The translations under genes and the position numbers were made by a program. Under the pieces are notes generated by a model. The model saw only the letters and a list, made by a program, of their open reading frames with translations, searched no databases and was not told where the DNA came from. 64,000 nucleotides of DNA from positions 4,680,070-4,744,069 of the forward strand of contig NZ_KI911782.1 in NCBI RefSeq assembly GCF_000515395.1, written 5' to 3'. Source of the DNA: Jiangella gansuensis DSM 44835 (GTDB lineage Bacteria; Actinomycetota; Actinomycetes; Jiangellales; Jiangellaceae). How positions within the stretch are numbered: the stretch's first letter is position 1; each line of letters begins with the position of its first letter. Positions 1-64,000 of the stretch are shown piece by piece.

Positions 1-229
1 CCGCCCGCTGCGCCTCGTCCGCGATCGCCCGCAGGCTCTCGGCCAGCTCACGCGCCTCCAGCGGCGTCAGGGTGAACTTGCAGAACATGTTCGAGTCGGT
101 GGGCTTCACCTGCACGTCGATGATCGGACCTTCGGTATCCAGGTACGCCGCCATCTCCCCGACCTCGGGATGAACGAACGGCGCACGGGTGATCTCTTCA
201 CGCTTCTCAGGGGTCGGTACGGTAACCAT
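1..229 (-). CDS. Hypothetical protein, 3' end beyond window
   Basis: A reading frame open to the window edge encodes at least 76 residues (MVTVPTPEKREEITRAPF... onward). The ATG start is well supported by GGAGGA seven bases upstream. The visible part has a charged N-terminus, a central beta-like stretch (GPIIDVQV) and a C-terminal helix (TPLEARELAESLRAIADEA). I do not recognise the family. It is the only gene left of a patchy region that also holds a direct repeat and a gene fragment, so it may belong to accessory DNA, but nothing in it shows mobility functions. Confidence 0.6.
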   Translation of the reverse strand, partial: MVTVPTPEKREEITRAPFVHPEVGEMAAYLDTEGPIIDVQVKPTDSNMFCKFTLTPLEARELAESLRAIADEAQRA

Positions 230-435
230 CGGGTCTTCCTCCAGGCTCGATCTGGTGGTGGATCAAGTCCCCGCCCGGGTGTTCCAGCACCCGGCGGGGG
301 CGTCTGTAGATGAGGCAGATCCCAGCCACAGGAGGGCCGCGAGCCGAGCGCTGGACGACCAAGATCGGGCCGTCTGTGGGCCGTGGGACGTCGGAAACGG
401 CCATGATCCAACGAGAGCTGTAGAGAAGGTTCTTG

Positions 436-470
436 CAGGTCAGCGACACTTTCGCCCAGGTCAGCGCCAC
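436..470. repeat. 14-bp direct repeat, 21-bp period
   Basis: CAGGTCAGCGACAC is followed 21 bases later by CAGGTCAGCGCCAC (one mismatch). Iterated ~20-bp motifs of this kind are found at the ends of IS21-family elements. That link is inference, since no istA/istB is present. The repeat lies about 20 bases left of the point where acyl-CoA dehydrogenase homology begins. Confidence 0.45.
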
Positions 471-488
471 CAGGCAAAACGCCGCTGA

Positions 489-575
489 GAAACCACCCAG
501 ATCTACGAGGGCACCAACCAGATCCAGCGCATGGTCATGGCAAGACAGCTGCTCAAAGGGGTTGTGAGCTTCTAA
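489..575 (+). pseudogene. Acyl-CoA dehydrogenase 3' remnant
   Basis: The translation between an in-frame TGA and the TAA stop is ETTQIYEGTNQIQRMVMARQ followed by LLKGVVSF. The YEGTNQIQR segment is the canonical C-terminal end of acyl-CoA dehydrogenases and carries the catalytic Glu. Homology begins abruptly at TQIYEGT, with a stop just upstream and no further match to the family on the left. This is the 3' stub of a ~380-residue gene cut by a rearrangement or insertion. It is not a duplicate of the intact dehydrogenase elsewhere in the window, which ends in GEGTSEIQRLVIAR. Confidence 0.75.
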
Positions 576-646
576 CCCGGGAGCGCCCGTCGGACCGGTT
601 CTCTTGCGCCCCGGTCTGCGTCTCCGGCAACCCACCCCGCCCACCA

Positions 647-696
647 TGATCATCAACCTGTGGGGGCGCTATCACGCACCTGACCGTTGATGATCA
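647..696. repeat. Inverted repeat with TGATCA arms (copy A)
   Basis: Eleven-base arms TGATCATCAAC and GTTGATGATCA enclose 28 bases. It lies between the gene remnant and the next minus-strand gene. It shares the TGATCA core with seven other intergenic palindromes in the window. Confidence 0.6.
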
Positions 697-771
697 CTAC
701 CTCGGCGCAGCCCGTCCGGCGCGCGATTGCACCATCCGGACCACCTCGCCCGGGTTCCCATGCTGATCGTT

Positions 772-1359
772 TCATCGATGAAGCTCAGGAGCCGGACAGG
801 CCGGCCGGATCTTGATGCCGCGGTGCCGCTCGTTGTCGATCGACGCCTCGAAGGACCTGTAGTAGAGACTCCCGGCCGCCTCGCCTGAGCCGACCAGCGG
901 GTCGATCCCCCACGTCGCGACCTGTTCCTTGACGAAGTAGTCGCGCTCGTGCCCAGGCATGATCAGCTCCGGGTGCACGTCGAGCAGCAGCACGGTGTAC
1001 GTCGACTTGGGCAGCACCTTTCCGTAGGCCCGCAGGACGCGCTTCTCGATCCGGGGCAGTCCAGCGTTGAGGCTCAGATTCGCGAACCGCAGATCCGCAG
1101 CGTCAGGCTCAGCGAGCTTGCGCAATAGGGCTGGGCACGTGCCGCACCAGAAACTCAGCTCGAAGACGTCACTCCCGTGAACAGTCAACCGTCGTGGAGG
1201 GAACGCCTGCCCCGGCGAGGGCTCTGGCGTCGGCACGGCCAGGGCCGCACGCGACTCCGGCACGCCGAGCTTCACGCCGCGGCGGAACTCGATCAACACG
1301 CGTCCAGTCTGCCCTCCAACGTCGACCGGGTCGCCGAGTTCGCCGTGCCGGTGTTCCAC
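772..1359 (-). CDS. Hypothetical protein with CGTC motif
   Basis: The frame encodes up to 195 aa with actinobacterial codon use. The centre carries FWCGTCPALLRKL, a CxxC pair that could bind metal or be redox active. The C-terminal half has a hydrophobic strand (STYTVLLLDVHPELIMPG) and a likely globular remainder. The start is uncertain: the outermost GTG gives MEHRHGEL, while an internal GTG at 1299, after a GGAGGG, would give MLIEFRRGVKLG. I do not recognise a family. The neighbouring downstream gene on the same strand is also unknown. Confidence 0.6.
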   Translation of the reverse strand: MEHRHGELGDPVDVGGQTGRVLIEFRRGVKLGVPESRAALAVPTPEPSPGQAFPPRRLTVHGSDVFELSFWCGTCPALLRKLAEPDAADLRFANLSLNAGLPRIEKRVLRAYGKVLPKSTYTVLLLDVHPELIMPGHERDYFVKEQVATWGIDPLVGSGEAAGSLYYRSFEASIDNERHRGIKIRPACPAPELHR

Positions 1360-1387
1360 CCGCGATCACCGTCGGCCGGTGTCCGTC

Positions 1388-1738
1388 CTAAGCGAGGAAG
1401 CGCTCCACGCTCTCCACCACGGCCGCGTAGGCGTCCTCCGCGTCTTTGAACTCGGGGCAGAAGCTGGTGACGTCTCCAGCGAGCAGGTAGCCGACATCAG
1501 CCCAGCCTCCCGTCCAGATCACGATCTCGAACTCATCGTCGGGATCACGCCGCAATGTGAACCCCAGCGACTCGGGCACCTCGACCCGCAACCGGTCAGT
1601 CACGATGGGCTGGGGCCAGGACGCCCGGGCGTCCCGCCAGGTGAACGGGCCGACCTCGGCACGGCTGCTCCACCCGTCGACGACAGGCCGCAGCCGAGTC
1701 GCGAGGACGTCCAGGTCAACCAGGCGCTCCATGGCCAC
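1388..1738 (-). CDS. Hypothetical 116-aa protein
   Basis: A small acidic soluble protein starting at GTG (MAMERLVDLDVL) or at the ATG two codons later. It has aromatic-rich segments (PFTWRDARASWPQP, FEIVIWTGGWADVGYLL) and a C-terminal amphipathic helix (DAEDAYAAVVESVERFL). No motif identifies a function. It is followed by the unknown 195-aa gene on the same strand and may be co-transcribed with it. Confidence 0.6.
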   Translation of the reverse strand: MAMERLVDLDVLATRLRPVVDGWSSRAEVGPFTWRDARASWPQPIVTDRLRVEVPESLGFTLRRDPDDEFEIVIWTGGWADVGYLLAGDVTSFCPEFKDAEDAYAAVVESVERFLA

Positions 1739-1795
1739 ATCTTGCCCGCCGAGGCCCGGCCTGAAGAAGGAACGAACCGGTCCGGGACATTGGCT

Positions 1796-2272
1796 TCATA
1801 CCTTCTCCAGTTGCGTCCGCGCTTTGCGCACGTGGGTGGTGCCGGCGTCGAGTGCGGCACCGTCGGTACCGGCGGGCACGACCTCCGGGACGGGGATGCC
1901 GTGCTGGTCGACGAGAGTCGAATGGACTTCGCCGGCGTCGAAGGCGTGGCGCTCTCCCCACTGGCGCAGCGTGACGATGACGGGGAACAGGTCGCGTCCT
2001 GCGTCGGTGAGCACGTACTCCTGGCGGCGGCCCGACGGAGCGGTGCGCTGGGCGAGGAGCCCGTGAGCGGTCAGCTTGCGGAGACGATCGGTGAGGATGT
2101 TCCGGGCGATGCCGGTGCGCCGCTGGAACTCGGTGAACGACCGCGCCCCGTCCATCGCGTCGCGGATGACGAGAATGCTCCACCTGTCGCCGACGACGTC
2201 GAGCGCGCGGGCGACCGGGCACTCGGCATCGGTCCAGCCTGAGTTCGGGGCGCGCAGGATGGTGCGCGACAT
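1796..2272 (-). CDS. HxlR-family transcriptional regulator
   Basis: A 158-aa winged-helix regulator. The N-terminal part contains the HxlR hallmark CPVARALDVVGDRWSILVIRDAM, with a recognition helix around FQRRTGIARNILTDRLRKL and a wing ending in EYVLTDAGRDLFPVI. The ATG was chosen because GGGAGGTGT lies just upstream and the family starts near this residue. Upstream codons in the same frame run into the promoter region. The gene is divergent from an MFS transporter, the usual arrangement for an HxlR protein controlling an efflux pump in response to its substrate or to redox or aldehyde stress. The ligand is unknown. A ~50-residue C-terminal tail beyond the winged helix is longer than in minimal HxlR proteins. 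Confidence 0.88.
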   Translation of the reverse strand: MSRTILRAPNSGWTDAECPVARALDVVGDRWSILVIRDAMDGARSFTEFQRRTGIARNILTDRLRKLTAHGLLAQRTAPSGRRQEYVLTDAGRDLFPVIVTLRQWGERHAFDAGEVHSTLVDQHGIPVPEVVPAGTDGAALDAGTTHVRKARTQLEKV

Positions 2273-2286
2273 GACACCTCCCGATG

Positions 2287-2331
2287 AGTTGCAGATTGAA
2301 ACCATCATGCCGTAGCGTCCAAACAGTTGCA
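2287..2331. promoter_or_regulatory. Divergent HxlR/MFS control region
   Basis: Two direct copies of AGTTGCA lie 38 bp apart in the short divergent spacer. On the plus strand TTGCAG and TAGCGT are about 18 bp apart and could form the transporter promoter. HxlR binding here is inference from position. Confidence 0.35.
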
Positions 2332-2354
2332 ATGTGCTACTGATTGGACGGATC

Positions 2355-3596
2355 ATGGGCGTGTGGCCGCGGGTCCTGCTAGCGGTGGTGTGCGGTGTCG
2401 CGGTGGCGAGCATCTACGTCGCTCAGCCGGTCCTGGAGCCGATGGGTCGCGAGCTCGGCGTCCCGGCGGAACTCACCGGCTGGTTCGTGGCGGTCGGGCA
2501 GATCGGCTACCTGGCGGGGTTGGTGCTGCTGGTGCCGCTGGGCGACATGCTCGACAGGCGACGACTCATCGCCGTACACCTGGCGCTCACCGCGGCAGGC
2601 CTGGTCCTGACGGCCTCGGCACCGACCGCTCGGGTGGCGTTCGCGGGTTTGGCCGTCGTCGGCGTGTTCGCGGTCGTTGTGCAGACGACGGTGGCCTACG
2701 CCGCCTCGGTCTCCGCAGCGGGCGAACGCGGCCGCAACATCGGGGTCGTGACCTCGGGTGTCGTCGTCGGCATCCTCGGCGGACGAATCCTGGCCGGCTG
2801 GTTCACCGGGATGTGGGGCTGGCGGAGCATCTACATTGCCCTCGCGGTGCTCGCCGCCGGACTTGCGGTCCTCGTGTTGGCCGTGTTGCGTGGGGACGAA
2901 CGCGCCGAACGTCCGGCCGGATACCGTCACGTCGTCGCGTCGCTGGGCGGGCTCTTCCGGGACCGCCTGTTCCTCACCCGCGGGCTCATCGCGTTCTTCC
3001 TCTTCGCGTCGTTCGGAACCCTGTGGAGCGGACTGTCACTGCCGCTGACGGACCCACCGTGGCAGCTCAGCGAGACCCAGATCGGACTGTTCGGGATCGC
3101 AGGTCTCGCTGGTGCGTTCGGCGCGGCTCACGCCGGACGGTGGGCGGATGCGGGCCGGGCGGGCCCGGTCACAGGCATCGCACTCGCCCTGCTCGTCGCG
3201 TCGTGGGCGGCGGTCGCGCAGCTGTCGTGGTCTCTGTGGATTCTCGTCGCAGGAATCGTGGTTCTCGACTTCGCGGTCCAGGCCGCGCACGTGAGCAACC
3301 AGCACCTGCTCGCCGTGACGCATCCGGACCGGACCAGCAGCGTGATCGGAGGCTACATGGTGTTCTACTCCCTCGGGTCCGCGCTCGGCGCGGCCGCAAC
3401 CACCGTGGTGTTCGCCACCAGCGGCTGGGCCGCCTCCAGCCTGCTCGGCGCCGCCTTCGCCGGATGCGCCCTAGCCGTCTGGGCGATCGACCGTCGGCCG
3501 CACACCGACGGCGACGTTCCGACCAGCCGGCATGGACGGGGCCGGCCTGCTGACGGGGCCACTGGACGTACCGGACACCGCCACGTCCTCGACTAG
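2355..3596 (+). CDS. MFS transporter (12-TM, YbjJ/AraJ-like)
   Basis: A ~413-aa polytopic membrane protein of the major facilitator superfamily. Twelve hydrophobic segments are visible. The family A-motif after TM2 reads GDMLDRRRL, and a GRWADAGRAG loop sits at the equivalent place in the second half. The ATG chosen has a weak GGACGG ahead of it, and a GTG seven codons upstream is an alternative. The protein ends in a basic, disordered tail (about 40 residues) that overlaps the convergent sulfatase gene by four bases. Control by the divergent HxlR protein suggests a drug or toxic-metabolite exporter. The substrate cannot be read from sequence. Confidence 0.85.
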   Translation: MGVWPRVLLAVVCGVAVASIYVAQPVLEPMGRELGVPAELTGWFVAVGQIGYLAGLVLLVPLGDMLDRRRLIAVHLALTAAGLVLTASAPTARVAFAGLAVVGVFAVVVQTTVAYAASVSAAGERGRNIGVVTSGVVVGILGGRILAGWFTGMWGWRSIYIALAVLAAGLAVLVLAVLRGDERAERPAGYRHVVASLGGLFRDRLFLTRGLIAFFLFASFGTLWSGLSLPLTDPPWQLSETQIGLFGIAGLAGAFGAAHAGRWADAGRAGPVTGIALALLVASWAAVAQLSWSLWILVAGIVVLDFAVQAAHVSNQHLLAVTHPDRTSSVIGGYMVFYSLGSALGAAATTVVFATSGWAASSLLGAAFAGCALAVWAIDRRPHTDGDVPTSRHGRGRPADGATGRTGHRHVLD

Positions 3597-4873
3597 GTAC
3601 GAACCGGTGGCGACGGCGGCTCGACCGGTCCGTCGAGCAACGGGTCGGCCAACCGCACCATGTCCTCGTCCAGCTGCCGCGCCAGCCGGTCGCGCACCGT
3701 CAGCCACCGCGGGTCGTCCGCGAGGTTCGTGGCCTCCCACGGGTCGTTGTCGAGGTCGTAGAGTTCCTCGGCCGGGCGGGGTGCCAGGTGGTCGTCGCCC
3801 ATCCCCCGTCGCGTCAGGCTGTCCTCGAGATCCTTGCTCAGCACGAGCTTCGGCCCGGCGGCGAAGTTGCGGATGTACTTGAACCGCTCCGTCCGTACGG
3901 CGCGGATCGGGTCGTAGCCGTCGTGGAAGGTCTTCTGGAGATACAGCGACCGATCGGCCGGCCCGTTCGAGCCGGTCAGCGCCGGGCGCAGAGTCTGGCC
4001 CTCGAGCTGCGGGGGAACCTGCCCGCCGAACAGGTCCAGCAGGGTCGGCACGACGTCGAGGTGGCTGACCAGCGACCGCTCCCGCCTGGGCGCGACGTTC
4101 CACGCACGCGGCGGCCGCGCGATCATGGCGACCCGCACGCCGGGGTCGTAGAGCGTCCCCTTGGCTCGAGGGAACGCGGCTCCGTGGTCGGTCGTGAAGA
4201 TCACGAGAGTGTTGTCCGGGTCGCCGTGCTCCTCGATGGCGTCGAGCACGGTGCCGACGGCCTCGTCGAGCTGCCGGATCGATCCGTACAGCCCGGCGAC
4301 GTCGGCGCGGGTGTCGTCGTTGTCCGGCAGATACGGCGGAACGTCCACCTGCTCGGGCGGGAACGCCGCGTAGTCCTCCGGCGGCCAGGGGCGGTGCGCC
4401 TCCCACATGCCGATCGTGACGAGGTACGGCGTCGCGCTACGGCCGTTCTCGGCGAACCACGAGACGCTCTCCCGGGCGACCTGCATCGCCCTGGGCAGGA
4501 AGCCCAGACCGCGCACGTCGTCGAAGCCCAGCACACACGGGTCCGGGTCCTCGTGCTGCAGCCCGATCAGCGTCGTGCGGCACCCCAGGTCGCGGACGCG
4601 CTCCGGCAGCGTCCGCACCCCGGGCGCGTACCGCCAGCCGTGGTGGCTGAGCCCGATCAGGCCGTTGCGGTGGGGCGACATGCCGGTGAACAGGGCGGAG
4701 CGCGCCGGCGTGCACAACGGCGAGGTGGCGAACGCCCGGTCGAACACGACGCCTTCATCCGCCAGCCGCTGCAACTGCGGGGTCGGCGCCCCGGGCGCGT
4801 CGTAACAGCTCAGCCAGGTGCCGACATCGTGGCAGTGGATGAGCACGACATGGGGGACGGACATACGGATCAT
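3593..4873 (-). CDS. Sulfatase, N-sulfoglucosamine sulfohydrolase-like
   Basis: A 426-aa type I (formylglycine) sulfatase. The maturation signature SPLCTPARSALFTG places the modified Cys at residue 54. A second metal/active-site block reads FTTDHGAAF and is followed by KGTLYDPGVR. The N-terminal metal motif is VVLIHCHDVG, so the first Asp of the usual DD pair is replaced by His. No signal peptide is present, so the enzyme should act in the cytoplasm. It is the last gene of a run with a PTS, NagA, a GntR regulator and a TSUP exporter, which suggests that it removes sulfate from an imported amino sugar. Overall similarity is to the heparan N-sulfatase/SGSH branch. The exact substrate (N-, O-3 or O-4 sulfate) is unknown. 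The formylglycine-generating enzyme is not in the window. Confidence 0.85.
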   Translation of the reverse strand: MIRMSVPHVVLIHCHDVGTWLSCYDAPGAPTPQLQRLADEGVVFDRAFATSPLCTPARSALFTGMSPHRNGLIGLSHHGWRYAPGVRTLPERVRDLGCRTTLIGLQHEDPDPCVLGFDDVRGLGFLPRAMQVARESVSWFAENGRSATPYLVTIGMWEAHRPWPPEDYAAFPPEQVDVPPYLPDNDDTRADVAGLYGSIRQLDEAVGTVLDAIEEHGDPDNTLVIFTTDHGAAFPRAKGTLYDPGVRVAMIARPPRAWNVAPRRERSLVSHLDVVPTLLDLFGGQVPPQLEGQTLRPALTGSNGPADRSLYLQKTFHDGYDPIRAVRTERFKYIRNFAAGPKLVLSKDLEDSLTRRGMGDDHLAPRPAEELYDLDNDPWEATNLADDPRWLTVRDRLARQLDEDMVRLADPLLDGPVEPPSPPVRT

Positions 4874-4925
4874 TCTTTCACCGTCAACGGAAGCGACGGA
4901 CCATCGCCCGCGCCGCCGAGCCGCG

Positions 4926-5723
4926 TCAGCCGATCAGCTCGTGGCCCAGCGAGACGACGGCGACCAAAATGATGAGGCCGCGCAGCGCCCAGTCGGGCAC
5001 GGTCTTGGCGAGCCGGCCGCCGCTGTAGCCGCCGATCGTCGCGCCGACTGCCATGACGGCCACCGCGAGCCATTCGACGTCGGCGTGGCCGAGGAAGTAG
5101 GCGATCGTGAACCCGGTCGCGGCGGTGACGTTCACGGTCAGGGTGAGCAGGTTCTTGATGCCGTTGGTGGTGCGCAGCGGCCGGCCGCTGAAGGAACCCA
5201 ACGCGGCGAGGAGCAGGATGCCCTGCGCCGCGGCGAAGTAGCCGCCGTAGACCGAGCAGCCGAGGATGGACAAGCGCAGGCCCAGGCTGCCGAACGGGTT
5301 GTCGCGCTGAGGCTCCCCGGCACGGGCCCGCGCTTCGGACCGGGCGCGGGCGCGAGCGGCGAGCTTGGGCTGGATGAGCACCAAGGCGAGCGCGAACCCG
5401 ATGAGGATCGGCACGATCACGTCGAGCGCGTCGGCGCTGGTGGTCAGCAGGAGGACGGAGCCGAGGACCCCACCGGCGACGGAGATGAGCGGCAGTGTGC
5501 GCAGGTGCTGCCGGTCGTCACGCAGCTCCTTCCGGTAGGCCAGGGTGCCGCCGAGGGCGGAGGTGACCATCGCGATGGTGTTCGTGGTCACGGCCGCCGC
5601 GGGGTCCAGTCCGAAAGCCAGCAGGACCGGAAGGGTCACCAGGGAACCGGAGCCCACGGCCCCGTTGATCGATCCGGCCGCCAGGGCGGCGAGCAGCAAC
5701 AGGCAGAGCTCAACTGCGGACAT
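4926..5723 (-). CDS. TSUP-family (TauE/SafE) sulfite/sulfate exporter
   Basis: A 265-aa integral membrane protein with eight or so hydrophobic helices in two repeated halves. Each half begins with a Gly/Asn-rich turn (GSINGAVGSGSLVTLPVL; AQGILLLAALGSFSGRPLRTTNG), the hallmark of TSUP proteins that move sulfite, sulfate or sulfonates. A basic cytoplasmic loop of about 25 residues separates the halves. The gene lies 52 bases before a sulfatase and 55 bases after a GntR regulator. The plausible role is to export the sulfate or sulfite released by the sulfatase. Family members also transport organosulfonates, so import of a sulfonate cannot be excluded. Confidence 0.82.
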   Translation of the reverse strand: MSAVELCLLLLAALAAGSINGAVGSGSLVTLPVLLAFGLDPAAAVTTNTIAMVTSALGGTLAYRKELRDDRQHLRTLPLISVAGGVLGSVLLLTTSADALDVIVPILIGFALALVLIQPKLAARARARSEARARAGEPQRDNPFGSLGLRLSILGCSVYGGYFAAAQGILLLAALGSFSGRPLRTTNGIKNLLTLTVNVTAATGFTIAYFLGHADVEWLAVAVMAVGATIGGYSGGRLAKTVPDWALRGLIILVAVVSLGHELIG

Positions 5724-5778
5724 GACACTCTTTCTCAGCCGGCAGACGCCCGGCTGTGCGGCTCCGGAGCAGGAGCGG

Positions 5779-6486
5779 CTACTGCCCGGTGAACTCCAGC
5801 AGGTCCCGGGAGTGGTCGATGTGGTTCAACATGAGGTCGCCGGCGAGATCGGCGTCACGGCCAGCCACGGCGTCGAGGATGGCCCGGTGTTCCACCCAGG
5901 AGGACGGGGCGCGGTTGCTGATGATGGTCGCCAGATACCAACCCGCGCGCCGCTCGAGGTCGGTGAGCAGCGCGATGGAGACGCGGTTCGCGCCGATCTC
6001 GGTGATGGCCGCGTGGAAGGCACGGTTCAGCTCGATCAGCCGTCTCGGGTCCTCGCCCTGCTGGGATGCCTCGTGTCCTTCGGCGTAGATGGCTTCCAGC
6101 CGCCGCACGCCGTCGTCGTCGATGTTCTGGGCGGCCAGCCGGCAACTGTCGGACTCCAGCAGCGCCCGGACGTGGAAGACCTCACGGGCTTCCCGGGCCG
6201 TCGGCTCGTGGACGAACGCGCCCCGTCCGGTCCGCAGGTCGACGAAGCCGGCGGTGGACAGCGACTGCAGCGCCTCCCGCACCGGCTGCCGGCTGACGCC
6301 AAGCAGCTCGGCCAGGGATTCCTCGGCCAGGTGCTCGCCGGGGGCGAGCCGGCCGAAGACGATCAGCTCCTCGATGGCGGCACGAACCTGCTCGCGCAGG
6401 CTCGCCCGCCGCATCAGCGGGACGGATCCACGCGACAGCGGCCCGGAGGAACCGGTGCGGGAGTCGAGGGAGTCAGGCGTGGTCAT
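5779..6486 (-). CDS. GntR-family regulator, FCD domain
   Basis: A 235-aa repressor-type protein. The winged helix spans roughly residues 26-92 (LAEESLAELLGVSRQPVREALQ is the helix-turn-helix) and the all-helical FCD ligand domain roughly 105-225, with the candidate metal-binding residues in ELNRAFHAAI, EHRAIL and LMLNHID. It starts three bases after the PTS IIB gene, so it is an internal member of the operon. FCD regulators bind palindromes with ATAC/GTAT ends. The perfect palindrome at the divergent PTS/ptsI promoter fits, making this gene the likely autoregulator of the whole locus, released by a sugar phosphate or acid metabolite. Confidence 0.88.
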   Translation of the reverse strand: MTTPDSLDSRTGSSGPLSRGSVPLMRRASLREQVRAAIEELIVFGRLAPGEHLAEESLAELLGVSRQPVREALQSLSTAGFVDLRTGRGAFVHEPTAREAREVFHVRALLESDSCRLAAQNIDDDGVRRLEAIYAEGHEASQQGEDPRRLIELNRAFHAAITEIGANRVSIALLTDLERRAGWYLATIISNRAPSSWVEHRAILDAVAGRDADLAGDLMLNHIDHSRDLLEFTGQ

Positions 6487-6489
6487 GGC

Positions 6490-6975
6490 TCAGCTCGGCA
6501 TCCCGGCGACGAGCTTGCCCAGGTCGGTGCGGGCCGTTCCCGGTAGCCACTGGGCCTCGAGGCGCACGCCCTTCCCGGACAGCTCGCGCCAGATGGCGAT
6601 CTCGTCGTCGGTGGCGTGGACTTCCTTCGTCAGCCGCTTGCGTCCCGGCCCGGTGTGGACGTTGCCGACGTTGACCTCGGTCATCTTCATGCCGGCGTCG
6701 TAGAGCGCCTTGAGCTCCGTGGGCCCCTTGACCAGGACGATCGTGGGAACGTCCGAGCTGGACTGCTTGACGATGCGGGCGGAGTCGGCGATGGTCAGGA
6801 TGTCGGCACGCACGCCGGCCGGCACCGCGAGGAGCATCAGGTTCTTCTGCGTCGCGTCGGCCGCCGTGGCGTCGTCGGCCACGAGGATCTGCTGGATACC
6901 CAGCGCCTGGGTCCATCCCATGACGACCTGGCCGTGGATCAGCCGGTCGTCGACGCGGATCAGAGCGATGTCCAT
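6490..6975 (-). CDS. PTS mannose/sorbose-family EIIB
   Basis: A 161-aa cytoplasmic phosphocarrier. The N-terminal MDIALIRVDDRLIHGQV is the family signature, with the phosphorylated His at residue 14. The start was placed at the ATG after AGAGGAACGAG. An ATG nine codons upstream overlaps the NagA tail and lacks a ribosome site. EIIB receives phosphate from EIIA and passes it to the sugar carried by EIIC/EIID. It is separated from the other three EII genes by nagA, which is unusual but keeps all in one transcript. Confidence 0.92.
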   Translation of the reverse strand: MDIALIRVDDRLIHGQVVMGWTQALGIQQILVADDATAADATQKNLMLLAVPAGVRADILTIADSARIVKQSSSDVPTIVLVKGPTELKALYDAGMKMTEVNVGNVHTGPGRKRLTKEVHATDDEIAIWRELSGKGVRLEAQWLPGTARTDLGKLVAGMPS

Positions 6976-6986
6976 CTCGTTCCTCT

Positions 6987-8153
6987 CTATGGCCTTTCCC
7001 ATTGTCCATGCATGATCGTGTGCGTGATCGTCGCGTCGTCGTCGACGACGATCAGGTCCGCCCGCCGGCCGACGGCGACGGCGCCCCGGTCGGTGAGTCC
7101 GAGGGACCGCGCCGGGTTGCGGGCCGCGGCGTTCAGTGCGATCGGTAGTGGCACCCCGGCCGCGAGCAGCACCCGCACCCCGTCGGCCAGCGTCGACGTG
7201 CTTCCGGCGATGCCACCGCTCAGCGTGAAGGCACGGCCGTCGGTCACCCGCACCGGCGTGCCGTCCCAGCGGCGGTGGTCGCCGTCGGGCAGGCCGGAGA
7301 CGTCGGTGCCGTCGCTGACCAGCATCAAGCGGTCCTGGACCCCGGGCAGCGCGGCGAGCGCGGCGATCAGCTCCGGCGCGACGTGCAGGCCGTCGGCGAC
7401 GATCTCCAGGTACACCGATGCGTCGGCGAGCAGCGCCGGCACCGGTCCCGGGTTCCGGTGGTGGACGGACGGCATCGCGTTGAACAGGTGAGTGGCGCGC
7501 CGGGCACCCCAGCCGATGGCCGCCCTGGCCTGGCCGAACGTCGCGGCCGTGTGACCGACGGCGACCCGTACGCCCGCCCCGGCGAGGGCACGGACGGCGT
7601 CCTCGGCGTGCGGCAGTTCGGGCGCGACGGTACAGATGCGCAGCGTCCCGCCGGCCGCCGCGAGCAACTCGGTGACCAGCGCCGGCTCGGGTTCGACGAG
7701 ATTCTCCTGCCGGTGCACGCCACGGAAATCCGGGCTCAGGAACGGCCCCTCCAAGTGGATTCCCAGCAGGTCGGCACCGTCCGCCCCGGTGGGCCCGGTC
7801 AGCGCGGCCAGGCCACGGACCGCCCCGAGGACCTGATCGAACGGGACGGACGCGGTGGTGGCGACGAACGACGTCACGCCGGCCGAACGCAGCCGCCGCC
7901 CGATCGACCGGACCGCGTCGGCGTCGGCGCTCATGACGTTGAAGCCGAGGCCGCCGTGCACATGGGTGTCGACGAAGCCGGGCGCCACGACGCGTCCGCC
8001 CAGGTCGATGCGCTCCACCGCGGGCCCGACGCCGTCCACCGCTCCCACGCCGGCGATGAGACCGTCGCGGACGTGGACGGCATCCGGTTCCAGCCGGCCG
8101 TCGGGCAGCAGGACCCGCGCGCCGGTCAGCACGTACTCGTCGGTCTCGGACAT
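6987..8153 (-). CDS. nagA: N-acetylglucosamine-6-phosphate deacetylase
   Basis: A 388-aa amidohydrolase-fold enzyme that deacetylates GlcNAc-6-P (or GalNAc-6-P) to the amino sugar phosphate and acetate. Metal and substrate residues are in VDTHVHGGLG (His64 and His66), GIHLEGPFLS, VAVGHTAATF, ATHLFNAM and LMLVSDGTD, and the overall length is normal. It lies between PTS EIID and EIIB with gaps of 6 and 11 bases. The placement shows that the PTS substrate is an N-acetylated hexosamine. The next enzyme, glucosamine-6-P deaminase (nagB) or an aga counterpart, is not in the window. Confidence 0.93.
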   Translation of the reverse strand: MSETDEYVLTGARVLLPDGRLEPDAVHVRDGLIAGVGAVDGVGPAVERIDLGGRVVAPGFVDTHVHGGLGFNVMSADADAVRSIGRRLRSAGVTSFVATTASVPFDQVLGAVRGLAALTGPTGADGADLLGIHLEGPFLSPDFRGVHRQENLVEPEPALVTELLAAAGGTLRICTVAPELPHAEDAVRALAGAGVRVAVGHTAATFGQARAAIGWGARRATHLFNAMPSVHHRNPGPVPALLADASVYLEIVADGLHVAPELIAALAALPGVQDRLMLVSDGTDVSGLPDGDHRRWDGTPVRVTDGRAFTLSGGIAGSTSTLADGVRVLLAAGVPLPIALNAAARNPARSLGLTDRGAVAVGRRADLIVVDDDATITHTIMHGQWERP

Positions 8154-8159
8154 GGCGGA

Positions 8160-9005
8160 TCAGGCCAGGATGCCGAAGTAGCCGAGAACCAGGCCGACGA
8201 TCAGCGTGCCGAGCAGCACCCAGACCGGCGACACCCGGCGGCGGATCAACAGATAGACACCCAGGGTCGCGATCAGCGGCAGCAACGCGGGAAGCACCAG
8301 GTCGAGTTGGTCCTGCAGCGCGATCGTCTGCTCACCGCTCGTGTACGACCACGGCGTGGTCACGTTGAGCATGGTGGCAACGAGAGCACCGGTGACGGCG
8401 AGCCCGACGATGGTCGCGCCCTGCTTGATCTGGTCGATCTGCGCGGGCGAGAGCTTCTCGAAGAACTGCATACCCGTCTTGTAGCCGCTGGCCGTGCCGC
8501 CCACCCGCATGAGCACCTGGATGGCCAGGAGTACCAGGAAGAAGATGACGGGCCCGGCGAGGTTGCCGTCGATCGCCAGCCCGGCGCAGACCGCCGCCAG
8601 GATGGGCCGGATCGTCCCGAAGATCAGCGAGTCGCCGATGCCGGCCAACGGCGCCATCAGGCCGACCTTGACGGAGTTGATGGCCTCGTCGTTCAGGTCG
8701 GTGGCACCCTTGGCGCGCTGCTCCTCCATGGAGGCGGTGACGCCGGCGATCGGGCCGACCACCCACGGGTTGGTGTTGAAGTAGACCAGGTGCCGCTGGT
8801 AGGCGGCGGCGCGGTCGACGGGATCCGGGTAGAGCCGGTCCAGCGTGGGACGCATCACCCACCAGAACCCGAGGTTCTGGAACCGCTCGTAGTTGAACCC
8901 GCCCTGCAGGAGCAGGCCGCGCACGGTCAGCCGCCGGATCTCCCGGCTCTGCTGCTCGTCCGACCGCTCCAGGACGTCGGTGGCCGTGCTGGCGTTCTCT
9001 GTCAT
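8160..9005 (-). CDS. PTS mannose-family EIID
   Basis: A 281-aa membrane component of the mannose/sorbose/GalNAc PTS. The N-terminal amphipathic part carries QGGFNYERFQNLGFWWVMRP, the middle APLAGIGDSLIFGTIRPIL, and the C-terminus ends in hydrophobic helices, all typical of EIID. Together with EIIC it forms the sugar channel. It follows the EIIC gene after 19 bases. Confidence 0.93.
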   Translation of the reverse strand: MTENASTATDVLERSDEQQSREIRRLTVRGLLLQGGFNYERFQNLGFWWVMRPTLDRLYPDPVDRAAAYQRHLVYFNTNPWVVGPIAGVTASMEEQRAKGATDLNDEAINSVKVGLMAPLAGIGDSLIFGTIRPILAAVCAGLAIDGNLAGPVIFFLVLLAIQVLMRVGGTASGYKTGMQFFEKLSPAQIDQIKQGATIVGLAVTGALVATMLNVTTPWSYTSGEQTIALQDQLDLVLPALLPLIATLGVYLLIRRRVSPVWVLLGTLIVGLVLGYFGILA

Positions 9006-9024
9006 GGTGTCTTCTCTCTCCCGC

Positions 9025-9789
9025 TCAGATCAGCGCCGACGACTGAGGACTGGCGGGCGCCTGCGGGGTGCGGTTGCGCATGATGACGATCACGAGCGCG
9101 GTGGCGATGACGGCGACGCCGATCACCGTGAAGTCGGTGAAGGCCGCCATGGCGAACCCGGCGAAGAACAGCGGGAAGAGCGCCTTGTTGTAGAGCACGG
9201 ACAGCAGGATTCCGAAGCCGACCGCCGGCAGCAGCGCCGCGGAGGTGTTCAGAGCGTTCTGGACGTCGTCGCTCAGCGCGGACAGGACGTTCTCCAGCGC
9301 GTTGGCACCGAACTGCAGGACGAGGAAGGTCGGCACGAAGTAGGCGAGGAAGTGGATGGCGTTGCCGGTCCAGATGATGCCCGTGATGGTCCGTCCTCGT
9401 GCTCTGGCCGCGGCCGCGTCGGCCCGGTGCACCAGGAAGGAGCAGACGGTCTTGGCGAACAACTCGCAGAACGTGCCGAGCACCGCCGCGGGAACCGCCG
9501 CCACCAGCGCCGTCTCCACGCCTTGTCCGGCCGAGATCGACAGGGCCGTGCCGACGGCCGCGCCGATGGCCACGTTCGGCGGAGCGGTGCCGCCGAACGT
9601 GGCGGCCCCGATGAAGATCAGCTCCAGGGTGCCGCCGACGATCAGGCCGGTCTCCAGGTCGCCCGCGATCAGGCCGACGACGGGGCCGAGGATGATCGGC
9701 CGCTCCAACTGCGGGTCGCCGAGGATGCGTCGCGCCAGGTACGCCAGGGCGACCACCAGCGCGATGAGGAACGCTTGCCACAACGTCAC
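9025..9789 (-). CDS. PTS mannose-family EIIC
   Basis: A 254-aa polytopic membrane protein, the sugar-translocating subunit of a mannose-family PTS. Recognisable stretches are LIAGDLETGLIVGGTLELIFIG and GAAVGTALSISAGQGVETAL. About seven or eight hydrophobic segments are visible. Its ATG overlaps the stop of the EIIA gene by four bases, implying translational coupling. Confidence 0.92.
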   Translation of the reverse strand: MTLWQAFLIALVVALAYLARRILGDPQLERPIILGPVVGLIAGDLETGLIVGGTLELIFIGAATFGGTAPPNVAIGAAVGTALSISAGQGVETALVAAVPAAVLGTFCELFAKTVCSFLVHRADAAAARARGRTITGIIWTGNAIHFLAYFVPTFLVLQFGANALENVLSALSDDVQNALNTSAALLPAVGFGILLSVLYNKALFPLFFAGFAMAAFTDFTVIGVAVIATALVIVIMRNRTPQAPASPQSSALI

Positions 9790-10220
9790 GACAGTCCTCC
9801 TTCCGAGCGGGCGGTGGGGCTGACGAGGGAGCCGGCGTCACGGATCCCGTCCCGTCCCGCGGTGACAGCCCGGTCGGCGAGCTCGGACGCGGACGAGGTG
9901 CCCGCACTCAGCGCCAGGTCGATGAGCATGGGGAGATTGACTCCGGTGACGACGTCCGCCTTGCCGGCCGCGGCCTGATCGAGCGCCACCCGGGCGGGCG
10001 ATCCGCCGAGGACGTCGGCCAGGACCAGCACCTGGCCGGGCTCGCCGGCGCCGTTCAACCGGTCGATCAACGAACTCACCTGCTCGGTCAGCTCATCGAC
10101 CCCCGAACCCACCGGGAAGTCGACGGCGTGGACGTTCTGCGTCGAGCCGACGATCATCTCCGCCGTCTCGAGCAACGACGTAGCGAACGAACCGTGGCCC
10201 GTCACGACGATACTTGTCAT
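9786..10220 (-). CDS. PTS mannose-family EIIA
   Basis: A 144-aa phosphocarrier beginning MTSIVVTGHGSFATSLL, with the active His at residue 9, and containing VLVLADVLGGSPARVAL and TGVNLPML as expected for this fold. It accepts phosphate from HPr and donates it to EIIB. It is the first gene of the eight-gene minus-strand operon. The ATG directly abuts the 20-bp palindrome and has no Shine-Dalgarno. TATGCA within the palindrome sits six bases upstream as a -10 candidate, so the mRNA is probably leaderless and occlusion of the palindrome would shut it off. Confidence 0.92.
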   Translation of the reverse strand: MTSIVVTGHGSFATSLLETAEMIVGSTQNVHAVDFPVGSGVDELTEQVSSLIDRLNGAGEPGQVLVLADVLGGSPARVALDQAAAGKADVVTGVNLPMLIDLALSAGTSSASELADRAVTAGRDGIRDAGSLVSPTARSEGGLS

Positions 10221-10240
10221 CCATACTGCATACAGTATGG
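10221..10240. promoter_or_regulatory. Perfect palindromic operator between PTS operon and ptsI
   Basis: CCATACTGCATACAGTATGG is an exact inverted repeat (CCATACTG / CAGTATGG, four-base centre). On the plus strand TTGTCA and TATGGA, 16 bp apart, flank and overlap it as the ptsI promoter. On the minus strand it holds the -10 of EIIA. The ATAC/GTAT ends match GntR/FCD operators, so the GntR protein of this operon is the likely ligand. Confidence 0.7.
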
Positions 10241-10277
10241 AGAAAGATCCCTGCAACTCGAGACGCGAGGAGCGCGC

Positions 10278-11948
10278 ATGGCGGCCAACCCATCCACCAC
10301 CCTGACCGGACGAGGCGCAGGGCACGGCCAGGCAGTCGGCCCGGTCGTCCAGCTCGCGCCCCCGGCCCGGCGCCCCGCGGACGAACCCGCCGGCGACCCG
10401 GACACCGCGGGCGAGGTCGCGCGAACGGCGCTGAACGCCGTCGCCAACGACCTCACGGCCCGGGCCGGCGACGCCGACGGCACGCTGGCGGAGGTGCTGA
10501 CGGTGACGGCGCAGATGGCAGCGGACCCGCAGCTGACGGCCGACATCGCGCAACGTGCCAAGCATGGCGACGGCCCGGCGACGGCCATCTGGGACGCCTT
10601 CGACCCGTTCCTGGAGAAGCTGGCCGGGCTGGGCGGCTACCTGGCCGAGCGGGTGACCGACCTGCGCAGCGTCCGGGACCGCGCCGTCAACCGCGCGCTG
10701 GGACTACCCGAGCCCGGGCCGGCACGGCTGGTGGCGCCGTCGGTGGTGGTCGCCACGGATCTCTCCCCTGCCGACACCAGCGCGCTGGACCTCGGGAACG
10801 TCGCGGCGATCGTCACCGAGGAAGGCGGACCCACCAGCCACACCGCCATCATCGCCGGTCAGCTCGGCATCCCCTGCGTCGTCCGGGTCGCCGGCGCCAC
10901 CGAGCTCCCGGCCGGCCGCCTGGTCGCCGTCGACTCCGTCAGAGGAACCGTCACGCTCGACCCCGACGACGAGCTCATCGCCGCTGTGACGCACGCGGAG
11001 ACGGCCCGCGCGTCCGTCCAGGGGACTGCGCCGGCCACGCACACCGCCGACGGGCATCCGGTCTCCGTGCTGGCCAACGTCGGGACGCTCGCCGACGCCA
11101 CCAGCGCGGCCGCCACGGGCGCCGTCGGCGTCGGCCTGCTGCGCACGGAGGTCCTCTACCTCGACCGCGCGACCGCACCGAGCATCGACGAGCAGGCGGC
11201 CGCCTACCGCGACGTGCTCGCCCAGTTCCCCGGCGGCAAGGTGGTGGTGCGCACGCTCGACTCCGGCGCCGACAAGCCGCTCCCCTTCGCCACGCAGCCG
11301 GACGAGGAGAACCCCGCCCTCGGCGTACGCGGCTACCGGCTGGCCCGGCCGCGCCCGGAACTGCTCGACGACCAGCTCGCCGCGCTCGCCCGCGCCCAGC
11401 AGGACAGCGACGCCGAACTGTGGGTGATGGCCCCGATGATCTCGACACCCGCCGAGGCCGCCGAGTTCGCCGCGCTCGCCCGCGGCCACGGACTCACCCG
11501 GGTCGGCGCAATGGTGGAGGTCCCGTCAGCCGCGCTGCGAGCCCGCGAGGTGCTCGCCGAGCTGGACTTCGTCTCCATCGGCACCAACGACCTCGCGCAG
11601 TACACCATGGCCGCCGACCGCCTCCGCGGCGAGCTCGCCGACCTGCTCGATCCGTGGCAGCCGGCCGTCCTCGACCTGGTGGCGGCGACCGCCCGCGCCG
11701 GAGCCGACGCCGGCAAACCCGTGGGCGTGTGCGGCGAGTCCGCCGGTGACCCGGTGATGGCCCTGGCCCTGATCGGCCTGGGCGTCACCAGCCTGTCCAT
11801 GGCCCCCGCTGCCGCGGCCGAGGTCAGCCACGCGGTGACCGGCCACACGCTGGCAGAGTGCCGGGCTGTCGCCGCGGCCGCCCTGGCCGCCACCGATGCG
11901 GCCGGCACCCGGGAAGCGGCCCAGGCAGCCGTCGGCGGGCGCTCCTGA
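10278..11948 (+). CDS. ptsI: PTS enzyme I (PEP-protein phosphotransferase)
   Basis: A 556-aa enzyme I that takes phosphate from PEP and passes it to HPr. The swivelling domain carries EEGGPTSHTAIIAGQLGIP with the phospho-His at residue 188. The C-terminal barrel has GVGLLRTEVLYL, the PEP-binding segment FVSIGTNDLAQYTMAADR and the catalytic Cys in GKPVGVCGESAGD. The ATG after GAGGAGCGCGC was chosen. It is divergent from the EII operon across a shared operator, so general PTS energy supply appears tied to amino-sugar induction. No HPr gene (ptsH) is adjacent and it must lie elsewhere. Confidence 0.95.
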   Translation: MAANPSTTLTGRGAGHGQAVGPVVQLAPPARRPADEPAGDPDTAGEVARTALNAVANDLTARAGDADGTLAEVLTVTAQMAADPQLTADIAQRAKHGDGPATAIWDAFDPFLEKLAGLGGYLAERVTDLRSVRDRAVNRALGLPEPGPARLVAPSVVVATDLSPADTSALDLGNVAAIVTEEGGPTSHTAIIAGQLGIPCVVRVAGATELPAGRLVAVDSVRGTVTLDPDDELIAAVTHAETARASVQGTAPATHTADGHPVSVLANVGTLADATSAAATGAVGVGLLRTEVLYLDRATAPSIDEQAAAYRDVLAQFPGGKVVVRTLDSGADKPLPFATQPDEENPALGVRGYRLARPRPELLDDQLAALARAQQDSDAELWVMAPMISTPAEAAEFAALARGHGLTRVGAMVEVPSAALRAREVLAELDFVSIGTNDLAQYTMAADRLRGELADLLDPWQPAVLDLVAATARAGADAGKPVGVCGESAGDPVMALALIGLGVTSLSMAPAAAAEVSHAVTGHTLAECRAVAAAALAATDAAGTREAAQAAVGGRS

Positions 11949-11955
11949 CAGGCGT

Positions 11956-12019
11956 GGTTCATGATCACGGCGCGATTCGTGTCGCCAGAGCGACAACAAT
12001 CGCGCCGTGATCATGAACC
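11956..12019. terminator. Strong 64-nt hairpin between convergent genes (copy B)
   Basis: Two perfect 22-bp arms start GGTTCATGATCACGG and end CCGTGATCATGAACC. An inner TGTCGC/GCGACA-like stem continues almost to a four-base loop. It lies between the ptsI stop and the end of the convergent antitoxin gene, so it can terminate both. It belongs to the dispersed TGATCA palindrome family. Confidence 0.7.
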
Positions 12020-12039
12020 TTCGCTGTCTGATGTCGGCT

Positions 12040-12297
12040 TCAGGACGCCCTCAGGTACTCGTCCAGGGCATCGCGGATGACCTCCGACGGGCGTTTTCCC
12101 TCGCGGTCGGCGCGATCATGGAGCAACGCATGAAGGTCCGCCGGCACCCGCGCGCTCACCCGCGGCGAATGCTCGGAAGTCCCAGTCAATGACGGCCGGC
12201 CTGCCTTCACCTTCCGCACCGCGTCCTCCGCGGCTCGCTCGGCATAGTCGGCGGTGACCCTACGTCCTCTGCTGTCCCTGACGTCTTCGGAGTCCAA
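12040..12297 (-). CDS. Ribbon-helix-helix antitoxin
   Basis: An ~85-aa protein whose C-terminal 45 residues form a ribbon-helix-helix DNA-binding domain (RVSARVPADLHALLHDRADR, then PSEVIRDALDEYL). The N-terminal half is acidic and probably wraps the toxin. The TTG start listed has no ribosome site. A CTG 13 codons upstream (12336), 12 bases after the toxin stop, follows AAAGGGGAGCG and would give MSQYNVAPGPDVD, and may be the true start. RHH antitoxins normally repress their own operon. The partner upstream gene completes a type II pair with toxin first. Confidence 0.75.
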   Translation of the reverse strand: MDSEDVRDSRGRRVTADYAERAAEDAVRKVKAGRPSLTGTSEHSPRVSARVPADLHALLHDRADREGKRPSEVIRDALDEYLRAS

Positions 12298-12348
12298 GTC
12301 GACGTCCGGACCTGGAGCGACGTTGTACTGACTCAGGACGCTCCCCTT

Positions 12349-12561
12349 TCATCGCCTATAGGCCGTCGGCATGACGTGGATGACCAGCCATTCGTCAGGA
12401 AGGTCAAGCGCGACGATCTCCAGCTCGACACCTCGGTCGTCGCTGCCGATCCAGACGACACGTGCGTCGTAGCCGTCGGACGCGTCCATCGCAACGGCTT
12501 GGCATCTGGCTGACCCACGTTCACATGTCTCCATTCTGTCCGACACAATATGTCCGGTCAA
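12349..12561 (-). CDS. Putative small toxin of RHH-linked TA pair
   Basis: A ~70-aa protein with the segments YDARVVWIGSDDRGVELEIV and LPDEWLVIHVMPTAYR. This DDRGVELEI...LVIHVMP pattern recurs in small actinobacterial and cyanobacterial proteins encoded next to RHH antitoxins and annotated as toxins. The N-terminus is short and poorly matched to the longer members, so the gene may be trimmed or the start lies elsewhere. Catalytic residues are not known to me. The tight linkage to the antitoxin is the main support for the toxin role. Confidence 0.55.
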   Translation of the reverse strand: MTGHIVSDRMETCERGSARCQAVAMDASDGYDARVVWIGSDDRGVELEIVALDLPDEWLVIHVMPTAYRR

Positions 12562-12654
12562 GGCCCCGACGCGGCACTCGAGCGATCACATCACCCGGCA
12601 CCGACAGCCACGTCGTGGACGACGATCAACCCGGAACCCTCGACAGCTGAGGCG

Positions 12655-12694
12655 GCCGGCTCCGCCCGGCGCTGTCGGAGCCGGCGCTTACGCT
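12655..12694 (+). promoter_or_regulatory. Hairpin abutting leaderless promoter of Cds1-like gene
   Basis: A ten-base stem GCCGGCTCCG / CGGAGCCGGC with an 11-base loop ends three bases before TACGCT, a -10 box placed seven bases before the GTG start. The hairpin overlaps where -35 contacts would lie, so it could be an operator or the terminator of upstream transcripts. Confidence 0.4.
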
Positions 12695-12701
12695 GGGGCG
12701 C

Positions 12702-13790
12702 GTGCCGAAGACGACGAGTGAAGACCGCGCCTGGATCGCCGAGGCCGTCCGCCGGGTGGAGGCCGACGCCAATCGCAGCGCCGACACCCACCTGCACGTC
12801 GTCGACCTGCCCGGCGACCCTGGCGTCGAGCTGTACCTCAAGGACGAGTCGGTGCACCCGACCGGCAGCCTCAAGCACCGGCTGGCGCGCTCGCTGTTCC
12901 TGTATGCGCTGTGCAATGGCTGGGTGAACCAGGGCACCACCATCGTCGAGGCGTCCAGCGGCTCGACCGCTGTCAGCGAGGCCTACTTCGCGCGGCTGGT
13001 CGGGTTGCCGTTCGTCGCCGTCATGCCGGCGTCGACGAGCCGGGAGAAGGTCGCGTTGATCGAGTGGTATGGCGGGCGGTGTCACTTCGTCGAACGGCCG
13101 CCGGACATGTACGCCGAGGCGGCCCGGCTGGCTGCCGAGTGCGGTGGCCACTACATGGACCAGTTCACCTATGCCGAGCGGGCCACCGACTGGCGCGGCA
13201 ACAACAACATCGCCGAGTCGATCTTCCAGCAGCTCACCGCCGAGCCGCACCCGATTCCGGCGTGGATCGTGGTGGGCGCCGGCACCGGCGGCACGTCCGC
13301 GACCATCGGCCGGTACGTGCGATACCGCCGCTACCCGACCAAGGTCTTCGTCGCCGACCCGGAGAACTCCGCGTTCCTCGACGGCTGGCAGTTGGACGTC
13401 TCGGACTACGCCACCGGGATGCCGTCGCGAATCGAGGGCATCGGCCGGCCGCGCATCGAGCCGTCGTTCGTCGGCGGCGTCATCGACGACATGGAGCGAG
13501 TGCCCGACGCGGCCTCGATCGCGACCATGCGCTGGCTGTCCGACCGGATGGGCCGAGCCGTCGGGCCGTCCACCGGCACCAGCACATGGGCCGCGCTGCG
13601 GCTGGTGGAACGGATGCGCCGCGCGGGTGAACGGGGCAGCATCGTCACGCTGCTGTGCGACTCCGGCGACCGCTACCTCAGCACGTGCTTCGACGACGAC
13701 TGGGTCAGTCAGAAGGGTCTGGACCTCACGCCGTACACCGCGACGCTGAAACGCTACGACGCAACCGGGGTGCTCGACCTGGACGACTGA
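12702..13790 (+). CDS. cds1: PLP-dependent cysteine desulfhydrase (Cds1-like)
   Basis: A 362-aa fold-type II PLP enzyme of the cysteine synthase family. The Schiff-base Lys is residue 58 in [11 protein letters not shown]. The substrate loop is [13 protein letters not shown] and the phosphate-binding turn is [15 protein letters not shown]-terminal [18 protein letters not shown] block marks the mycobacterial Cds1 (Rv3684-like) subgroup, which degrades cysteine to pyruvate, H2S and ammonia rather than making it. The GTG start follows TACGCT by seven bases, indicating leaderless expression. The gene overlaps the convergent NDH-2 gene by 37 bases, and H2S could feed respiration. The function is assigned from family resemblance. 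Confidence 0.8.
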
Positions 13791-15115
13791 GGCCGGGCCT
13801 GCGGCGTCTCCGGCGACTCGCTCTCCAGCGGCACCGCCGCGGAACGGACCAGCCCGAGCTGCGCCGACTGCCGGCCGGCCACCGCGTCGAGCAACCAGTC
13901 GACCGCCGTACGGGCCCGGTTGCCCGGCAGCGTGAGCAGGTGGTAGCCACGCGTCACGGCCTTCGCCGGGATACCCGACAGCGGGATGCGCAGCGGGTTC
14001 GCCGCCGCGTCCGGACCGCCCAGGTCGACGACGAAGCCGAGATCGTGGTGCCGGTACGCGCGCATGGTGCCGAACCCGAGCGATGCGGCCACGTTCCGGC
14101 CGGCGAGCTTGCCCTGACGGCTCGCGTGCTGCGCGGTCATCGCCGTCACCTCACCGGGACGGGTGAGATCGGGAACGGCTGCGGCGTCACCGCAGGCGAA
14201 CACGTCCGGACAGGTCGGAACTGCCAGCGTCGGATCCACCACCATGCGGCCCTTGTACGTCGCCAGGCCGGACCGTTCCACCAGCGGGTCCGGCCGTACC
14301 CCGACGCACCACACCACCGTCCGGGTCGGCACCACCTCGCCGTTCGTCAGCTGGACGCCGTCATGGGTGGCCTCGTCGACCGACGTCGACATGAGCACCT
14401 CGACGCCACGCTTCCGCAACACCTGGTCGGCGGTCCGGGACAGCCTCTGGTCGAGCTCCGGCAGCACCCGGTCCGCGACGTCCAGCAATAGCCAGCGGAT
14501 CGGCTGCCCGCGCAGTTCGGCATGCCGGGCGGCCACGGACCGCGCGAACAGCGCGCCTTGGGCGGCCACCTCGGTCCCCGTGTAGCCGGCCCCGACGACG
14601 ACGAACGTGCACCTCTCGTTCCGCTCGTCCGGGTCGTGTGCGGCCGCCGCCAGTTCGATCTGCCGGATGATGTGGTCACGCAGGTAGAGCGCCTCCGGGA
14701 TACCGCGGAACCCGTGCGCGTGTTCGGCCACTCCGGGAACCGGCAGCAACTTGTTCACGCTGCCCACGGCCAGCACCAGCCGGTCGTAGTCGAGGTCGTG
14801 CTCGTGGCCCTCCGGGTCGACGTAGGTGACCCGGTGATCGTCCGGGCGCACCTGTGTCACCTCGCCGAGGGCCAGCCGCACGCCCGGCAATGCGGCCGGC
14901 AGCGGGATGGCGATCCGCCGCGGGTCGAGCACCCCGGCGGCCACCTCGGGCAGCAGCGGCAGGTAGAGGAAGTAGTTCGTCGGGTTCACCAGGACGATCT
15001 CGACGCCGCGCTCTCGCGGCAGGGAACGGCGTAATGCACGCGCGGCCTCGAACCCGGCGAACCCGCCTCCGACGATGACCACTCGTGCCGCTCGTCCATC
15101 CTGCACAGCATCCAT
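13754..15115 (-). CDS. ndh: Type II NADH dehydrogenase (NDH-2)
   Basis: A 453-aa flavoprotein of the pyridine-nucleotide disulfide oxidoreductase fold, non-proton-pumping NADH:menaquinone oxidoreductase. The FAD Rossmann motif is [15 protein letters not shown] near the N-terminus, the NADH motif [15 protein letters not shown] is near residue 175, and the FAD-closing segment is [12 protein letters not shown]. The membrane-facing [12 protein letters not shown] stretch is characteristic of NDH-2. A hydrophobic or amphipathic C-terminal region precedes a disordered Ser/Pro tail that overlaps the convergent gene. The ATG has GGAGGGG directly against it, so the GTG three codons later ([10 protein letters not shown]) may be used. 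Confidence 0.88.
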
Positions 15116-15306
15116 CCCCTCCGGTGACAGCGTCCGCGCGACGCTGGGCCAGCTTCGTACCGGTGCCTTGTACCCATTCGTGCCGAAGGTGTTCCCCGCC
15201 GCGGCGAACTGGCGGCGTGCATCCGGGCCGGTGCCGGGCAGAACCCGCCGATCTGCGAGATGCTGGGACCGATGCTGGGTACTGGTGCATCTGACAAGGA
15301 GGAACC

Positions 15307-15564
15307 ATGATCGGATTCATCGTCGCCGGCCTGATCATCGGCGCACTGGCCCGGCTCATCAAGCCGGGCAAACAGAACCTCGGCTGGATCGCCACACTGT
15401 TGCTCGGCCTGGCCGGCTCGGTGATCGGGGGTCTGGTGGCCAACCTGATCGGCACCGGTGACATCTTCGAGCTCAACGTCATCGGTTTCATCGTCGCGGT
15501 CGTCGCGGCCGTGCTGCTGGTGGGCACCGCCGAAGGGCTCGCCGCTCGCAGCAAGAAGAGCTGA
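15307..15564 (+). CDS. GlsB/YeaQ/YmgE stress-response membrane protein
   Basis: An 85-aa membrane protein with three hydrophobic segments and the family pattern MIGFIVAGLIIGALARLI...KPGKQNLGW...LLLGLAGSVIGG. An ideal AGGAGGAACC ribosome site fixes the start. These small proteins are induced by general stress in many bacteria, but their biochemical role is unknown. The gene is monocistronic: 190 bases of non-coding DNA lie before it and a strong hairpin follows. Confidence 0.9.
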   Translation: MIGFIVAGLIIGALARLIKPGKQNLGWIATLLLGLAGSVIGGLVANLIGTGDIFELNVIGFIVAVVAAVLLVGTAEGLAARSKKS

Positions 15565-15572
15565 CCTCACCC

Positions 15573-15615
15573 GCGGGTACCGGGCGTCGCCGGATGGCGC
15601 CGTCCCGGTACCCGC
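15573..15615 (+). terminator. Hairpin terminator after GlsB gene
   Basis: A perfect 12-bp stem GCGGGTACCGGG / CCCGGTACCCGC with a 19-base loop begins nine bases after the stop codon. There is no U tract, as is common for actinobacterial terminators. Confidence 0.65.
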
Positions 15616-15698
15616 CCGTTCATGACCGACCCCTCGGCGGCGATAATCGCAACCGGCGCTCGCCCGATACCGCGGCCAGCCGGAGCCCGAGGAGGTCC

Positions 15699-16541
15699 AT
15701 GCCGACGCCACGCTTCGCCGTGAACTGTTCCACCCTGCTCGCCGACCGCCCGATCCCGGACCGGCTCGAGGCGGTCCGCGCGGCCGGCTTCGAGGCTGTC
15801 GAGTTCTGGTGGCCGTTCGCCACCGCGACGCCCACCAACACCGACGTCGACGCGTTCGTCACGGCCGTGCGCGCCTCCGGACTGACGCTGATCGGGCTGA
15901 ACCTGTTCGCCGGCGACCTCCCGGGCGGCGACCGCGGCGTGGTCTCGTGGCCGGGCCGCGAAGCCGAGCTGCGCGCCAGTGTCGACGTCGCCGCCGGCAT
16001 CGGCGCCGCGCTGGGCTGCCGGTCCTTCAACGCCCTCTACGGCAACCGGCTGGCCGGCCACGACCCCGCACACCAGGACGACGTGGCTGCCGGCAATCTC
16101 GCTTACGCCGCTACCCGGCTGGCCTCGATCGGCGCGACAGTTCTGATCGAACCGGTCAGCGGTGTGGACGCCTATCCGCTGCGCACCGCCGACGACGCCG
16201 TCGCCGTCATCGACCGGGTGACGGCGCGCACCGGCCGCGGCAACCTCGACCTACTCCTCGACGTGTACCACCTGGCCGTTAACGGCGACGACGTCGAGGC
16301 GGCCATCCGGCGGCACCGCGAGCGCATCGCCCACGTGCAGGTGGCTGACGCCCCCGGACGCGGCGCCCCGGGCACCGGCGATCTGCCGCTGCGGTCCTGG
16401 GTGGCGCAACTGCTCGACACCGGCTACGACGGCTGGTTCGCGCTGGAACATGTGAGCACCGATCCCGACCCGTTCGCCTGGCGCGACGCCTGGCTCGCGG
16501 CCTGGGGCACGGCTCGGCACGAGGAGGACAACCCGGCATGA
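15699..16541 (+). CDS. hyi: Hydroxypyruvate isomerase family protein
   Basis: A 280-aa TIM-barrel isomerase that interconverts hydroxypyruvate and tartronate semialdehyde. Metal-binding and catalytic Glu/His/Asp residues lie in VLIEPVSGVDAYPL, LDVYHLAVNGDD, HVQVADAPGRGAPGTGDL and FALEHVS. The ATG preceded by GAGGAGGTCC was chosen over an upstream frame extension that is not conserved-looking. It overlaps glxR by the ATGA tetranucleotide. The pair converts glyoxylate carboligase product toward glycerate, but glyoxylate carboligase (gcl) itself is absent nearby. Confidence 0.88.
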   Translation: MPTPRFAVNCSTLLADRPIPDRLEAVRAAGFEAVEFWWPFATATPTNTDVDAFVTAVRASGLTLIGLNLFAGDLPGGDRGVVSWPGREAELRASVDVAAGIGAALGCRSFNALYGNRLAGHDPAHQDDVAAGNLAYAATRLASIGATVLIEPVSGVDAYPLRTADDAVAVIDRVTARTGRGNLDLLLDVYHLAVNGDDVEAAIRRHRERIAHVQVADAPGRGAPGTGDLPLRSWVAQLLDTGYDGWFALEHVSTDPDPFAWRDAWLAAWGTARHEEDNPA

Positions 16542-17422
16542 CCACCATCGCATTCATCGGCCTCGGCGTGATGGGCGGGCCGATGGCGGCCAACCTGGTG
16601 AACGCGGGCTTCACGGTCGTCGGCTACAACCGCAGCCCGGAGAAGGTGGAGCGGTTCGTCGCCGCTGGCGGTCGTGGCGCCGGCTCCGTAGTCGAAGCCG
16701 TGGCCGAGGCCGACATCGTCATCACCATGCTGCCGGACTCCCCGGACGTCCAGGAGGTGGTGCTCGGCGACGACGGCGTCCTGGCCGGTGCCGCACCCGG
16801 CACCGTCCTGGTCGACATGAGCACCATCCGGCCGGACGTCGCGCGCGAGCTGGCGGCGGCCGGCGCGGAGCGCGGGGTGCGAGTTCTCGACGCCCCGGTC
16901 AGCGGCGGTGAGCAGGGCGCCGTCGACGCCACCCTCTCCGTCATGGTCGGCGGCGACGAGGCCACGTTCGACGAGGTGCGGCCGGTCCTCGACGCGCTCG
17001 GGACCACCGTCGTGCACGTGGGCCCGGCGGGCTCCGGCCAGACGGTGAAGGCGGCCAACCAGCTGATCGTCGCCGGCACGCTCGAGCTGGTAGCCGAGGC
17101 GCTGGTGTTCCTCGACGCCCACGGTGTGGACCGGGAACGCGCGGTCACGGTGCTCGGCGGCGGGCTGGCCGGTAGCGCCGTCCTGGACCGCAAGGCGCCG
17201 GCCATGCTGGGCCGCGACTTCGCTCCGGGCTTCCGGGTCGACCTGCACCACAAGGACCTCGGTATCGTCACCGCCGCCGCCCGCGAGGCCGGCGTGGTCA
17301 TTCCGGCCGGGGCACTGGTGGCGCAGCTGATGGCGTCGTTGCGGGCGCAGGGTCACGGATCGCTGGACCACACCGCGCTGCTCCTGTTGGTGGAGCAGCT
17401 CTCCGGCCGCGGGCCTAGCTGA
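16538..17422 (+). CDS. glxR: 2-hydroxy-3-oxopropionate (tartronate semialdehyde) reductase
   Basis: A 294-aa beta-hydroxyacid dehydrogenase, NAD(P)-dependent. The cofactor motif is FIGLGVMGGPMAANL, the substrate-binding block LDAPVSGGEQGA, the catalytic Lys is in GSGQTVKAANQLIVAG, and DLHHKDLGIV is the C-terminal family motif. It is coupled to hyi by a four-base overlap, which favours tartronate semialdehyde over 3-hydroxyisobutyrate as substrate. The 3' end overlaps the convergent UbiA gene. Confidence 0.87.
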   Translation: MTTIAFIGLGVMGGPMAANLVNAGFTVVGYNRSPEKVERFVAAGGRGAGSVVEAVAEADIVITMLPDSPDVQEVVLGDDGVLAGAAPGTVLVDMSTIRPDVARELAAAGAERGVRVLDAPVSGGEQGAVDATLSVMVGGDEATFDEVRPVLDALGTTVVHVGPAGSGQTVKAANQLIVAGTLELVAEALVFLDAHGVDRERAVTVLGGGLAGSAVLDRKAPAMLGRDFAPGFRVDLHHKDLGIVTAAAREAGVVIPAGALVAQLMASLRAQGHGSLDHTALLLLVEQLSGRGPS

Positions 17423-18359
17423 CGACGCCGGTGTAGGTGAGCACGAACGTCACACTCGGCACCAGGAACAGCACCGCGATCGTGACGATGCCGCGGAACG
17501 ACTGCTCGGCGCGTACCAGCCGGTGGTAGGCCACGATCAGCAGCGGCACCAGGACCACTTCCATCGTCAGCATGCTGCGTGGGATGACCACGCCGGTGGC
17601 GGACATCACCAGCGACAGCACCGCGGCCGCGGTCCACAGCGCCAGCCCGAGCCGGTACGTGCGCGTCGGGCCCAGCCGCACCGCGACGGTGGTGTACCCG
17701 CTGATCCGGTCGGCCCGCAGGTCCGCGAGCGTCGTCGGCAGGTACAGCGCGGCACCGACCAGCGTCCCAAGCACCGCCATCGGCCACGGGAACTCGGCCA
17801 GCGGCCGGACCATGGACCACCCGGCCAGCTGCCCGACCGCCCCGATCGCGAGGGCGTTCACCGCGACGTCGGCGCCCGGGCGGGCCTTCAGCCGCAGTGG
17901 CGGTGCGCTGTACGCCCATCCGACGACGACGACGGCGAGAGTGCCGGCCGCGAACAGCGGGCCGAGCGTGAACGCCACCGCCACCGCCAGCCCACCGGAG
18001 CCGGCCGCGATCCACCGCGCGGCACGCACCGACACCCGTCCGCTGGTCAGCGGCGTCCCAGCCTTGCGCGGGTTGAGCAGGTCACCGCGCAGGTCGTTGG
18101 CGTCGTTCACGGCCAGCACGGACACCCACACCAGCGGGCCGATCACGACGGCGCCGACCGCCAGCGTCGGCAGCTGCTCCAACGTCGGCAGCATCCGCCG
18201 GGTGGCCAGCACGAAGCCCAGGTAGTACGGCACGAGCGAGACGAACCAGAACCACGGCCGGCCGATCGCCAGAACGTCGCCGACGACCTGACGGGGCACG
18301 GACCACAGGCGGACACTCGTATCGCGAGCCATGCCACCGATGCTCCCGGCCCCCGGCAC
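17415..18359 (-). CDS. UbiA-family prenyltransferase
   Basis: A 314-aa membrane enzyme with about eight or nine helices. The first polyprenyl-diphosphate/Mg motif is VNDANDLRGD and the second is LADLRADRISGYTTVAVRLG, both as in UbiA/MenA/chlorophyll-synthase relatives. A GTG start with GGGGGAGG eight bases upstream was chosen, and an ATG nine codons in (MARDTSVRL) is an alternative. No quinone or carotenoid gene is adjacent, so the acceptor is unknown. It may be co-transcribed with the GH3 gene 63 bases upstream. The substrate assignment is open. Confidence 0.82.
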   Translation of the reverse strand: MPGAGSIGGMARDTSVRLWSVPRQVVGDVLAIGRPWFWFVSLVPYYLGFVLATRRMLPTLEQLPTLAVGAVVIGPLVWVSVLAVNDANDLRGDLLNPRKAGTPLTSGRVSVRAARWIAAGSGGLAVAVAFTLGPLFAAGTLAVVVVGWAYSAPPLRLKARPGADVAVNALAIGAVGQLAGWSMVRPLAEFPWPMAVLGTLVGAALYLPTTLADLRADRISGYTTVAVRLGPTRTYRLGLALWTAAAVLSLVMSATGVVIPRSMLTMEVVLVPLLIVAYHRLVRAEQSFRGIVTIAVLFLVPSVTFVLTYTGVVS

Positions 18360-18422
18360 CGGGCCGCCTCCCCCGCGCGAGGGAGCGGCGTCCCTGCGAG
18401 AGGGAGCGACTTCTGCGACGTG

Positions 18423-19913
18423 TCAGCGCGCGAGCTGCCCGGCCAACAGGTCGGCGGCGGCCTGCGCGGTCACCCGGGCCGCGCCGTGCGTGCGGACGTA
18501 GTGCTCGCCGAGGACGTCGGCGACCGGGTTGACGTCGTGGTCGACGACGATGAGGTCCGGCCGCAGCGCCCGGGCCGCCGTCACCACGCCCACCTGCCAG
18601 GGGCGGCGCCGCACCCCGCGGACGCCGACGATGACCCTGCGGTCCGGGTACTCGGCCAGTACGCCGGTGACGTCCGGGGCCCGCTCGGTCAGCCGGACGA
18701 CAACGGTGCCGGGCACGCGCTCGGCGAGGAGGTCCGCGACGCCCCACGGGATCGGCCCGGCCGCGATGGACGGCTCGTCTTCGAGCTGGAGCACCAGTGG
18801 CGGACCGTCCAGCCGCAGGTCGCCGGTTGCGGACACGGCCCGCCGGGCGGCATCGGCCGCGGCACCACCGGACACCGGCCCCGGCCTGGCCGCGGCCAGC
18901 CAGCGGCGCAGGGCCGCCACCCGACCGGCCGCCTCGGCCAGCCGCTGTTCCGGTAGCCGGCCCGATTCCACGGCGCTCACCATGGCGTCGGCCATCGCCT
19001 CGAGGGTCTCCGGGCCGACGGTGTCACCGCCGACGCACAGGGCGTCGACGCCTGCCAGCAGCGCCAGAACGGCCCCCTCGGGGTGCCCGACGGTGCGGCT
19101 GATGGCGTGCATGTCCATGCCGTCGGTCATCACCAGGCCGTCGTAGCCCAGCTCCTCGCGCAGCAGGCCGGTGATGACGGGCCGCGACAGCGTCGCCGGG
19201 CGGTCGCCGTCGAGGGCGGGGAACCGGATGTGCGCCGTCATGACGATCTTCACGTCGGCCTTCACCGCGGCCCGGAACGGCGGCAGGTCACGCTGGTGCA
19301 GCACCTCGAGCGGGTCGTCGATGGACGGGACGGTGAGGTGGCTGTCCTCGCTGGTGCCGCCGTGTCCCGGGAAGTGCTTGGCCGTGGCCGCCACGCCCTG
19401 CGCCTGTTGACCGGCGACGAACGCCGCGACGTGCCGCGACACCAGATCGGTGTCGAAACCGAACGAGCGCACCCCGATGACGGGGTTCCTCGGGTTGGAG
19501 TCGACGTCCGCCACCGGCGCGAAGTTGAGGTGGACGCCACAGGCTCGCAGCCTGGCCCCCATCTCGGTCGCCACCCGCTCCGTCGCCTCCGGGTCGTCGA
19601 GTGCGCCGAGCGCGGCGTTGCCGGGCAGCGTCGAACCGCCCGCGACGTCGAGCCGGGTGACGTCGCCGCCCTCCTCGTCGATGCCGACCAGGAGATCCGG
19701 GCCGGCGTCGCGCAGCGCCGCGGTCAACTCCGCCACCCCGGCGTCCCCGCGGGCGGGGTCGACGTTGCGGCCGAACAGGACGACGCCGCCCAGGCCCTCT
19801 GCGGCCAGCCGGGTCAGCCACGCCGGCGGCGTGCCCTGCCCGACGAAGCCGGGGAACATGGTGGCGAGAGCGAGGCGGCGCAGCTCGGCGCGGCCCGCGG
19901 ACAGGTCGGTCAT
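18423..19913 (-). CDS. GH3 beta-N-acetylhexosaminidase (NagZ-like)
   Basis: A 496-aa glycoside hydrolase family 3 enzyme. The NagZ signature is KHFPGHGGTSEDSH (residues 179-192), containing the Asp/His catalytic dyad, and the nucleophile is Asp264 in LVMTDGMDMHAIS. A C-terminal extension of about 150 residues (from ~345) follows the barrel, as in two-domain actinobacterial NagZ homologues. No signal peptide is seen, so it is cytoplasmic. It starts one base after the permease stop and thus belongs to the sugar ABC operon. The likely job is to split imported chito-oligosaccharides or muropeptide disaccharides into GlcNAc for the PTS/NagA-type pathway. Confidence 0.9.
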   Translation of the reverse strand: MTDLSAGRAELRRLALATMFPGFVGQGTPPAWLTRLAAEGLGGVVLFGRNVDPARGDAGVAELTAALRDAGPDLLVGIDEEGGDVTRLDVAGGSTLPGNAALGALDDPEATERVATEMGARLRACGVHLNFAPVADVDSNPRNPVIGVRSFGFDTDLVSRHVAAFVAGQQAQGVAATAKHFPGHGGTSEDSHLTVPSIDDPLEVLHQRDLPPFRAAVKADVKIVMTAHIRFPALDGDRPATLSRPVITGLLREELGYDGLVMTDGMDMHAISRTVGHPEGAVLALLAGVDALCVGGDTVGPETLEAMADAMVSAVESGRLPEQRLAEAAGRVAALRRWLAAARPGPVSGGAAADAARRAVSATGDLRLDGPPLVLQLEDEPSIAAGPIPWGVADLLAERVPGTVVVRLTERAPDVTGVLAEYPDRRVIVGVRGVRRRPWQVGVVTAARALRPDLIVVDHDVNPVADVLGEHYVRTHGAARVTAQAAADLLAGQLAR

Positions 19914-19914
19914 C

Positions 19915-20826
19915 TCAGCCCTTCACCGCCCCGGACACCAGACCCGAAGTCATCCGGTGCTGGACGAACAAGAAGAAGATCATCACGGGTATCGCGATCA
20001 CCACGGAACCGGCCATGATACCGGCCCAGTCACTGGTCCGGTTGGCCTCGGTGAACGTCTTGAGCCAGATCGGGAGGGTCATGTTCTCCGGCCTCGTCAT
20101 GACGACGAGCGCCAGCGTGAACTCGTTCCAAGCCTGCAGGAACGCGTACACCCCGCTGGCCACCAGGCCCGGCGCCAACAGCGGGAACGTGATGCGGAAG
20201 AACGCCTGCACGCGGCTGCAGCCGTCGACCAGCGCCGCCTCCTCCAGCTCGCGCGGCACGCCGTTGACGAAGCCGCGCAACATCCAGATGGTGAACGGCA
20301 CCACCGCCGCGACGTACAGCAGCGACAACCCCACCACGCTGTTGAGCAGCTGCCACCCCTCCAGCAGCTTGAACTGGGAGATGAACAACCCCTCGGCCGG
20401 GATCATCTGGATGATGAGCACCGCCAGGATGAAGCTGCGACGGCCGCGGAACCGGAACCGCGACAACGCCAGCGCCGCCAGGAACGCGAACACCAGCGCC
20501 GCGGCCACCGTGATCAGCGTGACGACGGCGCTCATCCGGAACGCGCTGAAGAAGTCGCTGTCGAAGACCCGCTCGTAGGCCGACAGCGTGCCGCCCAGCG
20601 GGAGGAACGACGGCTCGGGGCTGCGGATGCGGTTGTACGGCAGGAACGAGCTGTTCAGCATCCAATAGACCGGGAACGCCCAGACCAGCGCGACGGCAAC
20701 GGCCAGGACACCGAACCACCGGCGCCGGGTCCGGGCCGGCCTGCGGCGAGACGGCGGCCTCGCCGGCGGTGCCGCGGGGCGCGGCCCGCCGGTTGTTGTC
20801 GTCGGCGGCGGGGTCAGCGTGCTCAC
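19915..20826 (-). CDS. Carbohydrate ABC transporter permease (MalG-type)
   Basis: A 303-aa inner-membrane permease with six helices and the EAA loop EEAALVDGCSRVQAFFRITF. The first ~45 residues are Pro/Thr/Arg-rich and disordered. The GTG start overlaps the stop of the upstream permease and follows GGAGGAG. It pairs with that permease to form the translocation pore. No ATP-binding gene is in the operon, so a shared MsiK-like ATPase is expected. Confidence 0.9.
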   Translation of the reverse strand: MSTLTPPPTTTTGGPRPAAPPARPPSRRRPARTRRRWFGVLAVAVALVWAFPVYWMLNSSFLPYNRIRSPEPSFLPLGGTLSAYERVFDSDFFSAFRMSAVVTLITVAAALVFAFLAALALSRFRFRGRRSFILAVLIIQMIPAEGLFISQFKLLEGWQLLNSVVGLSLLYVAAVVPFTIWMLRGFVNGVPRELEEAALVDGCSRVQAFFRITFPLLAPGLVASGVYAFLQAWNEFTLALVVMTRPENMTLPIWLKTFTEANRTSDWAGIMAGSVVIAIPVMIFFLFVQHRMTSGLVSGAVKG

Positions 20827-21797
20827 AGCTCCTCCTCCCGGACCAGGACCCGGACGTAGTAGAGGCTCAGCGCCACCGTCAGCAGCAACATGAACCACGA
20901 CGCGGCCGCGGCGAGGCCGAACTCCCCCTCGCCCAGCCCGAGCCGGTAGATGTACGTGCCGATGAGGTTGGTGTCCGCGGTGACCCCGCCGGCGTCCTGC
21001 AACACGAAGATCTGGGTGAACACCTTGAGGTCCCAGATGATCTGCAGCAGGCCGACGATCAACAGCACCGGCCGCACCAGCGGGACGGTGATGGCGCGGA
21101 AGCGCTGCCAGGGTGAGGCGCCGTCGATGCCCGCGGCCTCGTACAGCTCGCCCGGCACCTGTGTCAGCCCCGCGTAGACGGCGAACGCCACGAACGGCAC
21201 GCTCATCCACACCACGATGACGGTGGCGACCGTGAAGAACGACAGCTGGTCGATCAGCCACGAATGCCCGGCGAACTGCTCCAACCCGGCCTGGACCAGC
21301 ACCCAGTTGACCACCCCGTACTGCGCCTCGAACAGCCACTGCCACACGGTCAGCGACGCCAGGTGCGGCATCGCCCAGGCCAGCAGCAACCCGATCTGCA
21401 GCGTCAGCCGCGGCCCCGGTCCCGTCTGCGTCATCAGCACCGCGAGCGCCACACCCAACACCATCGTGATGGATGCGTTGGCCAGGCAGAACAGCACCGA
21501 CCTGAACACGACCGTCCACAGGTACGAGTCCGTGATCAGCTCGACGTAGTTGTCCAGCCCCACCCACTCCGGCGGCTGCCCGAACTGCTGCGCCAGGCCG
21601 TACTCCTGGAACGACATGACGGCCTGACGTACCAGCGGATAGCCGAGCGCCGCCGCGAGCACCAGCACTGCCGGGACCAGCAAGAGGTACGGCAGCACGC
21701 CCGCTCGACGCCGTCGCGGCGCGACCTGGGCCGCCGGCGCCCCGCCGGCCGGCGGCCCAGCGGCCGGGCTAGTCGAGCTGGTCGGCGATGGCCGCAT
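20823..21797 (-). CDS. Carbohydrate ABC transporter permease (MalF-type)
   Basis: A 324-aa permease with six membrane helices and an EAA loop reading YEAAGIDGASPWQRFRAITVP. An N-terminal disordered Pro/Ala/Arg segment of ~30 residues precedes TM1. Its first 29 bases overlap the end of the binding-protein gene. It forms the heterodimeric pore with the second permease. Confidence 0.9.
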   Translation of the reverse strand: MRPSPTSSTSPAAGPPAGGAPAAQVAPRRRRAGVLPYLLLVPAVLVLAAALGYPLVRQAVMSFQEYGLAQQFGQPPEWVGLDNYVELITDSYLWTVVFRSVLFCLANASITMVLGVALAVLMTQTGPGPRLTLQIGLLLAWAMPHLASLTVWQWLFEAQYGVVNWVLVQAGLEQFAGHSWLIDQLSFFTVATVIVVWMSVPFVAFAVYAGLTQVPGELYEAAGIDGASPWQRFRAITVPLVRPVLLIVGLLQIIWDLKVFTQIFVLQDAGGVTADTNLIGTYIYRLGLGEGEFGLAAAASWFMLLLTVALSLYYVRVLVREEEL

Positions 21798-23064
21798 CGG
21801 CGTTCTCGGCGAGCTGCTGGATGTCTCCGCCGTTCGCGATCGCGACGAACAGGTCCTCCAGGATCCGGGAGCCCTCGACCGACGCCCAACCGGCCGCGGC
21901 GGGGGTGAGCTTGGCGTTCGAGACCGCTTCGACGGTGGCCGCGGCGAACTCGTCGGTGCCCAGGCCGGACGCGAGCGACGTCTTGGCCGGGGTGAGGCCG
22001 TTCTCGGCGTACTGGCTCTGGAACTCGTCGCTGAGCATCAGCTCGACCAGATCGCGCGCCAGTTCCTGGTTCGGCGAGGTCGCGGAGACGGCGATGTTGG
22101 AGCCGCCGAGCAGCACCGGCGCGGGTTCACCGTCACTGCCGGGCAGCGCGAAGACGCCGACGTTCGCCATCATGTCCGGGCAGCCGAGCTCCGGGTCCTC
22201 GATGCTGCCGCGCAGCCAGCCCGGGCGCAGTGCCATGCCGACCTCACCGGCACAGAACGGGACGTGCCCGTCGGCCTCGTTGCCGTCCTTCGGCGCACCG
22301 GACGCCTCGGTGAACAGCCGCTGCACCAGTTCCAGACCGGCCTGCGACTCCGGGGTCGACAGCGCGCCGACCCACTCGCCGTCCTCCTCGACGGCGAAGT
22401 CGCCGCCGGCATCCCAGACGAACGCCGCGCCGTCGCGCCAGTCCTGGCCGGGCAGCCAGAACCCGCTGAAGTTGGCGACGCCAGCGTTGTCCTGCTTCAG
22501 CTTCACCGCGGCGTCGACGAACTCCTGCATGGTGGTCGGGACCTCGATGCCGGAGGCGGCGAACAGGTCCTTGCGATAGAAGACGTAGGCCGAACCGGCG
22601 TAGAGCGGGACCGCGTAGGTACGGCCGTCCGCGGTGCCGGCGTCGACGAAGCCCTGGAGCAGGTCCTCGCCGCCGAGGTCCGGCAGCAGGTCGGTGATGT
22701 CGCTGAACGCGCCGACGGTGGTGAACGTGGGCGCCTGCGTGTTGCCGACCTCGACGACGTCCGGGGTCTCGGACTCGCTGCCCAGCGAGGTGGTGAGCCG
22801 GTCGACCAGGCCCTCCCACTGCTGCTCCTCGATGGTCAGCGTCGAACCGGGGTGCCGTTCCTCGAACTCGGCGACCAGCCAGTCGCGCATCGACTGCGGA
22901 GTGTCCGGGCCGTTGATCCACAACCGGAGGTCGGCCGGCTCCGGAGTGCCGCCGGTCTCGGCCCCCGCGGCGGGTTCGGTGCTGTCGTCGCCGTCACCGC
23001 CGCACGCGGAGAGTGCAAGTGCCGCGGCGGCGATGCCGGCGGTGAGTAGACGTGCTCTGTTCAC
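21769..23064 (-). CDS. Sugar ABC transporter substrate-binding lipoprotein
   Basis: A 431-aa extracellular binding protein of the MalE/UgpB class. A lipoprotein signal peptide ends in LALSAC with the lipidated Cys at residue 21, followed by an acidic low-complexity linker. The mature part has MalE-like stretches (LIEEQQWEGLVDRLTTSL-type N-lobe, AVPLYAGSAYVFYRKDLF). The GTG start after AGGAGGAACCGCC was chosen over a longer frame. It heads the operon with two permeases and a GH3 hexosaminidase, so chitobiose or related GlcNAc oligosaccharides are the best substrate guess. Confidence 0.9.
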   Translation of the reverse strand: MNRARLLTAGIAAAALALSACGGDGDDSTEPAAGAETGGTPEPADLRLWINGPDTPQSMRDWLVAEFEERHPGSTLTIEEQQWEGLVDRLTTSLGSESETPDVVEVGNTQAPTFTTVGAFSDITDLLPDLGGEDLLQGFVDAGTADGRTYAVPLYAGSAYVFYRKDLFAASGIEVPTTMQEFVDAAVKLKQDNAGVANFSGFWLPGQDWRDGAAFVWDAGGDFAVEEDGEWVGALSTPESQAGLELVQRLFTEASGAPKDGNEADGHVPFCAGEVGMALRPGWLRGSIEDPELGCPDMMANVGVFALPGSDGEPAPVLLGGSNIAVSATSPNQELARDLVELMLSDEFQSQYAENGLTPAKTSLASGLGTDEFAAATVEAVSNAKLTPAAAGWASVEGSRILEDLFVAIANGGDIQQLAENADAAIADQLD

Positions 23065-23516
23065 GGCGGTTCCTCCTGTGCAAGCGCAAACTGGAAGGTG
23101 CCCTTTCAATAGGTGGTCCTACTGTAAGGTTTCCTATCAGTTCCGCCAGTCACAGTTCCGTAACGCCCTCGGAAATGATCACGTGGCCCATGGGCTCTCC
23201 CGCTCCACCACGAATGCTTGCCCCGTGGAGCGGGAACGGTCCTGGTGGTGGACGACGCCATACGCCCGCCACCACCACCCGCCCACACGTCGACGACACC
23301 TCATGCGCCGCGCGGACGCACCGCGCCCGTCGAGACTGATCCTGCGTCCGTCCCGCAAGTGACGTGCCCGCACGCGCACGACGACGGCCCGATCCGGGCT
23401 TGTGGTCACGGGCCATGCGCCCAGCCGTCTTACCGCTTCAATAGGCAAGCATCCCTGGGGGAGCGGGAAGACCCATGGGCCACGTGATCATTCCCGGACT
23501 AGGACCGGAGAGGGGC
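23065..23516. other. 450-bp intergenic region with AT-rich promoter and large inverted repeat
   Basis: No gene is convincing here. The 5' part (about 23096-23140) is unusually AT-rich for this DNA and probably holds the promoter and operator of the sugar ABC operon, including ATAGG...CCTAT half-sites. The remainder is filled by the large inverted repeat listed separately. Confidence 0.5.
23174..23492. repeat. Large inverted repeat, 49-bp arms around ~220 bp (copy C)
   Basis: The left arm begins AATGATCACGTGGCCCATGG and the right arm is its inverse complement, with about 43 of 49 positions identical. The left arm holds a second, nested hairpin (CCCGCTCCAC / GTGGAGCGGG). The interior of about 220 bp has no convincing ORF. 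The outer ends match copy D, so this looks like a non-autonomous MITE-like element or an expanded intergenic repeat. It separates the ABC operon from the ROK regulator. Confidence 0.7.
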
Positions 23517-24683
23517 TCACTCGGTCGTGGCGAAGAGGTTCTCCCGGGCATGGGCGACGGCGGTCAGGACCGCGCCGCGGAGCACCGGGGCGTCCTTGAC
23601 CGCGGTCGGGACCACCTGCGGGTTCACCGGGGCGATCCGGCGCACGTCGTCGCCGACCAGCTCGCACAGCCGCTCTCCGCCCGCGGCGCCGACCTCGCCG
23701 GCCACGACCACCAACGCCGGGTCGACCACGGCGCAGACGGACGCCACCCCGAGCGCCAGCCGGTGCGAGAACGCGTGCAGGAACTCCTCGGTCGCCGTTC
23801 CACCGGCCAGGGCGACCCGCACCGCCGCGGCGGCCCCGTCGGCGCGGATGCCGTGTTCGCGGGCCAGTTCGCCGACGGCGCCGGCACCGACGAGCGCCTG
23901 GAACGCGCCCTGCGCCGGGCGGTCGACGCTGGCCGGGGACGGCGCTCCGGGCATCGGCAGGTATCCGATCTCGCCGGCCGCCCCGGTGGCACCGCGGTGC
24001 AGGTGGCCGCTGAGGACGACCGCGAGCCCGACACCGCGGCCCACCCACAGCAGCACCATGTCGTCGACGTCACGGGCGGCGCCCTCGGCCCGTTCGGCGA
24101 CGGCGGCGAGGTTGACGTCGTTCTCGAAGGCGACGTCGCAGCCGAGGTCCGCGGCGAGCCGGTCGCGCAGGCCCCGGTGCCAGCCGGGCAGGTCGAAGGA
24201 GAGGTCGATGTCGCCGTGGGTGGGGTCGACGACACCCGGCATGCCGATGACGACGCCGTCGACGTCGCCGACGTGAATGCCCGCTTCGGCCGCCGCGGCC
24301 CGCGCCACGTCGTGGATCAGCCGCTGCGGTGCAGGCCCGCCGTCCAGCGGCTGGGAGACCTGCCCGACGACGGTTCCGGTGACGTCGGCGACGGCGGCGA
24401 CAGCCAGGTCCGGATTGAGCTCGACGCCGATCGAGTGCGAGCAGCCGGGACGCACGGCGTACACCTCGGCGCTGGGGCCGCGGCCGGCCGAGCGGGTGCC
24501 GACGACCTCGACCAGGCCGCGGTCCTGCAGCCGCGCCAGCAGCTGGGAAGCGGTCACCTTGGACAGCCCGGTCATGCGGCCGAGATCGACGCGAGTGAGT
24601 GGCCCGGCGGTGAGCAGCAGCTCCAGCGCGCTGCGGTCGTTGATGGCCCGAAGCAGGCTCGGGGTGCCAGGTCGTTGCGACAC
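23517..24683 (-). CDS. ROK-family transcriptional regulator
   Basis: A 388-aa repressor with an N-terminal winged helix (residues ~10-75; LGRMTGLSKVTASQLLARLQ) and a sugar-kinase-like ROK domain containing VIGMPGVVDPTHG, FENDVNLAAVAE and GATGAAGEIGYLPM. The usual zinc motif CxCGxxGCxE is absent, and the His normally following AGE-IG is Tyr. This is thus an atypical ROK protein that may not bind zinc. The GTG start follows GGAGG. It lies next to the GlcNAc-oligosaccharide-type ABC operon on the same strand and probably represses it (NagC/Rok7B7-like role, inferred). An AT-rich GGAAACAGTCTTATG block precedes it. Confidence 0.85.
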   Translation of the reverse strand: MSQRPGTPSLLRAINDRSALELLLTAGPLTRVDLGRMTGLSKVTASQLLARLQDRGLVEVVGTRSAGRGPSAEVYAVRPGCSHSIGVELNPDLAVAAVADVTGTVVGQVSQPLDGGPAPQRLIHDVARAAAAEAGIHVGDVDGVVIGMPGVVDPTHGDIDLSFDLPGWHRGLRDRLAADLGCDVAFENDVNLAAVAERAEGAARDVDDMVLLWVGRGVGLAVVLSGHLHRGATGAAGEIGYLPMPGAPSPASVDRPAQGAFQALVGAGAVGELAREHGIRADGAAAAVRVALAGGTATEEFLHAFSHRLALGVASVCAVVDPALVVVAGEVGAAGGERLCELVGDDVRRIAPVNPQVVPTAVKDAPVLRGAVLTAVAHARENLFATTE

Positions 24684-24829
24684 GTGGCCTCCGATTCGCC
24701 AGCTGGAAACAGTCTTATGAAAAGAATTCTTGGCGACACCGTACATCCCGCCCCGGTGACGGGCGAGTACCGCGCCACCGCCGCCGCTCCGGCCAGACGG
24801 CCGGTTGGAAGGGTCCCCACCAGTGATGG

Positions 24830-24835
24830 CATGCT
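24830..24835 (+). promoter_or_regulatory. Candidate leaderless -10 of SMC-like operon
   Basis: CATGCT lies seven bases before the ATG, with TTGGAA 19 bp upstream as a possible -35. There is no Shine-Dalgarno. Confidence 0.35.
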
Positions 24836-24842
24836 GTCCGGC

Positions 24843-26063
24843 ATGACCGCCGGACCCGAGCTGACCCTGGATCAGCTCGCCGGCGACGCCGCGGTGGAGC
24901 GCCTCTACCGGCAGGTTTTCGCGGTCTTGGCGCGCGAGTCCGGCGCCATGATCTCCGACGTCGAACTGCTCGACGTCGACGAGGCCATCCTCGACGCGTT
25001 CGCCGACGCCGGGCGTGAAGGGCTCACCGTCGACCAGGCGGTCGCTGCCTGCCGGCCCATCGACCCGGGCCTGGTGCACCGCCGGTTCGAGGTGCTGCGC
25101 GACTACGGCGCCATCAGCAAGGTGGTCGACCGCCCCAACGAGCGCTACCACCGGGCGGCCTTCGCGCCGTACGTCATGTTGCTGTTCCTGCGCCGGATGG
25201 CGGCGCAGGGCGGTCAGGCCGAACTGCACCAGCTGCTGACGCTCGAGCATGTGGGCGTCACGGCGTCCGACGCGAGCCCCGAGACCGGCCGTACCTCGAT
25301 CAACCGGCTGACCAGGATCTTCCGCCACCTGGGCAATGAGTTGGCCATCCTCGCCGCCGGCAGCACCGCCGAGCAGCTCGGCGATCACGCACAGCTGCTC
25401 TGGGGCAACAAGAACCTCATCGGCCAGGCCGAGGACGTCCACGCCGTCGTGCTGGAGCGCTGGCCGGAACTCGACCGCGAGTGCGCCGCGCTGCGGGTGG
25501 CGCTGGCCGCCTATGGCGATGCGGTGGAGAAGGCCGCCGGCCGGCTGATCGAGCGGGCCGGCACCACCCGGGCGCTCGGTTTGCTGTCGGTGGAGTCGTG
25601 GTTGAGCTTCGCCCGGACGGCATCCGAGCACGACCTCGCCGGGGTGCTCGACAGCTTCGTCTTCGACGCGCCCGCGCCGTGGTTCTCACCGACGCTGCTG
25701 ACCGAGGCGGTCGAGGCCGGCCGCAGCGCCGGAACCGTCCGGCAGCCGCCGCCCCGGCCGGAGTCCAGCGCACCGGCACCGGAACGCGACATCGTCCCGG
25801 CCGACGACGCCGCCCGCCTGCGCGACACCGCCGAGCGGCTGCTGAGTGGCGCCGACGCCGTCGACGTCGCGAGCGCGCTCGACGACACCGACGACTGGCT
25901 GGCCGCCCGGCGGCTGCTGGCCGAGCTGACCGCGATCCACCACCACCCCGACCTCGAGTACGAGCTGACCTGGTCCGACGGCCTGCGCATCGATGTCGAC
26001 GGCAGCCCGTCGTGGGTGTCGGACGGGACGTTCCGCAGGACGAGCGCCGAGGACGCCGCCTGA
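24843..26063 (+). CDS. Kleisin/MukF/JetA-like winged-helix protein
   Basis: A 406-aa soluble protein, first gene of a four-gene operon ending in an SMC-like ATPase. Residues ~45-110 form a winged helix (VDQAVAACRPIDPGLVHRRF...LRDYGAISKV). A helical middle region (~110-280, with WGNKNLIGQAEDVHAVVLER) resembles the neck-binding coil of MukF/JetA. A Pro/Ala linker (PPPRPESSAPAPERD) leads to a second small domain at ~310-400. This N-domain, coil, linker, C-domain order is that of a kleisin. The next gene starts two bases after the stop. I infer the kleisin role from architecture and context, since direct similarity to named families cannot be tested here. Confidence 0.6.
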   Translation: MTAGPELTLDQLAGDAAVERLYRQVFAVLARESGAMISDVELLDVDEAILDAFADAGREGLTVDQAVAACRPIDPGLVHRRFEVLRDYGAISKVVDRPNERYHRAAFAPYVMLLFLRRMAAQGGQAELHQLLTLEHVGVTASDASPETGRTSINRLTRIFRHLGNELAILAAGSTAEQLGDHAQLLWGNKNLIGQAEDVHAVVLERWPELDRECAALRVALAAYGDAVEKAAGRLIERAGTTRALGLLSVESWLSFARTASEHDLAGVLDSFVFDAPAPWFSPTLLTEAVEAGRSAGTVRQPPPRPESSAPAPERDIVPADDAARLRDTAERLLSGADAVDVASALDDTDDWLAARRLLAELTAIHHHPDLEYELTWSDGLRIDVDGSPSWVSDGTFRRTSAEDAA

Positions 26064-26064
26064 C

Positions 26065-26628
26065 ATGACCGACGACGACACCGCCCTCTGGTGGGCGCGG
26101 CACCGCGCGGGCGGACCGCAGCGGGTCGCCCCCACCAGCGCCTACCCGGCCGGCATGACCCGGCTGGTCGAACCGGACGCCGAGGCCGTGTGGCTGCTGC
26201 CCGAGCTGCCCGCCGGCGCCCGGCCGGACGTCCTGGACGAGTTGGGCCTGCCGGGCGTCGCCGTCGACCAGCCAAATGACACCGCGCGGGTCCTCGCCGC
26301 CTGCCTGCGCTGCTGCTGGACCGAGCCCACCGGCCCGGTCTGGCCAGCCGCGCCGGCGCCCTTCGAGCAGGTCGTCGCGGTGTTCCGGGCAGCCACCGGC
26401 AGCCGCGACGAGCGCGCGCTACACGCGGCGGCCATGGGCGGGGTGCGGCGCCTCGCCGGCTCCGGGTGGGTCCTGTTCGACGAGGAGACGCGCACCGTCC
26501 GGCTCGGCCCGCGGGTGGCCGCGTGGAGTGCCGCCGAGCTGAGCACGCTGCGCGAACTGTGGCGCTCCCTGCCGCTGCCCAGCCCGCCCGGCGATGCAGC
26601 CGCCCGCCCGCCGGAGGACGTCGCGTGA
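26065..26628 (+). CDS. Small winged-helix (KITE-like) protein, SMC operon
   Basis: A 187-aa protein of no recognised family. The N-terminal half is Trp/Pro-rich (ALWWARHRAGGPQR; VWLLPELPAG). The second half contains a likely winged helix (AAMGGVRRLAGSGWVLFDEETRTVRLGPRV) followed by a helix and a Pro-rich tail. It is wedged between the kleisin-like gene (one-base gap) and the next gene (GTGA overlap). Two consecutive small winged-helix genes before an SMC gene recall the paired KITE subunits Nse1/Nse3 or ScpB dimers. This is inference. Confidence 0.55.
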   Translation: MTDDDTALWWARHRAGGPQRVAPTSAYPAGMTRLVEPDAEAVWLLPELPAGARPDVLDELGLPGVAVDQPNDTARVLAACLRCCWTEPTGPVWPAAPAPFEQVVAVFRAATGSRDERALHAAAMGGVRRLAGSGWVLFDEETRTVRLGPRVAAWSAAELSTLRELWRSLPLPSPPGDAAARPPEDVA

Positions 26629-27299
26629 GCAGCACCGTCTTCGATGCCGCCCTGGCCGAGCTGGGCGAACGCAACCGCGACGAGGTCCTCGCGGCGTTCG
26701 CCGCGCTCGAGCACGGCCGCGAGCCGGTCGCGGAGGCGCAATTGGTGGCGCTGCGCGATGCCACCGTCCGCCGCGACCTGCAACGGCTGCTGGCCCGGGT
26801 GGGCCGCACCCTGGTCCGGGTGGGCAGCACGCACTGGACCACCGGGTTCCGCGACGACATCACCGCCGCGCTGGCCGCTGAGGGCACGACCGCCCAGTCG
26901 TCGATGGACCGGGCGGTACTCGTGCTGGTTCTCATCCACTCGGTCGCGATCCCCCGTAGTCAGGGGCTCATCGGCGGCGACTCGTGGACGTCCGGTCACC
27001 CGACGTCCGTCGACGAGCTGACCCGCTACGCCCAGCTGCCGCGCGGCGAGATCCGCCCGGCGCTGCAACGGCTGCGTGCGGCCGGGCTGGTGCAGATCGC
27101 GCCGGCCCGCGGGCGAACCACCGCCGACGCCGGGCCCGCGTACCTGCCCGGTCCGGCGCTGCACCGGCTCACCAAGGCCGCCCGCGAGCGGCTGGAGCAC
27201 GAGCTGATCCTGGCGGCCGCGCCGGACAGCCCGCTCGCCGCGGCCATCCGGGCCCGCCGTCCCGGCCGGCCCACCGCTGAAGGGAGTGACGACACGTGA
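26625..27299 (+). CDS. MukE/JetB/KITE-like winged-helix protein
   Basis: A 224-aa protein. The C-terminal half has a clear winged helix (SVDELTRYAQLPRGEIRPALQRLRAAGLVQIAP). The N-terminal half is helical with a first candidate wing around LLARVGRTLVRVGSTHW. The GTG start overlaps the previous stop, and its own stop overlaps the ATPase start (GTGA-type junction), so all four operon genes are translationally coupled. Size, fold and position fit the MukE/MksE/JetB subunit that bridges kleisin and SMC heads. Confidence 0.6.
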   Translation: MSSTVFDAALAELGERNRDEVLAAFAALEHGREPVAEAQLVALRDATVRRDLQRLLARVGRTLVRVGSTHWTTGFRDDITAALAAEGTTAQSSMDRAVLVLVLIHSVAIPRSQGLIGGDSWTSGHPTSVDELTRYAQLPRGEIRPALQRLRAAGLVQIAPARGRTTADAGPAYLPGPALHRLTKAARERLEHELILAAAPDSPLAAAIRARRPGRPTAEGSDDT

Positions 27300-30200
27300 G
27301 CCCAGTCTCGGGCGGCGCCTTCGACATAGTCGGCGAGCGGGTGCTCGTCGGCGTCCAGGTGGTCGACATCTCCCGGCTGTCTACGCACCCGGTGCCGATG
27401 ATCGGCCAGGGCCTGGTCACCGTCGCCGGGCAGGGGCCGAAGGACTCCAACGGCGCCGGCAAGTCGTCGTTCATCGCGGCGTTGAGCCTGCTGCACGCCG
27501 ACGAGCAGTGGAAGCTCACCAGCGGTGCGGCCGGCGCGGCTGAGCTGCTGTTCACGGCCGAACTGGCGGCTCAGGAAGGCCGCTGGTCCAACGTCGACCG
27601 CGGTTACGTCATCGGTGTCTTCGCGCCCCCGGGCACGGCCGACGTCACCATGCTGACCAGCAACACGCTGACCGTCTGGCTACGCATCAACCGCAAGGCG
27701 CCGTACATCGACGTGCGCTGGACCGACGGGCTGCACGTCCCGCACGGCGCCACCGAAGCGGAGCGGGCGGCCGGAGTCGACGCGATGTGGCAGGCGCTGC
27801 CGCGCAGCAACGGCCGCACCGACGTCCACGCCGGCCAGCTGTCGCGGGTCTTGTTCGGGCAGCACGCGCGCTGCGTGTCGTTCCTGTCGACGTCGGTACG
27901 CTCCAGTCAGACGGCGAACCTGCTGGCCCAGCCGCTGAACGACCTGCCGCCGCACCGCATCTTCGACGCCCTCGCCACACTCACGGGCCTCGACCGCGAG
28001 CTGGAGCACGAGCAGGTGCTGCGCACCGCCGAGCACCGGCACCGCAGCGACGTCCTCGACGCCGAGCGGGACCTCGCGACCTGGGAGAGCGAGATGGCGG
28101 TCGTCGAGGCCGGCATCGCTCGCCGGCTCGCGGCCCGGGATCTCCTCGACGACGCCCGCACGGCCTGGCGCGCCCGCTGCGCCCGGCATCTGCTGGACGG
28201 CGTCGAGCAGTCAGAGCACATCCGGCGCACGCTGGCCGAGCTCGACGAGCGCGAAGCGGAGCTGCGCGGCGAGATCGAGGCGGTCGAGGAGCGGTTGTCG
28301 GCGCTCACCGACGACGACGAGTCCGCCCGCCGCTTCGAGGCCGCACAGCGCCGCCGCAACGAGCTGATCGCCCGTGACCGCGAGTTGGAGGCGACCCACC
28401 TCGCGGCCACCCAGCAGGTCGAGCGGCTCAGCGAGACTCTCAGGTCGCTGACCGAGGAGGCGCAGGCCGCCGACGGCCGCACTCCGCCGGTCGCCGCCGA
28501 GGAACGGGAGCAGGCCCGCACAGTGCTCGAGGAGGCCCTCGGCGCCCAGGCGGTGGCCCGGGCCGCCGCCGGCGACGCCCGCCGCCGGCTTGCCGCGACG
28601 GAGTCCGGTGACGACGTCGCGGCCGAGCAGGTCGGGCTGCTGCGAACCGCCGGTGTCGAGGCGACCGCCCTGGTCGACGTCGTCGAGATCGACCCGGCGG
28701 AGCGCGACGTGTGGGAGCCGCGGCTGGCGCCCTACCGCGAGGCCGTGGTGGTCTCGCGGGACGACGGCGCCCGCGCGGCCGCCGCGCTGACCGGCCTGCC
28801 CGGCTCGCTGCTGGTGCTGGCCGACGCCGGCCGTGACCTGTCCGCGTTCCTCGCCGCGCTGGCCGACCGCGCGGGCGAGCCTGCCGCCGTCGTCGACGGG
28901 ACAGCGACCACGGACGAGGCCGGGCCGGCCGCCGTCGTCGATGCGGCCGCCGGTGTGATCGCCGTCGGCGGGTTCGCCGACCCGATCACCGGGCAGCCGG
29001 CGCGGGTGGCCGCCGCGACCGCTGACCTCGAGGCCGCTTCCGCCGCCCTGGAGGAAGCCGGCGCCGCCGTCGACCAGGCCCGCGGCGCCGTCGCCCGGGC
29101 GGAGGCGCGGGCCCGCGCCGCCGACGCCGCCGAGCGGGCCGACGCCGTCCAGAAGGAGATCGGCGAGCTGCGCGAGGCCAACATCGAGCGGCAGGACCGC
29201 CGCGACGCGCTGGTCCCGGAACTCGCCGAGGCCGAGGCCGCATACGCCCGCGAGCTCGGCGTCCACAACTCCCGCGAGGAGCGCGTGAACAGCCTGCGCG
29301 ACACCCGCAAGCGGCTGACGCAGACCCTCACCGAGCACGAATCGCGGCGCCTGGAGCTGATCTCCGAGCGCGACGGTCTCGGCCTGCTCGACCGCGAGAA
29401 GGCGTGGGGCGACTCCCCCGACGCCGCCCGCCGGCATCTGCTCGAACTCGACCAGGATGTCCAGGGCCGCACCACCGCGGAGTGGGACGAGGCAGCCTGC
29501 CGGCTGACCAACGAGGTGGCCATCAGGTGCTTCCCGCCCGGTACCCCGGCGGAGGAGATGACGGCCGAGCTTCGCGAGCTGCTGGTCACGCAGAACTGGG
29601 TCGGCGGCAGCCTCGAAGCACGAGCCGCCCTGGTCGCGCCGCTGCAGCGCGCCCTCGACACCCATCTCGAAGACACCGAGGAACACGACCAGCACCAGCT
29701 CACGCAGATCACCGAGCAGCGTGCCCGGCGCACCTCCGACCTCGCGGCCGCCCGGCTCGGGCACAGCGAGGCCGAGCAGACCGCCCGAGCCCACCGCACC
29801 TCACTCGCGTCGGGCATCAAGGCGATGCTGAAGAAGGTCGCGGCCGAGTTCGACCGCCTGGACCAGGAGTACGGCGGGTACGGCGCGGGGCTCGACTTCC
29901 CCGAACCGGAGCCGCCGTCGGAGCCGGACAAGCCGTGGCGCTGGACCGTCAGCCCCAAGTGGCGGCGCGCCGAGGGGCAGCGGATGTCCGCCTACACGCT
30001 GCGCAGCAACACCGCACAGATGGACGAGAAGGCCGTCAAACTGGTGTGCGCCGCCGCCCTGGCGCGGGGCGCGGACCGGCCGCTGCTGCTCATTCTCGAC
30101 GAACTCGGGCGCAACCTCGGCAAGCAGCACCGCCGCGAAGCCGTCGCGCTGTTCGAGCGGATCGGCAACGACCACAACATCACCGTCGTCGGAGCACTGC

Positions 30201-30400
30201 AGGACGACATGGAGCGCTACGCCATCGAGGCGTCCGGGCTGTACATCAAGCTACGCCGGCGCTCGGACACCATGGCGTACAACGAAGAACCGGTTGTGGT
30301 CGGCAACGAAGCCAACAGCGACCGGGTCGAGCTGCTGCGCTCCTGGATGTCCTCCTACCGGCCCGGCACCCTCGACGTCGAGTCCGAAGGCGCCGCCTGA
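27296..30400 (+). CDS. SMC-like coiled-coil ATPase (MukB/JetC-like)
   Basis: A 1034-aa protein with split ABC-type head halves. Walker A near residues 50-58 reads DSNGAGKSS (Asp where the first Gly usually stands). After ~230 residues come long Arg/Glu-rich coiled coils (~230-440 and ~580-700), separated by a globular hinge-like section (~445-570). The C-terminal head has SAYTLRSNTAQMDEKAVKLV in the signature position, Walker B LLLILDELGRNLGKQHR and a switch segment NITVVGALQDDME. This is SMC/Rad50/MukB architecture in a shorter form. With the three preceding genes it should form a DNA-entrapping complex. Chromosome organisation, repair or plasmid/phage defence are all possible, and no nuclease subunit (JetD/MksG) follows. 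Confidence 0.75.
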   Translation: MSPVSGGAFDIVGERVLVGVQVVDISRLSTHPVPMIGQGLVTVAGQGPKDSNGAGKSSFIAALSLLHADEQWKLTSGAAGAAELLFTAELAAQEGRWSNVDRGYVIGVFAPPGTADVTMLTSNTLTVWLRINRKAPYIDVRWTDGLHVPHGATEAERAAGVDAMWQALPRSNGRTDVHAGQLSRVLFGQHARCVSFLSTSVRSSQTANLLAQPLNDLPPHRIFDALATLTGLDRELEHEQVLRTAEHRHRSDVLDAERDLATWESEMAVVEAGIARRLAARDLLDDARTAWRARCARHLLDGVEQSEHIRRTLAELDEREAELRGEIEAVEERLSALTDDDESARRFEAAQRRRNELIARDRELEATHLAATQQVERLSETLRSLTEEAQAADGRTPPVAAEEREQARTVLEEALGAQAVARAAAGDARRRLAATESGDDVAAEQVGLLRTAGVEATALVDVVEIDPAERDVWEPRLAPYREAVVVSRDDGARAAAALTGLPGSLLVLADAGRDLSAFLAALADRAGEPAAVVDGTATTDEAGPAAVVDAAAGVIAVGGFADPITGQPARVAAATADLEAASAALEEAGAAVDQARGAVARAEARARAADAAERADAVQKEIGELREANIERQDRRDALVPELAEAEAAYARELGVHNSREERVNSLRDTRKRLTQTLTEHESRRLELISERDGLGLLDREKAWGDSPDAARRHLLELDQDVQGRTTAEWDEAACRLTNEVAIRCFPPGTPAEEMTAELRELLVTQNWVGGSLEARAALVAPLQRALDTHLEDTEEHDQHQLTQITEQRARRTSDLAAARLGHSEAEQTARAHRTSLASGIKAMLKKVAAEFDRLDQEYGGYGAGLDFPEPEPPSEPDKPWRWTVSPKWRRAEGQRMSAYTLRSNTAQMDEKAVKLVCAAALARGADRPLLLILDELGRNLGKQHRREAVALFERIGNDHNITVVGALQDDMERYAIEASGLYIKLRRRSDTMAYNEEPVVVGNEANSDRVELLRSWMSSYRPGTLDVESEGAA

Positions 30401-30411
30401 TCGGCGCGGCA

Positions 30412-30417
30412 TACGGT
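30412..30417 (+). promoter_or_regulatory. Leaderless -10 of CoA-binding protein gene
   Basis: TACGGT lies six bases before the GTG start, and no ribosome site is present. The gene is therefore probably transcribed apart from the SMC-like operon, which ends 23 bases upstream of its start. Confidence 0.45.
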
Positions 30418-30423
30418 GGACAC

Positions 30424-30855
30424 GTGACCACCCACCAGAACGACCCCGACACCGTCCGCCGGCTGCTCACCACGCCCGCCACCTGGGCCGTCGTCGGGCT
30501 GTCCGGCAACCGGGCCCGGCCTGCCTACGGCGTCTCGCAGTACGTCCGCGACGGCCTCGGCATGACCATCGTGCCGGTGAACCTGCGCGGCGAGGACGCG
30601 CTCGGCGTGACCGGCTACCGGCGGCTGGCCGACGTCCCCGCACCGGTCGCCGTCGTCGACTGCTTCGTGAACAGCCAACGCGTCGGCGAGGTCGTCGACG
30701 ACGCCATCGCGGAGAAGGACCGGCTCGGCATCACCGCCGTGTGGCTGCAGCTCGGGGTCATCGACGAAGCGGCGGCCGCGCGCGCAGCGGCCGCCGGCCT
30801 CGAGGTCGTCATGGACACCTGCCCGGCCATCGAAGGACCGCGCCTCGGCGTCTGA
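30424..30855 (+). CDS. CoA-binding (YccU-type) domain protein
   Basis: A 143-aa single-domain Rossmann protein. The family pattern is WAVVGLSGNRARPAYGVSQYV, then IVPVNLRGEDALG, VAVVDCFVNSQRVGEVVDDAI, ITAVWLQLGVIDEAAAARA and VVMDTCPAIEGPRLG. Such stand-alone domains bind CoA and are thought to respond to or protect CoA. The cellular role is poorly known. Convergent with the RIO kinase gene, three bases between the stops. Confidence 0.88.
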   Translation: MTTHQNDPDTVRRLLTTPATWAVVGLSGNRARPAYGVSQYVRDGLGMTIVPVNLRGEDALGVTGYRRLADVPAPVAVVDCFVNSQRVGEVVDDAIAEKDRLGITAVWLQLGVIDEAAAARAAAAGLEVVMDTCPAIEGPRLGV

Positions 30856-30858
30856 GCC

Positions 30859-31812
30859 TCAACCGCTGAGCCGTGCCTCGGCGGCGAGCAGCTCGCCGAG
30901 GTCGTCGACGCGGCCCGGGTGCAGGCCGCGGGCGGTGAACCACGCCCCGACGTTGCGCACGTCGCGGTCCAGGAACGAGCGCCCATGCGGGTTGCCGATC
31001 ACGTCCACGATCTGCGGCACGTCGATGATCACCAGCCGGCCGTCCTCGACCAGCAGGTTGTACGCGGACAGGTCGCCGTGCGCGTACCCGGCCAGCGCCA
31101 TCAACGACAGGTTGTGCACGAGCTGCTCCCACAGGTGGTCCAGCTCGTCCGGATCCGGGCGCAGCTGGGCCAACCGCGGCGCCGCCACGCCGTCGTCGCC
31201 GCCGATGAACTCCATGAGCAGCTCGGTGCCGAGGATCTGCACCGGATACGGCACCGCCACACCCGCGGACCAGAGCGCCGACAACGCGGCGAACTCGGCA
31301 TAGGCCCACTGACCGGCGATGGCGTCGCGACCGAACGCCGTCCGCTTCGCCATGGCACGGTTGATGCGCGACTCCTTGTCCCGCCGGCCCTCCAGGTAGC
31401 CGGCGTCCCGGTGGAACATGCGATGCTGCAGGTCCCGGTAGCGTTTGGCGGCCAGCAAGGTGGCCCGGTCGGTGTCGGGGACGGCGCGTTCCAGCAGGAA
31501 CACATCCGCTTCCTTCCCGGTCTTGAGCACCCCGAGCTCGGTGTCGACGGCGGCGAGCTCGGTGATCACCCAGTCGGGGTACGGCTGCGGACCGCGTTCG
31601 CCGGCGGCGGACTCGTCCCAGGTGGACCAGCGGTCGCCGGCGGGCGGACCGTCCGTCGTGGGGTCGTTGTCGCCTGCGACGGTGAGCCCGTACCGGACGG
31701 CGTACTCGGCGAACGCGTCGTCGAGGCTGCGCTCGGCGATGTCAGCGCGCTCTTCACGGGTGTTGGCGCGCCCGCGCGGGCGCATCGGGGCGAAACTGTC
31801 GTTGTCGTGCAC
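30859..31812 (-). CDS. RIO-family serine protein kinase
   Basis: A 317-aa atypical protein kinase of the RIO1 type. Visible elements are the nucleotide loop LKTGKEADVFLL, the Lys of LLAAKRYRD, the catalytic block HGDLSAYNLL and the metal-binding IDVPQIVD. A low-complexity N-terminal ~80 residues (RGRANTREERADIAERS...) precedes the fold. The GTG start with AGGAG nine bases ahead was chosen; a longer frame exists but runs through the leader. Bacterial targets are unknown. The 5' leader contains a strong hairpin and a small upstream ORF (separate entries), which may regulate translation. Confidence 0.87.
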   Translation of the reverse strand: MHDNDSFAPMRPRGRANTREERADIAERSLDDAFAEYAVRYGLTVAGDNDPTTDGPPAGDRWSTWDESAAGERGPQPYPDWVITELAAVDTELGVLKTGKEADVFLLERAVPDTDRATLLAAKRYRDLQHRMFHRDAGYLEGRRDKESRINRAMAKRTAFGRDAIAGQWAYAEFAALSALWSAGVAVPYPVQILGTELLMEFIGGDDGVAAPRLAQLRPDPDELDHLWEQLVHNLSLMALAGYAHGDLSAYNLLVEDGRLVIIDVPQIVDVIGNPHGRSFLDRDVRNVGAWFTARGLHPGRVDDLGELLAAEARLSG

Positions 31813-31861
31813 TGCGGTGATCTCCTGACGAGGGAGGTTCCCACCGGGGTGCGCGAGCGAC

Positions 31862-31954
31862 TCAGCGTTTGCGCCAGCGCCGGGCGGCGGGAACGGCGAG
31901 GTGAGGGGCATCTGGCGCGCAGACGACGGCGCGCCGCCACTGGATGGCAGCCAT
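31862..31954 (-). CDS. 30-aa upstream ORF in RIO kinase leader
   Basis: A 31-codon frame beginning ATG GCT GCC with AGGGAGG eight bases upstream encodes MAAIQWRRAVVCAPDAPHLA and ten further, basic residues ending WRKR. The ribosome site is better than that of the kinase gene, whose start lies about 50 bases downstream. It may be a translated regulatory uORF or a small basic protein. The family is unknown. Confidence 0.45.
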   Translation of the reverse strand: MAAIQWRRAVVCAPDAPHLAVPAARRWRKR

Positions 31955-32003
31955 CGGACACGCCTCCCTTCACATCGCCAGCGACTCCGCTGGCCTTCCG
32001 ACA

Positions 32004-32034
32004 CGGTGCTGCGGGTAACCCAACCGCAGCACCG
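32004..32034 (-). promoter_or_regulatory. 11-bp-stem hairpin in RIO kinase 5' region
   Basis: CGGTGCTGCGG and CCGCAGCACCG pair perfectly around a nine-base loop containing GGGTTAC. On the minus strand a GATAAAAAG stretch (possible -10) lies just upstream, so the hairpin would sit near the 5' end of the kinase mRNA. Alternatively it terminates the upstream gene. Confidence 0.5.
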
Positions 32035-32109
32035 GCTCCCCCGCAACCGCTTTTTATCCGGCCCCTGCTCCTCCATCCGCGCAGGATGTGCTCGGCGGGC
32101 GGACGAGTC

Positions 32110-33177
32110 TCAGCGGTCCCAGCCGGCAGGCAGGATCACCATGCTCGCTCCAGGCGACGGCCAGTCCGCCGGCACCGGCTCCACCGGCCCGGTGCCCGGG
32201 ACATGCTTCCACCAGCGCACCGGTCGCTCGCGTGGTGGGTTGTCACGCAGCACGGCCGCGAACCGCTCGGCCAGGTCGGCGCGGCGCCGCCAGGCCAGCT
32301 CCCACCCGTAGCGGACGACGTCCAGGCCGGCGCGCCGCAGCCGCCACTCGCGCTCACCTTGGCGTGCCACGATCTGCGAAGCATCCGGCCGGTTGTCGTA
32401 CTTCACCGCGCCGTCGGCCTCGAACACGACACCGTGGAACGGCCAGAGCCCGTCGACGCGGAACTCCGGGCCGTCCACCCCCACCCACGCGTTGCTGACC
32501 GGCATGGGCAGCCCGAACTGGATGCAGGTGAACCGGCCGAGGGTCTCGATCGGCGACTCCGCCAAAGGATCGGCGTGCTCGACCACCCACCGCGCTCGGT
32601 GCACTCGCGGCCACCGCGTCATGTGCTGGACCGCGTCTGCGAGGTCCTGCCGGAGCCGGACGGCGGCGTCAGCCATGGCGAGCGCTGCCGGAATCGGGCT
32701 GCCGCGGGCGACGTCGGCGACAGCCCAGGCCCGGCTGACAGCGTTCACTCCGTCCACACGTCGCGCATGACCGACCGGCAGCACGACGGCACGGACGTCA
32801 CCATGAGACGTGCGGCGCGGGCCCCGCCCGGCACTGACCGACCGCACCGCAGTCTGTCGCTCCGGCGGATGGCCGAGTACAGGTAGTTGCCAGATGACAG
32901 CGGCTGACCAGCCGGACAGAAACGTGGCCTTGCCGCAGTAAGCGCTGAATGCCCGTGCCCTGAGCCGGAACGACTCCCACGGGCTCGCATCCGCCTGAGC
33001 TGCCGTCGATGCATAGCAGCCGGGCAGCAGCCTAGTCATCAGCCCCGCCTCACAGAGCCGCCGGAGCCGACGTGGGTGCACCCCTGCGGCGGCCGCGGCG
33101 CGGACGTCCACAACGCCGTGCCCACGAGCGAGCGTCTCCGCGATGTCCGCAGGGATTCGGCGTAGGGGTCCTGGCAT
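32110..33177 (-). CDS. AbiEi-like N-domain / endonuclease-fold protein
   Basis: A ~355-aa protein. The first ~60 residues form a winged helix like that of type IV antitoxin AbiEi proteins (VVDVRAAAAAGVHPRRLRRL...GLMTRLLPGCYA). The C-terminal ~110 residues resemble a Vsr/DUF559 PD-(D/E)XK nuclease: SPIETLGRF, then FRVDGLWP, VVFEADGAVKYDN and WRLRRAGLDVVRYGWE supply the Glu/Asp/ExK pattern. No AbiEii nucleotidyltransferase toxin is adjacent, so this is an orphan. Many actinomycetes carry several such genes and their role is unknown. The start is uncertain: this ATG has no ribosome site, and a GTG-initiated form 30 codons longer is possible. Confidence 0.7.
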   Translation of the reverse strand: MPGPLRRIPADIAETLARGHGVVDVRAAAAAGVHPRRLRRLCEAGLMTRLLPGCYASTAAQADASPWESFRLRARAFSAYCGKATFLSGWSAAVIWQLPVLGHPPERQTAVRSVSAGRGPRRTSHGDVRAVVLPVGHARRVDGVNAVSRAWAVADVARGSPIPAALAMADAAVRLRQDLADAVQHMTRWPRVHRARWVVEHADPLAESPIETLGRFTCIQFGLPMPVSNAWVGVDGPEFRVDGLWPFHGVVFEADGAVKYDNRPDASQIVARQGEREWRLRRAGLDVVRYGWELAWRRRADLAERFAAVLRDNPPRERPVRWWKHVPGTGPVEPVPADWPSPGASMVILPAGWDR

Positions 33178-33283
33178 GCGAACAGCGTGCGATTCCCGGC
33201 GACCGGATGCCAGGTCGATTCCGCTGAATGTGGACGACGTCCGACCCGACCGGCCCGGTGTGGACAACGCCGTCGTCGCGCGC

Positions 33284-33367
33284 CTCAGCGCACGTCACTC
33301 GCCGGGCGGTCGCACCCGGCCGCGAAACCCACCCGGTACGTCCCTGAGGCGAGTGACGTGACCTGAG
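33284..33367 (-). terminator. 20-bp inverted repeat after purE
   Basis: Arms with the common core CACGTCACTCGCC / GGCGAGTGACGTG extend to 20 bp with two mismatches and enclose 44 bases. It directly follows the purE stop in the minus direction and is the likely end of the purK-purE transcript. Confidence 0.55.
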
Positions 33368-33372
33368 AGGGA

Positions 33373-33906
33373 TTAGGTGAGGCGGGCGCGCAGGGCTTCG
33401 CCCTTGGCCGTCGCTGCCGCCTCCAGCGATGCGCGGAAGGAGTCGAGCCGCGACCGTAGTTCGTCGTCGGAGGCGCCGAGGATGCGGGCGGCCAGGAGGC
33501 CGGCGTTGCGCGCTCCGCCCACGGACACCGTCGCCACCGGCACCCCGGCCGGCATCTGCACGATCGACAGCAGGGAGTCCATTCCGTCCAGGTACTTCAG
33601 CGGCACCGGGACGCCCACCACGGGCAGCGACGTCACCGACGCGAGCATGCCGGGCAGGTGGGCGGCGCCGCCGGCACCGGCGATCAGCACCCGCAGGCCT
33701 CGCGACGCCGCGGCCTCGCCGTACGACAGCATCGCCTGCGGCATCCGGTGCGCGGAGACGACGCCGACCTCGTGCGCCACGCCGAGCTCGTCCAGAGCCT
33801 CAGCCGCTCCCGACATCACCGGCCAGTCGGAGTCAGAGCCCATCACGATCCCGACCAGCGGTGGGCCGTCGCCCCGCGCGGTCACCAAGCCGGTGACGTC
33901 ACTCAT
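33373..33906 (-). CDS. purE: 5-(carboxyamino)imidazole ribonucleotide mutase
   Basis: A 177-aa class I PurE that moves the carboxyl group of N5-CAIR to CAIR in purine synthesis. Signature stretches are [26 protein letters not shown] (catalytic His), [13 protein letters not shown] and [27 protein letters not shown]. The start overlaps the purK stop region by eight bases, so the two are coupled. Confidence 0.95.
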
Positions 33907-35056
33907 CGATCACTCCACGGATGTAGTCGGCCGCGTGCCAGGCCCGCGAGCGCAACTCTGCCAGGTCCGATCCATAGGCGGTGACGTGCCCGACCTTCCG
34001 CCCAGGCCGCACGCCCTTGCCGTACCAGTGCACCTTGAGCTCGGGATCGCGGGCCATCACGTGCCGGTACGTCGGATAGATGTCGGGCAGGTCGCCGCCG
34101 AGCACGTTCACCATGACGGTGTACGGGGCCCGGGCCGCAGGCGAGCCCAGCGGCAGGTCGAGCACGGCCCGCAGGTGGTTCTCGAACTGGCTGGTGACCG
34201 CGCCGTCGATGCTCCAGTGCCCGGAGTTGTGCGGCCGCATCGCCAGCTCGTTCACCAGCAGCCGGCCGTCGGTGGTCTCGAACAGCTCGACGGCGAGGAT
34301 GCCGACGACGTCCAGTTCGGCCGCCACCGAGATGGCCAGCCGCTGCGCCTCCACGGCCAGGTCCTCGGACAGGCCCGGCGCGGGTGCCACCACCTCGACG
34401 CAGATGCCGTCGCGCTGCACCGACTCGACGACGGGATAGGCGACGGCCTGTCCGTGCGGGGACCGGGCGACGACGGCGGACAGCTCACGCCGGTAGTCGA
34501 CCCGCTCCTCGGCCAGCACCGGGACGCCGGCCCGGAAGGGTTCCTCGACCACCTCGGCCGGCGTCGACGGCGTCACCAGCCAGACGCCCTTGCCGTCGTA
34601 GCCGCCGCGAGTGGTCTTCAGTACGACGTCGGTGCCCAGCGACGTGCTGTACTCCGCGACGTCGGCGGGCGCGGACACGATGCGGTGCCGCGGGCACGGA
34701 ATGCCCAGCGAGGTCAGCCGGGACCGCATCGCACCCTTGTCCTGCGCGTGCAACAGCGCCGCCGACCCAGGCCGCACCAGCACGCCGTCAGCCTCCAGCG
34801 CCTGCAGATGCTCCGGTGGGACGTGCTCGTGGTCGAACGTCACCACGTCACACCCGGCAGCGAACGCCCTGAGGTCGGCGAGGGCCTTCTCGTCCGCGAT
34901 GACCGGGTCGTTGACCACCTGCGCGGCGGATTCCTCCGGCGAGGCGGCCAGCACCGACAGCCGCACGCCCAGCGCCACCGCGGCCGGTTGGGTCATCCGT
35001 GCCAGCTGACCGCCACCGACCATGCCCACCACGGGCCACGTCGCTTCATCACCCAC
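33899..35056 (-). CDS. purK: 5-(carboxyamino)imidazole ribonucleotide synthase
   Basis: A 385-aa ATP-grasp enzyme that makes N5-CAIR from AIR, ATP and bicarbonate. N-terminal [19 protein letters not shown], the ATP-grasp segments [17 protein letters not shown] and [29 protein letters not shown], and a C-terminal domain are all in order. The GTG start follows a TACGCT -10 by eight bases, so it is probably leaderless. First gene of purK-purE. Confidence 0.95.
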
Positions 35057-35064
35057 GGGCCACG

Positions 35065-35070
35065 AGCGTA
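35065..35070 (-). promoter_or_regulatory. Leaderless -10 of purK
   Basis: TACGCT (minus strand) lies eight bases before the GTG start, with no ribosome site in between. Confidence 0.45.
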
Positions 35071-35153
35071 CAGCGCGGCCGTCGCAGGGCGCCGCCGGGG
35101 CGCCCTGAACTGCGCGAACAGGGTGTGATGCGGCGATTCGGGCGGTGTCCAGC

Positions 35154-35159
35154 TACCCT
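35154..35159 (+). promoter_or_regulatory. Leaderless -10 of GtrA gene
   Basis: TACCCT lies seven bases before the GTG start. The spacer GGGGCGC is identical to that before the Cds1-like gene at 12.7 kb. Confidence 0.45.
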
Positions 35160-35166
35160 GGGGCGC

Positions 35167-35691
35167 GTGCTCGATACCGTGCCGCCGCCGCGCCGCGCCC
35201 CGCGAATGCTGGGTGCGGCGTCTCGTGTCTGGTATGGCCTGCATCATCTGATCCGCGAGGCCACCAAGTTCGCCACCGTCGGTGGCATCGGCTTCGTCGT
35301 CGACCTCGCCATCTTCAACGCCTTGCTGTTCGGCGGCGACGACGGCATCGGCCCGCTGCACGACTCCCCGCTGTGGGCGAAGACCATCGCGGTGGTCCTG
35401 GCCACCGGCGTCACCTACACCGGCAACCGGTTGTGGACGTTCCGGCACCGGGCCCGAACCGGTGTGGCCCGCGAGTACGCGCTGTTCTTCGTGCTCAACG
35501 GCATCGGCCTCGGCATCGCGCTGGCCTGCCTCGGGTTCTCCCGCTACGTGCTGGGGCTGTCGGGGCCGCTGGCCGACAACATCGCGGCCAACGTCGTCGG
35601 GCTGCTGCTGGGCACGCTGTTCCGGTTCTGGTCGTACCGCACCTGGGTGTTCCCGGCAGCCGCGCAGCCCGCGGCCCAGCAGATCACCTGA
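35167..35691 (+). CDS. GtrA-family membrane protein
   Basis: A 174-aa protein with four hydrophobic helices. Typical GtrA features are ATKFATVGGIGFVVDLAIFN at the start of TM1, ATGVTYTGNRLWTF between TM2 and TM3, and FRFWSYRTWVF at the C-terminus. GtrA proteins help move lipid-linked sugars for glycosylation of surface polysaccharide. It lies beside purK, divergent from it, an arrangement recurrent in actinobacteria. The glycosyltransferase partner is not in the window. Confidence 0.88.
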   Translation: MLDTVPPPRRAPRMLGAASRVWYGLHHLIREATKFATVGGIGFVVDLAIFNALLFGGDDGIGPLHDSPLWAKTIAVVLATGVTYTGNRLWTFRHRARTGVAREYALFFVLNGIGLGIALACLGFSRYVLGLSGPLADNIAANVVGLLLGTLFRFWSYRTWVFPAAAQPAAQQIT

Positions 35692-35703
35692 CGCGGGACC
35701 GCG

Positions 35704-36612
35704 TCAGCGCATCGCCGGCCCGGCCCGCAGGAGCTGCGAGTCCAGTTTCCGGCCCACCAGCCGTTCGGCGAGCCCGGCGACCCCGAGCAGCGCCGTGAGG
35801 TCCACGCCGGTGTCGATGCCCATGTCCTCGAGCATGTACACCAGCTCCTCGGTGGCGATGTTCCCCGAGGCGCCTGGCGCGTACGGGCAGCCGCCAAGTC
35901 CGCCCACCGACGCGTCGAAGTCGTCGACGCCCAGCTGCAGCGCGGCGTACACGTTGGCCAGCCCGGTACCGCGGGTGTTGTGGAAATGCAGGCCGAGCGG
36001 CAGGTCCGGGTGCGCCGATCGGGTCGCCTCGACCAGCCGGGTGACCCGCGGCGGGGTGGCCATGCCGGTGGTGTCGCCGTAGGCCAGCGAGTCGACGCCG
36101 GCCGCCACGCCCCGCCCGACCGCCCACAGCACCCGCTCGACCGGCACGTCACCCTCGTACGGGCAGCCCCAGGCGGTGGAGACGATCAGCTGCAGCGTGC
36201 CGCCGCCGTCGTGGACCATGCCGGCCAACTCCGGCAAGTTATCCAGTGACTCCTCGGTGGAGCGGTTGATGTTCTTGCGGTTGTGCGTGTCGGAGGCGGA
36301 GACCACCACCTCGAGCTCGGTGAAGCCGGCCGCCAGCGCCCGCTGCGCACCCCGCAGGTTCGGCACCAGCGCCGAGTAGCGGACTCGGGGATCGCGGCGG
36401 ACCCGCGACCACACGTCGTCGGCGTCGGCCATCTGCGGGATCGCCTTCGGATGCACGAACGACACCGCCTCGATGCGCCGCACCCCGGTCCGGGTCAGCG
36501 CGTCGATCAGCTCGACCTTGCCGGCCGTGGAGATCGGGTCCTCGTTCTGCAGGCCGTCCCGCGGCCCGACCTCACGCACGCTCACGCGCTGGGGAAACGT
36601 CACGCTACTCAC
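35704..36612 (-). CDS. Hydroxymethylglutaryl-CoA lyase
   Basis: A 302-aa HMG-CoA lyase (TIM barrel) that cleaves HMG-CoA to acetoacetate and acetyl-CoA in leucine degradation. Motifs: VREVGPRDGLQNE, then SFVHPKAIPQMADAD, VSASDTHNRKNINRS and LHFHNTRGTGLAN (metal His pair). The signature around the catalytic Cys is GGLGGCPYAPGASGN. The GTG start overlaps the stop of the enoyl-CoA hydratase gene by eight bases. Confidence 0.92.
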   Translation of the reverse strand: MSSVTFPQRVSVREVGPRDGLQNEDPISTAGKVELIDALTRTGVRRIEAVSFVHPKAIPQMADADDVWSRVRRDPRVRYSALVPNLRGAQRALAAGFTELEVVVSASDTHNRKNINRSTEESLDNLPELAGMVHDGGGTLQLIVSTAWGCPYEGDVPVERVLWAVGRGVAAGVDSLAYGDTTGMATPPRVTRLVEATRSAHPDLPLGLHFHNTRGTGLANVYAALQLGVDDFDASVGGLGGCPYAPGASGNIATEELVYMLEDMGIDTGVDLTALLGVAGLAERLVGRKLDSQLLRAGPAMR

Positions 36613-37390
36613 CTGGCCAATCCGGACGCCGCTTCTCGTTGAACGCCGCCACTCCTTCCTTTCTATCCCCACTGAAGGCGGTGGCGCGCCACGCGGCGTC
36701 CTCGATGTCGAGGCCGGAGCGCAGCGGCGCGTCCAGCCCGTGGCGCATCGCCCGCTTGGCGTTGCGCACACCCACCGGTGAGTTCGCGGCGATGGCGGTG
36801 GCCAGGTCGAGCGCGGCGGCGCGGTCCTGCCCGGCCGGCACCAGCCGGTCGACCAGGCCGAGCCTGAACCCGTCGGCGGCGTCCACCCGGCGGGCGGTGA
36901 AGATCAGGTCGGCGGCCCGGTTCCAGCCCAGCCGGCGGGTCAGCAGCTGGGTTCCGCCGCCGCCGGGCACCAGGCCGACCGACACCTCCGGCAGTCCTAG
37001 GCTCGCGGTCTCGTCGGCGACGATCAGGTCGCAGCTCAGCGCCAGCTCCAGCCCGCCGCCGAGGGCGTGCCCGTGCACGGCGGCGACCGTCGGGACCGGC
37101 AGCTCGAGGATGCCGGTGAACGCCGCTCGGAAGATCAGCCGCTGCCGGCGCAACCCGTCGTCGTCGATGGTGTTGCGTTCCTTGAGGTCGGCCCCCACGC
37201 AGAAGGCCCGCTCCGCCGACGACGACAGCACGACGGCGCGCACCGCGGGGTCGGCCGCGATCTCAGCGGTGGCGGCGACGATGGCGCGCGCGTGACCGGT
37301 GGAGATGGCGTTGAGCGCCTCGGGACGGTCGAGGACCAGCTCTGTTACACCGGGCGCGTCATCGGGCCGGTTGATCGTCACACTGCTCAT
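36605..37390 (-). CDS. Enoyl-CoA hydratase/isomerase family protein
   Basis: A 261-aa crotonase-fold protein. The oxyanion-hole segments are SERAFCVGADLKERNT and HGHALGGGLELALSCDLIVAD, followed by the LPEVSVGLVPGGGGTQLLTR segment. Coupling to HMG-CoA lyase points to methylglutaconyl-CoA hydratase of the leucine pathway (inference). The ATG is preceded by TAGGGT at seven bases, indicating a leaderless transcript. Confidence 0.9.
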   Translation of the reverse strand: MSSVTINRPDDAPGVTELVLDRPEALNAISTGHARAIVAATAEIAADPAVRAVVLSSSAERAFCVGADLKERNTIDDDGLRRQRLIFRAAFTGILELPVPTVAAVHGHALGGGLELALSCDLIVADETASLGLPEVSVGLVPGGGGTQLLTRRLGWNRAADLIFTARRVDAADGFRLGLVDRLVPAGQDRAAALDLATAIAANSPVGVRNAKRAMRHGLDAPLRSGLDIEDAAWRATAFSGDRKEGVAAFNEKRRPDWPGE

Positions 37391-37397
37391 GCGGCTG

Positions 37398-37403
37398 ACC
37401 CTA
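37398..37403 (-). promoter_or_regulatory. Leaderless -10 of enoyl-CoA hydratase operon
   Basis: TAGGGT (minus strand) lies seven bases before the ATG, with no ribosome site. Confidence 0.45.
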
Positions 37404-37420
37404 TCGGCCGGCGGACGGCA

Positions 37421-38143
37421 TCATTCAGCGTCGGGGCGGCGGAGCGACGCGAACTCCTTGGCGGCCTCGCCGATGTCCTTGGCGGTGTCGATGGCCCGCC
37501 AGTAGCCCTCGATGGGGAAGCCGGCCAGCCGGCGGTCCTTGGCCAGCGACGGGAACGTGGTGCGCTCGTGGTCGCCGACGTCGGGCAGCAGATCGAGGAT
37601 GTGCGGCGCGAACACGTAGATGCCGCCGTTGATCGGGTACGGCGACGGCGGCGACTCGACGAAGTCGGTGACCCGGCCGTACCCGTCGAGCTCGACCACA
37701 CCCCAGGGCAGCCGCGGCCGGGCCAGCCCGATGGTGGCGACCGCCTGCCGTTCGGCGTGGTAGGCGGCCATGGCGCGCAAATCGAAGCGGGTCCAGATGT
37801 CGCCGTTGAGCGCGTACCAGCCTTCGTCCGGGCGGGACAGGTGCTTGCCGGCGTACTTGAGGCCGCCGCCGCGGCCGAGGGGCTCGTCCTCGATGACCGA
37901 CTGCAGCCGCACCGGCTGCTCCCGCGAGTCCAGGTGCTCGAGCAGCACCTCGCTGAGGTGTCCGGCGGAGACGACGACGTCGGTGACGCCGCTCTCGGCC
38001 AGCCACTCCAGTTGATGATCGATGATGCATCGCCCGGCGACCTCGATCATCACCTTGGGGATGGTGTCGGTGTACGGCTTGAGCCTGGAGCCCTGTCCCC
38101 CGGCGAGGATCACGGCCTGGCGCACCGGCAGGTCGCTCGTCAT
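37421..38143 (-). CDS. NDP-sugar nucleotidyltransferase family protein
   Basis: A 240-aa GT-A fold nucleotidyltransferase (RmlA/ManC/HddC-like). The nucleotide loop is VILAGGQGSRLKPYTDTIPK and the metal/sugar block WYALNGDIWTRFD. INGGIYVFAPHIL and FPIEGYWRAIDTAKD follow. It activates a sugar-1-phosphate to an NDP-sugar, but which one is not evident. A -10 TAGCGT lies seven bases before the ATG. Confidence 0.87.
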   Translation of the reverse strand: MTSDLPVRQAVILAGGQGSRLKPYTDTIPKVMIEVAGRCIIDHQLEWLAESGVTDVVVSAGHLSEVLLEHLDSREQPVRLQSVIEDEPLGRGGGLKYAGKHLSRPDEGWYALNGDIWTRFDLRAMAAYHAERQAVATIGLARPRLPWGVVELDGYGRVTDFVESPPSPYPINGGIYVFAPHILDLLPDVGDHERTTFPSLAKDRRLAGFPIEGYWRAIDTAKDIGEAAKEFASLRRPDAE

Positions 38144-38150
38144 GCCGCGG

Positions 38151-38156
38151 ACGCTA
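38151..38156 (-). promoter_or_regulatory. Leaderless -10 of nucleotidyltransferase gene
   Basis: TAGCGT (minus strand) is seven bases before the ATG. Confidence 0.4.
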
Positions 38157-38206
38157 CACGGCGCCGGCGCGGAGGTCCCCGTCGGCTCGCTTGTGCAGTG
38201 AGCACG

Positions 38207-39223
38207 TCACGCCGTCGGCTCCCTGCGCACCGTCACCGAGAACGCGTTGACGATGCCCAGGCCGCGCACCGTCGTCGGCGGCAGGGCGCGCAGTGCGAAG
38301 TCGCCCACGTCTGCCAGCTCGTCCGCGGTGGCGTCGTCGACGAGGACGGAGTTGCGCTCGGCCAGGGCGGTCAGCCGGGCCGCCAGGTTGGTGGGGGTAC
38401 CGAACACGTCCCCCAGGCGGGCGACCACCGGGCCGGTCGCGATACCGACCCGGATGTCGGGCAGCGTGGCGTCCTCGCCGATCTCGGCCACCAGCCGGCA
38501 GCCGATGGTGGCGGCGGTCTTGGGGTCGTCGGCGGTGAACACGACCTCGTCGCCGAGCGTCTTGATGACCCGCCCGCCGGTGCCGAAGATGACGTCGTTG
38601 GTGGTGGCCTCGAACCGCTCGACCAGTTCGCCCAGCGCCTCGACGCTCAGCCCGCGCGAGAGCCGGGTGAACGACACCAGATCGGCGAAACCCACCGACG
38701 CCGGCGCCGCCAGCAGCGGCGCGTCACCGATGCGGCCGATGGCGACCAGCCGGTTCACCGACGCGCCCAGCTTGCGCCGCCAGGTGTAGATGAGCAGCCG
38801 CTCGAACTCCGGCAGCAGCTTCTGCGCCACCAGGTACGCCGATGTCAGCCGGCTGCCGGTACCGACACCGGCGGCCTCGTTCTCCTCGATGATCTCGGCC
38901 AGTGTCTCGACGTGCCACTCGGCGAGGCGGCCGGTCATGCGGCCCAGCGCCCGCACCATCTGCACGGCCGTGGCCTCGTCGACGACGCCGTCGCGGACGA
39001 GGTCGGTGATGCCGCGCAGAGCCTCCATGTCCCAGACGGTGAACGCCTGCTCGTCGCCGACGTCGGGGAAGCCGAGGGCACGCCAGTACCGCTGCGCGTC
39101 GGCGACCGTGAGCCCGGCACCCTCGGCGATCTGTTTCCACGTGTAGCGCCGGGACGCGCCCAGCAGGAGCCGCTCCAGCTCGTCGGCGGTGGGGCGCCGG
39201 GGCGGCTCCGGCGGCAGCGTCAC
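38207..39223 (-). CDS. Class III adenylate cyclase with N-terminal regulatory domain
   Basis: A 338-aa soluble cyclase. Residues ~10-150 match the Rv1264-type regulatory domain (TWKQIAEGAGLTVADAQRYW...ITDLVRDGVVDEATAVQMVRALGR), which in mycobacteria confers pH sensing. The catalytic domain follows from ~185: VGFADLVSFTRLSRGLS holds the first metal Asp, GGRVIKTLGDEVVF the purine/metal block, and VRVGIATGPVVARLGDVFGTPTNLAARL-type sequence the transition-state region. The GTG start overlaps the stop of the PH-domain gene. It makes cAMP, and the signal is not evident. Confidence 0.88.
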   Translation of the reverse strand: MTLPPEPPRRPTADELERLLLGASRRYTWKQIAEGAGLTVADAQRYWRALGFPDVGDEQAFTVWDMEALRGITDLVRDGVVDEATAVQMVRALGRMTGRLAEWHVETLAEIIEENEAAGVGTGSRLTSAYLVAQKLLPEFERLLIYTWRRKLGASVNRLVAIGRIGDAPLLAAPASVGFADLVSFTRLSRGLSVEALGELVERFEATTNDVIFGTGGRVIKTLGDEVVFTADDPKTAATIGCRLVAEIGEDATLPDIRVGIATGPVVARLGDVFGTPTNLAARLTALAERNSVLVDDATADELADVGDFALRALPPTTVRGLGIVNAFSVTVRREPTA

Positions 39224-39729
39224 GCGCGCTCGTCCTCCTCGTGCGCCTCGCGCACCAGTTCGTTCAGCCGCAGTTGCACCTGCTGGACCTTGGGCACGTC
39301 GTCCAGCCGGACCTGACCCTGCTCGCTGGCGGCGGAGACCACCAGCGTGCCGCACCGCAGGATGCGGTCGTTGAGGTGCATCTCGTACGCGACGTCGTTG
39401 ATGACCCGCAGCGGGATGTCGCGGCCGGTGCGGGTGATGATGCCCTGCCGCGTGACCAGCCGCTCGTTCGTGATCGTGTACGTGGTGGTCAGCCAGGTCA
39501 GGAACGGCCAGATCACCCACGCTATGAGCACCACGACGCCGACGATCAGCAGCGCCCACCGGCCGATCGTGCCGATCGTCTCACCCTCGGGCAGCGCACC
39601 CAGGCCGAAGCCGACGCCGGCGGCCAGCACCAGCAGCACGACAACCGGGACGATGAGCGCCTTCACGTGCGTGTGCAGGTGGAAGATGACCTGTTCGTCG
39701 TCGCTGAGGTGCTTGTCGGAAAACCCCAT
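39220..39729 (-). CDS. PH-domain (bacterial PH/YdbS-like) membrane protein
   Basis: A 169-aa protein with two membrane helices (ALIVPVVVLLVLAAGVGFGL and LLIVGVVVLIAWVIWPFL) followed by a bacterial PH domain (YTITNERLVTRQGIITRTGRDIPL...INDVAYEM). Function unknown. It sits between birA and the adenylate cyclase gene, an arrangement seen often in actinobacteria, and is coupled to the latter by a GTGA overlap. Confidence 0.85.
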   Translation of the reverse strand: MGFSDKHLSDDEQVIFHLHTHVKALIVPVVVLLVLAAGVGFGLGALPEGETIGTIGRWALLIVGVVVLIAWVIWPFLTWLTTTYTITNERLVTRQGIITRTGRDIPLRVINDVAYEMHLNDRILRCGTLVVSAASEQGQVRLDDVPKVQQVQLRLNELVREAHEEDERA

Positions 39730-39775
39730 GTGCTGAATCCTGGCACGGCGCGCCGCTGTGGGTGAACCGCCACCC

Positions 39776-40564
39776 TCAGCGAGGCCGCAGATGAACGATG
39801 TCGCCGGCGCCGACGACGACCGTCCCGGCCCCGGTCTCGATGACCAGGCGGCCGGAGTCGTCCACCGCCGCGGCCCGGCCGAGGACGCTGCCGCCGTCGG
39901 GCAGTTCCGCCCGCACCTGCCGGCCGAGTGTGTCGCAGCGGTCGCGGTAGGCACCGGCCAGCGACGGCGCCGGGTCGCCCCCAGCCGCGCGCCACTCGCG
40001 GTAGCGGGCCGCCAGCCGGTCACCGACGGCGTCGACGAGGGCGGCCCGACGGGCGCCGGTGCCGGCACGGTCGGTACCAGCCCAGGCCAGCGACGCCGCA
40101 CCGGGCGGCAGCTGTTCCGGCGACTGCGAGACGTTGAGCCCGATGCCGACGACGGCGGCCGGCCCCTGCTCCGTCTCCACCCGCTCGGTCAGGATCCCGG
40201 CGAGCTTGCCGACGACGCCCCCGCCCGGCGCGTCCGGGCCTGCCGTCAGCAGCACGTCGTTCGGCCACTTGAGCACCGCCGTCGCGCCGGCGGCCCGCTC
40301 GACCGCTTCGGTGACCGCGACCCCGGTCAGCAGCGGCAGCCACGGCCACCGGGCGCTGGGCACGTCGTCCGGCCGGAGCAGGAACGACATCGCCAGCGAC
40401 GTGCCCGGCGGCGCCTCCCAGCGCCGGTCGAGGCGGCCCCGGCCGGCGCTCTGGTGGTCGGCGACGACGAGCAGACCTTCGGCCGCGCCCTCCCGGGCTG
40501 CCGCCGCGACATCGGCGTTCGTCGACCCTGTCGTCGCGACCCACCGCACGTTCCACGCCGTCAC
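39776..40564 (-). CDS. birA: Biotin-[acetyl-CoA-carboxylase] ligase
   Basis: A 262-aa biotin protein ligase without the N-terminal DNA-binding domain, so an enzyme only, not a repressor. The biotin/ATP loop is HQSAGRGRLDRRW and the second motif is AVLKWPNDVLL with GKLAGIL. The C-terminal SH3-like cap is LVIETGAGTVVVGAGDIVHLR. It charges the acyl-CoA carboxylase alpha subunits, one of which is encoded 13 kb away in this window. Confidence 0.93.
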   Translation of the reverse strand: MTAWNVRWVATTGSTNADVAAAAREGAAEGLLVVADHQSAGRGRLDRRWEAPPGTSLAMSFLLRPDDVPSARWPWLPLLTGVAVTEAVERAAGATAVLKWPNDVLLTAGPDAPGGGVVGKLAGILTERVETEQGPAAVVGIGLNVSQSPEQLPPGAASLAWAGTDRAGTGARRAALVDAVGDRLAARYREWRAAGGDPAPSLAGAYRDRCDTLGRQVRAELPDGGSVLGRAAAVDDSGRLVIETGAGTVVVGAGDIVHLRPR

Positions 40565-40580
40565 AGCGCCAGCCTCCCCG

Positions 40581-40678
40581 CCCGGAAATGATCACGTCCA
40601 CCATGGGTGCACCCGCTCCACGAGGCATGCATGCATGGTGACGCGTGGGCAACCATGGTGGACGTGATCATTTCCGGG
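40581..40678. repeat. 98-bp inverted repeat (copy D)
   Basis: Perfect 26-bp arms begin CCCGGAAATGATCACGTCCA and are mirrored at the right end. The centre contains GCATGCATGCATG and partial further pairing. It lies between birA and ppc. The outer half closely matches the arms of copy C at 23 kb (AATGATCACGT, CATGGG, CCCGCTCCAC in the same order). Confidence 0.75.
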
Positions 40679-40705
40679 GCAGCCAGGGCAGCTGGGCCGG
40701 ATCGA

Positions 40706-43378
40706 TCAGCCGGTGTTCTGCAGGCCGGCGGCCACGCCGTTGACGCTGATCTGCAGCAGCCGGCGGTTGGCGGCCTCGGCTTTGGAACCGGACTCGACCT
40801 CGTCGCGCCGCAGCGCCCGCAGCGCCCGGACCTGCAGGTACGACAGCGCGTCCACGTACGGGTTGCGCAGCGCGACCGCGCGGCCGAGCACGTGCCGGTC
40901 CTCCAGCAGCCGGCTGTGGCCGGTGACGTCGAGCACCCAACGGGTGGTGAGCGCGTGCTCGTCGAGGATGCGCTCGGTCAGGTCCGGCCGGTCACCCAGC
41001 GCCAGATACCGCGCGGCGATGCGCCGGTCGGACTTCGCCAGCGACATCTCCGCGTTCTCCATCATGACGGTGAACAGGGGCCACTCGGCGTATGCGCGGC
41101 GCAGCAGGTCGAGGTCGCCGACGGCGGCCAGGCCGGAGCCGAGGCCGTACCAGCCGGGCAGGGTGACCCGGGTCTGCGACCAGGAGAACACCCACGGGAT
41201 GGCGCGCAGGTCGTCCAGCGACGACACCGTCAGCCCGCGGCGGGCCGGCCGCGAGCCGATGGGTAGCGAGCCGACCTCCTCCAGCGGGGTGACCCGGGCG
41301 AACCACTCCGGGAAGCCCTCGGCGCGCACCAGCGCGTGGTAGGCCTCGCGAGCGGCGGTGTCGAGGACGGACTCCAGCGACGCGAACTCCACGGCGGCCG
41401 CCCGGGCGCGCTCCTCGACCGCCGGCGTGGACGCCAGCAGCACCGCCGAGGCGACCTGCTCGATGTGCCGGCGGGCGATGGCGGGATCGCCGTACCGCGC
41501 GAAGATGACCTCGCCCTGCTCGGTGAGCTTGAACCGGCCGTCGACGGAGCCCGGCGCCTGCGCGAGGACGGCCCGGTTGGCCGGGCCGCCGCCGCGGCCC
41601 AGCGCCCCGCCGCGGCCGTGGAACATGGTGAGCGTCAGCTCGTGCGAACGCGCCCACGCGGTCAGCCGGTCCTGGGCGTCGTACAGCGCCAGTGTCGCCG
41701 ACACCGGGCCGACGTCCTTGGCGGAGTCGGAGTAGCCGAGCATGATCTCCATGCGCCGGCCGGTGGCGTCGAGCCGGGCCTGGGTCTCCGGCAGCCGCAG
41801 CGCACCCTCGAGGATGTCGACGCAGGCGGCGAGGTCGGCCCCGGTCTCGAACAGCGGCACCACGTCCAACTCCAGCGGCCGCCCGTCCAGCGCGTGCCGG
41901 GCCAGCTCGTGTACCGCCGCGAGATCGTCGGCGGACTGGGTGAAGGAGACGACGTAGCGACGGCAGGCGTCGGGCCCGAAGCGGGCCTGGATCTGCGCCA
42001 TGACCCGGATGGTCGCGAGGACCTCTTCGGTGCGCTCGGACAGCTCACCGCCGGCGGCGATCTCCTCCAGCGCGGCACGGTGGACGGCACTGTGCTGCCG
42101 GACCTCCAGCTCGGCCAGGTGGAAGCCGAACGACTCCACCTGCCAGATCAGGCCCTGCAGCTCGCCGTACGCCTGGCGGGAGGCGCCGGCCTCGGCCAGG
42201 CTGCCCTGGACGGCGCGCAGGTCGGCCAGCAACTCGGCGGCCGAGGAGTACGACACGTCGGCGTCGCGGCGGCGGGTCGCGCCGACCCGGGCGGCCGCGT
42301 ACAGGACCGCGATGCGGTGCGGCTCGTTGGGCGAACGGGACGCCAGCTCGCTGTACAGCTCCGGCTGCGCGGCCTCGGCGTCGGTGAGCATGCGGCGCAC
42401 CTCGGCCGAGGCCGGTGTGCTGGCGGCGTCGAGGGTGAGCCCGCGGCCGACCGCGGCACAGGCCGACTCCAGCGCCTCCAGCACGTGGTCGGACTGGATG
42501 GCCATGGCCTGCCGGGTGATGACACTGGTGACGTTGGGGTTGCCGTCGCGGTCGCCGCCGATCCACGAACCGAGCCGGACGAACGCCGGGACCTGCGGCG
42601 CGGCCACCGGGCCGGTGCCGGCCGCCGCGTCGCCGCCGGACAGCGCCATCTCCGCGCGCCGGTACACCTGCGGCACGACGTGGAACAGGACGTCGTCGAA
42701 GGCGGACATGGCGGTGCGGACCTCGTCGAGCGGGCCGGGACGGTCGACCCGCAACGGCTCGGTCCGCCACAGCACGTCGATCTGCTCCAGCAGCATCCGG
42801 TGCGTCTCGGCGTCCTCGGAGGCTCCCAGCCGAGGATCGTCGCGCCGCTCCAGCAGCCCGGCGATGCGCCGGATCGCGGTGACGACGGCGCGCCGGCGCG
42901 CCTCGGTGGGGTGCGCGGTGAGCACCGGCCGGAACTCCAAACCGTCGAGCAGGTGCTTGGCCTTGTCCTGCCCGGCCAGGCGGGCGACGTCCTCGACCGC
43001 CTTCGCGACCGTGCCGGCCAGCGGGTGGTCGGCACGGTCGCCGGCGCGCAGCGAGCGCACCCGGTGGTACTCCTCGGCGGCGTTGACCAGGTGGAAGTAG
43101 ACCGTGAACGCGCGGGCGACCTCGTCGGCACGTTCCAGCGTCCAGGACGCGACGAGTTGCTCGGCCTGGCTGGCGGCGTCGTCGGCGACGGTCTGGTCCT
43201 CGTGGTGCGAGGCGATGGTGAGCTCGCGCAGCTGTTCTACGTCGGCGAGCAGACCATCGCCGCCGTACTCACGCAGCACCTGGCCGAGCGCGTCGCCCAG
43301 CTGGCGGACGTCGGCACGCAGCCGCTCGGGCATCTCGAAACGGGCGGCTTCGCGGGAACCGGTGGCAGTGGCAGCCAT
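40706..43378 (-). CDS. ppc: Phosphoenolpyruvate carboxylase
   Basis: An 890-aa PEP carboxylase, the anaplerotic enzyme making oxaloacetate. Catalytic blocks are [15 protein letters not shown] (His), [13 protein letters not shown] and [15 protein letters not shown], and the extreme C-terminus [12 protein letters not shown] is the conserved end. The length is typical. A -10 TACCCT lies six bases before the ATG, so the message is probably leaderless. It is divergent from the acyl-CoA carboxylase gene. Confidence 0.96.
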
Positions 43379-43384
43379 GCGGCC

Positions 43385-43390
43385 AGGGTA
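43385..43390 (-). promoter_or_regulatory. Leaderless -10 of ppc
   Basis: TACCCT (minus strand) is six bases before the ATG, with no ribosome site. Confidence 0.4.
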
Positions 43391-43494
43391 ATGACGTCAC
43401 GGCCGGCTGGGCGTCCTGCCCCACAGTGCGAGACGGCGCCTTCCGGCCGTGCTCTAACCTGCTAGGGCGTTTTCCACCCATCGGAGGCACCCAC

Positions 43495-45096
43495 ATGACC
43501 GCGCACGACGTCCCCGACATCCACACCACCGCGGGCAAACTCGCCGACCTGCGGCAGCGGATCGACGACGCAGTGCACGCCGGCTCCGAGCGGGCCGTGG
43601 AGAAGCAGCACGCCCGCGGCAAGAAGACCGCCCGCGAGCGCATCGCGATGCTGCTCGACGAGGGCTCGTTCGTCGAGTTCGACGAGCTGGCCCGGCACCG
43701 CTCCACCGCGTTCGGCATGGAGAAGAACCGCCCGTACGGCGACGGCGTCGTGACCGGTTTCGGCACCATCGACGGACGCCAGGTGGCGGTGTTCGCGCAG
43801 GACTTCACCGTCTTCGGCGGCAGTCTCGGCCAGGTGTTCGGCGAGAAGATCGTCAAGGTCATGGACTTCGCGCTGAAGACCGGCTGCCCGATCATCGGCA
43901 TCAACGACTCCGGTGGCGCGCGCATCCAGGAGGGGGTGGTCTCGCTCGGCCTCTACGGTGAGATCTTCCGGCGCAACGTGCACGCCTCGGGCGTCATCCC
44001 GCAGATCTCGCTGATCATGGGGCCGTGCGCGGGCGGCGCGGTGTACTCGCCGGCCATCACCGACTTCACCGTCATGGTCGACCAGACCTCGCACATGTTC
44101 ATCACCGGCCCGGACGTCATCAAGACCGTCACCGGCGAGGACGTGGGCTTCGAGGACCTCGGCGGCGCCCGCTCGCACAACACGAAGAGCGGCAACGCCC
44201 ACTTCATGGCCGCCGACGAGGCCGACGCCATCGACTACGTCAAGGCGCTGCTGTCCTACCTGCCGCAGAACAACCTCGACCCGGCGCCGTCGTTCCCCGG
44301 CTCCGACGCGGCGCTGGAGGTCACGGACGCCGACCTCGTCCTGGACACCCTGGTGCCGGACAGCGCCAACCAGCCGTACGACATGCACTCCGTGATCGAG
44401 GCCGTCATGGACGTCACGGCCGACGGCTCCGCTGACTTCCTGGAGGTGCAGCCGTTGTTCGCCGGCAACATCGTCGTCGGCTTCGGCCGCATCGAGGGCC
44501 AGTCGGTCGGTGTCGTCGCCAATCAGCCCATGCAGTTCGCCGGGACGCTGGACATCGACGCGTCGGAGAAGGCGGCCCGGTTCGTGCGCACCTGTGACGC
44601 CTTCAACATCCCGGTGCTCACGTTCGTCGACGTGCCCGGCTTCCTGCCGGGCACCGACCAGGAGTGGAACGGCATCATCCGCCGCGGCGCGAAGCTCATC
44701 TACGCCTACGCCGAGGCCACCGTCCCGCTGGTGACCGTCATCACCCGCAAGGCCTACGGCGGCGCCTACGACGTCATGGGCTCCAAGCATCTCGGCGCCG
44801 ACGTCAACCTCGCCTGGCCGACCGCGCAGATCGCCGTCATGGGCGCCCAGGGCGCGGTGAACATCCTGCACCGCCGCGAACTGGCCGAGGCCGCCGACCC
44901 GGAGACGCGCCGCGCGGAACTGATCACCGACTACGAGGACACCCTGGCCAACCCGTACCTCGCCGCCGAGCGCGGCTACGTCGACGCCGTGATCCCTCCG
45001 TCGCGCACCCGGGTGGCCATCATCCAGGCCCTGCGGGCGCTGCGCACGAAGCGCGAGACCCTCCCGCCCAAGAAGCACGGCAACATCCCGCTGTGA
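43495..45096 (+). CDS. pccB: Acyl-CoA (propionyl-CoA) carboxylase beta subunit
   Basis: A 533-aa carboxyltransferase of the AccD5/PccB type. Landmarks are [59 protein letters not shown], the [19 protein letters not shown] segment and [21 protein letters not shown]. It carries out the second half-reaction, carboxyl transfer from biotin to propionyl- or acetyl-CoA. The ATG is set by GGAGGCACCCAC. An epsilon-subunit gene follows at once, as for AccD5 in mycobacteria and streptomycetes. Confidence 0.93.
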
Positions 45097-45106
45097 CCGG
45101 CGACGA

Positions 45107-45112
45107 TAGGGT
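45107..45112 (+). promoter_or_regulatory. Candidate leaderless -10 of epsilon subunit gene
   Basis: TAGGGT lies seven bases before the GTG chosen as the start of the epsilon subunit. Confidence 0.35.
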
Positions 45113-45119
45113 GAGCGCC

Positions 45120-45344
45120 GTGGACGATCCGACGACGCAGCCGAGGCCCGTCCTGCGGGTGGTGCGGGGCAACCCCACCGACGAGGAACTGGCGGCGCTG
45201 CTGGTGGTCCTGGCGGCGCGGACGGCGGCCGCCCCGGCCCAGCCGGCGCCGGGCCGGTCGGCGTGGGCGTCGTACTGGAGCCGGAACCGGGCGCCGTTGA
45301 CGGCGGGCTCGGGGGCATGGCGGGCCAGCGCGCTGCCGCGCTGA
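45120..45344 (+). CDS. accE: Acyl-CoA carboxylase epsilon subunit
   Basis: A ~74-aa small subunit recognised by PVLRVVRGNPTDEELAALLV and the C-terminal WASYWSRNRAPL helix region; actinobacterial epsilon subunits stabilise the alpha-beta holoenzyme. Three in-frame GTG codons could start it (45093 overlapping the beta-subunit stop, 45111, 45120). The last was chosen because a TAGGGT -10 is seven bases ahead. If the message is purely co-transcribed, the first is more likely. Confidence 0.85.
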   Translation: MDDPTTQPRPVLRVVRGNPTDEELAALLVVLAARTAAAPAQPAPGRSAWASYWSRNRAPLTAGSGAWRASALPR

Positions 45345-45387
45345 CGGCACCGGCAAAACCGACCTGCCCGGAACCCGCGCGGCCGTC

Positions 45388-45393
45388 TAGGGT
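45388..45393 (+). promoter_or_regulatory. Leaderless -10 of DUF885 gene
   Basis: TAGGGT lies seven bases before the GTG start, with no ribosome site. Confidence 0.45.
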
Positions 45394-45400
45394 CGCTCCC

Positions 45401-47068
45401 GTGACCATTCCGCAGCCGCCGCGCACCGTCGACGAGATCGCCGACGCTTACGTCGACGTGTACGCCGCCCTCGACCCGTTCACCGCCACGTATGTGGGCC
45501 TGACGGGTTACGACGACGCCAGCACGGACCTGTCGCCGGACGGGTTCGCCGAGCGCCGCCAGCTGACCCAGCAGATCCTCGCCGCCCTCGACACCGCCAC
45601 GGCGGCCGACGAGCGCGAGCGGGTGGCGGGCGAGGCCATGCGGGAACGGCTCGGCCTGGACCTGGAGATGGACGACGCCGGCCTGAACCGGAGTCTCAAC
45701 GTCATCGACAGCCCTATGCACTGGGTCCGCGAGACGTTCGACCTCATGCCCACCGAGACCGACGATCAGTGGGCAAGCATCAACGCTCGGCTGCGGCAGG
45801 TCCCCACCGCGCTCGAGCAGTACCGCCAGACCATGCTCGCCGACACCGCCGCCGGCCGGCCGCCGGCGCTGCGGCAGGTGCTGGCGGTGGCCGAGCAGGC
45901 CCGCCGCATCGCCGACACGTTCTTCGCCGGGCTCGTCGCCACCGCCCCGGAGGGCATGCGCGGTGAGCTGGACCCGGCAGCGGCCGACGCGTCGCTGGCG
46001 TACGAGCGGTTCGGCCGCTTCCTCACCGACATGGTCGCGCCCAAGGCCCGCGAGGACGACGCCGTCGGCAAGGACGCCTACTCCATCGCTTCGCGGCACT
46101 TCCTCGGCGCCGAGATCGACCTGGACGAGACGTACGAGTGGGGCGTCGCGGAACTGGCCCGGGTCGAGGCCGAGATGGCCGAGGTCGCCCGGCAGATCGT
46201 GCCCGGCGGCACCGTGGACGACGCCGTCGCCGCGCTGGACGCCGAACCGGACCGGAAGATCGTCGGGACCGCCGGGCTGCAGGCATGGATGCAGGACCTG
46301 TCCGACCGCACCGTCGAGGCGATGAACGGCGTCCACTTCGACATCCCGGAGCCGATTCGCCGGCTGGAGTGCCGCATCGCACCCACCAAGGACGGCGGCA
46401 TCTACTACACCGGCCCGAGCGACGACCTGTCCCGGCCCGGGCGCATGTGGTGGTCGGTCCCGGAGGGTGTGGAGGAGTTCTCCACCTGGCGAGAGACCAC
46501 GACGGTGTTCCACGAGGGCGTCCCCGGCCACCACCTGCAGGTGGCGCAGGTCGTCTACCGGCGCGAGGTGCTCAACCGGTGGCAGCGGCTGATGTGCTGG
46601 GTGTCGGGCCACGGCGAGGGCTGGGCGCTGTACGCGGAGCGGCTGATGGCCGACCTGGGTTTCCTCGACGACCCCGGCGACCGGCTCGGCATGCTCGACA
46701 GCCAGGCGTTCCGGTCCGCGCGCGTGGTGGTCGACATCGGCTTCCACCTGGGCAAGGACGTGCCGGAGTCGCTCGCGCGCGCCGACGGCCTCACGCCCGG
46801 ACGGTGGACGCCCGAGTCCGCGTACGCGTTCCTGCGCGCGCACTGCCGGATGCCCGACGAGTTCCTCCGCTTCGAGCTGGACCGCTACCTCGGCTGGCCG
46901 GGGCAGGCGCCGTCGTACAAGGTCGGCGAGCGGATCTGGCTGGCCGCCCGTGAGGACGCCCGCCGCCGTCAGGGCGACGCGTTCGACCTGCGCGAGTTCC
47001 ACCGGGCCGCGCTCGACCTCGGGTCGGTCGGCCTGGACCCGCTGAAGAACGCCCTGGCCCGTCTCTGA
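45401..47068 (+). CDS. DUF885 zinc-peptidase-like protein
   Basis: A 555-aa soluble protein of the DUF885 family. The gluzincin-type motif HEGVPGHHLQ (HExxxGH) near residue 375, preceded by EETTTVF-like context, and later GHGEGWALYAERLM supply candidate zinc ligands and a distal Glu. No signal peptide. Function is inferred to be peptidase or carboxypeptidase-like, as family members are poorly characterised. It is transcribed from its own leaderless promoter after the carboxylase genes and shows no metabolic link to them. Confidence 0.85.
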   Translation: MTIPQPPRTVDEIADAYVDVYAALDPFTATYVGLTGYDDASTDLSPDGFAERRQLTQQILAALDTATAADERERVAGEAMRERLGLDLEMDDAGLNRSLNVIDSPMHWVRETFDLMPTETDDQWASINARLRQVPTALEQYRQTMLADTAAGRPPALRQVLAVAEQARRIADTFFAGLVATAPEGMRGELDPAAADASLAYERFGRFLTDMVAPKAREDDAVGKDAYSIASRHFLGAEIDLDETYEWGVAELARVEAEMAEVARQIVPGGTVDDAVAALDAEPDRKIVGTAGLQAWMQDLSDRTVEAMNGVHFDIPEPIRRLECRIAPTKDGGIYYTGPSDDLSRPGRMWWSVPEGVEEFSTWRETTTVFHEGVPGHHLQVAQVVYRREVLNRWQRLMCWVSGHGEGWALYAERLMADLGFLDDPGDRLGMLDSQAFRSARVVVDIGFHLGKDVPESLARADGLTPGRWTPESAYAFLRAHCRMPDEFLRFELDRYLGWPGQAPSYKVGERIWLAAREDARRRQGDAFDLREFHRAALDLGSVGLDPLKNALARL

Positions 47069-47156
47069 ACCGGCCGGTTCCGGCCCGCCGGCGAGCAGAT
47101 CCCCCGGCGGGCTGCCGGTCGCCGGGAATCTGCCCGTCGATGAATTTCCCAACCGG

Positions 47157-47187
47157 GGAATACCGGACCGCCGCCCTCGGTTAGGGT
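47157..47187 (+). promoter_or_regulatory. SigR/SigH-type promoter before cysteine leader ORF
   Basis: GGAAT, exactly 18 bases, then GTT: the consensus of the thiol-stress ECF sigma factor SigR (SigH in mycobacteria). The GTT runs into TTAGGGT, so a housekeeping -10 overlaps it. The leader-peptide ATG lies 14 bases after GTT. Confidence 0.6.
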
Positions 47188-47196
47188 GTTTCGGTC

Positions 47197-47274
47197 ATGA
47201 CGAACATCTGGGGACTCACCGAGCGCCTGCACGTCGATCTTCGACGGCAGGCCAGCGCTGTCTGTCCGGGCTGA
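47197..47274 (+). CDS. 25-aa cysteine-type leader peptide
   Basis: The peptide begins MTNIWGLTERLHVDLRRQAS and ends AVCPG. The HVDLRRQASAVC pattern matches the short actinobacterial leader peptides annotated upstream of sulfur-metabolism and transport genes, in which a near-terminal Cys codon can sense cysteine supply. There is no ribosome site, and the start is within 15 bases of the promoter, so it is leaderless or nearly so. It precedes the symporter gene by 164 bases. Confidence 0.7.
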   Translation: MTNIWGLTERLHVDLRRQASAVCPG

Positions 47275-47438
47275 GCCCCGAGCGAGCGCCCGCCCGCGTC
47301 CTGGCACGCCGCACCCGGTGCCGCGTCACCCCACATCGCGTCCCTGACGCCGCCTGACCGCGTCCGTGCGATGTCCCGGCCCGCGCTCGCCGCTCCACCC
47401 GCCTCATCTCCCCTGATCCCGTCCCGAAAGGCGTCAGC

Positions 47439-48842
47439 ATGTCCCAGTCCACGTCCGCCGACGCGCCCGCGTCCCGGCGACTGCGACTTCCGTCCTTCTC
47501 CGTCCAGGTGCTGATCGGCTTGGTGCTCGGTGTCGTCCTCGGCCTGGTAGCCCGCAATCTGGGCCCGGCCGCCGACGGCAACCCGAACTGGCTGACCAGC
47601 ACGCTCGACACCATCGGCGGGCTGTTCGTCGATCTGCTGCGCACCGCGGTGATCCCGCTGATCTTCACCGCGATCGTCGCCAGCATCGCGAACCTGCGCA
47701 ACGTCACGAACGCCGCCCGGCTCGCCGGCCAGACACTGCTGTGGTTCGCCATCACCGCACTGATCGCCGTGAGCATCGGCATCACGCTCGGCCTGATCCT
47801 GCAGCCCGGTCAGCACACGTCGGTCACGGACGCGGCGGCAGCTGAGCCGGGCCGCACCGGTGACTGGTGGGCGTTCCTGACCGGCCTGGTGCCAACGAAC
47901 TTCCTCGGGCTGTCCGCGTCCACGTCGCTGGACCCCGAGAGCGGCGCGGCCGCCACCAGCCTGTCGTTCAATGTGTTGCAGTTCCTCGTGGTCTCCGCCG
48001 CCATCGGCATCGCGGCGCTGAAGGTCGGCGAGAAGGCCGAGCCGTTCCTGGCCTTCAACCGGGCCGCGCTGGCGATCATCCAGAAGGTGCTCTGGTGGAT
48101 CATCCGGCTGGCCCCGATCGGCACCATCGGCCTGCTCGGCTACGCCGTCGCCGACTACGGCTGGGACGCCATCGGCTCGCTCGGCCGTTTCACCCTGGCC
48201 ATCTACATCGGCTTGGCGCTGGTGCTGTTCGTCGTCTACCCGATCGTGCTGCGCGCGCACGGACTGAACCCGCTGAAGTTCTTCACCGGAGCCTGGCCGG
48301 CCATCCAGCTGGCCTTCGTGTCGCGTTCGTCGGTCGGGACGCTGCCGGTGACCGAGCAGGTCACCGAGCGCAACCTGGGCGTCTCGCGGTCCTACGCCTC
48401 GTTCGCGGTGCCGTTCGGCGCCACCACCAAGATGGACGGGTGCGCCGCCATCTACCCGGCCATCGCGGCCATCTTCGTGGCGCAGTTCTTCGGCCTGGAC
48501 CTCAGCATCACCGACTACCTGCTGATCGTGCTGGTGTCCGTGGTGGGCTCGGCCGCCACCGCCGGCACGACCGGCGCGACGGTCATGCTCACGCTGACGC
48601 TGTCGACGCTGGGCCTGCCGTTGGCCGGCGTGGGCCTGCTGCTGGCCGTCGACCCGATCCTCGACATGGGCCGCACCGCGGTCAACGTCGCCGGGCAGGC
48701 GCTGGTACCGACCATCGTCGCCCAGCGGGAAGGGCTGCTCGACCTGGAGGTCTACAACTCCAACCGGCGCGGTGACGTGTTCACCGGCGAGCGCGCCGAG
48801 GACGACGAGCCCGCCCGTCCCGGCGAGCTGGCCACGGCATGA
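47439..48842 (+). CDS. DAACS-family symporter, candidate cystine/dicarboxylate carrier
   Basis: A 467-aa dicarboxylate/amino acid:cation symporter with eight helices and two re-entrant loops. The Ser-rich HP1 loop appears as VSRSSVGTLPVTEQV, the cation/substrate helix as VPFGATTKMDGCAAIYP (NMDGT-like site, here KMDGC), and HP2 as SAATAGTTGATVMLTLTLSTLGLP. Family substrates are glutamate, C4-dicarboxylates and, in TcyP, cystine. The GAAAGG ribosome site supports the ATG. A SigR-type promoter and a Cys-ended leader peptide upstream favour cystine uptake. This is inference. Confidence 0.88.
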   Translation: MSQSTSADAPASRRLRLPSFSVQVLIGLVLGVVLGLVARNLGPAADGNPNWLTSTLDTIGGLFVDLLRTAVIPLIFTAIVASIANLRNVTNAARLAGQTLLWFAITALIAVSIGITLGLILQPGQHTSVTDAAAAEPGRTGDWWAFLTGLVPTNFLGLSASTSLDPESGAAATSLSFNVLQFLVVSAAIGIAALKVGEKAEPFLAFNRAALAIIQKVLWWIIRLAPIGTIGLLGYAVADYGWDAIGSLGRFTLAIYIGLALVLFVVYPIVLRAHGLNPLKFFTGAWPAIQLAFVSRSSVGTLPVTEQVTERNLGVSRSYASFAVPFGATTKMDGCAAIYPAIAAIFVAQFFGLDLSITDYLLIVLVSVVGSAATAGTTGATVMLTLTLSTLGLPLAGVGLLLAVDPILDMGRTAVNVAGQALVPTIVAQREGLLDLEVYNSNRRGDVFTGERAEDDEPARPGELATA

Positions 48843-48922
48843 ACCGGGCTGCCGTCGCAAATCGCATGACAGAGACAGGGTCACCGACCTCGGGTTAACC
48901 TCTCGGTGACCGAGATCACCCG

Positions 48923-48972
48923 ATGATCGTCGGCGGTCGAATGTCCGCAGGGCATCGACCGCCGATGATCAT
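48923..48972. repeat. Inverted repeat with ATGATC arms (copy G)
   Basis: Eighteen-base arms ATGATCGTCGGCGGTCGA and TCGACCGCCGATGATCAT (one mismatch) enclose 14 bases. It sits in the tandem gap between the symporter and maf, where it could terminate the former. Confidence 0.65.
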
Positions 48973-48992
48973 TTTCGGTAACGTGAGGTGCT

Positions 48993-49676
48993 GTGCTACG
49001 CCTGCTGCTCGCTTCCCAGTCCCCAGCCCGGCTCGCGACGCTGCGTTCCGCCGGCATCGAGCCGGTGGTGCAGGTCTCCGGCGTCGACGAGGACGCGGTG
49101 CTCGAGGAGGCACGTCGCCGCGGCCCGGTGCCTCCACGCGACGCCCCGCTGCTGCTCGCGCGGGCCAAAGCCGAACACGTCGCCGGCCGGACGTTCACCG
49201 ACATGATCGTGCTGGGCTGCGACTCCATCCTCGAGCTGGACGGCGAGGTTCACGGCAAGCCGGCCGACCCCGACGACGCGGTGCGCCGGTGGCGGCGCAT
49301 GCGCGGGCGGTCCGGCGTGCTCTACACCGGGCACTGGCTCATCGACCTGCGCGAGCCCGACGACGGCGGTACGGGCCGGGCACTGGGTGAGACCGCCGGC
49401 ACCACGGTGCACTTCGCCGACCTGTCCGATGCCGAGATCGACGCCTATGTCGACACCGGCGAGCCGCTGCGGGTGGCGGGCGCGTTCACCATCGACGGTC
49501 TCGGCGGCCCGTTCGTCACCGGCATCGAAGGCGACCATCACGCCGTCGTCGGCCTCTCGCTGCCACTGCTACGCACGCTGCTGGCGCAGCTCGGCGTCGG
49601 CATCACCGATCTGTGGCGCACCGACCGCGACCACGAGCCGGTGCGCCGCCGGGCCCGCCGCGCCGGACTGCACTAG
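48993..49676 (+). CDS. maf: Maf-family nucleotide pyrophosphatase
   Basis: A 227-aa house-cleaning pyrophosphatase that hydrolyses non-canonical dNTPs/NTPs. The N-terminal loop is LLLASQSPARLATLRSAGIE. The metal segment is VLGCDSILELDGEVHGKP, and the RSGVLYTGHWLI and YVDTGEPLRVAGAFTIDG blocks follow. The GTG start is preceded by TAACGT at eight bases and also by GAGG, so its mode of initiation is ambiguous. Maf beside acyl-CoA carboxylase genes is the usual actinobacterial order. Confidence 0.92.
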   Translation: MLRLLLASQSPARLATLRSAGIEPVVQVSGVDEDAVLEEARRRGPVPPRDAPLLLARAKAEHVAGRTFTDMIVLGCDSILELDGEVHGKPADPDDAVRRWRRMRGRSGVLYTGHWLIDLREPDDGGTGRALGETAGTTVHFADLSDAEIDAYVDTGEPLRVAGAFTIDGLGGPFVTGIEGDHHAVVGLSLPLLRTLLAQLGVGITDLWRTDRDHEPVRRRARRAGLH

Positions 49677-49678
49677 CC

Positions 49679-49702
49679 GGGCCGCCCGGGCGGCGCCGGC
49701 CC
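49679..49702. terminator. GC hairpin between convergent maf and carboxylase genes
   Basis: GGGCCG and CGGCCC frame a central GCCGCCCGGGCGGC palindrome in the 30-base convergent gap. Confidence 0.4.
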
Positions 49703-49706
49703 GACG

Positions 49707-51236
49707 TCAGACCGGCGGCACACCGTGCCGGCGGCTCGAGAACGACCGGTCCTTCCCGGCCGCCGCCGCCAGCCGCGCCACCAACTGCTCACGCAGCTGC
49801 TCGGGCTCGACGATCGCATCGATCACCAGGTCCGAGGCCAGCCGGAGGATGTCGATGTCGGCCTCGTACTCCGAGCGCAGCCCCGCCACAAAGGCCGCCC
49901 GCTCCGCCTCGTCCTCGATGGCGGCGATCTTGTTGAAGTACACCGCGTTCACCGCGGCCTCGGGCCCCATCACCGCGATCTTCGCCGTCGGCAGCGCCAA
50001 ACAGGCGTCTGGACCGAACCCGGGCCCGCACATCGCGTAGAGCCCCGCACCGTAGGCCTTGCGGACGATGACCGACACCGTCGGCACCGTCGCCTCCGCC
50101 ACCGCGGTGATCATCTTGGCTCCGTGCCGGATGATGCCCTGCCGCTCGACCTGCGAGCCGATCATGAAGCCCGGGACGTCCGCGAGGTACACCAGGGGCA
50201 CGTTGAAGGCGTCGCACAGCCAGATGAACCGCGCCGCCTTGTCAGCGGAGTCGACGAACAGCACGCCGCCCTTGACGGCGGGCTGGTTGGCGACCACGCC
50301 GACCACCTGGCCCTCCAGGAGCCCGAACCCGGTCACCAGCTCCGCCGCGAACTGCGGCTTCACCTCGAAGAACGTGCCGTCGTCCAGGAGCGCGTCGATG
50401 ACCTCGTGGATGTCGTAGCCGAGCGCTTCCTCAGCCGGGACGAGGTCGCGGCTGAACTCGCGCGCCGGCTCTCCGGCCGGGTACGACGGCGGCGCCGCCC
50501 GCCACGACCCCGGCAGGTAGGAGAAGAACGCCTTGGCCTGCTCGATCGCGTCGGCGTCGTCGGCAGCCAGGTTGTCGCCACAGCCGGACACCGTCGCGTG
50601 CATCCGCGCGCCGCCCATCTCCTCGAGCGTGACCGTCTCGCCGACGACCATCTCGGCCATCCGCGGCGAGCCCAGGTACATGGACGCGTTGCCGTCGACC
50701 ATGATCACGATGTCGCAGAACGACGGGATGTACGCACCGCCCGCCGCGCTCGGGCCGAACAGGCAGCAGATCTGCGGGACCTTGCCGGACAGCGCCACCT
50801 GGTTGTGGAAGATGCGCCCGGCGCCCCGGCGGCCCGGGAACAGCTGGACCTGGTCGGTGATGCGGGCGCCGGCGGAATCGATGAACCAGAAGACCGGAAG
50901 CTCGTCGCGCAGCGCGGCCTCGGTGACCCGCACGATCTTCTCCACGGTGCGCGCGCCCCACGAACCGGCCTTGACGGTGGGATCGTTCGCGACGACGAGC
51001 GCGGGCCGCCCGTCCACCAGCCCGCGGCCGGTGACGACGCCGTCGGCGGGGAGGTTGCCCGCCAGGGCGTTGGCGAGCTGCCCGTCCTCGACGAAGGTGC
51101 CGGGGTCGAAGAGCAGGTCGAGCCGCTCGCGGACGTAGAGCTTGCCCTGCGCCGCCAGCTTGGCCGCCGCGGCCTCCGGCGGAGCCTCGGTGGCCTTCCG
51201 GGCCGTCTCGACCTCGGCGTAGTGGTCGTGCCCCAC
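49707..51236 (-). CDS. Acyl-CoA carboxylase beta subunit (methylcrotonyl-CoA-like)
   Basis: A 509-aa carboxyltransferase of the same superfamily as PccB but a different branch. Landmarks: KLYVRERLDLLFDPGTFVED, FIDSAGARITDQVQLFPGRRGAG, GPSAAGGAYIPSFCDIVIMV, LADVPGFMIGSQVERQGIIRHGAKM and RKAYGAGLYAMCGPGFGPD. The SQVERQGIIRHGAKM region is typical of methylcrotonyl/geranyl-CoA type subunits. It is followed upstream by an acyl-CoA dehydrogenase and a MerR/LiuR-like regulator, so branched-chain (leucine) acyl-CoA breakdown is likely. No dedicated alpha subunit is adjacent, and the biotinylated alpha at 53.7 kb is a candidate partner. Confidence 0.87.
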   Translation of the reverse strand: MGHDHYAEVETARKATEAPPEAAAAKLAAQGKLYVRERLDLLFDPGTFVEDGQLANALAGNLPADGVVTGRGLVDGRPALVVANDPTVKAGSWGARTVEKIVRVTEAALRDELPVFWFIDSAGARITDQVQLFPGRRGAGRIFHNQVALSGKVPQICCLFGPSAAGGAYIPSFCDIVIMVDGNASMYLGSPRMAEMVVGETVTLEEMGGARMHATVSGCGDNLAADDADAIEQAKAFFSYLPGSWRAAPPSYPAGEPAREFSRDLVPAEEALGYDIHEVIDALLDDGTFFEVKPQFAAELVTGFGLLEGQVVGVVANQPAVKGGVLFVDSADKAARFIWLCDAFNVPLVYLADVPGFMIGSQVERQGIIRHGAKMITAVAEATVPTVSVIVRKAYGAGLYAMCGPGFGPDACLALPTAKIAVMGPEAAVNAVYFNKIAAIEDEAERAAFVAGLRSEYEADIDILRLASDLVIDAIVEPEQLREQLVARLAAAAGKDRSFSSRRHGVPPV

Positions 51237-51256
51237 GCTCAGCCCCTTCCCTCACC

Positions 51257-51308
51257 CATGATCATGTCCCTGACGGGCACTCGGCGACCGCGCGAGAACA
51301 TGATCATG
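51257..51308. repeat. Inverted repeat with TGATCA arms (copy E)
   Basis: Arms CATGATCATGT and ACATGATCATG enclose 30 bases. The right arm overlaps the last codons of the acyl-CoA dehydrogenase gene by five bases. It lies within the presumed operon between the two catabolic genes. Confidence 0.6.
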
Positions 51309-52470
51309 CCGAAACCGGTAGCCCCATGCCACGCGCGATGACCAGCCGCTGGATCTCGCTGGTGCCCTCGCCGATCTCCAGGATCTTGGCGTCGCGGTAG
51401 AACCGGGCCACGGGGTACTCCTCCATGAAGCCATAGCCGCCGTGCACCTGGGTGGCGATCCGGGTGGCGCTGACCGCCGCCTCCGTCGCGTAGAGCTTGG
51501 CCGTCGCCGCGGCCTGCTTGACCTGCGCCGCCGGGGCGCCGGCGTCACGAAGCGCCGCCGCCCGGTACGTCAGCAGCCGCGCCGCCTCCGCCATCACGTG
51601 CAGGTCAGCTACCTGGAACGCCACGCCCTGCTTGCTGCCGATCGGCGTCCCGAACGACGTCCGCTCGTTCGCGTAGCCGGCACTGGCGTCGATCATCGCC
51701 TGGATGCAGCCGACCGCGAGTGCGGCGATGGCGATGCGGCCGTCGTCGAGCGTGGCCAGGAACTGTGCGAACCCGTTGCCGCGCTCGCCGAGCAGGTGGT
51801 CGGCCGGCACCCGGGCGCCGTCGAACGTCAGCGGGTGGGTGTCGGAGGCGTGCCAGCCGAGCTTGTCGTAGGCGGGCTCGACGACGAAGCCCGGCGTCCC
51901 GGCCGGCACGATGATGGCCGACACTTCCGCCGTGCCGTCCGGCTGGTCGCCGGTGCGCGCGGTGATGGTGACGCAGCTCGTCAGCTCGCTGCCGGAGTTG
52001 GTGATGAACTGTTTGGCACCGTCGATCACCCATTCGCCGCCGTCGAGGCGCGCCCGGGTGACCGTCGCGCCCGCGTCGGACCCGGCGCCCGGCTCCGTCA
52101 GGCCGAACCCGGCGAGGGCCCGGCCGGCGACGAGGTCGGGCAGCCAGCGCCGCTTCTGCTCGTCGGTGCCGTAGGCGACGATCGGTGTGATCCCGAGGCC
52201 GACGGCGGCCTCCAAGGTGATGCCCAGCGACTGGTCGACCCGGCCGATCTCCTCGATGGCCACGCACAGGCTGGTGAGCCCGCCGCCTGCCCCGCCGTAC
52301 TCCTCGGGTGCGGTGAGCCCGAACAGCCCCAGCTCGCCCATGGCGCGGACAGTCGAGACGGGGAACTCGTGGTTGCGGTCCCACCCGGCGGCGTGCGGCG
52401 CGATCCGCTCGCGGGCGAACTCACGGACAACGTCACGGAACTCCTGGTGCTCCGCGGAGAGCTCGAACAT
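51304..52470 (-). CDS. Acyl-CoA dehydrogenase
   Basis: A 388-aa FAD enzyme that introduces the alpha-beta double bond into an acyl-CoA. Motifs: LTAPEEYGGAGGG, FGLTEPGAGSDAGA (FAD/substrate), GAKQFITNSGSEL, QVHGGYGFMEEYPVARFYRD and the C-terminal ILEIGEGTSEIQRLVIAR with the catalytic Glu in GEGT. That Glu position argues against a classical isovaleryl-CoA dehydrogenase, in which it is displaced. It is the first gene of the pair with the methylcrotonyl-type carboxylase. A LiuR-like palindrome lies 44 bases upstream. Confidence 0.92.
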   Translation of the reverse strand: MFELSAEHQEFRDVVREFARERIAPHAAGWDRNHEFPVSTVRAMGELGLFGLTAPEEYGGAGGGLTSLCVAIEEIGRVDQSLGITLEAAVGLGITPIVAYGTDEQKRRWLPDLVAGRALAGFGLTEPGAGSDAGATVTRARLDGGEWVIDGAKQFITNSGSELTSCVTITARTGDQPDGTAEVSAIIVPAGTPGFVVEPAYDKLGWHASDTHPLTFDGARVPADHLLGERGNGFAQFLATLDDGRIAIAALAVGCIQAMIDASAGYANERTSFGTPIGSKQGVAFQVADLHVMAEAARLLTYRAAALRDAGAPAAQVKQAAATAKLYATEAAVSATRIATQVHGGYGFMEEYPVARFYRDAKILEIGEGTSEIQRLVIARGMGLPVSA

Positions 52471-52510
52471 CGTCGTTCCCGCTTCCCTGGATGGTGCTGC
52501 CTACTTGACG

Positions 52511-52526
52511 TTTACGTTAACGTGAG
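52511..52526. promoter_or_regulatory. LiuR/MerR-type operator
   Basis: TTTACGTTAACGTGAG has a perfect ten-base core ACGTTAACGT and resembles the LiuR site of proteobacteria and the MerR sites that control acyl-CoA catabolism. It lies in the divergent gap between the acyl-CoA dehydrogenase and the MerR gene. TTGACG just left of it could be a -35. Confidence 0.6.
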
Positions 52527-52562
52527 TTGCGGGCCTACACCAGGGTTCTGTTGGCTTCACCA

Positions 52563-52612
52563 GGCATGCATGGGTGGTGGGGCGAACACACGCATGCCGA
52601 ACGTGATCGTTT
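52563..52612. repeat. Degenerate inverted repeat (copy F)
   Basis: GGCATGC and GCATGCC pair across 22 bases, followed by ACGTGATCGTTT. Order and spacing of GCATGCATG, CCCCAC, GGCATG and ACGTGATC mirror copy D, so it appears to be a decayed half of the same element, abutting the MerR gene. Confidence 0.45.
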
Positions 52613-52626
52613 GGGAGGGGGCGGAC

Positions 52627-53013
52627 GTGGGCGACGAGCGGACGTGGACCATCGCGGAGCTGGCCGAGGAGTACGGCGTCACGCTGCGCACCATCCGGTT
52701 CTACGAGGAGCAGGGGCTGCTCACTCCGCAGCGCAACGGCACCCGCCGGGTCTTCCACGACGGTGACCGCGTGCGGCTGGGCCTGGTGCTGCGCGGCAAG
52801 CGGCTCGGCTTCGCCCTCGACGAGATCAAGAAGATCATCGGGATGTACGACGCCGAGCCCGGCGAGGTCGGGCAGTTGCGCTACCTGCTGGAACAGATCG
52901 CCCGCCGGCGCGCCGAACTGGAGGAGCGCCGGCGCGACATCGACGCCGCCCTGGCCGAGCTCGCCGACCTGGACCGCCGCTGCCGCGCCGACCTGGACCG
53001 GCTGGCCGGCTGA
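52627..53013 (+). CDS. MerR-family transcriptional regulator (LiuR-like)
   Basis: A 128-aa MerR protein. The winged helix begins TWTIAELAEEYGVTLRTIRF, continues YEEQGLLTPQRNGTRRVF, and a long dimerisation coil follows (LLEQIARRRAELEERRRDI). The GTG start follows GGGAGGGGGCGG at good distance. An ATG 18 codons upstream, inside the repeat, is less likely. There is no C-terminal Cys cluster, so not a metal sensor; this short type regulates fatty-acid or branched-chain acyl-CoA genes. It is divergent from the acyl-CoA dehydrogenase across a matching palindrome. Confidence 0.88.
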   Translation: MGDERTWTIAELAEEYGVTLRTIRFYEEQGLLTPQRNGTRRVFHDGDRVRLGLVLRGKRLGFALDEIKKIIGMYDAEPGEVGQLRYLLEQIARRRAELEERRRDIDAALAELADLDRRCRADLDRLAG

Positions 53014-53016
53014 CTC

Positions 53017-53598
53017 CTACCTCGAAGGTCCCGCAGGGGTACCCCGTCGCGACCATGCCCTGATCACTCGCACGGCCGGCCACACCCAGATCGCGGCCAG
53101 CGCCGTCAGGACTCCCGCGACGGTCCAGAGCACCCGGCCGTCCAGGCCCTCGTAGCCGTCGAGATCGGACTCGGCCATGACCCGCTCGGGATCGGCAGGG
53201 TCGAAGCGGACAGGGAACTCGCCCTCGTACGGCGCGGGCGCCGGCGACCACCGCCCCGGCGGCAGGCTCCAACCGCTCGGGCTGACGGCCCTCAGCTCGA
53301 GCACACGCGGCCCGGACGGCAACTCGACCTCGGCCCGGACCCGCAGGGTCTCGCTCCGACCCGCGGCGGGACGCATCTCGGCATCGGAGGCGAGCGTCTC
53401 CCTGCCGTGTGCCCGCAGGTCGTGCACCAGGCGCGCCTCGCCGTGCTGAGTCGCCGCGAACCCGATCGCCAGGCCCGCGAGCAGTACCAGCACGACCAGC
53501 ACGAACATGACGGTCCGCTCGCCCCACGTCATGGTCATCCGGCGAAGGATCGCACGGATCGGGCGTGGCTCGCCATCCGGTGACCCGATCGGCATCAT
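53017..53598 (-). CDS. DUF3592-like two-helix membrane protein
   Basis: A ~193-aa protein with a helix near the N-terminus (VMFVLVVLVLLAGLAIGFAA), an extracytoplasmic beta-rich middle (SETLRVRAEVELPSGPRVLE...PVRFDPADPERVMAES) and a second helix near the C-terminus (LWTVAGVLTALAAIWVWPAV). This is the DUF3592 layout; function unknown. The true start may be the ATG 20 codons in (MTMTWGERTV). It is convergent with the MerR gene. Confidence 0.7.
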   Translation of the reverse strand: MMPIGSPDGEPRPIRAILRRMTMTWGERTVMFVLVVLVLLAGLAIGFAATQHGEARLVHDLRAHGRETLASDAEMRPAAGRSETLRVRAEVELPSGPRVLELRAVSPSGWSLPPGRWSPAPAPYEGEFPVRFDPADPERVMAESDLDGYEGLDGRVLWTVAGVLTALAAIWVWPAVRVIRAWSRRGTPAGPSR

Positions 53599-53694
53599 CG
53601 TCCGACATGGGCGATCCCTACCGGCCTACGGTGACCGGTCGCGGGAGACCCTGGGTTAGCCTGTAGCCGCGCAGTCGAGCCCCCGAGGAGTGTC

Positions 53695-55485
53695 GTGAGC
53701 AGCAGGGTCACCAAGGTGCTCGTCGCTAATCGCGGCGAGATCGCAGTTCGCGTCATCCGCGCGTGCGCCGACGCTGGCATCGGGAGCGTCGCGGTGTATG
53801 CCGACGGCGACCGCGACGCACCGCACGTCCGGCTCGCCGACGAGGCCTACGCGCTCGGCGGCGAGTCCGCCACGGAGACCTACCTCGTCATCGCCAAGCT
53901 GCTCGACGTCGCGGCCCGCTCCGGCGCGGACGCCGTGCACCCCGGCTACGGGTTCCTGGCCGAGAACGCCGAGTTCGCCAGTGCCGTCGTCGATGCCGGG
54001 CTGACGTGGATCGGCCCGCCCCCGGCCGCCATCGAGGCGCTGGGCGACAAGGTCAGTGCCCGGCACATCGCCGCCCGCGCCGGTGCGCCGCTCGTCGCCG
54101 GCACACCCGACCCGGTGACCAGCGCCGACGAGGTCGTGGAGTTCGCGAAGGAACACGGCCTGCCGATCGCCATCAAGGCGGCGTTCGGCGGCGGCGGCCG
54201 CGGCCTGAAGGTCGCCCGGACGCTGGAGGAGATCCCCGACCTGTACGAGTCCGCCGTCCGCGAGGCGGTCGCCTCGTTCGGCCGCGGCGAGTGCTTTGTC
54301 GAGCGTTACCTCGACCGTCCCCGGCACGTCGAGACCCAATGCCTCGCCGACCAGCACGGCAACGTCGTGGTCGTGTCGACGCGGGACTGCTCGTTGCAGC
54401 GCCGGCACCAGAAGCTGGTCGAGGAGGCGCCGGCGCCGTTCCTCACCGAGGAGCAGAACGCCGAGCTGTACCGCGCGTCGAAGGCGATCCTGCGCGAGGC
54501 CGGCTACGTCGGCGCCGGCACCTGCGAGTTCCTCGTCGGCAACGACGGCACCATCTCCTTCCTCGAGGTCAACACCCGGCTGCAGGTCGAGCACCCGGTG
54601 ACCGAAGAGGTCACCGGCCTGGACCTGGTGCGCGAGATGTTCCGCGTCGCCGAGGGTGCCGAGCTCGGCTACGACGACCCGCCCGTGCGCGGGCACTCGC
54701 TGGAGTTCCGCATCAACGGCGAGGACCCGGGCCGCAACTTCCTGCCCACCCCCGGCACGGTCACCACCTTCCGCCCGCCGGCCGGTCCGGGCGTGCGCGT
54801 CGACGCGGGTGTCGAGGCAGGCAGCGTCGTCGGTCAGAACTTCGACTCCCTGCTGGCCAAGCTGATCGTCACCGGAGCGAGCCGGGAGCAGGCGGTGCAG
54901 CGAGCCCGCCGGGCGCTGGCCGAGTTCGAGGTCGACGGCCTGGCCACGGCCATCCCGTTCCACCGCGCGGTGCTGGACGACCCCGCGTTCGTGCCGGCCG
55001 AACCGGACACGCCCTTCACCGTGCACACCCGCTGGATCGAGACCGAGTGGGACAACCGCGTCGCGCCGTACGCCGGTTCGGGTGTCGACGACGCCGAGGC
55101 CGCGACGGTGCGCGAGCGGGTCACCGTCGAGGTCGGCGGCAAGCGGCTGGAGGTCGTGTTGCCCGGAGGCCTCGGTCTCGGCGCCAATCCCGGTGCCGCG
55201 GCCGCGAGCGGTCCGCAGCGTCGGCCCGCCCGCCGTGGCGGCGGCCGGTCAGGTGCCGCGTCCGCCGGCGGCGACGCGCTGGCCTCCCCGATGCAGGGCA
55301 CCATCATCAAGGTCGTCGCCGAGGACGGGCAGGCGGTGGCCGAGGGCGACGTCGTCGTCGTGATGGAGGCCATGAAGATGGAGCAGCCCATCACCGCGCA
55401 CAAGGCCGGGACGGTCTCCGGACTGTCCGCCGAAGTGGGCGCCACCATCGCCAACGGAGCGGTGATCTGCACCATCGTCAGCTGA
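53695..55485 (+). CDS. accA: Acyl-CoA carboxylase alpha subunit (biotin carboxylase + BCCP)
   Basis: A 596-aa AccA3-type protein. The biotin carboxylase domain opens with [18 protein letters not shown], then [14 protein letters not shown], the ATP-grasp loop [14 protein letters not shown] and [19 protein letters not shown] linker rich in Ala/Arg/Gly (~505-530) joins the biotinyl domain, where the modified Lys lies in [11 protein letters not shown]. It carboxylates its own biotin, serving one or more beta subunits, and two beta subunits are encoded within 10 kb. The GTG start has GAGGAG ahead of it and TTAGCCT further up as a -10. Confidence 0.95.
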
Positions 55486-55495
55486 CACTCCTCCA

Positions 55496-55511
55496 CCCCG
55501 TGATCATGGGG
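55496..55511. repeat. Short palindrome centred on TGATCA (copy H)
   Basis: CCCCGTGATCATGGGG is nearly self-complementary and sits ten bases after the carboxylase alpha stop. It is the smallest member of the TGATCA set. Confidence 0.35.
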
Positions 55512-55574
55512 GAAGAGTCGCCGGTGCGGGCGCGTTGGCGGGTATGACACGTCAACGACCCGAGAGGATCTTTC

Positions 55575-55970
55575 ATGCCCACACTGTCGGACACCGCCCG
55601 TGAGCTGTTCTCCCGCCCGATCCCCGGCTGGGCGACGGTACTCGACGCGGACGGACGGCCGCACAACTCCATCGTCTGGGTGGACGTCGACGGCGACGAT
55701 GTCGTCTTCAACACCGCCGCGGGCCGGGTGAAGGAGCGGTACCTCCGCGAGAACGACGTCGTCTCGCTCAGCGTGCTGGACCCCGACAACGCCTGGCGGT
55801 GGGCCAGCGTCACCGGGCGCGCCACCCTGTCGACCGCCGACGGCGACGAGGTGATCGACCGGCTGGCGAAGAAGTACCTGGACGCCGACAGCTACCCCTT
55901 CCGCAAGGAGGGCGAGCAGCGCGTCACCGTGCGGGTGGCCGTGGACCAGGTGCTGGAAGAGACGTCCTGA
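55575..55970 (+). CDS. PPOX-class F420/FMN-dependent oxidoreductase
   Basis: A 131-aa split-barrel flavin/deazaflavin-binding protein (FDOR-B-like). Strand motifs: GWATVLDADGRPHNSIVWVDVDGDDVVFNT is the first sheet, then AGRVKERYLRENDVVSLSV and WASVTGRATL. Such proteins reduce varied substrates with F420H2. The substrate is unknown. AGGATC ahead of the ATG serves as a ribosome site. A strong terminator follows. Confidence 0.85.
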   Translation: MPTLSDTARELFSRPIPGWATVLDADGRPHNSIVWVDVDGDDVVFNTAAGRVKERYLRENDVVSLSVLDPDNAWRWASVTGRATLSTADGDEVIDRLAKKYLDADSYPFRKEGEQRVTVRVAVDQVLEETS

Positions 55971-55992
55971 GCCGGAGCCGCTGACCTGAATG

Positions 55993-56026
55993 CACGACGG
56001 CCGCGGACAGCCCCGCGGCCGTCGTG
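55993..56026 (+). terminator. 14-bp-stem hairpin terminator
   Basis: CACGACGGCCGCGG pairs perfectly with CCGCGGCCGTCGTG across a six-base loop and is followed by TTC. It lies in the convergent gap and can serve both strands. Confidence 0.75.
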
Positions 56027-56086
56027 TTCAGGCCACTGTGTATTCAGGCCGCCGGGCGTTCAGGCCGCCGGCGTTCAGTCCGCCGT
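56027..56086. repeat. Short tandem repeat of TTCAGGCC units
   Basis: Four copies of TTCAG(G/T)CC occur at 16, 16 and 14-base intervals (units near TTCAGGCCGCCGGGCG). The array starts at the terminator and runs into the last codons of the convergent winged-helix gene. Confidence 0.55.
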
Positions 56087-57223
56087 GGCCCAGCTGACCT
56101 GGACGTCGGCACCGAACAGTTCGCCGTAGCGCGCGGCCGCGGACGTGACGGCGGCCTTGGTGGCTGCGGAGACCTTCTCGAACGGCTCGACGGTGACGGT
56201 GAGCGTCGAGTTCTTCAGCTCGTGACCCCACACCCCGCGCACGACGCCGTCGACCACCAGCACAGGTGAGATCCAGCCGGCGGCACGCGACACCCGGTCG
56301 AGGTAGCCCTCGGGCACGGTGTGGACGCGGTTGCCGACCGGCGCGATGACGTACGGGTCGAAACCCGGCAGCAGCCACACCCCGCCGGCATCCTGCGGAT
56401 CGGTCTGGAGCATGGCATCCAGGCCGGCCGGGGTGAGCCAGGAGGCGATGCCGTCGAGGTCGACCTCGACAATGACGTCGGCGTGGTCGGCGAACAGCCG
56501 GCGTGCCGCCGCCGGATCGATGCCCCACCAGCGACTGAAGTCGGTGTGCGTGGCCGGACCGTAGGTGTCGAGGAACCGGCCGATGACCGCGGCCATGGCG
56601 GTGTGCTCGTCCGGCTGGGAGTCCCAGGGAGCGTCCGGCAGCCAGCCGCGCGGGTCGGTGAACGTGACGTTGCGGTCTCGGTCTGGACCCGAGCACAGCA
56701 GGCCACCGGCCGCGGCCGGCTTGAAGATCTGACCCCAGCCCGACCGCATCGCCTTCTCGACCGCCGGCTTGCGCACCACCCGCAGGACCTCGGCCGACAA
56801 CTCCTCCCGGGTGAGCACCCGGCCCGGCAGCACCTCGCCGATGACGTCGGTGACCCGGCGCAGGTCGGCACCGGTGATGCCGTGGTAGCGCTCCCAGGCG
56901 GGCGTGAGCTTCGGGAACTGGCGTTGCGCGAACGCGGCGACCAGCAGCGGCAGCTCCTCGGCCGGGAACAGGTGCAGGGTGCCGCGCATGCCCCAGGTGC
57001 GGACCAGCGTGCGGTCGGTCCACAACGCGGCCGCGGTGTCGCCGAGCGCATACGACGGGGTGCGCACCGCGGCGATCAACTCCGCCGTTGACGCCACTTG
57101 GGCATGCAGCCCCACCAGTCGCGACGCGGTGGCGAGCAGCCCCGGCGACGCCTCGGCGACATACTGCCGGCGCAACCGCCACGCCAGCGCCTGACCCCAC
57201 GAGACCTTCTCCACAGCCACCAT
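56075..57223 (-). CDS. Winged-helix DNA-binding domain protein (HTH_42/YcaQ-AlkX-like)
   Basis: A 382-aa protein of the winged-helix DNA-binding domain family related to YcaQ, the DNA glycosylase for interstrand crosslinks. Visible family parts are VGLHAQVASTAELIAAVRTP, WTDRTLVRTWGMRGTLHLFPAEE, LPGRVLTREEL, HTDFSRWWGIDPAAARRLF and LLPGFDPYVIAPV. In YcaQ/AlkX a QxQ motif is catalytic. Here the equivalent GLHAQV carries only one Gln clearly, so activity is uncertain. The ATG was chosen because family similarity begins within ten residues. The 3' end runs into the tandem repeat. Confidence 0.82.
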   Translation of the reverse strand: MVAVEKVSWGQALAWRLRRQYVAEASPGLLATASRLVGLHAQVASTAELIAAVRTPSYALGDTAAALWTDRTLVRTWGMRGTLHLFPAEELPLLVAAFAQRQFPKLTPAWERYHGITGADLRRVTDVIGEVLPGRVLTREELSAEVLRVVRKPAVEKAMRSGWGQIFKPAAAGGLLCSGPDRDRNVTFTDPRGWLPDAPWDSQPDEHTAMAAVIGRFLDTYGPATHTDFSRWWGIDPAAARRLFADHADVIVEVDLDGIASWLTPAGLDAMLQTDPQDAGGVWLLPGFDPYVIAPVGNRVHTVPEGYLDRVSRAAGWISPVLVVDGVVRGVWGHELKNSTLTVTVEPFEKVSAATKAAVTSAAARYGELFGADVQVSWATAD

Positions 57224-57315
57224 CGAACCACGCGGCACCGACAACGCCGAGCGCTGCGATCTTTTGCACAGGACCTGGCCGTGGCAGGACGCCGAAGACC
57301 GTGGATGATGGGTAT

Positions 57316-58548
57316 ATGTCGAGCGTCTACGACGATGCAGCCCAAGCCCTCCGCAACTCCAGGCTGTATGTCGCCCCGGAGGCGGCACGAGAACTCGAGG
57401 ACGCCGGCCGTCCCTTCGACCGTTCGGCGCGAGCTGCTGCGGAGCAGACGCTGAGCAATGCGGACACACCCGTTTACATGGCGGTTCTCCCGGCCAGCGC
57501 CGAGAATGTCCGCAACGGTCTGCGCGACATGGCTCGAGGAGTCGGTGCTGATGGCACCTATGTCGCCGTGCTTCCGGACCTGCGGGCCAGCATCGACTCT
57601 ACGGTCCTCAACTCCAGCGCGGTCCAGGAAGCGAGAGATGACGCCACGAACCTGGCGCGCGATGTCACCGGGTTCGTCGACGAGCTTGTCCCTCGGCTGG
57701 AGGAGCTCGCGGCTGACGGCGGCGCTGGTGGTGGCGGGGGCGGCGCACCGGCGGGCAACGGCGGTGGCGGGCTGCTTCCCCTGGCCATCCTGGCCGCCGC
57801 GGGCGGTGGCGGTTTCCTGCTGTACCGCCGCAACAAGCGCACCAAGGAACGCGCCCAGCTCGAGCAGGTGCGCGGCGCCTTGGAGGAGGACATCACCGCG
57901 TACGGCGAGCGGCTGTCCGCCATCGACCTGGACGTGCGCGACGACTCCCGGGCGCCGATCGAGGCGCGCCACGAGTACAGCCGCGCTCTCGACCTCTACG
58001 AGAACGCCAAGCTGTACTCCGAGCGTGCGGAGCGGCCCACCGACCTGAAGCCGGTCACCACGGCGCTGGAAGAAGGCCGCTGGCTGCTGGCCTGCGTCGA
58101 TGCCCGGCTGAAGAACGAGCCCATCCCGGAGCGGCGGCTGCCGTGCTTCTTCGACCCGGGCCACGGTCCGTCGATCGAGGACATCGAGTGGGCGCCGCCC
58201 TACGGCGCGCCGCGCACCGTGCCGGCCTGCGCCGCCGACGCGCTGCGCATCAAGAACGGCGGCGACCCTGACGTGCGCATGGTGCCGGTCGGCGACGGCG
58301 AGCGGCGGCCCTACTACGACGCGGGGCCCGCGTACGGGGGTTGGGCCGGCGGCTACTACGGCGGCCTGCTGCCCGGCATGCTCATGGGCACGATGCTCGG
58401 TTCCGCGATGGCCGGCCCGGTCTACGTCGACGGCGGCGGCGACTTCGGTGGTGGCGGCGACGGTGGCGACTTCGGCGGCGGGTTCGACGGGGGCGACTTC
58501 GGCGGCGGATTCGGCGGCGGCGACTTCGGCGGCGGATTCGGCGACTGA
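57316..58548 (+). CDS. Membrane protein with Gly-rich FGGG repeat tail
   Basis: A 410-aa protein. Residues ~1-130 form a soluble domain (SSVYDDAAQALRNSRLYVAP; VYMAVLPASAENVRNGLRDM) reminiscent of TPM-type domains in actinobacterial membrane proteins. A Gly-rich hinge leads to one helix (LLPLAILAAAGGGGFLLY) with a basic cytoplasmic anchor. A helical region with Glu-rich coils follows to ~300. The C-terminus is Gly/Asp/Phe-rich, with repeated GGDFGGGF units over about 40 residues. The function is not known to me. GATGAT six bases before the ATG suggests a leaderless start. Confidence 0.75.
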   Translation: MSSVYDDAAQALRNSRLYVAPEAARELEDAGRPFDRSARAAAEQTLSNADTPVYMAVLPASAENVRNGLRDMARGVGADGTYVAVLPDLRASIDSTVLNSSAVQEARDDATNLARDVTGFVDELVPRLEELAADGGAGGGGGGAPAGNGGGGLLPLAILAAAGGGGFLLYRRNKRTKERAQLEQVRGALEEDITAYGERLSAIDLDVRDDSRAPIEARHEYSRALDLYENAKLYSERAERPTDLKPVTTALEEGRWLLACVDARLKNEPIPERRLPCFFDPGHGPSIEDIEWAPPYGAPRTVPACAADALRIKNGGDPDVRMVPVGDGERRPYYDAGPAYGGWAGGYYGGLLPGMLMGTMLGSAMAGPVYVDGGGDFGGGGDGGDFGGGFDGGDFGGGFGGGDFGGGFGD

Positions 58549-58569
58549 CCCGGATCCGGACGTAGACGC

Positions 58570-59088
58570 ATGCCGACTCCTGACTTCATCCTGGCCCTGC
58601 GCGAGCACGTCGGCCACGACCTGCTGTGGCTGACCGGCGTGACCGCGATCGTCGTCGACGAGGACGGGCGGGTGCTGCTGCATCAGCGGTCCGACACCGG
58701 CGAGTGGTCGCTGGTCTCCGGCATCCTGGAGCCCGGTGAGCAGCCGGCGCACGCCGTCGTCCGCGAGGCGTACGAGGAGACGGGCGTGCACGTCGCTGTG
58801 GAGCGGATCACCAGCGTGGTCACCGACCCACCGGCGAGCTATCCGAACGGCGACCGCGTGCAGTTCCTCGACATCGCGTTCCGGTGCCGGCCGGTCGGCG
58901 GTGAGGCGCGGGTGAACGACGACGAGTCGCTGGCGGTGGCGTGGTTCGCGCCGGACGAACTGCCGGAGCTGTGGCCGCGTCATCGGCAGCGCCTCGAGCA
59001 TGCGCTGAACGGCACCGGCCCGGACGCCTGGTTCGACCCGCCGCCGTCCCAGGTGATCGACAGGCCCTCGCTACCGCCGGCGGGGTAG
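58570..59088 (+). CDS. NUDIX hydrolase
   Basis: A 172-aa NUDIX enzyme. The box begins GILEPGEQPAHAVVREAYEE and ends TGV, with the metal-binding REAYEE. The N-terminal sheet is VTAIVVDEDGRVLLHQRSDTGEWSLV. Substrate unknown; the family removes NDPs linked to other groups. It starts 21 bases after the Gly-rich protein gene and may be co-transcribed. Confidence 0.9.
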   Translation: MPTPDFILALREHVGHDLLWLTGVTAIVVDEDGRVLLHQRSDTGEWSLVSGILEPGEQPAHAVVREAYEETGVHVAVERITSVVTDPPASYPNGDRVQFLDIAFRCRPVGGEARVNDDESLAVAWFAPDELPELWPRHRQRLEHALNGTGPDAWFDPPPSQVIDRPSLPPAG

Positions 59089-59111
59089 CAACCCGCTGTC
59101 GATCACGTCGG

Positions 59112-60485
59112 TCAGGTGCGCAGGTGCAGCCGCCGGGCCGCTTCGGCCACCGACCCGGACAGCGACGGGTACACCGTGAAGGCCCGTGCCATCTGGTCCA
59201 CGGTCAGGGACGCCTCGACCGCCAGCGAGATCGGGTGGATCAGCTCGCTGGCCCTGGGCGACACGACCACCCCGCCGACGATGATCCCGGTGCCGGGCCG
59301 GCAGAACAGCTTCACGAAACCGTCGTGGATGCCCTGCATCTTGGCCCGGGCGTTGGTGGCCAGCGGCAGCTTGACCGCGCGGGCGTCGATCTCGCCGGCG
59401 TCGACGGCGGCCTGACTCCAGCCCACGGTGGCGATCTCGGGCGCGGTGAAGACGTTGGCGGCGACGGTCTTGAGGTCCAGCGGTGTGACGGCGTCGCCGA
59501 GGGCGTGCCACATGGCCGTACGACCTTGCATCGCCGCGACAGAGGCGAGCATGTTGACGCCGGTGACGTCGCCGGCGGCGTAGACACCGCGGGCGGACGT
59601 GCGCGAGACCCGGTCGACCTTGACGAAGCCGCGCTCGTCCAGCGCGACCCCGCACTCGTCCAAGCCCAGGTCCTCGGTGTTCGGCACCGAGCCGACCGCC
59701 ATCAGGCAGTGCGAGCCGCGCACGGTCCGTCCGTCGGTGAGGCTGACCAGGACGCCGTCGCCGTCGCGCCGGACCGACGCCGCGCGCGACCGGGACAGCA
59801 CGGTGAGGCCCCGCCGGGCGAACACCTCTTCCAGGACGTAGGCGGCGTCGGCATCCTCTCCCGGCAGGACCCGATCGCGCGACGACACCAGCGTGACTTC
59901 GGAGCCGAGCGCGTTGTAGGCGCTGGCGAACTCCGCGCCGGTGACGCCGGAGCCGACGACCACCAGCCGCTCCGGCAGCTCGGTGAGGTCGTAGACCTGC
60001 TCCCAGGTCAGGATGCGCTCGCCGTCGGGCTCGGCCTCCGGCAGGATGCGTGGGCGCGCGCCGGTGGCGAGTAGCGCGACGTCGGCGACGAACTCGTGCG
60101 CGCCGTCGTCGACGACGACGCGGTCGCCCGGCGCCAGCCGGCCGGTGCCGCGCACGATCTGCACGCCGGCCTTCTCGACCGCAGCCGTCGTGTCGGCCGA
60201 CTGTGCCTTGGCCAGCTCCAGCACCCGATGGTTGACACGGGCGAGGTCGACGCCGACCGGACAGTCGATGACCACACCGAGTTCGTCGGACTCCGCCGCC
60301 TCGGTGACCACCTCCGCCGTCGCGATCAGCGTCTTGCTGGGGACGCAGTCGGTGAGGACCGCCGACCCGCCGACGCCGTCGCGATCGACCAGGGTGACCT
60401 CCGCTCCGAGCTGCGCGGCCACCAGGGCCGCCTCGTAACCGCCAGGTCCGCCGCCGAGAATCGCCACACGTGTCACGTGGGCCAT
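59112..60485 (-). CDS. lpdA: LpdA-type NAD(P)H quinone reductase
   Basis: A 457-aa two-dinucleotide-binding flavoprotein. FAD motif RVAILGGGPGGYEAALVAAQ, NAD motif LVVVGSGVTGAEFASAY, FAD-closing GVYAAGDVTGVNML. At the place of the lipoamide dehydrogenase disulfide (CxxxxC) there is only VLTDCVPSK, with one Cys. The C-terminal His-Glu dyad of true Lpd is replaced by VSPRASELIHPISLAV with substitutions. This is the pattern of mycobacterial LpdA (Rv3303c), a quinone reductase rather than a pyruvate dehydrogenase component. The ATG after GTGGGGAACA was chosen over a longer frame. Confidence 0.87.
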   Translation of the reverse strand: MAHVTRVAILGGGPGGYEAALVAAQLGAEVTLVDRDGVGGSAVLTDCVPSKTLIATAEVVTEAAESDELGVVIDCPVGVDLARVNHRVLELAKAQSADTTAAVEKAGVQIVRGTGRLAPGDRVVVDDGAHEFVADVALLATGARPRILPEAEPDGERILTWEQVYDLTELPERLVVVGSGVTGAEFASAYNALGSEVTLVSSRDRVLPGEDADAAYVLEEVFARRGLTVLSRSRAASVRRDGDGVLVSLTDGRTVRGSHCLMAVGSVPNTEDLGLDECGVALDERGFVKVDRVSRTSARGVYAAGDVTGVNMLASVAAMQGRTAMWHALGDAVTPLDLKTVAANVFTAPEIATVGWSQAAVDAGEIDARAVKLPLATNARAKMQGIHDGFVKLFCRPGTGIIVGGVVVSPRASELIHPISLAVEASLTVDQMARAFTVYPSLSGSVAEAARRLHLRT

Positions 60486-60551
60486 TGTTCCCCACTCGCG
60501 CCGATCCACCCCGTCGGTGCCCGACACGGCCCGGCATGGCACCCTGTCTTC

Positions 60552-61142
60552 GTGCCGTCGATACCCGATGACGACGCCGGCGAGGCCACGTCCGACGCCG
60601 GCGAGCCCACCGTGCGGCGCCGCAACTGGCGGCTGATCGGCTGGCTCGCCGCCATCACGATCGTGATCACCACGATCGACCAGCTGACGAAGGTTTGGGC
60701 GGAGTCCTCGCTGGCCGGCCGCGAGCCCATCGAGATCGTCGGCGACCTGCTGCAGCTGCGGCTGCTGTACAACTCCGGCGCGGCGTTCTCGATCGCGACC
60801 GGTATGACCTGGCTGCTCACGCTCATCGTCGCGATCGTCATCGTGGTGGTCCTGCGGGCGTCGGCCCGGCTCGGATCACCGGGCTGGACCGCAGCGCTGG
60901 GGATGCTGCTCGGCGGCGCGTTCGGCAACCTCATCGACCGGCTCTTCCGCGACCCCGGTTTCCCGGAGGGTCACGTCGTCGACTTCATCGACTACGGCGG
61001 CCTGTTCGTGGGCAACATCGCCGACATCGCGATCACCGGGGCGGCCGTGCTCATAGCGATCCTGACGTTGCGCGGCAGCACCATCGACGGCGTCACGCGG
61101 ACCCCCGCCTCGGCGCCCGGCGGCACCGACGATCCCTCCTGA
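60552..61142 (+). CDS. lspA: Lipoprotein signal peptidase (signal peptidase II)
   Basis: A 196-aa membrane aspartyl protease with four helices that removes lipoprotein signal peptides. Motifs: TTIDQLTKVWAE, LYNSGAAFSI, GGAFGNLIDRLFR and HVVDFIDYGGLFVGNIADIAI with the two catalytic Asp. The N-terminal ~25 residues are acidic and disordered. The GTG start has CACCCT six bases ahead and no ribosome site. It is divergent from lpdA. RluD, which often follows, is absent. Confidence 0.95.
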   Translation: MPSIPDDDAGEATSDAGEPTVRRRNWRLIGWLAAITIVITTIDQLTKVWAESSLAGREPIEIVGDLLQLRLLYNSGAAFSIATGMTWLLTLIVAIVIVVVLRASARLGSPGWTAALGMLLGGAFGNLIDRLFRDPGFPEGHVVDFIDYGGLFVGNIADIAITGAAVLIAILTLRGSTIDGVTRTPASAPGGTDDPS

Positions 61143-61186
61143 CGGCTTCGTGCCTGTTCGTGAGTGGCCCTCTGAGCCGCCCGAGG

Positions 61187-61192
61187 TACAGT
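61187..61192 (+). promoter_or_regulatory. Leaderless -10 of purine nucleoside phosphorylase gene
   Basis: TACAGT lies six bases before the GTG, with no ribosome site. Confidence 0.45.
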
Positions 61193-61198
61193 CGCCCG

Positions 61199-62014
61199 GT
61201 GACCGACGCCCTGGACGACCCCGGCCCGGCCGCCCGCGCCGCCGCCGACCACCTCGCCGCCGTCACCGGAGTGCCGCGCCATGACATCGCGCTGGTGCTC
61301 GGTTCCGGCTGGGGCGGCGCCGCGGACCTGATCGGCGAGACCGTCGCGGAGCTCCCCAGCACCGACGTCCCCGGCTTCGCCGCACCTGCTGTCGGCGGCC
61401 ACGTCGGCACCATCCGCTCGATCCGGGTGGGCGACACCGGGCGGCACGCCCTGGTGCTGGGCTCGCGCACCCACCTGTACGAGGGCCGGGGTGTACGCGC
61501 GGTGGTGCACGGGGTGCGGACGGCCGCCGCGGCGGGGGTCTCCACGCTGGTGCTGACCAACGGCTGCGGCGGGCTGCGCGAGGAGTGGCCGGCCGGCACA
61601 CCGGTGCTGATCAGCGACCACATCAACCTCACCGCGACATCGCCGCTCGAAGGCGCGACGTTCGTCGACCTCACCGACCTGTACGCCGCCCGGTTGCGCG
61701 CCGTGGCCCGCGAGGTCGACCCGTCGCTGCCCGAGGGCGTGTACGTCCAGTTCCGCGGGCCGCACTACGAGACGCCGGCGGAGGTGCGGATGGCCCAGCG
61801 CATCGGCGGCGACCTGGTGGGCATGTCGACGACGCTCGAGGCCATCGCCGCGCGCGAGGCCGGGGTGGAGGTGCTGGGCCTCTCGCTGGTCACCAACGCG
61901 GCCGCCGGCATCAGCGCGACCCCGCTGAGTCACGAGGAGGTCATCGAGGCCGGCCGCGCCGCCGGGCCTCGCATCAGCGCGCTGCTGGCCGCCGTGGTCG
62001 CCCGCCTCGTCTGA
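61199..62014 (+). CDS. Purine-nucleoside phosphorylase (trimeric type)
   Basis: A 271-aa PNP of the trimeric (PNPase I) class that releases purine base and ribose-1-phosphate. Motifs: ALVLGSGWGGAADLIGE (phosphate loop), GRTHLYEGR-equivalent SRTHLYEGRGV, LVLTNGCGGLREEWPAG, QFRGPHYETPAEVRM and GMSTTLEAIAAREAGVEVLGLSLVTN with the purine-binding Glu/Asn. It precedes the phosphohexomutase gene by 70 bases; ribose-1-P from this enzyme could be handled by that product, as in other actinobacteria. Confidence 0.93.
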   Translation: MTDALDDPGPAARAAADHLAAVTGVPRHDIALVLGSGWGGAADLIGETVAELPSTDVPGFAAPAVGGHVGTIRSIRVGDTGRHALVLGSRTHLYEGRGVRAVVHGVRTAAAAGVSTLVLTNGCGGLREEWPAGTPVLISDHINLTATSPLEGATFVDLTDLYAARLRAVAREVDPSLPEGVYVQFRGPHYETPAEVRMAQRIGGDLVGMSTTLEAIAAREAGVEVLGLSLVTNAAAGISATPLSHEEVIEAGRAAGPRISALLAAVVARLV

Positions 62015-62084
62015 GGCGTCATGCCGGGGCAGGCTGGTCGGGGCCCTAGGATCGTGCGGAGCACGAGCGAGAGGACGACTGCCG

Positions 62085-63770
62085 GTGATGAGCGACGTGA
62101 TCGACCACGCCCGCGCCTGGCTGGCCGACGACCCCGATCCGGTCACCCGTGCCGAACTGCAGGCTTTGGTGGAGCTGGCGGCGGACAGCGACGCGGAGGC
62201 TCAGGCCGATCTGGCCGATCGGTTCGCCGGCTTCCTGCAGTTCGGCACGGCCGGGCTGCGGGGCGCGATCGGCGCCGGCCCGAACCGGATGAACCGCGCC
62301 GTCGTCATCCGTACTGCCGCCGGCCTGGCCTCGTACCTGACCGACTCGCGCCCTCCGGTCGGCGGCAGCCGGCACCGGGTGGTCATCGGCTACGACGCCC
62401 GCTACGGCTCCTACGATTTCGCCGTCGACACCGCCGCCGTCATGACCGCGGCCGGGATCGAGGCGCTGGTCATGCCGCGGACGCTGCCGACGCCGGTGCT
62501 GGCGTTCTCGGTTCGGCAGCTGAACGCGGACGCCGGTGTCATGGTCACCGCGAGCCACAACCCGCCACAGGACAACGGCTACAAGGTGTATCTCGGCGGT
62601 CCGGACGGCGGTTCTCAGATCGTCTCTCCGGCCGACGCCGAGATCGCCGCGCGCATCGACGCCGTCGCCTCGGTGGCGTCGGTCCCGCGCGCCGAGAGCG
62701 GCTGGACGGAGATCGGCGAGGACGTCGTCGACGCCTACCTGGATTCCGCCGCCGCGGTCGCGGCGGCGGACGGTCCGCGCGGCGTGCGCATCGTCCTCAC
62801 GTCCTTGCACGGTGTCGGCGGGGCGTCCGTCGTCGAGGCGCTGCGGCGGGCCGGCTTCACCGACCTGCACGCCGTGGCCGAGCAGGCTGAACCGGACCCC
62901 GACTTCCCCACCGTCGCGTTCCCGAACCCCGAGGAGGCCGGCGCCATCGACCTCGCGGTCGCGCTGGCCCGCGACGTCGATGCCGACCTCGTCGTCGCCA
63001 ACGATCCCGACGCCGACCGGTGCGCCGTCGCGCTGCCCGTTCCAGCTCGTGACGGCGGCGGCTGGCGGATGCTGCACGGCGACCAGGTCGGCGCACTGCT
63101 GGGCGAGCACCTGGCGGCGACCGGCCGCGGCGGCGTGTTCGCGAACTCCATCGTCTCGTCCCGGCTGCTCGGCCGGATCGCGGCGGGCCATGGCGTGGAC
63201 CACGCCGAGACGCTCACCGGGTTCAAGTGGATCTCCCGGGTGCCGAACCTGCGCTACGGCTACGAGGAGGCACTGGGTTACTGCGTCGACCCGGAGTCCG
63301 TGCGCGACAAGGACGGCATCTCCACCGCCGTGCTGGTGGCCGAGCTGGCAGCGGCCACTGCCGCGGCCGGCCGGACGCTCTGGGACCTCCTGGACGACCT
63401 CGCGCTGCGCCACGGCCTGCACGCGTCCGACCAGCTGTCGGTGCGCGTGGACGACCTGTCGCTGATCGCCGGCGCGATGGCCCGGCTGCGTGCCGCGCCG
63501 CCGGCGCGACTGGCCGGCTCCCCCGTCACAACCGCCGACGACCTCCTGGCCGGTGACGGCGGGCTACCGCCCACCGACGGGCTGCGCTACCTGACCGCCG
63601 ACAGCTCCCGCGTCATCGTCCGGCCCAGCGGCACCGAACCCAAGCTGAAGTGCTACCTCGAGGTCGTCGTCCCGGTCACCGGACCGACCGACCTGGCCAC
63701 GGCACGCGACGAAGCAGCCGGCCGGCTCGCCCAGCTCCGCACCGACGTCAGCGCCTCGCTGGGACTCTGA
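62085..63770 (+). CDS. Phosphohexomutase (phosphoglucomutase/phosphomannomutase)
   Basis: A 561-aa alpha-D-phosphohexomutase. The phosphoserine loop is VMVTASHNPPQDNGYKVYL, the metal loop is VANDPDADRCAVA, the sugar-binding loop is near GYEEALGYCVDP, and the phosphate-contacting loop is VIVRPSGTEPKLKCYLEV. The 560-residue length and FLQFGTAGLRGAIGAGPNRMN N-terminus fit the PgmB2/PMM-PGM-2 branch that can also use pentose phosphates. GAGAGGA precedes the GTG start by nine bases, and an ATG one codon on is possible. Probably co-transcribed with the nucleoside phosphorylase. Confidence 0.92.
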   Translation: MMSDVIDHARAWLADDPDPVTRAELQALVELAADSDAEAQADLADRFAGFLQFGTAGLRGAIGAGPNRMNRAVVIRTAAGLASYLTDSRPPVGGSRHRVVIGYDARYGSYDFAVDTAAVMTAAGIEALVMPRTLPTPVLAFSVRQLNADAGVMVTASHNPPQDNGYKVYLGGPDGGSQIVSPADAEIAARIDAVASVASVPRAESGWTEIGEDVVDAYLDSAAAVAAADGPRGVRIVLTSLHGVGGASVVEALRRAGFTDLHAVAEQAEPDPDFPTVAFPNPEEAGAIDLAVALARDVDADLVVANDPDADRCAVALPVPARDGGGWRMLHGDQVGALLGEHLAATGRGGVFANSIVSSRLLGRIAAGHGVDHAETLTGFKWISRVPNLRYGYEEALGYCVDPESVRDKDGISTAVLVAELAAATAAAGRTLWDLLDDLALRHGLHASDQLSVRVDDLSLIAGAMARLRAAPPARLAGSPVTTADDLLAGDGGLPPTDGLRYLTADSSRVIVRPSGTEPKLKCYLEVVVPVTGPTDLATARDEAAGRLAQLRTDVSASLGL

Positions 63771-64000
63771 CCCGGGCCGCCGAGTCGACGGCTGGTCCAC
63801 CGGTTCGGGTTCTCGGTCCTGCTCGTGCCTGGCCCATCGACCTCTGGTCCGGGCGCGTGCAGGTCTGAACGCATCGGCGCGCTCAGACTCTCCCGCGCCG
63901 GTGGCGACCGCATGATCCTGACCGGCCACGCGGCCCCGGCCGCGCGACTCGGTCAGCGGCTGGCTGTGAACCGCCACCGTCCCGGATCCGTCGCCAGGAG
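63771..64000. other. No supported gene at right edge
   Basis: The last 230 bases after the phosphomutase stop contain no frame with convincing codon use or start signal and no recognisable RNA. A gene may begin beyond the edge. Confidence 0.4.

Follow-up and report, generated by a model that had tools for sequence, protein, structure and literature searches.

A Wadjet-like SMC operon of Jiangella that has probably lost its nuclease and been retained as a chromosomal complex

What might a bacterial SMC-type operon do when no nuclease is encoded with it? The question is raised by four genes, here named A to D, in the window, that is, the whole stretch of 64,000 nucleotides analysed from the genome of Jiangella gansuensis DSM 44835, which is one 5.59 Mb contig. 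An earlier sequence-only reading had described four coupled genes at this place, and re-reading of the gene coordinates, of the 1-base gap between A and B and of the 4-base overlaps at B/C and at C/D found that layout to be exact. The features are as follows.

24843..26063, + strand: gene A, 406 aa, ATG start, kleisin-like subunit
25209..25568, + strand: residues 123-242 of A, helical bundle in the model, top-ranked structural match MukF(1-287)
26065..26628, + strand: gene B, 187 aa, first KITE-like subunit
26625..27299, + strand: gene C, 224 aa, GTG start, second KITE-like subunit, predicted tandem winged helix, ScpB-like
27296..30400, + strand: gene D, 1034 aa, GTG start, SMC-type ATPase, JetC/TIGR02680-related
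27428..27469, + strand: Walker A of D, GQGPKDSNGAGKSS, residues 45-58, motif present in 44/44 D proteins of the tree
30083..30121, + strand: Walker B and D-loop of D, LLLILDELGRNLG, residues 930-942

When these four proteins were scanned, no Pfam or NCBIfam model reached its cut-off for A, B, C or D, and PADLOC returned weak matches only. On the minus strand, divergent from the operon, a ROK-type regulator-like gene and a sugar ABC transporter-like set were recognised by eye (window 19915-24690). We consider it probable that the operon belongs to a Wadjet-like SMC branch, that its nuclease was lost in the window's lineage, and that what remains is passed on vertically as a complex which organises or senses DNA without cleaving it; assembly of the complex, motor activity, loss over gain and function are the parts of this reading that we infer.

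The Walker A and Walker B motifs of D lie near opposite ends of the protein, the Walker B core reads LLLILDELG, and the stretch between the motifs is predicted, at the sequence level, to hold a coil and a globular-looking middle. By hhalign, D matched JetC (TIGR02680) at 95.6% with an E of 1e-8, over the N-terminal head and neck only; the SbcC control in the same profile comparison gave 12.3%. The PADLOC JetC models had no match on the D of the window. With Walker motifs at both ends and the JetC head profile match, the earlier identification of D as an SMC-type ATPase holds, and the head and neck profile points to the JetC type. Matches of D to LmuB and SMC models in the family libraries (LmuB E 3e-4, residues 304-388) were rejected as coil resemblance, PDB sequence searches with the D and C profiles gave coiled-coil or winged-helix-like noise only, and weak PADLOC JetC2 and JetC3 matches in the second half of the L043 D were set aside as evidence. 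The ABC signature of D (residues 904-908, window 30005-30019) reads S-N-T-A-Q, where LSGGQ/E would be usual; across 15 diverse D proteins N905 and A907 do not vary.

The closest structural likeness of A was the MukF kleisin, and the domain limits are approximate because the model is weak (pLDDT 61.4). Outside the helical bundle listed above, the model comprised a helical N-terminal part, a low-confidence linker at about 293-320 and a winged-helix-like C-terminal part at about 323-400. A did not match TIGR02677 by profile, and a PDB sequence search with the A profile returned nothing. In Nonomuraea relatives B and C are a single fused protein, and the two unlike KITEs therefore probably act together. 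One homologous B-C fusion, P0171, was modelled with a pLDDT of 85.5 and a pTM of 0.80. Its C half, to which the C of the window is 50% identical, matched ScpB or ScpAB with a probability of 0.91-1.00, no match having an E <1e-3, with VIA over both winged helices; the model thereby assigns C as a predicted KITE-type tandem winged helix of ScpB-like fold. The B half showed one winged-helix-like secondary-structure pattern and was barely covered by fold matches, and winged helices in A and B are predicted from model secondary structure, without fold matches. Weak matches of C to Csa3, TrmB and MarR in family libraries were taken as winged-helix resemblance only. TIGR02678 had been expected to correspond to a B-C fusion; profile comparison with B-C gave 0.3%, no match. 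The ScpB-type fold of C, the natural B-C fusion and the JetC profile of D bear out the proposal of two different KITE-like subunits in an SMC-kleisin-KITE-type complex. The proposed kleisin and winged-helix folds were sustained in part: A has MukF-type matches on a weak model and C is ScpB-like, the winged helices of A and B being secondary structure only.

A search for a recurrent fifth gene revealed a JetD nuclease or a kinase in relatives. In L010, L011 and L029, the stop of D is overlapped (GTGA) by the gene of a JetD-family TOPRIM protein with a PADLOC JetD1 match; PF09983 (JetD_C) was above cut-off in L010, and PF09664 (DUF2399) was above cut-off in L029 and just below it in L010 and L011. 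In the far relative L043/L093, A-B-C-D is followed by a DUF2399/JetD protein. The JetD gene of L116-L119 is convergent with D and has TOPRIM motifs in all four loci; of these, L116-L118 were scanned, and JetD_C matched in each at E 3e-12 to 6e-18. The L117 nuclease had one weak PDB match, MksG (E 0.03), over the TOPRIM part. In two further loci the N-terminal docking domain of the L010-type JetD is followed by a Ser/Thr kinase instead.

L028:13120-14499: docking-kinase gene, overlapping the D stop
L012:7778-9160: docking-kinase gene, overlapping the D stop

For L012 and L028, respectively, PF00069 matched at E 6e-27 and 1e-27, and the docking domain shared 71% and 79% identity with its L010 counterpart. 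These two inspected kinases keep the Gly-rich loop, the Lys and HRD, with DWG in place of DFG. The next gene encodes 344-349 aa (L028:14534-15568, L012:9230-10279), and its L012 copy had no Pfam or PADLOC match. A docking-domain search returned 46 proteins: 28 with TOPRIM motifs, 2 more DUF2399 proteins without the motif string, 11 with the kinase motif HRDIKPAN, and 5 short ones (254-313 aa) with neither. A profile comparison showed homology between the docking domain and the N-terminal part of the distant L116 JetD (93.8%).

When every frame of 132 loci was scanned with the JetD and docking profiles, no effector label changed. Matches were confined to the named loci and their duplicates, to the JetD part in the remnants L076/L092 and L044/L094 and, at weak strength, to the ordinary Wadjet JetD in L059 and L060. 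In the L092 remnant a D tail shares its frame with a JetD-like stretch, and the L094 remnant has part of the D head with a JetD-like tail downstream. A Ser/Thr kinase of 578-581 aa, which follows D in the same orientation at a distance of about 160 bp (L079:10304-12049, L080:10389-12125), was counted as no effector; it is without the docking domain and is missing from L120 of the same genus. This recurrence of a fifth gene among relatives places the system in the Wadjet sphere, with the window as an effector-less branch of it.

Neither JetD nor kinase accompanies the operon in Jiangella, the window included, in Kribbella and in most sampled loci of the Nonomuraea-type family. JetD_C, for which a C. 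glutamicum control was positive, and DUF2399 were both absent from the window's genome, and neither an L010-type JetD nor the docking domain was found in any of the 12 Jiangella genomes, again with that of the window (as positive controls of the docking profile, G798 matched and G903 matched weakly). The absence of a nuclease claimed earlier is thus correct for the window and its genome but is not a family trait, the JetD nuclease being encoded with the core in L010, L011, L029, L093 and L116-L119, and the docking-kinase in other relatives. The same searches bear on recruitment of an unlinked effector of the types known here, and none was found in the window's genome. DUF2399 matched in 4/12 Jiangella genomes, once in a 67-aa frame and three times in ordinary-looking TIGR02680/DUF2399 Wadjet-type operons (L058, L059, L060), present beside the conserved four-gene one.

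The history of the branch was assessed on a tree of D with 44 rows (quick search, long branches flagged). L031 and L038 were left out, the former because its frames are broken; the partial L031 D was kept as a row of alignment A1. Duplicate loci are L105 and L029, L106 and L026, L114 and L038, and L093 and L043. The window's clade ('none') groups with nuclease-labelled rows at a support of 91, and the rows nearest to it are among the 8 less secure of the 11/44 rows whose effector labels were assigned indirectly, the other 3 (P0068, P0070, P0086) agreeing by organism name as well. Among the 46 docking proteins, 16 could be paired indirectly with a D protein when counted by hand, of which 11 were used; the kinase proteins P0164-P0169, whose docking domains are more distant, are outside the tree. 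All four kinase rows fall into a single clade (97, starred), nested within nuclease rows. Explaining the label 'none' takes 4 changes, and starred branches force 3 of these.

By such parsimony counts, loss and gain cannot be told apart, which suits an alternative history in which the effector-less form is ancestral and one or more gains of JetD turned a condensin-like complex into a Wadjet-like one; the distant row L115, without an effector within its retrieved stretch, also fits that order of events. However, JetD with a homologous docking domain occurs to either side of the deepest split, and because of this shared domain an ancestral nuclease is favoured; L107 ('none') is moreover nested among nuclease-labelled rows, their labels being assigned indirectly. 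We therefore regard an ancestral effector-less form as improbable and keep to loss of the nuclease. A broader statement, for which we see about an even chance, is that an unnamed Wadjet-like branch is built on a KITE heterodimer with a plug-in cutter, JetD, which was swapped for a kinase in at least one lineage and was repeatedly dropped, a selected chromosomal complex remaining.

A genome scan identified 40 loci with D, in Jiangella, Haloactinopolyspora, Kribbella, Saccharothrix, Amycolatopsis, Kineosporia, a Dactylosporangium MAG and others, the Jiangella loci being the closest named relatives of the window locus. The survey of actinobacterial genomes that had been suggested for gene order bore out its conservation: by tblastn, A-B-C-D is kept in 39/40 loci, the exception, L038, being a fragment with D only. 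In L021 and L032, about 2 kb with an opposite-strand gene of 329-334 aa lie between C and D, the sole such interruptions among the 40 loci. Frame breaks in A to D of the Fodinicola locus (L031:5893-11456) are perhaps assembly errors, and its reading as a natural A-B-C fusion was rejected, the frames being broken. D was present in 12/12 Jiangella genomes, in 14/22 genomes of the family, and in 28/393 and 3/396 genomes of a class and a phylum sample, respectively, both of which include the window's own genome. It was also present in 131/297 sampled genomes of one actinobacterial family, seemingly that of Nonomuraea, although none of the four proteins reaches a Pfam or NCBIfam cut-off.

If the operon had become nonfunctional after nuclease loss, it should be decaying, and the broken remnants L092 and L094 and the frame breaks of L031 could be taken in that sense. 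However, four species pairs of Jiangella gave a dN/dS of 0.09-0.30 (all four genes) and three of Kribbella one of 0.02-0.12 (A, C and D; B left out), the Walker motifs are intact in 23/23 effector-less rows, and gene order is kept. The subunits are under purifying selection without a linked effector, and decay is hardly credible.

Where scanned in depth (L010, L029 and L118), nuclease-bearing loci adjoin known defence genes: Avs2 (E 1e-109), PDC-S68 (E 0) and an SbcD-like phosphoesterase beside L010, a CBASS-type cyclase (E 5e-119) beside L029, and GajA (E 7e-188) and GajB (E 3e-181) of Gabija beside L118. L117 and L119 have similar neighbours, judged by first residues only; for L011, the one neighbour scanned had no match. 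The genes around effector-less Jiangella loci look ordinary. All 21 Kribbella-named loci (L013-L041) and L019 reach a contig end 1.4-6.8 kb after D, and 5S rRNA was found at the contig end in 3/6 Kribbella loci searched, so the breaks are probably rRNA operons; a reading of these ends as telomeres was rejected, the 5S rRNA pointing to assembly breaks. A mobile-element origin was likewise rejected, with 0 copies in phage records and in 0/410 pattern stretches of viral contigs. The single match in plasmid records is an 11.85 Mb Nonomuraea replicon, and L010-type JetD was not found in plasmids.

These surroundings bear on whether the complex is still in active defence, recognising plasmid or phage DNA and acting alone, by entrapment or silencing, or via an unlinked effector of another type. 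The Avs2, CBASS or Gabija genes beside the three scanned nuclease-bearing relatives, the place of the family within the Wadjet sphere and the ordinary-looking Wadjet-type JetD elsewhere in 3/12 Jiangella lend this some weight. On the other hand, effector-less copies are fixed in the genus, no JetD of the L010 type or docking domain is encoded elsewhere in the 12 genomes, the Kribbella operon is close to an rRNA operon, unlike a mobile island, and neither the phage records nor the viral contigs searched have a copy, the only plasmid match being of 11.85 Mb. Active defence is possible and, on this balance, unlikely.

In the favoured reading of nuclease loss, D, with its ATPase heads, coiled-coil arms and central hinge-like domain, would form dimers closed by the kleisin-like A, to which a B-C KITE heterodimer would be bound. 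The ancestor would have been a Wadjet-like system with a JetD-type TOPRIM nuclease, bearing an N-terminal docking domain, as the fifth subunit; in the window's lineage this subunit would have been lost and the SMC motor retained on the chromosome. By analogy with MukBEF and Wadjet, the motor may move or loop DNA using ATP (translocation or extrusion), and in relatives the reaching of a target state may switch on the docked nuclease or kinase. Since no effector partner is encoded in the window's branch, DNA would be organised, sensed or held without cutting: the complex may be a condensin/MksBEF-like organiser, or may silence or sequester foreign circular DNA without cleaving it. Canonical ScpA is present in the window's genome, so the four-gene complex would add to Smc-ScpAB and not replace it.

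Among known systems, Wadjet (JetABCD/MksFEBG, types I-III; TIGR02677-TIGR02678-TIGR02680-TIGR02679 operons) has in common with the operon of the window the order of kleisin or kleisin-like, KITE or KITE-like and SMC genes, the head of D is profile-similar to TIGR02680, and some relatives have a JetD_C/DUF2399 fifth gene. In contrast to Wadjet, the operon has two separate KITE-like genes instead of one KITE gene, its D is of 1034 aa vs 1365-1412 aa in L125-L128, its A, B and C have no family or profile match, and JetD is missing from its branch, with a kinase in its place in another branch. No nuclease-less or kinase-bearing Wadjet was found in the literature covered (PMC titles and abstract openings; preprints and most subscription papers were outside this scope). 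Lamassu, in which an SMC-like LmuB is combined with diverse LmuA effector domains according to PMC10586767, resembles the family in effector diversity on an SMC core, whereas the LmuB profile matches to D are weak and over coil-like stretches. If the kinase-for-nuclease exchange is as functional as it looks, an SMC DNA sensor could drive signalling rather than cutting. Smc5/6 has two unlike KITEs, Nse1 and Nse3, per complex, as PMC10512200 describes; the B/C pair may be likened to these by analogy only, since no sequence or fold match was seen and the window operon has a single SMC gene. As in MukBEF and MksBEF, no nuclease is linked to the operon in the window's branch, a composition of kleisin, KITE and SMC would fit these condensins, and the structural neighbours of A, on a weak model, include MukF; it differs in the lack of a sequence match, in its two different KITEs and in a C half that is ScpB-like in the fold list. 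If the broader statement on a plug-in cutter is true, the window would represent a parallel, still traceable instance of the proposed path from Wadjet defence to a MukBEF/MksBEF-like housekeeping condensin, and since nuclease-bearing and nuclease-free forms stand on one tree, this idea is testable with living relatives.
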